A DNA stretch of 35,988 bases from Nitrospirota bacterium (GTDB taxonomy: Bacteria; Nitrospirota; Thermodesulfovibrionia; Thermodesulfovibrionales; JdFR-88), in NCBI GenBank assembly GCA_021789555.1, contig JAJYJK010000023.1:1-35988 (forward strand), in the 5' to 3' direction. Made by a program: the position numbers and the translations under genes. Every line of letters starts with the position of its first letter. Within the stretch, counting starts at the first letter, position 1. Of this stretch, positions 1 to 35,988 are shown one piece after another. Below the pieces are notes generated by a model, which was given only the letters and a program-made list of their open reading frames with translations, was not told the origin of the DNA and searched no databases.

Positions 1-2
1 AC

Positions 3-677
3 AATCTTATCGGCTTTTTCCCCCGCCTGGGCAGGGCCGATGGCAAATGCAAAGCCATACAAAACGGTATTATAGTCGGGGAATTCAACGGCACGGAGGC
101 AAGGGACTTTCATCGCGAGCTCGATTTGCCGCGAGATGTGTTTATCATAGGCTTCATGGGCCGCTTCATGCCGCAAAAGGGATTTATTCACCTTATTGAA
201 GCGATGGAAATGCTCCGGGATGATAAGGGCCTGCCCGCAAAACCGGTCGTCATTGCATTTGGAAGCGGCGATTTTATCAGGGAGGACAAGAAAAAAATCA
301 TACGAAGGGGGCTCGAAGGGCACTTTTATTATTTCCCGTTTACAACCCAAGTGGCGGCCGCTCTTAAGGGATTCGATGTGCTGGCAATGCCTTCGATGTG
401 GGAGGCATGCCCTCTTTTGCCTATGGAGGCCATGGTGGCCGGAGTCCCGGTGATAGGGACAAGCTGCATAGGGCTGCGGGAGGTGCTTAAGGACACCCCA
501 AGCATAATGGTAAAACCCGGAGACGGCCGCGCCCTGGCCCTTGCCCTTCGAAATGAGATGGAAAGGCCTTCAAGGCGGATAGCTGAGGCATTCAGCGCGG
601 AGGCGGCGCGCAGGTTCGATGTCAAAAGACAGGCAAAGGAACTGCAAGCAACAATGGAGCAGATGCTGTCAAGATGA
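3..677 (+). CDS. Glycosyltransferase family 4-like, 3' part (cut by window edge)
   Basis: The reading frame is open from base 3, so the gene begins before the window; the TTG at 126 is internal. The visible part is the C-terminal, nucleotide-sugar-binding Rossmann half of a GT-B glycosyltransferase. Near the start it has an NGI motif followed by GRFMPQKGF, then PSMWEACPLLPMEAMVAGVPVIG, which resembles the E-x7-E donor-binding segment of family 4. Such enzymes transfer sugars to the undecaprenyl-linked EPS precursor at the cytoplasmic face of the inner membrane. The stop overlaps the next start (ATGA at 674), so the two glycosyltransferases are translationally coupled. The acceptor and donor cannot be read from the sequence. 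Confidence 0.88.
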   Translation, partial: NLIGFFPRLGRADGKCKAIQNGIIVGEFNGTEARDFHRELDLPRDVFIIGFMGRFMPQKGFIHLIEAMEMLRDDKGLPAKPVVIAFGSGDFIREDKKKIIRRGLEGHFYYFPFTTQVAAALKGFDVLAMPSMWEACPLLPMEAMVAGVPVIGTSCIGLREVLKDTPSIMVKPGDGRALALALRNEMERPSRRIAEAFSAEAARRFDVKRQAKELQATMEQMLSR

Positions 678-1570
678 AGGGCCCACAGGATAAATCGCTG
701 CCGCTAGTTACGGTCATCATACCGTGCCACAACAGCGAGAAGTTCATTAAACAGACCATAGACAGCGCGCTTTCCCAGACTTATGGGAACATTGAAGTAA
801 TCGCGGTCAATGACGGCTCGACGGACGCGACCAGGCAGATACTTGACAGCTACCGGGAGCGCATCAGGGTCCTTGAACACCCGGGAGGCCAAAATAAGGG
901 CCAGTGGGCATCCGCCAACTTTGCCATGCGCCACTCCGGCGGCGATTACGTCGCGCTGCTTGACCACGACGACCTCTGGGCCCCCGCGAAGATCGAGCGC
1001 CAGGTCAATTTTCTGGCCGGCCGGCCCGATATAGGCTTGGTTTACATAAACGGCCATGCGATAGACGAAAATGGAAATCGTCTTTATAAACTTTTCCCGC
1101 TGGGCCACGGGGAAGCGAACCGGCCGGAAAAGATACTGCTCAATTGTTACATCCCTTCGCCCTCAAACAGTCTTGTTCGCCGCGCTGCTCTGGATAAGGC
1201 AGGAGAATTTGATGAGGAATTAAGTTGTGTGGCAGACCATGACATACTGATAAGGCTTGCGGAGGTGACCAGGTTTGCATTTCTGGACGAAAATCTCTAC
1301 TTTTATCGACGGCATGCCAATCAACTCAGCCAGCGCAGCGAAAGACGCATGTGGGAAAACGGATTCAAGGTCCTCGACAAGGCCTGCAAAAGATACGGCT
1401 ACTCCGGGAATGTCAGGAGAAAGCGGCTCGCGGTCTTAAATTACAGGCTGGGACGCTGCGTGGCCGATGAGAGTGGAATACTGAGGGCCTTGCCATATTT
1501 TTTCAAATCAGGATTTACGGACCCTTTACGCGCTATAAAAATATTGTTTGGGCTGGAATCAAAAAATTAA
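674..1570 (+). CDS. Glycosyltransferase family 2
   Basis: This 298-residue protein has a GT-A fold. The N-terminus reads VTVIIPCHNSEKF, followed by VNDGSTD and then LLDHDDLW, the acidic metal/nucleotide-binding motif. It has no clear transmembrane segment, so it probably acts as a peripheral inner-membrane enzyme adding one sugar to a lipid-linked repeat unit. It starts inside the ATGA overlap with the upstream family-4 enzyme and ends 15 bases before a methyltransferase, so all three look like one transcript. The sugar specificity cannot be inferred. Length and motif order are normal for the family. Confidence 0.9.
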   Translation: MKGPQDKSLPLVTVIIPCHNSEKFIKQTIDSALSQTYGNIEVIAVNDGSTDATRQILDSYRERIRVLEHPGGQNKGQWASANFAMRHSGGDYVALLDHDDLWAPAKIERQVNFLAGRPDIGLVYINGHAIDENGNRLYKLFPLGHGEANRPEKILLNCYIPSPSNSLVRRAALDKAGEFDEELSCVADHDILIRLAEVTRFAFLDENLYFYRRHANQLSQRSERRMWENGFKVLDKACKRYGYSGNVRRKRLAVLNYRLGRCVADESGILRALPYFFKSGFTDPLRAIKILFGLESKN

Positions 1571-1585
1571 TCGGTTTCACAAGCG

Positions 1586-2215
1586 ATGAGCAGTCCATAC
1601 AGACTAAATTTTTCAAAATATTCAGTTCATAACATTATCAAGGAAAATATCGGTGAAAACCAGGTCGCTCTTGATATAGGCTGCAATGAAGGTTATTTAG
1701 GCCGCTTCTGCAGCAGCTCGAATGTTTTTTATGGCTTAGATTACCTGGAGGGAAATATTGACATAGCCGCGGCATTTTATAAAGGGGCGATAGTTTATGA
1801 CCTCAATCTTCTTGAAGAATTGCCATGGAAGACGAGATTTGATGTTTTGGTTTTTGCCGATGTCCTTGAGCACGTTTTGAATCCGGAGGAAGTGCTTAAA
1901 TTTTTTGTTAATAATTATTTAAAGGGAAACGGCCAGGTAATTATATCTTTGCCCAACATTGCCAACTGGCGGATCAGGATTCAATTGCTATTAGGCAGGT
2001 TCAACTATACTCAAACTGGCATACTCGATAAAACACATTTACATTTTTATACATTCAAATCAGCTCGCACTTTAATACAAAATTGTGGATTACGGATAGT
2101 CGCCTGCCATGGCGGCAGTAATTTTTTCGGCCCTGTGATTAAATTTCTTCCTCATTTAAAGACTTTGTTGGCTCTCAACTTGATCTTTATCGCTAAAAAT
2201 GAAAATCCCTTTTGA
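1586..2215 (+). CDS. SAM-dependent methyltransferase, AT-rich
   Basis: This 209-residue class I methyltransferase has the SAM-binding motif VALDIGCNEGYLG near residue 30, then DVLVFADVLEHVLNPEEVL and SLPNIANWRIR, as in MetW-like enzymes acting on sugars or O-antigen termini. The likely role is methylation of the EPS repeat unit or chain end. By direct count, three sampled 60-base blocks (1801, 1921, 2041) hold 24, 28 and 18 G+C, while a block in asnB (5101) holds 43. The gene is therefore clearly AT-richer than its neighbours, and A/T-ending codons dominate. This suggests recent acquisition, common for serotype-determining genes. It sits 15 bases after the glycosyltransferase and 21 before prsK. 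Confidence 0.87.
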   Translation: MSSPYRLNFSKYSVHNIIKENIGENQVALDIGCNEGYLGRFCSSSNVFYGLDYLEGNIDIAAAFYKGAIVYDLNLLEELPWKTRFDVLVFADVLEHVLNPEEVLKFFVNNYLKGNGQVIISLPNIANWRIRIQLLLGRFNYTQTGILDKTHLHFYTFKSARTLIQNCGLRIVACHGGSNFFGPVIKFLPHLKTLLALNLIFIAKNENPF

Positions 2216-2236
2216 AGAGAAGCCTTAGGGGCGGAT

Positions 2237-4321
2237 ATGTTTGAGGCGCTCCTTTCAGGGCTGGCCTGCGTCTTTTTTCTGGCGCTATCCATGCATATTT
2301 TATTTTCTCCCCGGCGTGTTTCAACCCAGGGGGCGGGTCTCGCCTTCTCCATCATTATCTTCTGCCTGGTGGAGGCTTTCAGCGGGCTGATATCGGCCGG
2401 TTACACGTCTTTTGAAGAACCGCTGCTTTTTGCCGAGTCCCTCCTGCCGCTGACCGCATTGCTTTTCGGCCTTACGTACGGCCGGAAAGACCCCTTGCGC
2501 GGCGCGCCATTGCCGATGAAGGCCCTTGCTGCCCTGGCCTTTGTCTTTCCGGCAAGCGCGGTCCTGCTCCCCTATAGCGCATTCTTCCCGGCGCATGCGT
2601 ATCATGAAATTCTCCCGCTTGGCAGCGCCGGCTACCCGTTTTATCTGGGGATAATGTTTTACTGCATTATTGCCCTATTCAATATCGAGGTGACGTTCAA
2701 GGCCGTTCATGATCCTGAAAAATGGTGGGGGATGAAATTCGAGGTGATCGGCTATGGCGCGATTTTTGCCGTCCTCGTCTTTTATTACAGCCAGGGCCTT
2801 CTCTATCATTCGATAGATATGGGCTTCGTCCCGGTGAGGTCCGGCGTCTTTATCATTTCCGCCCTTCTAATACTATATTCCGGGCTTTTCCGCGGCAGGG
2901 GCATCCGGGTTACGGTATCACGGTATGTGGTTTATCGCTCGATGACGGCGCTTGTTGTGGGGGGCTATCTGATAAGCCTTGGCCTGATAGGCCTTGGAAT
3001 AAAATATCTGGGGCTTTCCTTCGGCAAGGGCGTAACGGCGTTTGCGGCGTTTGCCGCCGGCATCTTTACGGTCATCCTCCTGTTGTCCAGCCGGTTTAGG
3101 AGGGAGGTAAAGGTGTTTGTCAGCAAGCATTTTTATGCCCACAAACACGACTACCGGGCCGTCTGGCTCTCTTTCACCGACCAGCTTGCGCATTGCCGGA
3201 CGATAGGGCAGGTGGAGGACGCCATCCTCGGCGCTTTCATAGACGTTTTCGGACTTAAAGGGGCCGCGCTTTATCTTTACAACAAGGACAGAGGCTCATA
3301 CGTCCTGTCCGCAGAGAGCGCGATGCCACTGGAGGCGAAAGAGATACGCGTTTCTGCCGGGCTGGTGTCTTACCTGTTGAAAAAAAACAGGGTCCTTAAC
3401 CCGGCCGACAAGGAATACCTGCCCACAATGGAGGAGGCCGCGTTTTTCAGGGCGGAGGGCCGCTGCCTGGCCGTCCCGCTGGCCGCAAACGGCGAGCTGG
3501 AAGGGATCATCCTGCTGGGCGGTCAGCTTGCCCATGAGGAGCTTACTTATGAGGATTTTGACGTAATGAAAAGCCTGGCGAAACAGTCTTCCCTCTCCCT
3601 CAGGATTTTCAAGCTCTCCGAAGAGCTTTCCCAGGCGAGGGAGATGGCGGCCGTCGCCAGGATGTCTTCTTTCGTGATGCACGACCTTAAAAACCTCGCA
3701 TCTTCGTTTTCGCTGCTGCTCGAGAACTCGAGGCAGCATATGGCCGATCCGGAATTTCAGCAGGACATGATTCTCACGATACAAAACACACTCTCTAAAA
3801 TGCTCGAACTCATAAGAAAGCTGAAAGGCGTGCCAGAGAAGCTGGTACTTAAACCGGAGCCGACTGACCTTCAGGAGCTTGTGGGAGAGGTGGTGGAAGA
3901 AGTGAAGAAGGCAAACGGTAGGGCCGCCATATCGTTTTATGGAGAAGCCGCCGTCTCCATGGCGGACAAGGGAGAATTTAAGAAGGTGGTCATCAATCTT
4001 CTTTTCAATTCAGTGGAGGCGACGGCCCAGAAGGGGACCATAAGCGTGGAGACCGGAAGGGCCGGAGAGAGCGTATTTCTGAGGACAAGGGACGACGGAT
4101 GCGGCATGAGCCAGGATTTCATGAGGAACGGGCTTTTCAAGCCCTTCAGGACGACCAAGGCAAAGGGGCTTGGGATAGGGCTTTGCCAGTGCAAGCAGAT
4201 AGTGGAGGCCCACGGGGGGCGCATAGAGGTGCAAAGCGAGGAGGGCAAGGGTTCGGTATTCACGGTGTATCTGCCGGCCTCGGACGGCGCCGGGATTGAT
4301 AAGGCAAATGAAAGCAGTTAA
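2237..4321 (+). CDS. prsK: PEP-CTERM system sensor histidine kinase PrsK
   Basis: This 694-residue kinase matches PrsK in length and layout. Residues 1-290 hold many hydrophobic helices, a GAF-like region follows at about 310-460, and the C-terminus is a kinase core. The H-box reads MHDLKNL with the phospho-acceptor His at residue 482; the N-box is NLLFNSVEAT; the G1 box DDGCGM begins at 619 and the G2 box GLGIGL at 644. The family pairs with PrsR, a sigma-54 activator, in genomes with exosortase A and PEP-CTERM proteins. Here prsR is at 10183, after a five-gene biosynthetic insert. The signal sensed is unknown. Gene identity is confident from architecture and context. Confidence 0.92.
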   Translation: MFEALLSGLACVFFLALSMHILFSPRRVSTQGAGLAFSIIIFCLVEAFSGLISAGYTSFEEPLLFAESLLPLTALLFGLTYGRKDPLRGAPLPMKALAALAFVFPASAVLLPYSAFFPAHAYHEILPLGSAGYPFYLGIMFYCIIALFNIEVTFKAVHDPEKWWGMKFEVIGYGAIFAVLVFYYSQGLLYHSIDMGFVPVRSGVFIISALLILYSGLFRGRGIRVTVSRYVVYRSMTALVVGGYLISLGLIGLGIKYLGLSFGKGVTAFAAFAAGIFTVILLLSSRFRREVKVFVSKHFYAHKHDYRAVWLSFTDQLAHCRTIGQVEDAILGAFIDVFGLKGAALYLYNKDRGSYVLSAESAMPLEAKEIRVSAGLVSYLLKKNRVLNPADKEYLPTMEEAAFFRAEGRCLAVPLAANGELEGIILLGGQLAHEELTYEDFDVMKSLAKQSSLSLRIFKLSEELSQAREMAAVARMSSFVMHDLKNLASSFSLLLENSRQHMADPEFQQDMILTIQNTLSKMLELIRKLKGVPEKLVLKPEPTDLQELVGEVVEEVKKANGRAAISFYGEAAVSMADKGEFKKVVINLLFNSVEATAQKGTISVETGRAGESVFLRTRDDGCGMSQDFMRNGLFKPFRTTKAKGLGIGLCQCKQIVEAHGGRIEVQSEEGKGSVFTVYLPASDGAGIDKANESS

Positions 4322-4342
4322 GAGCATCCAGTTAATTCATCC

Positions 4343-6325
4343 ATGTGCGGCATAGCCGGGATATACAGCGATAGCGGAAGGCCTTCCCGCGAGCTTCTGA
4401 GCGAGATGATCCGGATGCTCAGGCACAGGGGGCCGGACGGTTTCGGCCTTTACGCGGATGAAAAAATCGGCCTCGCCCACGCCAGGCTGAGCATCATCGA
4501 CCTCTCCGGCGGCGGCCAGCCCATGCCGAATGAGGACAAGAAGATATGGATCACCTTCAACGGCGAGATATTCAATTATCTGGAGCTGAGAAGCGACCTC
4601 GAGGGCAGGGGGCATGTCTTTCGCACCAAATCCGATACGGAGACAATCCTGCACCTCTACGAGGAGTACGGTCCCGCCTGCCTCGATTTTCTAAACGGGC
4701 AGTTTGCCTTCGCCATCTGGGACAAGGGCGCCGAAAGGCTCTTTATGGCCCGCGACAGGGCCGGCATCAGGCCCCTGTTTTATGCCATGAGCGGCGGATC
4801 TCTGCTCTTCGCCTCCGAGATTAAATCGATATTCATGGACAGCCGGATAAAAAGGGAGCTGGACCCTTTCGCCCTCGACCAGATATTTACCTTCTGGATG
4901 ACCATACCCCCGAGGACCGCCTTCAAAAATGTGTTCGAGCTGCCGGCCGGCCATTTCATGGTTGTTCAAAAGGGCGGGACGCAGATAAAAAAATACTGGG
5001 ACCCGGATTTTACGCCCCTTGAAAAGACGAGGACGGAGGCGGAATATGCCGAGGAGCTGAAATCCCTCCTCATCGACGCGACAAGGCTTCAGCTCAGGGC
5101 GGACGTCCCGGTCGGCGCGTATCTGAGCGGGGGGATAGACTCCTCTGCCGTGGCCGCCCTCGTAAAAAACCATACGGAGACGCCCCTCAGGACTTTTTCC
5201 GTCTCCTTTGAAGACGGGGCCTACGATGAGGGCCGTTATCAGCGGATGATGGCGGGACACCTGGGCGCATTGACATCCCATAGCTCGGTAATGTGCGGCT
5301 ATGCCGATATAGGCCGTGTCTTTCCGGATGTCATCTGGCATACCGAAAAACCGGTGGTGCGCACCGCCGCCGCGCCGCTTTTCATTCTTTCAAGACTTGT
5401 GAGGGACAGCGGCTATAAGGTGATACTTACCGGGGAAGGGGCCGATGAGGTGCTTGCCGGATATGATATCTTCAAGGAAGCGAAGATAAGGGAGTTCATA
5501 AAAAGAGAGCCCTCTTCGAGGTCCAGGCCGCTTCTGCTGAAGCGCCTGTATCCCTATCTTGCCAGGTCGCCCGTCAAATCCACCCGGTACGCGGAGCTAT
5601 TTTTCATGGGGGAAACGGAAGGCTACCCCGCCGAATACGCCTCGCATGTGCCGCGATGGATGACTACCTCGAAGATAAAGGTCTTTTTCTCCGACGCCCT
5701 GAAGGAGGCGCTCCTGGGGTACGAAAATATTGCCGAGCTGGAAGCAAGCCTGTCAGAGGAAAAACTTCTGTCTTACGATGTCCTCTCGCGGGCCCAGTAT
5801 CTGGAGATAAAGACCCTGCTGCCAGGCTATCTGCTTTCGTCCCAGGGAGACAGGGTGGCCATGGCCAACTCGATAGAGGGCAGGTTCCCGTTCCTGGACC
5901 ACAGGGTAATGGAGTTTTCCTGCAGCCTGCCGCCAGTACTCAGGATGAATGCGCTCAGGGAGAAATATCTCCTTAAGGAATGTATGCAGGGGCTTTTGCC
6001 GGGACCGGTCCTTCAAAGGACGAAACAGCCGTATATGGCCCCCGATTCGGCGAGTTTCTTCTCCGGGGGCGCCGATTACGTGCAGGACTTGCTTTCGGAG
6101 AGGCGCCTGGCCGAAACCGGCCTCTTCAACCCGGCCATGGTGTTGAAGCTTGCGGAAAAATGCCGCAAAAATCACTCGCTCGGCTTCAAGGACAACATGG
6201 CCATCGTGGGCATCATATCCACGCTTCTTCTGCATGAAATGTATGTAAGCGGCTTTTCGGCAAAGGCCGCTGAAATTCAAAAAAATTCAGAGACGGGAGC
6301 GATTGCCTATGCAGATAAGGACTGA
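4343..6325 (+). CDS. AsnB-type glutamine-hydrolysing amidotransferase, EPS-associated
   Basis: This 660-residue, two-domain asparagine-synthetase-like enzyme begins MCGIAGIY, so Cys2 is the glutaminase nucleophile after Met removal. The C-terminal synthetase domain has the PP-loop SGGIDSS at residues 262-268 and a later EGADEVLAGY motif. The N-domain frees ammonia from glutamine, and the C-domain adenylates a carboxylate and amidates it. Copies inside PEP-CTERM loci are thought to amidate EPS-related substrates rather than make asparagine. The end overlaps the acyl carrier protein start by 17 bases, which hints at a carrier-bound substrate. All key residues are present, and the length is slightly above that of AsnB. 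Confidence 0.9.
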   Translation: MCGIAGIYSDSGRPSRELLSEMIRMLRHRGPDGFGLYADEKIGLAHARLSIIDLSGGGQPMPNEDKKIWITFNGEIFNYLELRSDLEGRGHVFRTKSDTETILHLYEEYGPACLDFLNGQFAFAIWDKGAERLFMARDRAGIRPLFYAMSGGSLLFASEIKSIFMDSRIKRELDPFALDQIFTFWMTIPPRTAFKNVFELPAGHFMVVQKGGTQIKKYWDPDFTPLEKTRTEAEYAEELKSLLIDATRLQLRADVPVGAYLSGGIDSSAVAALVKNHTETPLRTFSVSFEDGAYDEGRYQRMMAGHLGALTSHSSVMCGYADIGRVFPDVIWHTEKPVVRTAAAPLFILSRLVRDSGYKVILTGEGADEVLAGYDIFKEAKIREFIKREPSSRSRPLLLKRLYPYLARSPVKSTRYAELFFMGETEGYPAEYASHVPRWMTTSKIKVFFSDALKEALLGYENIAELEASLSEEKLLSYDVLSRAQYLEIKTLLPGYLLSSQGDRVAMANSIEGRFPFLDHRVMEFSCSLPPVLRMNALREKYLLKECMQGLLPGPVLQRTKQPYMAPDSASFFSGGADYVQDLLSERRLAETGLFNPAMVLKLAEKCRKNHSLGFKDNMAIVGIISTLLLHEMYVSGFSAKAAEIQKNSETGAIAYADKD

Positions 6326-6566
6326 CATAAGGGATTTCCTGATCGAGAATTTCCTCTACGGGCAGGATGGCGGGAGGCTCAAGGAGGATGTCTCCCTGCT
6401 TGAGACGGGGCTGATAGATTCGACCGGCATACTGGAGCTGGTCTCTTTCATCGAGGACAAATACGGCGTTACCGTCAATGACAATGAGCTTGTGCCGGAC
6501 AATTTTGACTCCATAAACAAACTGGCTCATTTTATACTCAAAAAGATCGGGGGCCCAGGGTCTTGA
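6309..6566 (+). CDS. Acyl carrier protein
   Basis: This small acidic protein of 85 residues has the carrier-protein pattern LLETGLIDSTGILELVSFIED; the Ser of DST is the expected 4'-phosphopantetheine site. ATG 6309 is preferred over TTG 6303 because a GGGAG motif lies 9 bases upstream of the ATG but only 3 bases before the TTG. It overlaps the amidotransferase end and is itself overlapped (TTGA) by an AMP-forming ligase. The likely job is to hold an acyl or aminoacyl group as a thioester while the neighbouring enzymes act on it. No phosphopantetheinyl transferase is nearby, so a housekeeping one would have to load it. Confidence 0.88.
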   Translation: MQIRTDIRDFLIENFLYGQDGGRLKEDVSLLETGLIDSTGILELVSFIEDKYGVTVNDNELVPDNFDSINKLAHFILKKIGGPGS

Positions 6567-8098
6567 AACCCTTCAGGCACACGCTTGTAAACGAATTTCT
6601 AGAGCATAGCGCCGAATTGTATCCGGACAAGACCGCCCTCGTCCATGCCGGCGGCAGATACTCCTATGCCTGGCTGGACACGGCCGCGAACAAGCTGGCT
6701 GGCGCGCTTCTGGAGGAAGGTGTCGAGCGGGGCGATAGGGTTGCGATATTCATGGACAACGGCATGGAGGCCGTGGTCTCGATCTTCGCCGCCCTGAAGG
6801 CGGGCGCGGCCTTCATGGTGATAAATCACGGGACCAAGGTGGAAAAACTTCAATACATACTCAATAACAGCCGGGCGAAGGTGCTCCTGGCGCAGGCGGC
6901 AGGGGCCGGGGCGGCATCGTACGCGGCCTGTCCTTACCTGGCCAGGACCATAATGTGCGGCCCGCACGATGATGCGCCCTCCGCCCTGACATTTGAAGAG
7001 ATAATGGACACCGGCAGGGGCTCCCCGGCCGGTTCGGGGTGCATAGACCTTGACCTCGCCTCGATAATCTACACGTCCGGCTCCACGGGGCGGCCGAAAG
7101 GGGTCATGCTCTCCCACCTCAATATGGTCTCCGCCGCGCACTCCATCACGACATATCTCGAAAACCGGGAGACGGACGTTATAATGGATGCGCTGCCCGT
7201 CTCGTTCGATTACGGCCTTTATCAAATCCTTATGGGTTTCAAGGCGGGAGCGAAAGTCGTGCTGGAGAGGTCCTTCGCCTTCCCCTACCAGATTATCGAG
7301 GGCATTATGAAAGAGGGGGTGACGGGGCTTCCCGGCGTGCCCACTTTTTTTTCCATATTGCTGGGCCTCAAACAAATCTCCACGTACGATTTCAGGAGCA
7401 TCAGATACATAACCAATACGGCGGATGCGCTGCCTCCAAGCCATATCAGGAGGCTCAGGGAACTTTTCCCCCATGCAAAAATCTACTCGATGTACGGCCT
7501 TACCGAATGCAAGCGGGTCTCCTTCCTTCCGCCTGACCAGATAGACCGAAGACCCGCCTCGGTGGGCCGGGGCATGCCCAATGAGGAGGTCTATATCGTT
7601 AATGAAAAGGGCGAACGGGCCATGCCAGGCGAAACGGGAGAGCTTGTCGTAAGAGGGACAAACGTGATGCTTGGCTACTGGGAAATGCCCGAGGAAACGG
7701 CCATGCGCCTCCGGCCGGGACGATACCCGGGCGAGAGAATACTTTATACCGGGGACATCTTCAGAATGGATGAAGACGGGTATCTGTATTTTGTGGCCAG
7801 AAAGGGCGATATCATAAAATGCAGGGGCGAAAAGGTCAGCCCCAGGGAGATAGAAACCGTCCTTTATTCGCTGGAAGGCGTTGTCGAGGCGGCGGCCATC
7901 GGGGTGCCGGATGAGACATGCGGGCATGTGGTGAAAGTCTATGTGACCCTGGCGGACGGCTGTGCGCTAACGGGGAAGGACATACTGGGTCATTGCAGCC
8001 AGCGCCTCGAGAATTTCATGGTCCCCAGGGAAGTGGAGATAAGGCAGTCGCTGCCAAAAACCGCAACCGGAAAGATAAACAAAAATGCCCTCGACTGA
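6563..8098 (+). CDS. AMP-forming acyl-CoA/acyl-ACP ligase, exosortase-A associated type
   Basis: This 511-residue class I adenylate-forming enzyme has the P-loop YTSGSTGRPKG at residues 170-180, a later YGLTE motif, YTGDIFRMDEDGYLYFVARKGD, and a C-terminal KTATGKI carrying the catalytic lysine. It activates a carboxylate as an acyl-AMP and passes it to CoA or, given the adjoining gene, to the acyl carrier protein. It resembles the ligase family often seen in exosortase-A loci, which usually sits beside a PLP-dependent decarboxylase; no decarboxylase is present here. The start is TTG at 6563, in a TTGA overlap with the carrier gene, with only a weak AGGG as Shine-Dalgarno. The substrate is unknown. 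Confidence 0.9.
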   Translation: MKPFRHTLVNEFLEHSAELYPDKTALVHAGGRYSYAWLDTAANKLAGALLEEGVERGDRVAIFMDNGMEAVVSIFAALKAGAAFMVINHGTKVEKLQYILNNSRAKVLLAQAAGAGAASYAACPYLARTIMCGPHDDAPSALTFEEIMDTGRGSPAGSGCIDLDLASIIYTSGSTGRPKGVMLSHLNMVSAAHSITTYLENRETDVIMDALPVSFDYGLYQILMGFKAGAKVVLERSFAFPYQIIEGIMKEGVTGLPGVPTFFSILLGLKQISTYDFRSIRYITNTADALPPSHIRRLRELFPHAKIYSMYGLTECKRVSFLPPDQIDRRPASVGRGMPNEEVYIVNEKGERAMPGETGELVVRGTNVMLGYWEMPEETAMRLRPGRYPGERILYTGDIFRMDEDGYLYFVARKGDIIKCRGEKVSPREIETVLYSLEGVVEAAAIGVPDETCGHVVKVYVTLADGCALTGKDILGHCSQRLENFMVPREVEIRQSLPKTATGKINKNALD

Positions 8099-9119
8099 AA
8101 GACGCTGCACCCTCTGCATACTGCCCGCGACTTTCCCCAATATAAGCTTCGATGAGCAGGGCAGGTGCAATTACTGCCGCAAGGCCGCCGGCAGAAAGGC
8201 GCAGGTTTCGGAAGAGAAGCTCAGATACAAGGAAAAATTCACTGAATTGCTCGCCGCCATATCGGACCATCCGTCCCGCCGCGCCCGCCCATACGATATC
8301 CTGATGGCATACAGCGGCGGCAAGGATTCCACATACACCCTGTGCCTCCTTAAAAGGCAATTCGGGCTGCGGGTGCTGGCCCTGAGCTTCGATAACGGCT
8401 TTGTCTCTGAGACCGCAATGGCGAATATCAGGCGGGTGACCGAAAGTCTCGGCGTGGACCACATCTTGTTTGCGCCAAGATGGGACGCGCTCAAGAAGAT
8501 ATTTTCCGCTTCGGCGAGGGAGGAATTTTATCCCGGGAAGGCCCTCGAGAGGGCCAGCACTATCTGCACATCGTGCATGGGGATTGTAAAATCCGTATGC
8601 CTGAAAACCGCGATAGAGATGGACATCCCGATGATAGGGTACGGCTGGTCTCCGGGGCAGGCCCCGCTGCAGTCTTCTATCATGAAGAACAACCCCGCGC
8701 TCGCGAAGGCGGCGCAACGCGCCTTCCTGGGGACTTTCGCCCAAATCGCGGGCGGCGGCACCAGGGCCTGGTTCCTGAACGAAAGGCATTACAGGGCGCC
8801 TGGACGCTTCCCTTACAACATTCATCCCATGGCCTGGGAACCTTATAACGAAGAGACGATATTCAAGGAAATCGAAGGGCTCGGCTGGATATTCCCCGAG
8901 GACACGGACAGCAACTCCACAAACTGTCTCCTGAACGCCCTCGGGAACCACGTGCACCTCGAAAAGTACGGGTTTCATCCCTATATATGGGAGATATCCA
9001 ACATGGTCAGGGACGGCATCATGACCAGGGAGGAGGGGTTTAGGAAATTTTCGGCCCCGGTCAATCATGAACAGGTGAAGATTGCAAAAAGAAAACTCGG
9101 GCTGGCGGAAGAACAATGA
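8085..9119 (+). CDS. PP-loop ATPase, N-acetyl-sugar amidotransferase-like (WbpG/ExsB type)
   Basis: This 344-residue protein begins with a CTLC...CNYC cysteine pair (Cys8, 11, 28, 31; probably a zinc knuckle). A PP-loop SGGKDS follows at 77-82 and a third CxxC (ICTSC, Cys161/164) comes later. This layout fits WbpG-type enzymes, which adenylate and amidate UDP-sugar acids, and more broadly ExsB/QueC-like N-type ATP pyrophosphatases. WbpG needs ammonia from HisH/HisF-type partners, and neither is in the window; the nearby AsnB enzyme has the only visible glutaminase domain. The start overlaps the ligase gene by 14 bases, and the end overlaps the deacetylase start (ATGA). The fold is sure; the exact reaction is not. 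Confidence 0.8.
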   Translation: MPSTERRCTLCILPATFPNISFDEQGRCNYCRKAAGRKAQVSEEKLRYKEKFTELLAAISDHPSRRARPYDILMAYSGGKDSTYTLCLLKRQFGLRVLALSFDNGFVSETAMANIRRVTESLGVDHILFAPRWDALKKIFSASAREEFYPGKALERASTICTSCMGIVKSVCLKTAIEMDIPMIGYGWSPGQAPLQSSIMKNNPALAKAAQRAFLGTFAQIAGGGTRAWFLNERHYRAPGRFPYNIHPMAWEPYNEETIFKEIEGLGWIFPEDTDSNSTNCLLNALGNHVHLEKYGFHPYIWEISNMVRDGIMTREEGFRKFSAPVNHEQVKIAKRKLGLAEEQ

Positions 9120-9979
9120 ACGCGTTTGGCAGGCCAAAAACCCCCTCGGGCGTCCGCAATGCCATGACCATAGACGTGGAGGATTATTATATGGTGTCGG
9201 CCTTTTCGGACGTCGTCAGGTTCGATGACTGGCGGAAATACGAAAGCCGGGTGGAAAGAAACACCCGGATATTGCTTGGGCTCCTCGCGGAACACGGGGT
9301 AACGGCCACCTTCTTTGTGCTGGGCTGGGTGGCGGAACGGTTCCCTTCCCTCATCAAAGACATCCATTCCGACGGGCATGAAATAGCCTGCCACGGATAT
9401 AACCACAGGCTCGTATATGAGATGACCCCGGAGGAGTTCAGAGAGGACATTCGCAGGGCAAAGGGCGTCCTGGAGGATATCGCCGGCTCGGACGTCATCG
9501 GGTACAGGGCGGCCAGTTATTCCATCTTGAAAAGGACCCTCTGGGCGCTGGACATATTGATAGAGGAAGGCTTTCTTTATGATTCGAGCATCTTTCCGAT
9601 ACGGCATGACCGGTACGGGTTTCCCGGGGCCGCAAGGTTTGCCCATGAGATAAAAGGCGAGAAAGGCACGATAAAGGAATTCCCCCCGTCAACGTACAGG
9701 CTCCTCGGGCAGAATATACCGGTTGCCGGGGGCGGGTATCTGAGGCTTTTACCCCTCTCGCTGACCATGGGCGCGATAAAGAGCATTAATCTGAAGGAGA
9801 ACCAGAGCGCGGTAATATACCTCCACCCCTGGGAAGTGGATATCGACCAGCCCCGGATGAACGGCCGGCTCATGTCGAGATTTCGCCATTACACAAATCT
9901 GAAGACCACTCTTCCCAAACTGGACGAGCTCCTGAAATGGTTCAGCTTCGGCCCGCTTTGCACGTTCATTCAAAGATAA
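9116..9979 (+). CDS. Polysaccharide deacetylase, PEP-CTERM/XrtA-associated family
   Basis: This 287-residue NodB-fold protein begins with TIDVEDYY (Asp20, Glu22, Asp23), the signature of the XrtA-linked deacetylase family. SRVERNTR and TFFVLGWVAERFP follow, then the metal-site motif GHEIACHGYNH. The usual RAPSFSI element reads RAASYSI here, a change at the conserved proline position. No signal peptide is visible, so it probably removes N-acetyl groups from a lipid-linked or nucleotide-activated intermediate in the cytoplasm. It starts in an ATGA overlap with the PP-loop gene and is the last gene before a 203-base gap. Placement between prsK and prsR supports a role in the same EPS. Confidence 0.9.
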   Translation: MNAFGRPKTPSGVRNAMTIDVEDYYMVSAFSDVVRFDDWRKYESRVERNTRILLGLLAEHGVTATFFVLGWVAERFPSLIKDIHSDGHEIACHGYNHRLVYEMTPEEFREDIRRAKGVLEDIAGSDVIGYRAASYSILKRTLWALDILIEEGFLYDSSIFPIRHDRYGFPGAARFAHEIKGEKGTIKEFPPSTYRLLGQNIPVAGGGYLRLLPLSLTMGAIKSINLKENQSAVIYLHPWEVDIDQPRMNGRLMSRFRHYTNLKTTLPKLDELLKWFSFGPLCTFIQR

Positions 9980-10091
9980 GTGACGGCGGGATGAAAAACC
10001 GCAACCCAGCAAGGTGCGGAATATTCAAGGAATTTTTTAAAATCGGTGGGCGAGGCGCGGAACCGGCCGACGGCGAAGCGGGAAAACCCGG

Positions 10092-10097
10092 TATAAT
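10092..10097 (+). promoter_or_regulatory. Candidate -10 element upstream of prsR
   Basis: A perfect TATAAT sits in the 203-base gap before prsR and is framed by a 5-bp inverted repeat (CCCGG / CCGGG, 10087-10106). No convincing -35 lies 16-18 bases upstream, so activator help or chance is possible. The prsR Shine-Dalgarno is a TTGGAGG about 12 bases before the ATG. No -24/-12 sequence was seen here, so prsR itself does not look sigma-54 dependent. Confidence 0.35.
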
Positions 10098-10182
10098 GGT
10101 CCGGGAATAATGGGCGCAAGCGGGCTGGTAATATGCAGTTTTTTTTAAAGAGAAAGACTGGTATTGGAGGCGGGGCAAAAAG

Positions 10183-11616
10183 ATGGAAAAAATTATGATA
10201 GTTGATGACGACGAGGAGATAAGAAGGCAGCTCAAGTGGGGTTTGGGGAGCGGCTATGCCGTTTTCCAGGCCGGCAGCAGGGCGGAGGCCCTTTCCCTGC
10301 TGGAAAAACACAAGCCGAAGGTAGTCACCCTCGATCTGGGGTTGCCCCCTCATGCGGACGGGGTGGAAGAGGGTTTCGCCGTCTTGTCGGCAATCACCAG
10401 GGAGTCCCCCTTTACGAAGGTCATCGTCATCACAGGCAACGGCGAACGCGAGAACGCCCTGAAAGCCATTCAGGCGGGCGCCTACGATTATTACGAGAAA
10501 CCGGTAGACCTGCAGGAGCTGAAGGTGATCATTAACAGGGCCCTGCACCTGCACCGCATAGAGCAGGAAAACCAAAAGCTGCAACGCGGGTTAAACGTTG
10601 CCGGGACAGAGTCCTTCGGCATAGCAGGACAATGCGAGGCCATACAAAGGGTCTTTTCCACCATCAGGAAGATCGGGTCTTCCGATGTTTCCGTTCTCAT
10701 CATGGGGGAAAGCGGGACCGGGAAAGAACTGGTCGCCAAGGCCATACACGCCATGAGCCTCAGAAAAGACGGCCCTTTTGTCTCCGTCAACTGCGGGGCC
10801 ATACCTGAAAACCTCCTCGAGTCCGAGTTCTTCGGGTATGAGAAAGGCGCGTTTACCGGGGCGCAGGCCCAAACACAGGGGAAGGTGGAGTACGCCTCGA
10901 AGGGCACGCTTTTTCTTGACGAGATCGGAGAGCTCCCGACAAACCTGCAGGTGAAGCTCCTGAGGTTCCTGCAGGAGCGGACAATGCAGCGCATAGGCGG
11001 CAGGGAAGACATTCACGTGGACGCAAGGATCCTTGCCGCAACAAACATCGACATGGCGAAGTCCATAAGCGACGGCTCTTTCAGGGAAGACCTTTACTAC
11101 AGGATAGGGGTCATAACGATAACGCTGCCGCCCCTGAGGGAGCGTGAAGACGACATCCTTCTGCTGACGAACCTCTTTCTGATGAGGTTCGCGGAGATGT
11201 TCAAGAAAAGAATAAAGGGGCTGAGCGCCCAGGCCCGGGAATTCGTCGAATCCTACAACTGGCCCGGCAACGTAAGGGAGCTTGAAAACAGGCTGCAGAG
11301 GGCCGTCATCATGGCGGAATCTCCATTGCTTGAAATTAACGATCTGGGGTTTGCCGACGGCGAGAAACTTGCGGCCGCCACCCAGAGCTGGAACGGCATG
11401 ACCCTCAAAGAGGCGAAGAACTCCATCGAGCAGCACATAATCGCCTCCGCAATCGGAAAGTTCAGGGGCAATATCGCAAAGACGGCCGTGGAACTCGGGG
11501 TAAGCAGGCCCACCCTCTATGACCTCATGAAAAAACACGGCATCAATAATTCATCCGCCGAGGGTTACGAAAAAAAGACTACTTCACTCAAAGGAGAGAT
11601 AAATGGAATTGATTGA
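10183..11616 (+). CDS. prsR: PEP-CTERM system sigma-54 response regulator PrsR
   Basis: This 477-residue NtrC-type activator begins with a receiver domain whose phospho-acceptor is Asp51 (TLDLGLPP, followed by HADGVEEGF, typical of PrsR). The AAA+ domain has Walker A GESGTGKE at 175-182 and the sigma-54-contact loop GAFTGA at 222-227, both intact. A Fis-type helix-turn-helix follows near 425-450 (GNIAKTAVELGVSRPTLYDL). It should be phosphorylated by PrsK (2237) and activate RpoN-dependent promoters. The -24/-12 promoter before the PEP-CTERM gene at 13878 is the obvious local target. The gene overlaps the UDP-sugar dehydrogenase by 14 bases. Confidence 0.94.
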   Translation: MEKIMIVDDDEEIRRQLKWGLGSGYAVFQAGSRAEALSLLEKHKPKVVTLDLGLPPHADGVEEGFAVLSAITRESPFTKVIVITGNGERENALKAIQAGAYDYYEKPVDLQELKVIINRALHLHRIEQENQKLQRGLNVAGTESFGIAGQCEAIQRVFSTIRKIGSSDVSVLIMGESGTGKELVAKAIHAMSLRKDGPFVSVNCGAIPENLLESEFFGYEKGAFTGAQAQTQGKVEYASKGTLFLDEIGELPTNLQVKLLRFLQERTMQRIGGREDIHVDARILAATNIDMAKSISDGSFREDLYYRIGVITITLPPLREREDDILLLTNLFLMRFAEMFKKRIKGLSAQAREFVESYNWPGNVRELENRLQRAVIMAESPLLEINDLGFADGEKLAAATQSWNGMTLKEAKNSIEQHIIASAIGKFRGNIAKTAVELGVSRPTLYDLMKKHGINNSSAEGYEKKTTSLKGEINGID

Positions 11617-12904
11617 AAAAATCAGGTCAAGAAAAGCCAAAATAGGCATTATAGGGCTTGGCTATGTAGGCCTGCCGCTGGTTTTTGAGTTCTCAAAGGC
11701 CGGCTTCGAGGTGACGGGTTTCGATATCGACCCCTCGAAGATAGAATTGCTGAAGCAGGGGAAAAGCTATATAAAACATATCGATGCCGAAAGGATAAGG
11801 CAGTGCGGGTCCTTCACCCCGTCCGCCGATTTTTCCGGCCTTTCCGGCATGGACTGCATCATAGCCTGCGTGCCTACACCGCTTAACAGGAACCGGGAAC
11901 CCGACATGACCTATGTCTTCGATACAACGAGCACCATAGCGAAGCATCTGAGGCGCGGTCAGCTTATTGTCCTCGAATCGACCACTTATCCCGGGACGAC
12001 GGACGAGGACATGAGGGCGATCCTGGAGCAGACGGGATTGAAGGCGGGGGTCGATTTCCATCTGGCCTACTCGCCGGAGCGTGAGGACCCCAACAACAAG
12101 GACTTTTCAACCGGGATCATTCCAAAGGTGGTGGGAGGCTATACGAAAGGGTGTCTTGAGACGGCCAAGGCCCTTTACGACTCCATAGTGACCAGGACGG
12201 TGCCCGTGTCATCCACCAAGGTGGCGGAGGCGACTAAACTCCTTGAAAACATCTACAGGGCGGTCAACATAGCGCTCGTCAACGAGCTGAAGATGCTTTT
12301 CGATAAGATGGGCATAGACATCTGGGAGGTCATCGAGGCGTCCAAAACGAAACCTTTCGGCTTTCAGGCATTCTATCCAGGGCCCGGCCTCGGGGGACAC
12401 TGTATCCCCATAGACCCGTTTTATCTTACCTGGAAGGCCAGGGAATACGACAGCCCGACAAAATTCATAGAACTCGCCGGGGAGATAAACACGGCGATGC
12501 CATATTATGTGGTCCAGAGGATTTTTGAGGCGCTCAGCGAATGCGGGAAGTGCCTGAAAGGGGCCAAAATTCTCGTCCTTGGCCTTGCCTATAAAAAGGA
12601 TGTCGATGACCCGCGGGAATCTCCCTCTTTCAAGCTCATCGAGATACTCGAGGAAAAAGGGGCGCTTGTGGACTACAATGACCCATATATCCCAATTGTC
12701 CCCAGGATGAGGCATTTCAAGATTGAAAAATCCTCCGTTGCCCTTACCGCCGAGAACCTCGCCGCCTATGACTGCGTACTGATTGCGACAGGCCACTCGT
12801 CGTACGACCCGGAGGTGATACTGAAGCACTCCAAGCTCATCGTGGATACCAGAAACCTGATTAAAAATGGCGATGGAGGGTCCGGGAAACTAAAGAAGGC
12901 GTAA
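11603..12904 (+). CDS. Nucleotide-sugar 6-dehydrogenase (WbpA/TviB-like)
   Basis: This 433-residue UDP-glucose/UDP-N-acetylhexosamine dehydrogenase has the N-terminal NAD-binding motif GIIGLGYVGLPL, the segment VPTPLNRNREPD, YSPEREDPNN, and the catalytic Cys267 in GGHCIPIDP. It oxidises C6 of a UDP-sugar twice, giving a uronic acid. The sequence style is closer to the UDP-GlcNAc/UDP-HexNAc group (WbpA, TviB, WecC) than to UDP-glucose dehydrogenase. That would provide a sugar carboxylate of the sort the neighbouring amidotransferases could amidate. It starts inside prsR with a good AAAGGAGA site, and a strong terminator follows. Confidence 0.92.
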   Translation: MELIEKIRSRKAKIGIIGLGYVGLPLVFEFSKAGFEVTGFDIDPSKIELLKQGKSYIKHIDAERIRQCGSFTPSADFSGLSGMDCIIACVPTPLNRNREPDMTYVFDTTSTIAKHLRRGQLIVLESTTYPGTTDEDMRAILEQTGLKAGVDFHLAYSPEREDPNNKDFSTGIIPKVVGGYTKGCLETAKALYDSIVTRTVPVSSTKVAEATKLLENIYRAVNIALVNELKMLFDKMGIDIWEVIEASKTKPFGFQAFYPGPGLGGHCIPIDPFYLTWKAREYDSPTKFIELAGEINTAMPYYVVQRIFEALSECGKCLKGAKILVLGLAYKKDVDDPRESPSFKLIEILEEKGALVDYNDPYIPIVPRMRHFKIEKSSVALTAENLAAYDCVLIATGHSSYDPEVILKHSKLIVDTRNLIKNGDGGSGKLKKA

Positions 12905-12931
12905 GATTTTTTTGTAACCCTTTTAAGGCGT

Positions 12932-12976
12932 AAGCCAGGCGAGGTTTTTTAAAAAACTTCGCCTGGCTTTTTTTTT
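12932..12976 (+). terminator. Rho-independent terminator of the EPS operon
   Basis: An 11-bp perfect stem (AAGCCAGGCGA / TCGCCTGGCTT) encloses a 16-base loop that is itself self-complementary (TTTTTT/AAAAAA), and is followed by a run of T. It lies 28 bases after the dehydrogenase stop and ends the + strand transcript. The - strand side lacks a T run, so it is one-directional. Confidence 0.93.
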
Positions 12977-13115
12977 CGGTATTTTTAGCTTGGCAAGACG
13001 GGATGATATCAATATAAATTACTGAAAACGATTTTCGGACTGTCTCTGTCTCTAACAGGCAGGTCCATGGTGGCGATGCGAAGCGGTGTCAGTATTTTAA
13101 ACCCTCTGAAGAGAT

Positions 13116-13142
13116 AAAAAAAAGGGGGCTTGCGCCCCCTTT
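13116..13142 (-). terminator. Rho-independent terminator of the PEP-CTERM gene
   Basis: Read on the - strand, a GGGGGC / GCCCCC stem (extended by AAA/TTT) with a 4-base loop is followed by a run of eight T. It starts 24 bases after the PEP-CTERM stop codon. The 140 bases between this and the preceding terminator hold no gene that I can support. Confidence 0.93.
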
Positions 13143-13165
13143 GTATAATCGACTGAATTCCTGTC

Positions 13166-13819
13166 CTACGCGCCCTGCTTGGCGAGCTTGGCGCCCACAA
13201 CCGCAAAGCCCAGGAGACCCACGCCCAGCAGAAGGAGCGTTCCCGGCTCGGGGACCTTTGCATTTTCATCTGAGGTCGTTGTGCCTGCGCCAGAGTGGTA
13301 TATGTCAGCTGTCAGCTCTAAAGTGTCTGTTGACAATAGAGATGTCAGATAGCCGAATTCCGACCCTGAGAATGCACCAGGCCCAACTGCGGGGGATGTT
13401 GCGATCAGCGTCCCGTTGTCAAGGAATGTGAAAACTTCTGTGCCATCTGTCGTGCCGCCACCTGCCAGGAGCACTGACACCGGCCCGCTGGAAGGACCAA
13501 ACCCGTTATCTGAAAACGTAGCGGTGAGATGGCCGCCTGAGGAGTTGGTCGTCCCGACTACATTAAGATCCATTAAATTGGGGTAACTCAAAACCGGGTG
13601 CGATTGCCCTGTGTCAACGTTTACAGTCCAGTTGCCCAAGGGCCCCGACCACAAAACGGCACCTGTCAGGGAATTTTGGTCAAGAGGCGAATTGTCCGTA
13701 ATGCTAACCGAATGCCCGGCGTTATCACTTACAGTGAGAATCGCGGTGGCGTGAGCAAACTGAGCCTGCGCCAGTAAGACAAAGACAAAAGCAACCATAA
13801 CTGCCAGAAATCTTTTCAT
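13166..13819 (-). CDS. PEP-CTERM sorting-domain protein (secreted)
   Basis: This 217-residue exported protein has a Sec signal peptide (MKRFLAVMVAFVFVLLAQAQFAHA), a Ser/Thr/Gly-rich middle with no recognised domain, and a C-terminal sorting tail. The tail has VPEPGTLLLLG from residue 189, a hydrophobic helix, and a short tail AKLAKQGA. The tail is less basic than usual (only two lysines, no arginine). Exosortase A is expected to cleave at PEP and release or anchor the protein, which in other bacteria helps build biofilm or floc matrix with the EPS. The start is ATG 13819, with AAAGGAG upstream and the signal peptide beginning there. Its own sigma-54 promoter and terminator make it a single-gene unit, probably under PrsR. 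Confidence 0.93.
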   Translation of the reverse strand: MKRFLAVMVAFVFVLLAQAQFAHATAILTVSDNAGHSVSITDNSPLDQNSLTGAVLWSGPLGNWTVNVDTGQSHPVLSYPNLMDLNVVGTTNSSGGHLTATFSDNGFGPSSGPVSVLLAGGGTTDGTEVFTFLDNGTLIATSPAVGPGAFSGSEFGYLTSLLSTDTLELTADIYHSGAGTTTSDENAKVPEPGTLLLLGVGLLGFAVVGAKLAKQGA

Positions 13820-13877
13820 CTTGCTTCTCCTTTCTTCGATATTAAGTTTTACTTCTTCTTTTCTCATGCACCAGAAT

Positions 13878-13895
13878 GAAGCAATCATCATGCCA
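13878..13895 (-). promoter_or_regulatory. Sigma-54 (-24/-12) promoter of the PEP-CTERM gene
   Basis: On the - strand the sequence TGGCATGATGATTGCT matches the RpoN consensus (TGGCACGNNNNTTGCW) at all but one fixed position, with GG and GC in the right register. The start of transcription should fall near 13869, giving a leader of about 50 bases to the ATG at 13819. PrsR, with an intact GAFTGA loop, is encoded 2 kb away. Confidence 0.82.
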
Positions 13896-14131
13896 AAAAT
13901 AAACTATTTGATTTTTAAGGAAAATTTATTAAACCGTCTTTTAAAGGGCAGGATAAATGTAAAGAAAATCGACGAATTGTAAGAAATTGAAGACGCCCCA
14001 ACGGCAAGTTTTTTATCCTTTGGGAGATGCGCTCGCTATCCATATTAAACGGAAAGGTTTCATTTCGGGCGCTCTCGGGGGCCGGGGCATCTGATAAACT
14101 ACATCATTACCGGATGGAGCGAGGAATTTAA
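13896..14131. other. AT-rich intergenic region, no gene seen
   Basis: This stretch is AT-rich up to about 13990, lying upstream of the sigma-54 promoter where an enhancer-binding site for PrsR would be expected. I could not define a repeated operator in it. A very weak TTGAAG-N17-TTTTTA pair near 13988 could serve the small gene at 14132. No RNA gene or ORF is supported. Confidence 0.5.
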
Positions 14132-14371
14132 ATGGATAATAACGAACCGGAGAAGATGCCGGTGGAAGAATTGCGAGGCGAGCTCGAGCGTCTCAGGGAC
14201 GAGCTTCGAGACCTCGAAGACATACATTCATTCACCTTCGGGAAGACGTCGGTCCATATAAGCGCCGAAAAGGCTCAGAACATGCAGGCCGAATTCGAGG
14301 AAGAGCGCGGTCAATTTTGCCGGCGGATATCGAGGATTGAAGAATTATTAAGGCAGAGGGGCGCGCTTTAG
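14132..14371 (+). CDS. Small acidic coiled-coil protein, unknown function
   Basis: This 79-residue protein is rich in Glu, Arg and Leu with heptad-like spacing (EELRGELERLRDELRDLED, later RISRIEELL), predicting two helices around a short SFTFGKTSVHIS segment. There is no signal peptide, membrane helix or known motif. A GAGG lies about 10 bases before the ATG. The stop codon overlaps the convergent MFS gene's stop by 4 bases (14368-14371). Coding style (AGG, GAG, CTC) resembles that of its neighbours, which favours a real gene, but I recognise no family. Confidence 0.62.
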   Translation: MDNNEPEKMPVEELRGELERLRDELRDLEDIHSFTFGKTSVHISAEKAQNMQAEFEEERGQFCRRISRIEELLRQRGAL

Positions 14372-15924
14372 GCCGGCATCCGGCGTCGTTTCACTCTCTT
14401 AAAGAGCAGGGCCGCGGCGATGCAGAAGAGGCAGACAAGGGCCAGAAACCGGAAACCCTGCACGTACGCGAGCAATTGGGATTGCCTTAAAAGCGACCTG
14501 TAGATGAAGAATTTAGCTTTTCCGGCCGATTCCGCGGGAAAGGGGCCGGAAGCGAAATAGTTTTGGATCCCGGGGAATTTTAACTGGTATGGAAGGTCCA
14601 GGGGGGTCAGACGGGAGACCAGGACCGTCTGGTTTTTCTGCGCGTGGCGCGCGAGATAGGTTATCAGAAGGGAGATGCCTGCGCTGCCGCCCACGTTTCG
14701 CATAAGGTTGAATATGCCGCTTGCGTTTCCTATCTCCTTTTGTTCAAGCGTGCCCATCGCCACTGTCGCCAGGGGGATGAACAGCATCGAAAGCCCCACG
14801 CCCTGCAATACCGACGGCAATGCGATGTCCCAGATGGATATCTCCAGGTTGATGCCGCTGATGAGCCACAGGGAGACGGCCACAAGAAAAAATCCGACCC
14901 CGATCAATTTCCGGAAATCGGCCCTGTCCGTAAGATATCCCACCACCGGCATCGCCATTAAGGCGCCGATGCCCCGGGGGCTCACGGCCAGGCCGCTGTT
15001 TAAAGCCGGGTATCCCATGAGTGTCTGAAGGAAAAGCGGTATCAATGTTATGGCGCTGTAGAGCGCCACGCCCATCAGGGTAATAAGAAGGGTCCCCACC
15101 GCAAAATTCCGGTTCCGAAATACCCTCAGGCGCACAATGGGCTCTCTTGCGCGCAGCTCCCGGATGATGAACAAGACCAGCGAGACGGCGCTTGCGGCGG
15201 TGAACCATCGTATCCAGGCGGCCTCGAACCAGTTGTCCTGCTGCCCTTTGTCGAGCACCACCTGGAGCGCGGCAAGGGCCACGGCCATGAGCCCGAAACC
15301 GCTCCAGTCGATTTTCTCTGGCCTTCGGCCCATGACATATGGGGGGTCTTCCACGAACGTCCGTATCATCAGGACAGCGAGCGCTCCCACGGGGATATTT
15401 ATGTAGAAGGCCCAGCGCCATGAGTAATTATCGGTGAGCCAGCCGCCCAAGGTCGGCCCGACAATCGGCGCAACGACCACCCCGAAGGCGAACGCCGCCA
15501 TCGCCATCCCGCGTTTTTGAGGGGGGAAGCTCTCAAGGAGGATGGCCTGGGAGATGGGCTGCAACGCACCGCCCCCGGCCCCCTGCAAGACGCGGGCCGC
15601 CACCAGCATGCCGAGACTGTACGCCGCTCCGCTCAGGGCCGATGCAAGGGTGAACAGCGCGATGCAGGCCGTGAGGAATCGCTTCCGGCCGAAATAAAGG
15701 GCCAGCCAGCCGCTGGCCGGCAGCACTATCGCGTTGGAGACCAGGTAGCTCGTCAGCACCCAGGTGGCCTCATCGTTGCTGGCCGAAAGGCTGCCGGCAA
15801 TGTGAGGGACCGCGACTGTGACGATTGTGGTGTCCAGCACCTCCATGAAGGTGGGAAGCATCACGGCGGCCGTGATGAGCCAGGGGTTGACGCCCGGCCG
15901 CCACTGGCCTTCCTGATTATCGAT
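14368..15924 (-). CDS. DHA2-family MFS multidrug exporter (EmrB/QacA type), probable ATC start
   Basis: This is a 14-helix drug:H+ antiporter of 518 residues if started at 15924. Motifs include FMEVLDTTIV in helix 1, GWLALYFGRKRF (motif A), AARVLQGAGGGALQP, and the motif-C-like FGVVVAPIVGPTLGGWLTD. The first ATG/GTG (15861/15864) lies inside helix 1. Upstream in frame the conserved family N-terminus QWRPGVNPWLITAAV is intact with no ATG, GTG or TTG. A perfect AGGAGGT sits 7 bases before an ATC codon at 15924, so initiation at ATC is the best reading. Most such exporters pair with an EmrA-like adaptor; none is adjacent. It is transcribed from the promoter at 15963-15990. Confidence 0.88.
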   Translation of the reverse strand: MDNQEGQWRPGVNPWLITAAVMLPTFMEVLDTTIVTVAVPHIAGSLSASNDEATWVLTSYLVSNAIVLPASGWLALYFGRKRFLTACIALFTLASALSGAAYSLGMLVAARVLQGAGGGALQPISQAILLESFPPQKRGMAMAAFAFGVVVAPIVGPTLGGWLTDNYSWRWAFYINIPVGALAVLMIRTFVEDPPYVMGRRPEKIDWSGFGLMAVALAALQVVLDKGQQDNWFEAAWIRWFTAASAVSLVLFIIRELRAREPIVRLRVFRNRNFAVGTLLITLMGVALYSAITLIPLFLQTLMGYPALNSGLAVSPRGIGALMAMPVVGYLTDRADFRKLIGVGFFLVAVSLWLISGINLEISIWDIALPSVLQGVGLSMLFIPLATVAMGTLEQKEIGNASGIFNLMRNVGGSAGISLLITYLARHAQKNQTVLVSRLTPLDLPYQLKFPGIQNYFASGPFPAESAGKAKFFIYRSLLRQSQLLAYVQGFRFLALVCLFCIAAALLFKRVKRRRMPA

Positions 15925-15962
15925 ACCCTCTACCTCCTGTCTGCATCCTGCATAATAAATCC

Positions 15963-15990
15963 TTTATATCATAAACCGCCGGTAATTCAA
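15963..15990 (-). promoter_or_regulatory. Sigma-70 promoter of the MFS exporter
   Basis: On the - strand TTGAAT (15990-15985) is 16 bases from TATAAA (15968-15963), and a TGA just before the -10 makes an extended -10 (TGn). Transcription would start near 15956, leaving about 32 bases before the proposed ATC start and containing AGGAGGT. Confidence 0.65.
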
Positions 15991-16005
15991 GCCGCCCGCC
16001 TGCTG

Positions 16006-16021
16006 CATGAAGGCCTTCATG
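16006..16021. promoter_or_regulatory. 16-bp perfect palindrome, candidate operator
   Basis: CATGAAGGCCTTCATG is a perfect palindrome without a spacer, 15 bases upstream of the -35 of the MFS promoter and in the shared region before the cytochrome gene. Its position suits binding by a dimeric regulator acting on efflux expression. No TetR/MarR-type gene is present in the window. Confidence 0.5.
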
Positions 16022-16322
16022 AAATATTCACGTCATTTTCATGGATATTTCATCTTTCCGTGTCTTTTCTGCAAGCGCCTGATATTTCCCGCCTGGCCGG
16101 TGATTCGGATTACATACATTAGGAAAGGAGTTTCTTAATCTATGAACGCAGCGCGTCATCGATAAACCGGGCAATTTACCGATGGCCTGCGGATGTGAAA
16201 AAGTTTTTTTTGCGGGCGTCTTTGCTGATATTCCATGAGGCAAGGGCATGAGTTATCAAACCTTGGCCGCTGTTTTAAAAAAACAGCGTGTGTGGAAGCG
16301 CCAAGACGGAAAGGGGAGATTT
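16022..16322. other. Intergenic leader of the heptaheme cytochrome, no gene seen
   Basis: About 300 bases without a supportable ORF. They should hold the promoter of the cytochrome gene at 16323, but I found no convincing -35/-10 or -24/-12 pair. A ribosome-binding GGGGAG lies just before the gene. Confidence 0.5.
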
Positions 16323-17999
16323 ATGAGGAAGTTCAGGTTTTACGGATGGGTGCTGACCGCATTGATGGTGTCGGCGCTTGCGGCATGCGGCGGGGGCGCC
16401 AGCGGAACGAGTGGCAGCGGGGTCTCGACGGGGGCGGCCGCCAAGGCCGCTTCAGGCTCCGGCGGCATAACGGGCCGGGTAATCGACATAGCAACCGGGG
16501 CGCCGCTGTCCGGTGTCAGTATCAGCGCCGGCTCCAGCACGGTTAAAACGGATTCAAACGGGGTTTACACTCTAAACGAACCCGCGGGCAGCTATACCCT
16601 GCAGGCCTCTACATCGGGTTACCTGAACACCTGGCAGATGGCCTCGGTGACTTCGGGGTCGGCAGCGACCGTGAACTGGAGCCTTACGAAAAAATACGGC
16701 AACCAGGCGATACCGGCCGCGAAAATGAACTATGTCGTCCTGGCCTGGAACGACCTGGGGATGCACTGCGACCAGGACGACTACTCGTATTTCATGATCC
16801 TGCCGCCATATAACACACTTCACGCCCAGGTAATACAGCGCGGCGGTGAAGGGGCCAGCGTGGTGACAAGCGGCATAACGGTCAGCTATGTATTTCCGAA
16901 AAAGACCAATACCGCCCTGCACACGAATTTCTGGCAGTACGCGGCCCAATACGGATTTAACGCGCCGGTCAACACCGGCATATCGGGCACGAAGCTGGCG
17001 GGCGACATGACAGTTGATTCAAACAAACTGGGTTTTGTCGCCACCGGAATCCCGCTTAGCCCTTATGATGACGACGGCACCTGGGACCCGTACGGGACCG
17101 CGACGATAACGGTAAAGGACTCAAGCGGAAACGTCCTGCAGACGGCAAACGTGGTCGCCCCCGTCTCGACCGAACTGATGTGCAGCAACTGTCACGGCAC
17201 GGCCAATCCGATGCTGGACATACTCCAGAAACATGACAAAGACAGCGGGACGACGCTCGCCAATGACTATGCGAGCAAAATAGTCCACGCCTGCTCCGAG
17301 TGCCATTCGGACAACGCCCTTGGCGCCGCCGGAAAGCCCGGGGTGGAGAGCCTTTCGCTGGCGATGCATAATTTCCATAAGGACAAGATGACGTATACCG
17401 CGGCGGCCGCAACCATGACCCCGAGTTGCTACAACTGTCACCCAGGACCTAAGACCCAGTGCCTGCGCGGCCAGATGTCCCGCGCCGGGAAATCCTGTCA
17501 GGACTGCCACGGCGATATGAGCGCCATGACCAGCGGGATGCAGGGCGGGCGTCAGCCGTGGCTCCAGGAGCCGCAGTGCGGGACCTGCCACGGCTCCGCG
17601 CACGCGGAAAACGCAAATACGCTTTACAGAAACTCCGTGCTCCGGAACTCGATTGAGGGCGACATGAACGGCAAAATCTACTGCGAGGCGTGCCACAACA
17701 GCACCCATGCCGAATTCACCTCGGCCAATCCCGCGGACCCCACTATCCCCAACAAGTTCCAGGGCGACGATTACTGGATATGGAGCTGCACGGTCTGCCA
17801 TAACAATGAAAACGGCTCGTCAATGCACGCCGGCGGGACCTCCGGCTCAACGACCATTTCCTCCTCGGGTGGCGACAGCAGCTCGACGAGCACGACCACT
17901 TCCAACACGGGTGGCGACAGCAGCTCGACGAGCACGACCACTTCCAACACGGGCGGCGACAGCGGCTCTACGACAAACTACTACACTGGAGGTGACTAG
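16323..17999 (+). CDS. Heptaheme c-type cytochrome lipoprotein with carboxypeptidase-regulatory-like domain
   Basis: This 558-residue lipoprotein begins MRKFRFYGWVLTALMV with lipobox ALAAC, followed by a Gly/Ser linker. A beta-sandwich of the carboxypeptidase-regulatory type comes next (GRVIDIATGAPLSGVSIS ... GSYTLQASTSGY), then a segment with AWNDLGMHC. Seven CxxCH heme sites follow, at Cys287, 324, 369, 392, 419, 454 and 489. The C-terminus is a Ser/Thr/Gly repeat tail. ATG 16323 is chosen over 16248 because it gives the lipoprotein signal and has GGGGAG upstream. It probably works on the outer membrane or periplasmic face in extracellular or periplasmic electron transfer. A short lipoprotein gene follows. 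Confidence 0.9.
   Translation: MRKFRFYGWVLTALMVSALAACGGGASGTSGSGVSTGAAAKAASGSGGITGRVIDIATGAPLSGVSISAGSSTVKTDSNGVYTLNEPAGSYTLQASTSGYLNTWQMASVTSGSAATVNWSLTKKYGNQAIPAAKMNYVVLAWNDLGMHCDQDDYSYFMILPPYNTLHAQVIQRGGEGASVVTSGITVSYVFPKKTNTALHTNFWQYAAQYGFNAPVNTGISGTKLAGDMTVDSNKLGFVATGIPLSPYDDDGTWDPYGTATITVKDSSGNVLQTANVVAPVSTELMCSNCHGTANPMLDILQKHDKDSGTTLANDYASKIVHACSECHSDNALGAAGKPGVESLSLAMHNFHKDKMTYTAAAATMTPSCYNCHPGPKTQCLRGQMSRAGKSCQDCHGDMSAMTSGMQGGRQPWLQEPQCGTCHGSAHAENANTLYRNSVLRNSIEGDMNGKIYCEACHNSTHAEFTSANPADPTIPNKFQGDDYWIWSCTVCHNNENGSSMHAGGTSGSTTISSSGGDSSSTSTTTSNTGGDSSSTSTTTSNTGGDSGSTTNYYTGGD
17868..17951 (+). repeat. Two perfect 42-bp tandem repeats in the cytochrome tail
   Basis: The units 17868-17909 and 17910-17951 appear identical at the base level, and a third partial, diverged copy begins at 17952. 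Each unit encodes 14 residues (GGDSSSTSTTTSNT), so gain or loss of a unit keeps the frame and changes only the tail length. Confidence 0.93.
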
Positions 18000-18009
18000 G
18001 AATTAGACC

Positions 18010-18048
18010 AAACTTTCAGGGGGCCTTTCCGGGCCCCCCTGAAAGTTT
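18010..18048 (+). terminator. Long hairpin after the cytochrome gene
   Basis: AAACTTTCAGGGGG pairs with CCCCCTGAAAGTTT around a short C/G-rich loop, beginning 10 bases after the stop codon. The T run that follows is weak (CCTGTTT), so it may be a partial terminator or an mRNA-stabilising hairpin rather than a full stop. Confidence 0.7.
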
Positions 18049-18093
18049 CCTGTTTATCAACCCAAAATCCAAAATGGAGGTCTTGTTTTTATC

Positions 18094-18510
18094 ATGAGGA
18101 AAGCCGCAGGGATTTTACTTTTTACAATCATTCTGGCGATGGCGCTTCTGCCTGCCGGCTGCAAGGCCGGCCTCTTCGGCAATAACAAATCCTACAGTCC
18201 CCAGGAGGTGCTGGACAAATACTTCTCCTCCGCCATGAGAAGGGACTACGCCGCTTCGTACGATTGCTATTACGCCGCTTACAAGGCGAAGATAAACAAG
18301 GCCGACTATGTGAAGCACCGCGATGAAGACCCGGCGGTCCTGCAAAAATATCAAATCCTTTCGCTCCGGCAGACTGACGGCGCCGCGCTGGCGAACGTGC
18401 TTTTGACCTTTGCCTCGGCAAAGCAGCCGGGAAGCGCAAGACCTGTCTCCATAAACGTGAAAGAGAATCTGGTAAAAGAAGGCGGGCAGTGGAAGATAAA
18501 GGTCTGGTAA
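18094..18510 (+). CDS. Small lipoprotein, DUF4878/NTF2-like
   Basis: This 138-residue protein has a lipoprotein signal (MRKAAGILLFTIILAMALLPAGC). The body runs SPQEVLDKYFSSAMRRDYAASYDCYYAAYKAK and ends in ENLVKEGGQWKIKVW. Such short alpha+beta lipoproteins, with a helix for a changing residue set and a terminal QWKI strand, resemble the DUF4878/NTF2-like group of unknown function. It follows the cytochrome hairpin by 45 bases and has GGAGG about 12 bases before the ATG. A link to the cytochrome is only positional. A 7-bp GC hairpin (18562-18578) lies downstream but lacks a T run. Confidence 0.75.
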   Translation: MRKAAGILLFTIILAMALLPAGCKAGLFGNNKSYSPQEVLDKYFSSAMRRDYAASYDCYYAAYKAKINKADYVKHRDEDPAVLQKYQILSLRQTDGAALANVLLTFASAKQPGSARPVSINVKENLVKEGGQWKIKVW

Positions 18511-18606
18511 ACGCATAGCGGGCCGTTTCTCCCCCCGTTAAAACCCTCTTTTAAATGGATGGCGGGCGCATCGCCCGCGGCGACGATACCTCTCTGCCCG
18601 CCGGGC

Positions 18607-18659
18607 TTGACAGAAACAAAATAAACTGCAATTATGAAACCCGGAAACGATACCGGGTT
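18607..18659 (+). promoter_or_regulatory. Promoter of the HlyD-ABC-NodT operon with overlapping hairpin
   Basis: TTGACA (18607-18612) is 17 bases from AATTAT (18630-18635), placing the transcription start near 18642. A 7-bp inverted repeat AACCCGG / CCGGGTT (18638-18659, 8-base spacer) covers that start. It could be an operator or a 5' mRNA hairpin. About 75 bases of leader lead to the ATG at 18717. Confidence 0.6.
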
Positions 18660-18716
18660 GTTCCGCATGGGGCGGTTTTTATGGTCATCCCGGAAAAGGC
18701 GGCAGGGGAGAGCGGA

Positions 18717-19733
18717 ATGAAAATTTTTGCCTTTCGCGGCGGATGCCGGCTGCACAGGAGATTTCCATTATTCTGCGCCCTGGTCATGGCGCTTTTTGTT
18801 TTCGCGGGCTGCGGCCGCCGTGTCCAAAACCGCGTGCAGGGCTATGTCGAGGGGGAGTTCGTCTATGTCGCCTCCCCGTTTGCCGGGGCGCTCGTCGATT
18901 TGCGTGTGCAGCGGGGCGAGCAGGTGAAGGCCGGACAGCCGCTTTTCAGGCTTGAAAGCGAGCCGGAAAAGGACGCCGCGGATGAAGCGGCGCGCCGTCT
19001 GGCGCAGGCCCGGAGCCTCTTGCGGGACGAGGAGAAAGGCAAGCGCCCTTCGGAGATGGATTCGCTGGAGGCCCAACTCCGGCAGGCGCAGGCGGCGCTT
19101 GCGTTCTCACAGAAGGAGTTTTCGCGGCAGGAAAAAATGCTCAGGACTGCCGCCACCTCGCGGCAGGACCTGGACAGCGCGCGTTCCTCACGCGAGCAGG
19201 CGCGCGAGCGCGTGGCCCAATGGTCCGCGGACCTGGAGACGGCGCGGCTCGGCTCCAGAGAAGACCAGATACGCGCGGCGAAGGCCAACGTGCAGGCGCT
19301 CGATGCGGCCTTGGCCCAGGCTGAGTGGAATCTGGCCCAGAAAAGGCAGGCCGCGCCAAAAACGGGCCTGGTCTTCGACACGCTCTACCGCGAGGGGGAA
19401 TGGGTCCCCTCCGGCCGTCCGGTTGTCGTGCTGCTGCCCCCGGAAAACATAAAGGTGCGCGCATTCGTCCCGGAGACGCTCGTGGGAGGCATTCATCCGG
19501 GCGCGGCCGCGCGGGTCTTTGTGGATGGCGTTTCAAGACCTTTCACGGGTCGGGTGAGTTTCATCTCGCCGCAGGCCGAATACACGCCGCCCGTGATTTA
19601 CAGCCGGCAGAGCCGCGAAAAATTCGTATTCATGATCGAGATAACCTTCGACCCGGAGACGGCCTCGAAGCTGCATCCGGGCCAGCCGGTGGATGTGGAG
19701 CTGGGAGCAGGCGCGGGGCCTGCGCCGCGCTGA
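18717..19733 (+). CDS. HlyD-family periplasmic adaptor (membrane-fusion lipoprotein)
   Basis: This 338-residue membrane-fusion protein has a lipoprotein-type signal (ALVMALFVFAGC), a first biotinyl-lipoyl-like half (GYVEGEFVYVASPFAGALVDLRVQRGEQVKAGQPLFRLE), a long Ala/Gln/Arg-rich alpha-hairpin coiled coil (about 80-200) and a beta-barrel C-terminal part. It resembles YbhG/YhiI-type adaptors that link an ABC-2 transporter to a TolC-like channel. ATG 18717 is chosen for its GGGGAG and because the signal begins there; longer frames back to 18555 lack this. It ends one base before the ABC ATPase start. It is the first of four genes that together form a tripartite exporter. Confidence 0.9.
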   Translation: MKIFAFRGGCRLHRRFPLFCALVMALFVFAGCGRRVQNRVQGYVEGEFVYVASPFAGALVDLRVQRGEQVKAGQPLFRLESEPEKDAADEAARRLAQARSLLRDEEKGKRPSEMDSLEAQLRQAQAALAFSQKEFSRQEKMLRTAATSRQDLDSARSSREQARERVAQWSADLETARLGSREDQIRAAKANVQALDAALAQAEWNLAQKRQAAPKTGLVFDTLYREGEWVPSGRPVVVLLPPENIKVRAFVPETLVGGIHPGAAARVFVDGVSRPFTGRVSFISPQAEYTPPVIYSRQSREKFVFMIEITFDPETASKLHPGQPVDVELGAGAGPAPR

Positions 19734-19734
19734 C

Positions 19735-20688
19735 ATGCCCGATGGACTCGCAATAGATGTGCATGGGATGACCAAGCGTTTTGACGGCCTGACCGCAGTC
19801 AACAGGGTTGACCTTCAGGTGCGGACGGGAGATATCTGCGGCTTTCTCGGGCCAAACGGCAGCGGCAAGACCACCTTCATACGGATGCTCTGCGGGTTGC
19901 TGAGGCCCGACGGCGGCAGCGGGACCTGCCTGGGGCATGACGTGATGACCGGGAGCGAGGCAATCAAAGGCCTGGTCGGCTATATGACGCAGAGGTTCAG
20001 TTTCTGGGACGACCTGACCATTCATGAGAACCTCGATTTCGTGGCGCGCATGTATTCCATCGGCAACCGCCGCAGGGTCGTGCGGGAGAGCATCGAACGG
20101 CTCGGGCTGGAGGGGCAGGGCAACAAACTCGCAGGAGAGCTGTCTGGCGGCTGGAAGCAGAGGCTGGCCCTGGCCGCCTGCATGATCCACGACCCGAAAC
20201 TCCTTCTGCTGGATGAGCCGACGGCGGGCGTGGACCCCAAGGCGAGGCGCGAATTCTGGGAAGAAATCCACAGGCTTGCCGAGCAGGGGCTTACGTTTCT
20301 CATAGCCACGCACTATATGGACGAGGCCGAGCGCTGCCACCGGCTGGCCTTCATCTTAAACGGCAAGCTGCTTTCGCAGGGCACGGTGGCGGAGGTGATC
20401 GAGCAGGCCCATCTTACGACATGGTCCGTAAGCGGCCCCGACCTGACCGGGCTTGCCGGCAAGCTCCGGGTCCGCCCCGGAGTGGAGCAGGCCGTTGCCT
20501 TCGGAAACACCCTGCACATCAGCGGTGACGACGCGGACGCCCTCCTTGGCGCGATAGCCCCGTTTCGCGCCGCACCGTATGAATGGCGGGGCATCGATTC
20601 CAGCCTGGAGGACGTCTTTATTCATTTTATGGGAGGCCGCGCGGGTAGGCAGATGGAAGGCCCCCGGATGGATGGCCCGTCATCATGA
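19735..20688 (+). CDS. ABC transporter ATP-binding protein (drug/export type)
   Basis: This 317-residue ATPase has Walker A GPNGSGKTT at 39-47, signature LSGGWKQR from residue 136, Walker B LLLLDEP with Asp160/Glu161, and an H-loop in IATHYMDEAERC. The family (CcmA/YbhF type) powers ABC-2 exporters. The start at 19735 follows the adaptor stop by one base, and the end overlaps the permease start (ATGA). YbhF proteins often have two ATPase domains; this one has a single domain, so the working transporter should be a homodimer with the one permease species. Substrate unknown. Confidence 0.92.
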   Translation: MPDGLAIDVHGMTKRFDGLTAVNRVDLQVRTGDICGFLGPNGSGKTTFIRMLCGLLRPDGGSGTCLGHDVMTGSEAIKGLVGYMTQRFSFWDDLTIHENLDFVARMYSIGNRRRVVRESIERLGLEGQGNKLAGELSGGWKQRLALAACMIHDPKLLLLDEPTAGVDPKARREFWEEIHRLAEQGLTFLIATHYMDEAERCHRLAFILNGKLLSQGTVAEVIEQAHLTTWSVSGPDLTGLAGKLRVRPGVEQAVAFGNTLHISGDDADALLGAIAPFRAAPYEWRGIDSSLEDVFIHFMGGRAGRQMEGPRMDGPSS

Positions 20689-21815
20689 AATTCTCCCCCT
20701 CAAGGTTATGGGCGATAGTCGTCAAGGAGTTTGTCCAGATGCGCCGGGACCGGCTGACCCTCGGGATGATGGCCGGAATCCCTGTCTTGCAGCTCCTGCT
20801 CTTCGGCTACGCGATAAACGCAAACCCCAAACATCTTCCGACCGCCGTCCTCATGGCGGACAACGGCCCGCAGGGCCGCACCCTGCTCTACGCCCTTGAA
20901 AACAGCAGTTATTTCGATTTTGTAAGACGGGTGAAGACCGAACCGGAGGGACGCCGCCTGCTTGCGCGCGGCGACGTCCAGTTCGTCGTGAACATCCCGG
21001 AGAATTTCACCCGCGATTTTTTGCGCGGAGCCCGTCCGGCCATTCTGGTCGAGGCCGACGCGACCGACCCCGTGGCGACCGTCAACGCCCTTGCCGCCCT
21101 GAACGCCGCCGTAAACGGCGCGCTAAAAAACGATTTAAAAGGCCCGCTGGCCTTCCTCTCCGGCACGGCGCCCCCCGTGGAGCTGCAGATACACGCCCTC
21201 TATAACCCGGAAGACATTACCGCGTACAATATAGTGCCCGGCCTGATGGGGACGATACTTACGATGACCATGATCGCCATCACCGGGCTGGCCATAACGC
21301 GCGAACGCGAGAGCGGCACGATGGAAAACCTCCTTTCGATGCCGACGCGCCCGCTTGAGGTGATGATCGGGAAGATCGTCCCCTATATCCTTGTGGGCTA
21401 TATGCAGATGGCGCTGATACTGCTAACCGCCCGTCTGCTCTTTCGAGTGCCGATGGCGGGCAGCATCGCCCTTCTGATGGCGGTGACTTTCGTATTCATC
21501 GTCGCAAACCTCGCCATGGGCATCACGTTTTCCACGCTGGCCACGACACAGCGCCAGGCCATGCAGATGTCGATGTTCTTCTTTCTGCCAAATATCCTCC
21601 TGTCGGGGTTCATGTTCCCGTTCAGGGGGATGCCGGTCTGGGCGCAGGACATAGGGGAATTCCTGCCCCTCACCCATTTCCTGCGGATCATCCGCGGCAT
21701 CCTCCTTAAGGGAAACGGTTTTACCGACGTTGTCCGGGAGCTTTGGCAGATAGCGCTTTTTGCCATAGTTGCGATTGCGCTAAGCGTGAAGAGTTTCAGA
21801 AGGACGCTGGACTAA
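20685..21815 (+). CDS. ABC-2 type permease (YhhJ/YbhS/YbhR-like)
   Basis: This 376-residue membrane protein has one N-terminal helix (LTLGMMAGIPVLQLLLFGYAI), a large periplasmic domain (about 60-185), then five or so helices. Between them is the RERESGTMENLLSMPTRPLEVMIGK motif typical of ABC-2 permeases. It starts within the ATPase gene (ATGA) and stops 4 bases before the NodT gene. Paralogous systems such as ybhSR have two different permeases; here there is only one, so it should dimerise. Confidence 0.92.
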   Translation: MKFSPSRLWAIVVKEFVQMRRDRLTLGMMAGIPVLQLLLFGYAINANPKHLPTAVLMADNGPQGRTLLYALENSSYFDFVRRVKTEPEGRRLLARGDVQFVVNIPENFTRDFLRGARPAILVEADATDPVATVNALAALNAAVNGALKNDLKGPLAFLSGTAPPVELQIHALYNPEDITAYNIVPGLMGTILTMTMIAITGLAITRERESGTMENLLSMPTRPLEVMIGKIVPYILVGYMQMALILLTARLLFRVPMAGSIALLMAVTFVFIVANLAMGITFSTLATTQRQAMQMSMFFFLPNILLSGFMFPFRGMPVWAQDIGEFLPLTHFLRIIRGILLKGNGFTDVVRELWQIALFAIVAIALSVKSFRRTLD

Positions 21816-21819
21816 GCCG

Positions 21820-23235
21820 GTGAAGACCGCCTGTTCCATAGGCGTTTTTGGCATGATGGCGCTCTTTGCGCTTGCCGCCTGCACCGTGGGACCGGATTAC
21901 AAGAGGCCCGATGTCGCGGACATCACGCCAGGGCATTGGCATTGGAGGCCGGCCAGCCCGGGCGATACGCTCCCCAAGGGGAACTGGTGGAAGATATTTC
22001 ATGACCCGGTCCTGGACGGTCTCGAAAACGCCGCCGCGGCCGGCAATCAGGATTTGAGCGCGGCCATGGCGCGCGTAGAAGAGGCGCGTGCAGTCGCAAG
22101 ACAGAGCCGGAGCGCATTTTTCCCGGAGCTATCACTCGATCCCTCCGCCAACCGCCAGCGCACTACGGGCCACCTGCCCACCCCGATTCCCATTACGGTG
22201 CCGCCGGCCTACATAAATACCTACAGCGTCCCGTTCGACCTGGGTTACGAGGCCGATCTCTGGGGCCGGCTCCGCCGCTCATTCGAGGCCGCGGGCGCGC
22301 AGGCCCAGGCGAGCGCCGCCGATTATCAAAACACCCTCTTGACGCTTACCGCCGATGTCGCCGCGGATTATTTTCTCATTCGCTCGATGGATGCCGAGAT
22401 CGATGTCCTCCAGGAGACGGTGAAATCCCGCGGCGAGTCCGTGCGTATATTGAAGGACCGCTTCGATGCGGGGGCCATCCCGGAGCTGGACCTGGACAGG
22501 GCAAGGAGCGAACTGGCCGGCGCCAAATCCGATTTGGCCGACGGGACCCGCCAGCGGGCCCTCACCGCAAATGCCCTGGCGCTTCTGTTGGGGAAACCCG
22601 CCAGTTCATTTTCGCTTGTCAGCGGCCCCGCGCCCTCTTCGCCCCCATTGGTCCGGGCGGGGCTTCCTTCGACTCTTCTCGAGCGGCGGCCGGACGTTGC
22701 GCGGGCGGAGAGATTGCTTGCGGCCGCAAACGCTCGGATAGGAGTTGCACGGGCGGCCTATTTCCCGGACCTCCGGTTGACCGGCCAGGCGGGCTTTTTA
22801 AGCTCGGAGGCGGAAAGCCTGTTTTCAAGCGACAGCCGGGTCTGGACGATCGGGCTTGGCGTGACCCTGCCCATCTTTAACGGAGGGCGCATCAGCGCGG
22901 AAGTCGCGCAGGCCCGGGCCTCCTATCTTGAGGCCCTCGCCAACTACCGGCAAACCGTGCTTGAGGCGTTCAAGGACGTTGAAGACTCGCTTGCCGAAAT
23001 CGTCCTTCTGAAACAGCAGGCCGCGCGGGAAGACGATGCCCTCGCCTCCGCCCGAAAGGTGGCCCTGCTGGCGCAGGCGCGCTACGACGCCGGCGCGGTC
23101 GGTTACTTGGACGTCGTCGATGCCCAAAGGGACGTGCTCGATCGGGAGCGCCTGAGGGCCAGGCTGGAAGGGCAGCGCTTCGCGGCCGGCGTGCGGCTGA
23201 TAAAGGCCTTGGGCGGCGGCTGGAGCGCAAAGTAA
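21820..23235 (+). CDS. NodT-family outer-membrane efflux lipoprotein (TolC-like)
   Basis: This 471-residue outer-membrane factor begins GTG, with signal MKTACSIGVFGMMALFALAAC (lipobox ALAAC) and the family opening TVGPDYKRPDV. GNWWKIFHDPVLDGLENAAAAGNQDL and paired alpha-helical repeats (AMARVEEARAVARQ; YLEALANYRQTVLEAFKDVEDSLAEI) follow, as in TolC/OprM. It should form the trimeric channel completing the HlyD-ABC-ABC exporter. There is no clear Shine-Dalgarno, so translation probably depends on coupling to the permease 4 bases upstream. The nested palindrome right after the stop likely ends the transcript. Confidence 0.93.
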   Translation: MKTACSIGVFGMMALFALAACTVGPDYKRPDVADITPGHWHWRPASPGDTLPKGNWWKIFHDPVLDGLENAAAAGNQDLSAAMARVEEARAVARQSRSAFFPELSLDPSANRQRTTGHLPTPIPITVPPAYINTYSVPFDLGYEADLWGRLRRSFEAAGAQAQASAADYQNTLLTLTADVAADYFLIRSMDAEIDVLQETVKSRGESVRILKDRFDAGAIPELDLDRARSELAGAKSDLADGTRQRALTANALALLLGKPASSFSLVSGPAPSSPPLVRAGLPSTLLERRPDVARAERLLAAANARIGVARAAYFPDLRLTGQAGFLSSEAESLFSSDSRVWTIGLGVTLPIFNGGRISAEVAQARASYLEALANYRQTVLEAFKDVEDSLAEIVLLKQQAAREDDALASARKVALLAQARYDAGAVGYLDVVDAQRDVLDRERLRARLEGQRFAAGVRLIKALGGGWSAK

Positions 23236-23236
23236 A

Positions 23237-23301
23237 CACCCTCCCGCCCTTTGTCTATTTTGAAATCCCCTCCCTCGATGGGAGGGGATTAGGGGAGGGT
23301 G
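23237..23301. repeat. Nested palindromic REP-like element after the efflux operon
   Basis: The inner arms AATCCCCTCCC / GGGAGGGGATT (23264-23274 and 23280-23290) are perfect with a 5-base loop. The outer arms CACCCTCCC (23237-23245) and GGGAGGGTG (23293-23301) also pair. This makes a long stem directly after the NodT stop, followed by another purine-rich GAGGGGAGAGGG run. The style recalls REP elements, and a related palindrome is at 26736. Confidence 0.75.
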
Positions 23302-23378
23302 TATTGAGGGGAGAGGGTTTCACAGAAGGGGCGATTCCCATCATTTGATAGAATTGTGATATATCGCGTGGGGGGATT

Positions 23379-23918
23379 ATGCGTAACTGGAACGTGGTGG
23401 CCATCATCCGTGAGGGCGGGTTCAATGAGGCCCTGCGGGTGCTTGGCGAATTCGGCTATGTGTGGCGCTCCCGTTTCTACAACGTTTTTTTAATGAAGGT
23501 TGCCAATACCAGGGAGCTGCTCGAATCGATGCGCCGGAGGCTGGCTGAAAATCCCGGCTCGCTGGCCTTTCTTTCGAGGCTGCTGCCGGTGGAGATGACA
23601 TTTGAGTTTTCCACGCGGGAGGAATTCGAGGAAAAGGCGAAGGAATCGGTCCTCGCGTTTGTCGCTGAACTCGGGGGGAAGAGCTTCCATGTGCGGATAC
23701 ACCGCCGGGGCTCGAAGGGGATGTTCCAAAGCCCCGGAGAGGAACGCCTCCTGGACCGTCTGTTGCTTGGAGAGCTCGAAAAGGCGGGCAGTCCCGGCAG
23801 CATCGGCTATGAAGACCCCGACGCCATCGTAGCGATAGAGACCATGGAAAACAGGGCGGGGGTCTCTCTCTGGAGGCGGGAAGATTTCACCCTGTATCCC
23901 TTCGTCCGGGTCGAATAG
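23379..23918 (+). CDS. Stand-alone THUMP-domain protein
   Basis: This 179-residue protein has a C-terminal half with the THUMP pattern FHVRIHRRGSKG, then SPGEERLLDRLLLGELE, EDPDAIVAIETMENRAGVSLWRRED and YPFVRVE. THUMP is an RNA-binding fold normally fused to tRNA-modifying domains (ThiI, RlmL, Trm11). No catalytic partner domain is present, so the arrangement is like archaeal/eukaryotic Tan1, a helper of tRNA acetylation. No acetyltransferase gene is next to it. The start follows GGGGGGATT. Molecular role uncertain; probably RNA binding in tRNA processing. Confidence 0.78.
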   Translation: MRNWNVVAIIREGGFNEALRVLGEFGYVWRSRFYNVFLMKVANTRELLESMRRRLAENPGSLAFLSRLLPVEMTFEFSTREEFEEKAKESVLAFVAELGGKSFHVRIHRRGSKGMFQSPGEERLLDRLLLGELEKAGSPGSIGYEDPDAIVAIETMENRAGVSLWRREDFTLYPFVRVE

Positions 23919-23957
23919 GCCCTGTTTCTAACCCCGCATACCGTGAAAAGTGAAAAG

Positions 23958-24434
23958 ATGAACGGAAAAGGCAAAATCATAGACCGGGTCTTCAGGCTTG
24001 GAGTGGTCTTGAAAGGCATTGACGGCATTTTTGAGATTATCGGTGGGATACTGCTGTTTCTGATTTCTCCCGGGCAAATCGGCCATTTCATCGCGCAACT
24101 GACCCAGCATGAATTGCAGGAAGACCCCAGAGACGTCCTGTTTAACCTGATAATAAAAATGTCCCACCAGTTATCGGCCGGGACGGAATTTTTCACGGCC
24201 GTTTATTTCATGGCCCACGGGGTCATAAAAGTGGGGTTGATCGCGGCGCTTTTGTCAAGAAAACTGTGGGCGTACCCGGCGGCGATAATTTTCTTTGCGC
24301 TCTTTGGGGTCTATCAGATTTACCGCTACCTTTATACGCATTCCGTCTTGATGATCGTCTTGACGTTTTTTGACGCGGTCGTCATCGCCCTGACCTGGCT
24401 GGAGTATAAAAGGATTAAACCCGCGCATCCCTAA
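23958..24434 (+). CDS. DUF2127-family inner-membrane protein
   Basis: This 158-residue protein has about four hydrophobic helices: LKGIDGIFEIIGGILLFLI, then FFTAVYFMAHGVIKVGLIAALL, then YPAAIIFFALFGVYQIYRYLY, then VLTFFDAVVIALTWLEYKRI. The order KGI-G-E..GG.LL / HG..K fits the DUF2127 family of unknown function. GTG at 23943 (five codons earlier) is an equally possible start; neither has a good Shine-Dalgarno. Its stop overlaps the convergent cytochrome gene stop by 4 bases. Function cannot be assigned. Confidence 0.75.
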   Translation: MNGKGKIIDRVFRLGVVLKGIDGIFEIIGGILLFLISPGQIGHFIAQLTQHELQEDPRDVLFNLIIKMSHQLSAGTEFFTAVYFMAHGVIKVGLIAALLSRKLWAYPAAIIFFALFGVYQIYRYLYTHSVLMIVLTFFDAVVIALTWLEYKRIKPAHP

Positions 24435-26071
24435 CGTTTGTCTTTTTTTCTGCGGTATTTTTTATGTATGACCCTTTTTCTTTTCGAGGTGGTCTTCCTC
24501 GCGGTCTTTTTTTCTTTTGTGGCCGTCTTTTCCACGGGCCTGGTCAGACGGGCGGCGGGCGCGCCGATGCCTTTTAGCATCTTGCCGGCTTCTATCTCGT
24601 CCTTCATCTTCTGGATATTGTAGCTGAGGTCCCAGAAGCCGTTTTTAAAACTCGTGTAATCGGGGGCGCCGGTCATGGCGGCCGCGTATTTTACCGTGTT
24701 GGCGTAGAAGAGCCACTGCCGCACCCAGTCCATCTCCAGCGCCTCATCGAAGGGGTTTGTTTTGTCGGCGATGCCAAGCTGCCAGGCCTCGAGCATGAGT
24801 TTTGTAGCGGCATAAGTCATCTGGTCGGCTTCCTTTACCGTCTCGTCCATCTTTTTAAAATGCCCGTTTGTCCAGTCGCCGGAGTGGCAGGAATTGCAGA
24901 CGGATTTCATTATGCCTTCGCGCCTCGCCTGCTCGTCCTTGCCGATGAGGTATTTTGAGGCGGGTTCTCCCGTGAAGGTGACCGGCAGCGGCAGGCCGTC
25001 CTTGTTTTTTATGATCGTGGTGTCGCCGTTTTTAGGCTGTGCGGTCGTGTAGATAAGGCCAAAGAGTCTTATCCAGAGCCTCGATCCGAAATCATGGGTC
25101 CTTTCGGCTATCACGTTGCCGTCCGGCCCGGCAAGCAGGCTGCTGTGGCAGGCCGCGCAGGTGGGCGTCTTGAAATCCACCCCCGGCCTCCAGGGCACAT
25201 GAGTGAAATTCCATCCGGACCCCTCCGAAAGGAAGATGCCCCCATGTTTGCTTTCGTCATAGACGTCCCAGGCGGGCACGTCCGGCTCCATGTGGCACTG
25301 GGCGCAGGTGTAGGGTTTCCTTGCCGTGGCGATGGAGAAAGAATGCCCCGGATGGCAGGCGTCGCAGGCCCCCCTCGATCCGTCTGGATTGACACGGCCA
25401 ACGCCCGTATTGGGCCAGTTGGTGAGGTCGGGGACGTTGATTATGCCGACCGGTGTTTCCAATCTCTTAACCCCCTTTACCTTTACCCGCATCCCGTGGC
25501 AGCCGTAGCAGGTGTTGCCGGCGACTTCCGCCGAAGGCTTGCGGATAACGACCGCGCCTTTATCGGAGATCTCTTTTACGCCTATGGTGGTGTCAACCAG
25601 GGTATGGAAGAGGGGATTATTTTCCAGGTTGTTCCAGGCGTAGGCCATTTTGCTCCTTGAAAACTGCGCCTCCTCGACGGGATGGCAGGCCGCGCAATCC
25701 CTTGGCGAGACGATGACGTTTATGCTGAACCCGAAATGCTCGAAATTGTCCGTGTGCGCCTTGGGATTTCTCCCGTGGCACTCAAAGCAGCCCACGGCCT
25801 CATTTTCAAGCCCCTCGGGCGCCTTTGCGGCCGAGAACTCCCTCTCAAGGGCGGGCTTGGAGAGCGCCATTGCCGGGGTGACCTTCGAATGTCTGCTCGC
25901 AAGCCAGCCCTCCACTATGCCCGGCGTGTATATCCTGTGACAGGCGATGCACGCCTGGCTTTGAGGGCTGACCGGCGCCGATTCCCCGCCGGAGGCCGCC
26001 GCCAGCGCCGGCAGGGCGCATGAAACGAATGCCGCCAAAAGAAAAAAAACAAGAGTGTGAAATCTTTTCAT
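24431..26071 (-). CDS. Octaheme c-type cytochrome, hydroxylamine-oxidoreductase-like
   Basis: This 546-residue exported cytochrome has a Sec signal (MKRFHTLVFFLLAAFVSCALPALA) and eight CxxCH motifs at Cys41, 95, 126, 188, 236, 256, 305 and 392. Motif number and spacing, the ESKHGGIF segment after heme 6, and a helical C-terminal region fit the octaheme HAO family, some of which reduce nitrite or hydroxylamine. ATG 26071 is chosen because GGAG lies 8 bases upstream; the TTG two codons earlier has worse spacing. The last 36 residues are strikingly rich in Lys/Arg/Thr (KKTARKTTSKRKRVIHKK), unlike the usual C-terminus. No quinol or electron-transfer partner is adjacent. Direction and substrate are not known. 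Confidence 0.87.
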   Translation of the reverse strand: MKRFHTLVFFLLAAFVSCALPALAAASGGESAPVSPQSQACIACHRIYTPGIVEGWLASRHSKVTPAMALSKPALEREFSAAKAPEGLENEAVGCFECHGRNPKAHTDNFEHFGFSINVIVSPRDCAACHPVEEAQFSRSKMAYAWNNLENNPLFHTLVDTTIGVKEISDKGAVVIRKPSAEVAGNTCYGCHGMRVKVKGVKRLETPVGIINVPDLTNWPNTGVGRVNPDGSRGACDACHPGHSFSIATARKPYTCAQCHMEPDVPAWDVYDESKHGGIFLSEGSGWNFTHVPWRPGVDFKTPTCAACHSSLLAGPDGNVIAERTHDFGSRLWIRLFGLIYTTAQPKNGDTTIIKNKDGLPLPVTFTGEPASKYLIGKDEQARREGIMKSVCNSCHSGDWTNGHFKKMDETVKEADQMTYAATKLMLEAWQLGIADKTNPFDEALEMDWVRQWLFYANTVKYAAAMTGAPDYTSFKNGFWDLSYNIQKMKDEIEAGKMLKGIGAPAARLTRPVEKTATKEKKTARKTTSKRKRVIHKKYRRKKDKR

Positions 26072-26184
26072 CAGCAATTCTCCGTTTTAATAAAGCGGAC
26101 TCCCGCGAAGGCCCAATCACCAAATCTTAAATTCCGGTCTCTGGTGATTTTAAAATAGTATAATTAAAAAAGGGGAAAAAGGAT

Positions 26185-26700
26185 ATGCCTTCCGGGAGAT
26201 TGGAGGAGAGAATTGCAAAGAGATTTTTGGCGCCGTCTATGATGTTCGCCGTCATGATATTGGCTGCCGGGTGCGCGCATGTGGCCGCTTCGGCGAAGAG
26301 CGGAGGGCCGCACATAAACTGGCACACCCTGGCCGCCGGCCGCGAGTTCGCCATGCGGGAGAAAAAGCCGATGGTGGTGGACTTCGCTTCGGGCCCCGGC
26401 TGTCCGAGGTGCGAGCAGATGAGCGCCGGCCCATACAGCAACGCCGAGGTCATTTCGGAGCTGAACCGCGAGTTTGTCCCCATAAGGATAGACCTCTCAA
26501 GGCCGATAACGCCCGGGGAGCTGGCCCTGGGCAACAGGTTCAATTTCAGGAACGACTGCCTGCTTCTGTTCCTCGATTACAGGGGAAACCCCATCGCCGA
26601 CCCGATAGAGGGCAAGCTGTGCTTCGTTGAGGCCGTGAATTCGAAGGATTTCCTTAGATACCTGGACGCCGCGCTCAAAAACGCGAAAGAGGTGAAATAA
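26185..26700 (+). CDS. Thioredoxin-fold lipoprotein with CPRC motif
   Basis: This 171-residue protein has lipobox LAAGC (Cys30) and a thioredoxin-like domain: KKPMVVDFASGPGCPRCEQM with active-site Cys73 and Cys76, VISELNREFVPIRIDL, then a strand with LLLFLDYRGNPI. It lies divergent from the octaheme cytochrome, 113 bases away, and could act in periplasmic thiol reduction; cytochrome c maturation is a possibility only. CPRC is not the canonical CGPC or CPHC. An AT-rich TATAAT at 26159-26164, without a good -35, may be the promoter; the ATG follows AAGGAT. A hairpin terminator follows directly. Confidence 0.8.
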   Translation: MPSGRLEERIAKRFLAPSMMFAVMILAAGCAHVAASAKSGGPHINWHTLAAGREFAMREKKPMVVDFASGPGCPRCEQMSAGPYSNAEVISELNREFVPIRIDLSRPITPGELALGNRFNFRNDCLLLFLDYRGNPIADPIEGKLCFVEAVNSKDFLRYLDAALKNAKEVK

Positions 26701-26702
26701 TT

Positions 26703-26731
26703 GCCGCTGGCAATAGCGGCTTTCGCTTTTT
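26703..26731 (+). terminator. Rho-independent terminator
   Basis: GCCGCT pairs with AGCGGC (6 bp) around GGCAAT, followed by TTTCGCTTTTT. It begins 3 bases after the thioredoxin-like gene stop. Confidence 0.8.
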
Positions 26732-26735
26732 ATGA

Positions 26736-26764
26736 AACCCTCTCCCCCTAAGGGGGAGAGGGTT
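26736..26764. repeat. REP-like palindrome upstream of pncC/cinA
   Basis: AACCCTCTCCCCCT (26736-26749) and AGGGGGAGAGGGTT (26751-26764) are perfect inverted arms separated by one base. The purine-rich right side runs on into GGATGAGGGGAGATAAGGAC, which serves as the ribosome-binding region for the gene starting at TTG 26786. It resembles the element at 23237-23301. Confidence 0.8.
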
Positions 26765-26785
26765 GGATGAGGGGAGATAAGGACA

Positions 26786-27286
26786 TTGTTAAATGACGAT
26801 CCGTTAAGCCTGGCGGTCCGCGTGCAGGAGTTTTTCAAGAAAAAAGGGCTTACCCTTTCGGTCGCCGAGTCCTGCACCGGGGGGCTCATAAGCCATTACA
26901 TTACGGCGGTCCCGGGGGCGAGCGGTTTTTTCGAGGGCTGCGCCGTCACCTATTCCACCCATGCGAAGGTGCGGATGCTTGGGGTTTCCGAAGGCGTGCT
27001 CGGTTCTTTTGGCGCAGTCAGCGCCGAGACCGCGGCCGAGATGGCGGGAAGGGCAAGGGCGCTTCTTGACACCGATTTTTCCCTCTCCACTACGGGCAAC
27101 CTGGGGCCGGATGCGCTCGAGGGCAAAGAGCGCGGGCTTGTATACATCGGGCTTGCGTCAAGGACGGGCAAGCCCCAGGTCATCAGGCTCGACCTCAGGG
27201 GAGGCCGCGACGAGAACAAGCAGGAGGCCGCCTTCCAGGCGCTGAAATTTCTGCTCGATGCGGCAAAGAGGGGGATGCTGGAATAG
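26786..27286 (+). CDS. pncC: Nicotinamide-nucleotide amidohydrolase PncC (CinA C-terminal family)
   Basis: This 166-residue CinA-C enzyme has the hallmark VAESCTGG (Ser29) followed by ISHYITAVPGASGFFEGCAVTYS, and later STTGNLGP and RGLVYIGLA. It deamidates nicotinamide mononucleotide to nicotinic acid mononucleotide in pyridine-nucleotide salvage. It lacks the N-terminal MoaB-like domain of full CinA, as in stand-alone PncC. The start is TTG with GGGGAGATAAGGACA before it, derived from the adjoining palindromic element. It converges on ligA, which also handles NAD metabolism products (NMN is the LigA by-product), though the two genes are on opposite strands. Confidence 0.9.
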   Translation: MLNDDPLSLAVRVQEFFKKKGLTLSVAESCTGGLISHYITAVPGASGFFEGCAVTYSTHAKVRMLGVSEGVLGSFGAVSAETAAEMAGRARALLDTDFSLSTTGNLGPDALEGKERGLVYIGLASRTGKPQVIRLDLRGGRDENKQEAAFQALKFLLDAAKRGMLE

Positions 27287-27303
27287 CAAAATAATGAGAC
27301 GTT

Positions 27304-29376
<2,073 letters not shown>

Positions 29377-29492
29377 TCAAGCGCCGGATTTTTTGTTCAC
29401 CAGGCGTTATCATTATAAATATTCTACCGCCAAAAAACGATTGTTTTTTTTGCGTTTCACTCAACTCCTGCGCGTCCTGATACAACCACAGG

Positions 29493-29520
29493 TTGACAAA
29501 TTTTCCCGCTTTCTGCTAAT
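29493..29520 (+). promoter_or_regulatory. Sigma-70 promoter of the NusG-like gene
   Basis: A perfect TTGACA (29493-29498) is 16 bases from GCTAAT (29515-29520). A transcription start about 7 bases later coincides with the GTG start at 29527, so the mRNA would be leaderless or nearly so. No Shine-Dalgarno is visible before that GTG. Confidence 0.6.
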
Positions 29521-29526
29521 CTCCGC

Positions 29527-30018
29527 GTGACGGTGGAAAACTGGTATGCGATTTACCTGAAGCCCGGCTGCGAAAGATTGGTCTCCGGACGCCTGGAGTC
29601 CGCCGGGGTGCCGACCCTGAACCCGCTTTTGAGGAGCAGGAGGTTCAGGGGCCGGAGGGTTATCGAGAATATATCGCCCCTTTTCCCCTGTTATATATTC
29701 GCCCGTTTCGACCCCGCCGCCCGCTATCGGATGATAATTTACACGCGGGGGGTGAGATACGTCGTGGGCGGGACCTCTCCGCTGCCCGTGCCGGAGGAGA
29801 TAATAGAGGCCATAAGGGGGAAAATGGCCGACGGCGTCATTGAACTGCCGCCGGAGGATTTCACGGAGGGCCGGCAGGTCCTGATAAAGGACGGGCCTTT
29901 CAAGGGTTTTAACGGCATCTTCAGGCGGTACACGAATGGAAGGCAGAGATGCCTGGTCCTGCTTGAAAGCCTGGCGTGGACGCTTGAAGCTGACCCGTGG
30001 CTGGTTGAAAGCGCGTAG
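29527..30018 (+). CDS. NusG-family specialised antiterminator (RfaH/UpxY/LoaP-like)
   Basis: This 163-residue protein has an N-terminal NGN domain (NWYAIYLKPGCERLVSGRLESAGV, later PLFPCYIFARFDP and YTRGVRYVVGG) and a C-terminal KOW domain (GRQVLIKDGPFKGFNGIFRRY). Housekeeping NusG sits next to ribosomal genes; this copy lies just upstream of a polysaccharide export operon, as do RfaH, UpxY and LoaP-type factors that let RNA polymerase read through long EPS operons. The likely targets are the fecR-like/wza/wzc genes downstream. It starts with GTG with no Shine-Dalgarno and may be leaderless. A repeat-rich, 357-base spacer separates it from the next gene. Confidence 0.87.
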   Translation: MTVENWYAIYLKPGCERLVSGRLESAGVPTLNPLLRSRRFRGRRVIENISPLFPCYIFARFDPAARYRMIIYTRGVRYVVGGTSPLPVPEEIIEAIRGKMADGVIELPPEDFTEGRQVLIKDGPFKGFNGIFRRYTNGRQRCLVLLESLAWTLEADPWLVESA

Positions 30019-30045
30019 GGGCCATCATATGCCGCCCGTGTCCTA

Positions 30046-30098
30046 TTTTTGCCTGAAGGGGCCCCGCCCCCGCACCTTTTTGCCTGAAGGGGCCCCGC
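30046..30098 (+). repeat. 22-bp direct repeats after the NusG-like gene
   Basis: TTTTTGCCTGAAGGGGCCCC, extended by GC to 22 bp, occurs at 30046-30067 and 30077-30098 (31-base period) and contains the palindrome GGGGCCCC. A second, degenerate pair follows: GGACTGCAGAG (30105-30115) and GGACTGTGCAGAG (about 30163-30175), each leading into a run of T. The 30019-30236 region thus consists mostly of duplicated segments with hairpin potential. No believable gene lies in it. Confidence 0.75.
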
Positions 30099-30236
30099 TC
30101 CCCGGGACTGCAGAGAGTTTTTTCTCCAGTGGTGCAATTTCCAGCCCCGCCTCCGCGCCCCAGGACTGTGCAGAGGCCTTTTTTGCGATTGCGGGGCCGC
30201 CTTGCGCCGCCGGTATTTGAAGCCCCAAAAAAGGGC

Positions 30237-30265
30237 TTGACAACGACTGCGGTTATCACTATTAT
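30237..30265 (+). promoter_or_regulatory. Sigma-70 promoter of the EPS export operon
   Basis: TTGACA (30237-30242), 17 bases, then TATTAT (30260-30265): near-consensus. Transcription would start near 30272, giving a leader of about 104 bases. A 6-bp hairpin TCGGAT / ATCCGA (30346-30361) sits just before the AAGGAGG ribosome-binding site and could influence translation. Confidence 0.75.
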
Positions 30266-30375
30266 AGGTTGCATATATACAACTAAGGGTTGAAGGGCGC
30301 CCCGCATTTTTCAGATCTCAGGCGGAGGCAGGCGAATATCAATCCTCGGATTATTATCCGAAGAAGGAGGGCCAG

Positions 30376-31077
30376 ATGAAGAAGGCGGGACTCATGTTGG
30401 TGATTTTTTCACTCTGTGTCTTTGTGCCTCTCGTGGCGATGGCGGCTTCTGCGGACTGGATAGGCCAGGTCTACCCGGCGGGCAACGCGCAGGCCCTTTT
30501 AAAAGGGGGGCAGTGGCTGAACGTGGGCGGTGTTTATCCCGTCCCTGAGGAGGGCAGTTTCAGGACTGCGAAAGGTGGACTTTCTTTTTCATTCAAGGAC
30601 GGCACTCAAATGGATATGGGGGCGAACTCCGAGGTCTCATTAAAAAGGCTGTCCAACGGCAAGGTGGCCGTCTCGCTCCGTAAAGGCGCCATAGGTATAA
30701 ACAGCCCGGCGGGAGGCAGGGTGGTGATAGTCACGCCTGAGGGTCTCGGATACGAACCCGGCCCCAAGGGTTTCACCGGGGGGTTCTCTTTTGACGGCGC
30801 GAAGACGCGGACAAAGACCCTGGCAGGCAATATCGGTCCTGTGAAGGACAAAGAGACGCTTGCGTCTCTAAAGGAGGTCCCTTCGCTGCGACAGGAGGCT
30901 GCGGACCCTCCTCCTTTAGCGCCCGCGATTATTCCTGGCGCGTTTGCCGGCACGGGCGGATCGGCAGGTCCGTTGACCGGCCTGCTGGTCGGAGGCGGAT
31001 TTGGCGGACTCGCAGGGGGCGGGGTCGCCACAGAGGAAAGCAGGGGGCCCAGTCATGCAAGCGCCTTTACGCCTTAG
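30376..31077 (+). CDS. Secreted FecR-domain-like protein with glycine-rich C-terminal helix
   Basis: This 233-residue protein has a signal peptide (MKKAGLMLVIFSLCVFVPLVAMAASA). A FecR-like beta domain (GGQWLNVGGVYPVPEEGSFRTAKGGLSFSFKDGTQMDMG ... GKVAVSLRKGAIG) follows, then a linker rich in Pro, and a glycine-rich hydrophobic segment GLLVGGGFGGLAGGG near residue 210. There is no FecI-type sigma factor nearby, so this is not an iron-signalling protein. FecR-like proteins also occur in EPS loci, perhaps as periplasmic scaffolds. An excellent AAGGAGG precedes the ATG. It is followed by the Wza-like gene after 165 bases. Confidence 0.78.
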   Translation: MKKAGLMLVIFSLCVFVPLVAMAASADWIGQVYPAGNAQALLKGGQWLNVGGVYPVPEEGSFRTAKGGLSFSFKDGTQMDMGANSEVSLKRLSNGKVAVSLRKGAIGINSPAGGRVVIVTPEGLGYEPGPKGFTGGFSFDGAKTRTKTLAGNIGPVKDKETLASLKEVPSLRQEAADPPPLAPAIIPGAFAGTGGSAGPLTGLLVGGGFGGLAGGGVATEESRGPSHASAFTP

Positions 31078-31242
31078 GTGAGATAAGGCAAGGCGGACGG
31101 GGCCATACAGGTGAAAATAAAATTGTTTCCGGTGATTCGCGGAGGTGCCCGTCGGGCAGGTGATCATCGGGTGGGGGCGGGGAGGCGTCATTGCGCCTGC
31201 GCCGGGCCCGCCCCCGGTTTTCGCCGTATCGTGGAGGGATTT

Positions 31243-32253
31243 ATGCTGCCTATGCCCGTCCTCGCCGGCCTCATTCTGCTGATTTCATCCTGCGCTATGT
31301 TTTTGCCGTCCTGCGCTTTCGGCCCGGACGGTTATCAGCGCATCATCAGCAATGCCTATTCGAACGGCGCTTCATCGGACAGGCTCAACAGCGAACTGAT
31401 AAAGAGGGCGATGACGGCCGGGGCCCTTGCCTCGACCGCGGACTACCGGATAGGCCCCGGAGATTTGCTCGATATAAGCGTATTCCAGGTGGATGACCTG
31501 AAGTCCACGGTAAGGGTGAGCCAGGCCGGAGGGATAGACCTGCCCCTGATAAACGACGTAAAGGCCGGGGGGTTGACCACCGCGGAGCTGGCCTCCGCCA
31601 TCGCGTTAAAACTCCGGGCCTATCTGGAAAATCCGGTTGTGACGGTCTTTGTGAAGGAATACATGAGCCAGAAGATCACTGTTTTGGGGGCGGTGAAGAC
31701 CCCCCAGGTCTTCACCGTTTCCGGCCAGAAATATCTGCTTGACATGCTTTCGATGGCCGGCGGGCTAAGCGACGACGCATCAAATTTCTGCATAGTCCAA
31801 AAACAGGGGGGCGGCAACGGACAGGCCGGCGCCATAAAGATAGATTTAAACGAACTGCTGGTGAAGGGCCGCGCGGACTTGAACGTCCCGCTCAACTCAG
31901 GGGACGTCGTGAGCGTTCCGGAGGCCGGCCGCTTTTTTGTGGACGGCGCAGTCGGGGAACCCGGGTCCTTCCAGCTCAAGAGCATAACCACCCTGACCCA
32001 GGCCATCAGCATGGCAAAGGGACTCAATTTCGAGGCCGCAAGGAAGATAAAGATATACCGTGACGAGGGAGATGGCCGGCGAAAACTCATAGTCGCCAAC
32101 TACGATTCCATACTGAGCGGTAAAAGCCCCGACTTCTATATCAGGGACAAGGACACGATCATCGTGCCAAGAAACGAGTTGAAGGCGCTGCTTAAAGGGA
32201 TAAGGGGCACCATCTTCACCAGCACCGTGGCAGTTGGAAAGGAAGGATACTAG
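31243..32253 (+). CDS. Polysaccharide export lipoprotein (Wza-like, Poly_export/SLBB)
   Basis: This 336-residue outer-membrane exporter has lipoprotein-type Cys at 17 (LISSC) and 24 (FLPSC); the second better fits a lipobox. The polysaccharide-export domain begins YRIGPGDLLDISVFQVDDL and runs through NPVVTVFVKEYMSQKITVLGAV. SLBB domains follow (GQKYLLDMLSMAGGL; GRFFVDGAVGEPGSFQLKSITTLTQAI). It should form the channel through which the EPS leaves. ATG 31243 is chosen over 31111 because TGGAGGGATTT precedes it and a signal sequence begins there. The Wzc-like gene follows 8 bases later. Confidence 0.93.
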   Translation: MLPMPVLAGLILLISSCAMFLPSCAFGPDGYQRIISNAYSNGASSDRLNSELIKRAMTAGALASTADYRIGPGDLLDISVFQVDDLKSTVRVSQAGGIDLPLINDVKAGGLTTAELASAIALKLRAYLENPVVTVFVKEYMSQKITVLGAVKTPQVFTVSGQKYLLDMLSMAGGLSDDASNFCIVQKQGGGNGQAGAIKIDLNELLVKGRADLNVPLNSGDVVSVPEAGRFFVDGAVGEPGSFQLKSITTLTQAISMAKGLNFEAARKIKIYRDEGDGRRKLIVANYDSILSGKSPDFYIRDKDTIIVPRNELKALLKGIRGTIFTSTVAVGKEGY

Positions 32254-32261
32254 AGAAATCC

Positions 32262-34460
32262 ATGGACCATGACGATTTGAGCCGCGAGATCGAGCCCAGG
32301 AATGAGCAGCAACTGGCCGCCCCGGAGACCTACCATGTAAAGGCCCAGCCCGAGGAGGAAGTCCATCTGAGGGATTACGTACATATACTTTTAAGGCGCA
32401 GATGGATAATGATCTCCTTTTTTCTGTTCGTGGTTGTTACCGTGACGGTGTTTACGTTCGCGATGAGGCCGCTCTATACCGGGACAGTGACTATCAAGAT
32501 AGACAGGGCGGACCCAAATATACTTACGTTCAAGGAGATGTTGGAGACCACCAGCCAGGATGATAAGGACTATTACCAGACACAGTACAGGATATTAAAG
32601 AGCCGGAACCTCGCGGCCAGGGTGATAAAGAGACTCAGCCTGGACCATAACGGCGACTTGATCCAGGACAAAGAGGTAAGGGCCGCCTCCAGGGGGGCGG
32701 CTGAGGGCGATGGGCTGGTCATGTCGGCCCTGATAAACGCCTTTCTCAAAAGGGTGGGGGTGAACCCGGAGCCTGATTCCCAGCTTGTAAAGGTGAGTTT
32801 TACCGACCACGACCCGGTCCTTGCACGGGACGCCGCAAATGCCATAGCCGGCGCCTATACGGATTACAACGTGGAGAGCAAGTTCCAGGCCGGCGAGCGG
32901 GCCAGGGCCTGGCTGCAGGAGCAGATAGAGATAATGAAGGCCAGACTCGAAGGCTCGGAGCAGTCGCTGAACAAATATACCGCGGACAACGAGATACTCT
33001 ATATAGAAAGCAGAGACAACGAAAAACAGAGCCTTATCGACAGCGAGCTTGAATCCACATCGAAGTTCATGGCGAGCGCCGTCGCCGACCGGATAGACAG
33101 GCAGTCCCGCTATCTGGAGACGAAGGACGGGGGAAATAACCCGGACGTGCTTGATAACCTGCTCGTCCAGAACCTCAGGGCCCAATATTCCGACTTGATC
33201 GGGCGTTACAACAGCATGCTGAAGACCTATAGACCCAGCTACCCGATGATGAAGCGCCTTAAAAACGAGATAGCCTCGATGGAGGCGTCGATAGCGAAGG
33301 AGGAGGCGGAGGTCCGCAAGGGGATAAAGGCCGACTACCTTGCCTCGCTCGAAAAGGAGACCGAAATCAAGAAGGTTTTCAACGGCGAGAAAAAAAGCGC
33401 GATAGACTTCCAGAGGAAGATGGTGGATTACCAGATACTCACCAGGGAGGTCGAGACCAACCAGCAGCTTTACCAGAGCCTGCTGCAGAGGATGAAGGAG
33501 ATCGGGGTCTCCGCCACGATGACCTCGACCAATGCCCAGGTCCTGGACAGGGCCGAGCTGCCCAGGCGTCCTTCCTCGCCGAATAAGAGAGCAAACCTGG
33601 CGCTGGCCCTCGCCCTGGGGCTCTTCGGAGGCTCGGGCGCCGCCTTTTTCGCCGACTATCTGGACAACACCGTAAAGGACACCTCTGAAATAGAACGGAG
33701 GATGAGGCTCGCCCCTCTCGGGATAATACCCTATGAAAAGAAGATCGAGAAACAGCAAGCGGCGCTTGCCATCGGCGAAAACGGCAAGGGGGCGCTCGCC
33801 GAGGCCTTCCGCTCCCTGGGCACGTTCATCCTCTTTTCCTGCTCGCCCAGGCCCCCGAAGACCATCCTGATCACGAGTCCCGGCGAACATGAGGGGAAAA
33901 CCACGGTGGCCTGCAACACGGTCATTGCCCTCGCAAAATACCTGGGCAAGGGGATAATAATAGACGCCGATTTGAGGAAAGCGCATGCCCACAAGGTCTT
34001 CGGAATGGAAAACGGCCCGGGGCTTTCGAATTACCTCTCCGGGAACCTGGAGTTCCAGGAGGAGGGGTTTATACGGAAGACGCCGGTTGAAAACCTGGAC
34101 ATGATACTTGCCGGCCCCGTGCCGCCGGACCCTTCGGCGCTTCTGGGCTCCGAGAGGATGAAGGAACTCCTCAATAGGCTCTCGGGGATATACAATTTTG
34201 TGATAATCGATTCGGCGCCCATGCTGGGCATGGCGGATTCCATCGTCCTTAGCAGCTTCGTGGACGGTGTGATAATGGTTGTAATGAGCGGACAGACCAC
34301 CAGGAGTGCGCTCAAGGAGACAAAGCGGGTGTTCGACTACGTAAACGCGAAGGTGCTGGGCGTAATCATGAACGGCATCAGGAACGGCGATATGCACTAC
34401 GGATATTATTCGTACTACTATGGCTCCTCATATTACGGCGGCGGCGACCGGGAGGCATGA
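32262..34460 (+). CDS. Wzc-type chain-length determinant / BY-kinase fusion
   Basis: This 732-residue inner-membrane protein has an N-terminal Wzz domain (DYVHILLRRRWIMISFFLFVVVTVTVF helix near residue 45), a long periplasmic coiled-coil region and a GNVR-type segment (QLYQSLLQRMKEIGVSA). A second helix follows (ANLALALALGLFGGSGAAFFADY), then the tyrosine-kinase domain with Walker A SPGEHEGKTT (539-548) and Walker A' IIIDADLRKAH. The last 20 residues hold eight tyrosines (Y713-Y725) in a GYYSYYYGSSYYGGG cluster, the autophosphorylation tail. It controls polymer length and export together with the Wza-like protein. The next gene starts in an ATGA overlap. Confidence 0.95.
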   Translation: MDHDDLSREIEPRNEQQLAAPETYHVKAQPEEEVHLRDYVHILLRRRWIMISFFLFVVVTVTVFTFAMRPLYTGTVTIKIDRADPNILTFKEMLETTSQDDKDYYQTQYRILKSRNLAARVIKRLSLDHNGDLIQDKEVRAASRGAAEGDGLVMSALINAFLKRVGVNPEPDSQLVKVSFTDHDPVLARDAANAIAGAYTDYNVESKFQAGERARAWLQEQIEIMKARLEGSEQSLNKYTADNEILYIESRDNEKQSLIDSELESTSKFMASAVADRIDRQSRYLETKDGGNNPDVLDNLLVQNLRAQYSDLIGRYNSMLKTYRPSYPMMKRLKNEIASMEASIAKEEAEVRKGIKADYLASLEKETEIKKVFNGEKKSAIDFQRKMVDYQILTREVETNQQLYQSLLQRMKEIGVSATMTSTNAQVLDRAELPRRPSSPNKRANLALALALGLFGGSGAAFFADYLDNTVKDTSEIERRMRLAPLGIIPYEKKIEKQQAALAIGENGKGALAEAFRSLGTFILFSCSPRPPKTILITSPGEHEGKTTVACNTVIALAKYLGKGIIIDADLRKAHAHKVFGMENGPGLSNYLSGNLEFQEEGFIRKTPVENLDMILAGPVPPDPSALLGSERMKELLNRLSGIYNFVIIDSAPMLGMADSIVLSSFVDGVIMVVMSGQTTRSALKETKRVFDYVNAKVLGVIMNGIRNGDMHYGYYSYYYGSSYYGGGDREA

Positions 34461-35800
34461 GGAAGAGCCGCCCGTCTTCGGTCTTTTTGATATGTTTGCA
34501 GATAATAAGCCTCCTCATATTCTACAGGCTGGGCGCTGACGCCCTGGCGGAACTGGCATACCGAAGCGGAGACATCCGGGTCTTGCGGCTTGCCGCCCTC
34601 CTCGACCCGGGCAAGGCGGACGTCTTTTACCGGCTCGCCCTCGACAGCCATTACGGCCTGGCGGACCGGGACTTGAACAAGGCGATAAGTTATTACAAAA
34701 AGGCCCTCGTCAAAAACCCCTTTTATATGGACGCGTGGTATCAGCTTGCCCAGGCCTGCCAGTCCAGCGGACGGAGGTCTTTGGCGGCGAGGGCCATTGG
34801 AAATTATGAGACGATGGGACTCCATAGCTGCGACGATCTCTGGAGGGCCGCGGTTTTCCATCTTATAAACGGCGGGCATCTGGTCAGCGGGGGCAATCCG
34901 GCCCCGGCTTACCAGATTGCCAGTTATCAGATTGCCCCGGACCACCAGATCGATAACGCGCTCAGGAGGTGCCTCGACCTCGATCCCGAATCGCGGGACA
35001 AGGTCTATGGGCTTTTGCTTCTGATGGGCACCCGGGAAGACCATGCCGTAAAAATCCTTCCGCGGACGAAGGAGGCTTATTCAGATTACATGGACTACCT
35101 GGTAAATCTGGGCGGCGCGGACGATGCGCTGGCCTTCTGGAAGCAGGCCGGCCACAAACTCATAGGGGGCGATGCCGCTACCGGTCTTTGCCGCCTGCTG
35201 CTGGCCGACAGGCAGCCGGATACGGCCTGGGATATCTGGCGGCAGTCCCACGGCGCCCCCGCGCGTGCGGACGGTCCCGCGGTCATAGTAAACGGCGGCT
35301 TCGGGGAAGATATCGGGAAAACGGCATGTTTCGGCTGGAGCGCGTCTCTCGGGCCGGGGGTCGATTTTTCCTACGATAAAAGCGCGGAGGCGGGGGGCGA
35401 CAGGAGCCTCCTTATAAGGTCCGATGGCCGGGAGGGCTCCTATGTGCAGGTATGGCAGCCAGTGATAGTGAAACCGGGGCGCTCCTATGAGCTTGCGGCC
35501 GATGTCAAAACGGACAATATCATCACGGCCGGCGGGGTCTATCTAGGGGTCTACGGCCCGGACTGCGGAGAGTTTTTTTTGCACACCGGCGAACTGAGAG
35601 GCACGAACCCGTGGAGGACGCTCACGCTTGATTTCAGGCCCCCGCAGGGATGCCGGATCGTCGAGGTCTCCCTTATAAGGGAAAAGCCCCTCAGACTGGA
35701 CCCCAAAGAACCCAGCTCCGTATGGCTCGGCAACGTGAGGATTTATGATTCGGGAAACGGACAGCGCGGGCAAAGGCTTTTGGCGGGCTCCGGCGGATAA
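34457..35800 (+). CDS. Membrane-anchored TPR protein with C-terminal jelly-roll-like domain
   Basis: This 447-residue protein has one N-terminal hydrophobic helix (VFLICLQIISLLIFYRLGA) with a short basic cytoplasmic start. TPR-like helices follow (KADVFYRLALDSHYGLADRDLNKAISYYKKALVKNPFYMDAWYQLAQ), with more repeats to about 270. The C-terminus, from about 275, is beta-rich (VNGGFGEDIGKTACFGWSAS ... SLLIRSDGREGSYVQVWQPVIVKPGRSYELAADVKT ... VWLGNVRIYDSG) and resembles carbohydrate-binding or discoidin-like modules. Such TPR plus sugar-binding proteins sit in EPS operons (compare AlgK, PelB, PgaA) and may guide polymer in the periplasm. It is ATGA-coupled to the Wzc-like gene. I cannot name a family. 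Confidence 0.8.
   Translation: MRKSRPSSVFLICLQIISLLIFYRLGADALAELAYRSGDIRVLRLAALLDPGKADVFYRLALDSHYGLADRDLNKAISYYKKALVKNPFYMDAWYQLAQACQSSGRRSLAARAIGNYETMGLHSCDDLWRAAVFHLINGGHLVSGGNPAPAYQIASYQIAPDHQIDNALRRCLDLDPESRDKVYGLLLLMGTREDHAVKILPRTKEAYSDYMDYLVNLGGADDALAFWKQAGHKLIGGDAATGLCRLLLADRQPDTAWDIWRQSHGAPARADGPAVIVNGGFGEDIGKTACFGWSASLGPGVDFSYDKSAEAGGDRSLLIRSDGREGSYVQVWQPVIVKPGRSYELAADVKTDNIITAGGVYLGVYGPDCGEFFLHTGELRGTNPWRTLTLDFRPPQGCRIVEVSLIREKPLRLDPKEPSSVWLGNVRIYDSGNGQRGQRLLAGSGG
34909..34938 (+). repeat. 15-bp imperfect tandem repeat inside the TPR gene
   Basis: TTACCAGATTGCCAG and TTATCAGATTGCCCC lie back to back and encode YQIAS-YQIAP from residue 152; a third, poorer copy encodes DHQID. It keeps the frame and is confined to a loop-like stretch between TPR helices. 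Confidence 0.75.
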
Positions 35801-35829
35801 GGCCGCGGCATGAATATCCATTGGCTCAG

Positions 35830-35912
35830 GTGGCACAAAGGGCACAGGGGGGGCAGAGGGAGACACAGGGGGCACAAGAGGGGCAGAGGAGGGCCCAGGG
35901 GGCTCGGGCGGG
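35830..35912. repeat. G-rich degenerate simple repeat at the window end
   Basis: Repeats of the general form GGCACAnnGGGGGCAGAGG run for about 80 bases with almost no pyrimidines except C in CACA/GGC, downstream of the TPR gene. The + frame from ATG 35810 stays open to the window end, but only with low-complexity Arg/Gly/His translation, so I do not call it a gene. What lies in the last 76 bases cannot be decided. Confidence 0.6.
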
Positions 35913-35988
35913 TATCTAAGGAGAGTCCTGCGCGGCCAGCGGGCTGCCGGCGACACTCCGCATGGACCTCGGCCGCCGGAGCTGAATG

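Follow-up and report, generated by a model that had tools for sequence, protein, structure and literature searches.

Translation of the exporter gene at 14368..15924, on the minus strand of the window, very likely begins at an AUC codon, a start position that sequence comparison indicates to be conserved in the genus. The window, that is, the whole stretch of DNA analysed, is an entire contig (C35, 35,988 bases) within a 2.85-Mb assembly. From the ATC to its stop, the gene encodes an EmrB-type DHA2 MFS exporter of 518 aa, which in a profile search scores 443.7 bits against TIGR00711 (cut-off 230.2) over residues 17-503, a full-length DHA2/EmrB match. Homology to E. coli EmrB and the DHA2 exporters (TIGR00711), with 8zal as a solved relative, also runs along the full length. 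The window gene differs from E. coli EmrB in its start codon and in having no EmrA gene adjoining it.

The proposed start codon lies at 15922..15924 (minus strand, like all features of the start region). A Shine-Dalgarno sequence, AGGAGGT (15932..15938), is found 7 nt ahead of it, the spacer being AGAGGGT (15931-15925). Further upstream, 42 nt from the ATC and within a TATAAA box, the frame is closed by a TAA (15964..15966). Between this stop (15966-15964) and the GTG at 15864, the exporter frame contains no ATG, GTG or TTG. The first usual starts of the frame are the adjoining GTG and ATG at 15859..15864, which are codons 21-22 when the ATC is codon 1, and ORF tools place the start at the GTG. 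The earlier note had described the lack of a usual start codon in this stretch, the placement of AGGAGGT before an in-frame ATC and a conserved N-terminus upstream of the first GTG/ATG, and all of these are confirmed. It had also described a promoter of good spacing behind the Shine-Dalgarno sequence. The elements TTGAAT (15990-15985) and TATAAA (15968-15963), 16 nt apart, can be read by eye at 15963..15990, but they match the consensus weakly, and a consensus scan omits them, as the -10 element does not end in T. The block around the second box, GGTTTATGATATAAAGG, is nearly identical in the window genome and G002 and is not preserved in G001.

The genus sample consists of three genomes: the window genome (G000), G001 and G002. 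The exporter of G002 (JAKAHV010000020.1, 87% identity) begins with GGGAGGTAAACGGT-ATC and that of G001 (JAJYGJ010000207.1, 79%) with GGGAGGTAAACCGT-ATA, both in an open frame without a usual start and both with GGGAGGT at the same spacing as in the window. GGAGGT, 7 nt and then ATC, ATC or ATA are found in all three genomes, and in none of them does the frame offer ATG, GTG or TTG where the start is expected; the recurrence of the layout in 3/3 genomes therefore places it beyond chance. The start stays AT[C/C/A] while the two residues that follow it vary (D/A/S and N/S/N). The neighbours of the G001 copy are unlike those in the window, so the start layout was not carried along within one conserved block. 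A comparison with related genomes had been suggested in the earlier note as a check on an ATC start, and the two congeners bear that start out.

The exporter family was sampled in 12 genomes, 10 of which have a copy at E <= 1e-150, and the orthologs share 58-87% identity. Outside the genus they start with ATG, GTG or TTG. Six such relatives were aligned: four, from three genera and with ATG or GTG, begin 1-2 columns before the ATC, one starts one column after it and one 12 columns before it. Most relatives thus start within two codons of the proposed site, in agreement with an exporter start at the ATC.

Coding constraint appears shortly after the ATC. In the six codons ahead of the Shine-Dalgarno sequence, differences between the window genome and G002 at codon positions 1/2/3 are 4/3/4, against 0/0/5 in codons 7-19 past the ATC and 1/0/12 in codons 20-59. 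The leader also differs in length by 5 nt between the two genomes, which breaks the frame there. These differences indicate that the leader is non-coding and that the stretch from shortly after the ATC to the GTG is coding. The first six codons past the ATC have variable residues and weak constraint and do not by themselves locate the start, which is placed by the conserved Shine-Dalgarno sequence together with AT[C/C/A]. Constraint alone would also be compatible with initiation at a different non-standard codon a few triplets downstream.

We consider it probable, with good confidence, that exporter translation starts at AUC by a weak initiation of the IF3-discriminated type. The mRNA would be translated from the AUC at 15924, with the near-perfect Shine-Dalgarno sequence holding the 30S subunit on it, and fMet-tRNA (anticodon CAU) would pair with the first two bases of the AUC despite a mismatch at the third. 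Such two-base pairing is what would make initiation weak and subject to IF3 discrimination. Exporter output would then be low, and a shortage of IF3 or a loosening of its codon checking would be expected to raise it. Beyond the start position, we infer that the initiator tRNA decodes the AUC, that the yield is low and that IF3 controls it; any physiological purpose of the arrangement would be inferred as well.

The arrangement at the exporter is that of known non-canonical starts, in which a strong Shine-Dalgarno sequence offsets a weak codon-anticodon match. The best-known case is infC, the autoregulated gene for IF3, which starts with AUU, AUA or AUC. The exporter likewise has an AUH codon behind a strong Shine-Dalgarno sequence, but its product cannot give self-feedback. 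In S. aureus, according to excerpts of PMC13009471, infC (AUA), ccpN (AUA) and cvfC1 (AUU) start behind extended Shine-Dalgarno sequences, and reporters with non-canonical starts yield about 10% of the AUG level in poor medium. The ccpN and cvfC1 starts resemble that of the exporter in combining a conserved non-canonical codon with an extended Shine-Dalgarno sequence; they were established by initiation profiling and reporters (excerpts of PMC13009471), whereas the exporter start is supported by comparison, and the exporter is a membrane transporter. In Streptomyces, sigR starts at GTC behind a conserved Shine-Dalgarno sequence, AGGAGGTG, and is repressed by IF3, as described in part of PMC5472188. 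It shares with the exporter a non-canonical start, an AGGAGGT-type Shine-Dalgarno sequence kept across species and misannotation by software; it differs in having GTC rather than AUH, and IF3 repression, which was demonstrated for sigR (PMC5472188, in part), is for the exporter a prediction. Listeria has six conserved genes whose start codons are non-canonical and fixed, including infC (ATT) and rnhC (ATC), and reporter strength follows the order ATG > ATA > ATT (excerpts of PMC13068326). Work with a reconstituted system shows IF3 acting in favour of strong pairs at the third position and against weak ones such as AUU/CAU (PMC10158994, in part). By likeness to these cases, the exporter would be expected to be translated at a low rate and to be IF3-sensitive; IF3 control of the exporter is plausible on this analogy. 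The open-licence literature searched offers few conserved AUH starts on genes other than infC, and in it we found no EmrB-family exporter with an AUH start and no report of thrS with one. Gene-finding software as a rule accepts no start other than ATG, GTG or TTG, and the ORF tools applied therefore shorten the exporter and its congener copies by 20 residues.

A serious alternative concerns the function of the AUC start rather than its position: the codon may have arisen by drift, with a mild and tolerated loss of expression and no regulatory meaning. We give this somewhat less than an even chance. The AUC-type exporter start is present in one genus only, since other genera use ATG, GTG or TTG, and so it could be tolerated rather than selected; a gmd gene of G002 likewise has ATT where most of its 14 other copies have ATG. 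Against drift, an AUH codon is kept behind a strong Shine-Dalgarno sequence in all three species, and the only changes are to another AUH codon.

Other genes of the organism appear to start in the same manner. Its infC begins with GGAGGTGATAAT-ATA after GGAGG (L057, G000 C99:194772). Across the order, a Shine-Dalgarno sequence followed by ATA or ATC, with no usual start in frame before or near it, is found at 16 of 20 infC loci; two of the other four were located and do not show this pattern, and two were unparsed. The codon used by infC across the order (L042-L060) is ATA, and once ATC. Directly upstream of infC in the window genome, thrS begins with GGAGGACTGAAA-ATC, also after GGAGG (L100, G000 C99:192854), and the G002 copy with GGAGGCCGTAAA-ATC. 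In the order (L100-L128), 24 of the 29 thrS loci have a Shine-Dalgarno sequence and then ATC, ATT or ATA. The frame is free of usual starts before or near the site at 12/29; at the other 17, which have a usual start upstream or no site found, the start is ambiguous or ordinary. In G015 a stop codon immediately precedes the ATT of thrS, so no alternative upstream start is possible there. Elsewhere in the phylum, a usual start was seen by eye upstream of the match at 17 of 18 thrS loci, among the matches listed, and thrS seems to have AUH starts only within the order. The ATA, ATC and ATT starts of thrS across the order may outweigh the exporter start in importance.

The frequency of such starts was gauged by a screen for conserved ATH codons in 486,823 bases of the window genome and 535,100 bases of G002, which gave 138 ortholog-like coding pairs that are 60% or more identical and differ mainly at third codon positions, some shadow frames persisting among them. 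(A first version of the screen, full of antisense shadow frames, was discarded.) Shine-Dalgarno-like sites occur at matching 5'-end places in 55/138 pairs, and for 22 of these 55, ATG, GTG or TTG is in register in both genomes. Five of the 138 pairs have a conserved Shine-Dalgarno sequence but lack a usual start, whether upstream or within five codons. ATH is in register in only three of the five, namely thrS (ATC/ATC), the exporter (ATC/ATC) and infC (ATA/ATA); the other two have different codons and look like shadow or overlap frames. A conserved Shine-Dalgarno sequence with ATH is thus found in about 3/138 of the sampled pairs. By this comparison, the organism of the window does appear to start genes at AUH codons.

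The exporter start, beside those of infC and thrS, offers a handle on whether IF3 controls genes beyond its own. The AUH starts might even form an IF3-sensed set in the order, infC and thrS belonging to it widely and the exporter having been added in one genus, which we regard as unlikely. If it were true, a failure of start-codon checking, as with 30S-acting drugs, would raise IF3, ThrRS and a drug exporter together. In a separate observation, the gmd gene of G002 (GDP-mannose dehydratase-like; L076:3556-4617, C62) has its ATT after AAAGGAGGCATGAA, most of the 14 other copies having ATG.

A start at the internal GTG or ATG (15864/15861), with the upstream frame serving as an untranslated leader, is improbable. 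No usual start codon comes before them in the frame, and ORF tools settle on them, but they lack a preceding Shine-Dalgarno sequence. QWRPGVNPWLITAAVMLPTF, which is in the exporter frame, begins upstream of the GTG. The upstream stretch WRPxVNPWLITAA is kept with synonymous changes and forms part of the protein where a relative has an ATG or GTG of its own further upstream. The alignment with E. coli EmrB opens at residue 16, five residues ahead of the GTG. An AlphaFold model of the exporter built from nine sequences (mean pLDDT 52.1) was too poor for placing helix 1, about half of which the earlier note expected an internal start to remove, and was unused.

Still less probable is initiation at an out-of-frame ATG in the leader, followed by a frameshift or by termination-reinitiation near the ATC into the exporter frame. 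All three leaders have a mini-ORF with an out-of-frame ATG and a stop near the ATH (at -8 or +5 in the window, +5 in G002 and +11 in G001). In the window this mini-ORF (MQDADRR-stop, 15930..15953, minus strand) overlaps the Shine-Dalgarno sequence, and AGG-AGG precedes its stop, which we take to be a slippery context. However, neither its frame nor its peptide is conserved. From the first out-of-frame ATG (15953) the window mini-ORF is in frame 1, whereas the long ones of the congeners are in frame 2, so that shifts of opposite sign would be required between species unless the window genome uses the second ATG (-22). A frameshift from the leader ATG is disfavoured on these grounds. With reinitiation, the AUH codon would remain the start in use; this route modifies the AUC-start explanation and does not replace it. 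An mRNA structure hiding the start, or a riboswitch-like element, was also considered and dropped: leader folds in the three species are no more stable than shuffles (z 0.28, 0.71 and 0.69). A base-call error at the start codon, suggested in the earlier note, or a decayed gene deserves almost no weight, for although the assemblies are MAGs, some of low coverage, three of them agree on ATH without ATG, GTG or TTG, one having ATA, and the 518-aa frame is unbroken and under constraint.

At its locus the exporter gene, for which AUC remains the preferred start, is flanked by genes for a PEP-CTERM protein and a multihaem cytochrome. No EmrA adaptor gene is present among the flanking genes, and the locus does not show the adjacency of EmrAB-TolC. 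The HlyD gene of the window (18555-19733, plus strand) groups with an ABC exporter rather than with the EmrB-type gene. It belongs to a separate exporter set on the plus strand (18555-23235) comprising HlyD, an ABC ATPase, an ABC-2 permease and an outer-membrane efflux (OEP) gene. The C-terminal end of the multihaem cytochrome carries imperfect Ser/Thr/Gly repeats (window 17840-17999).
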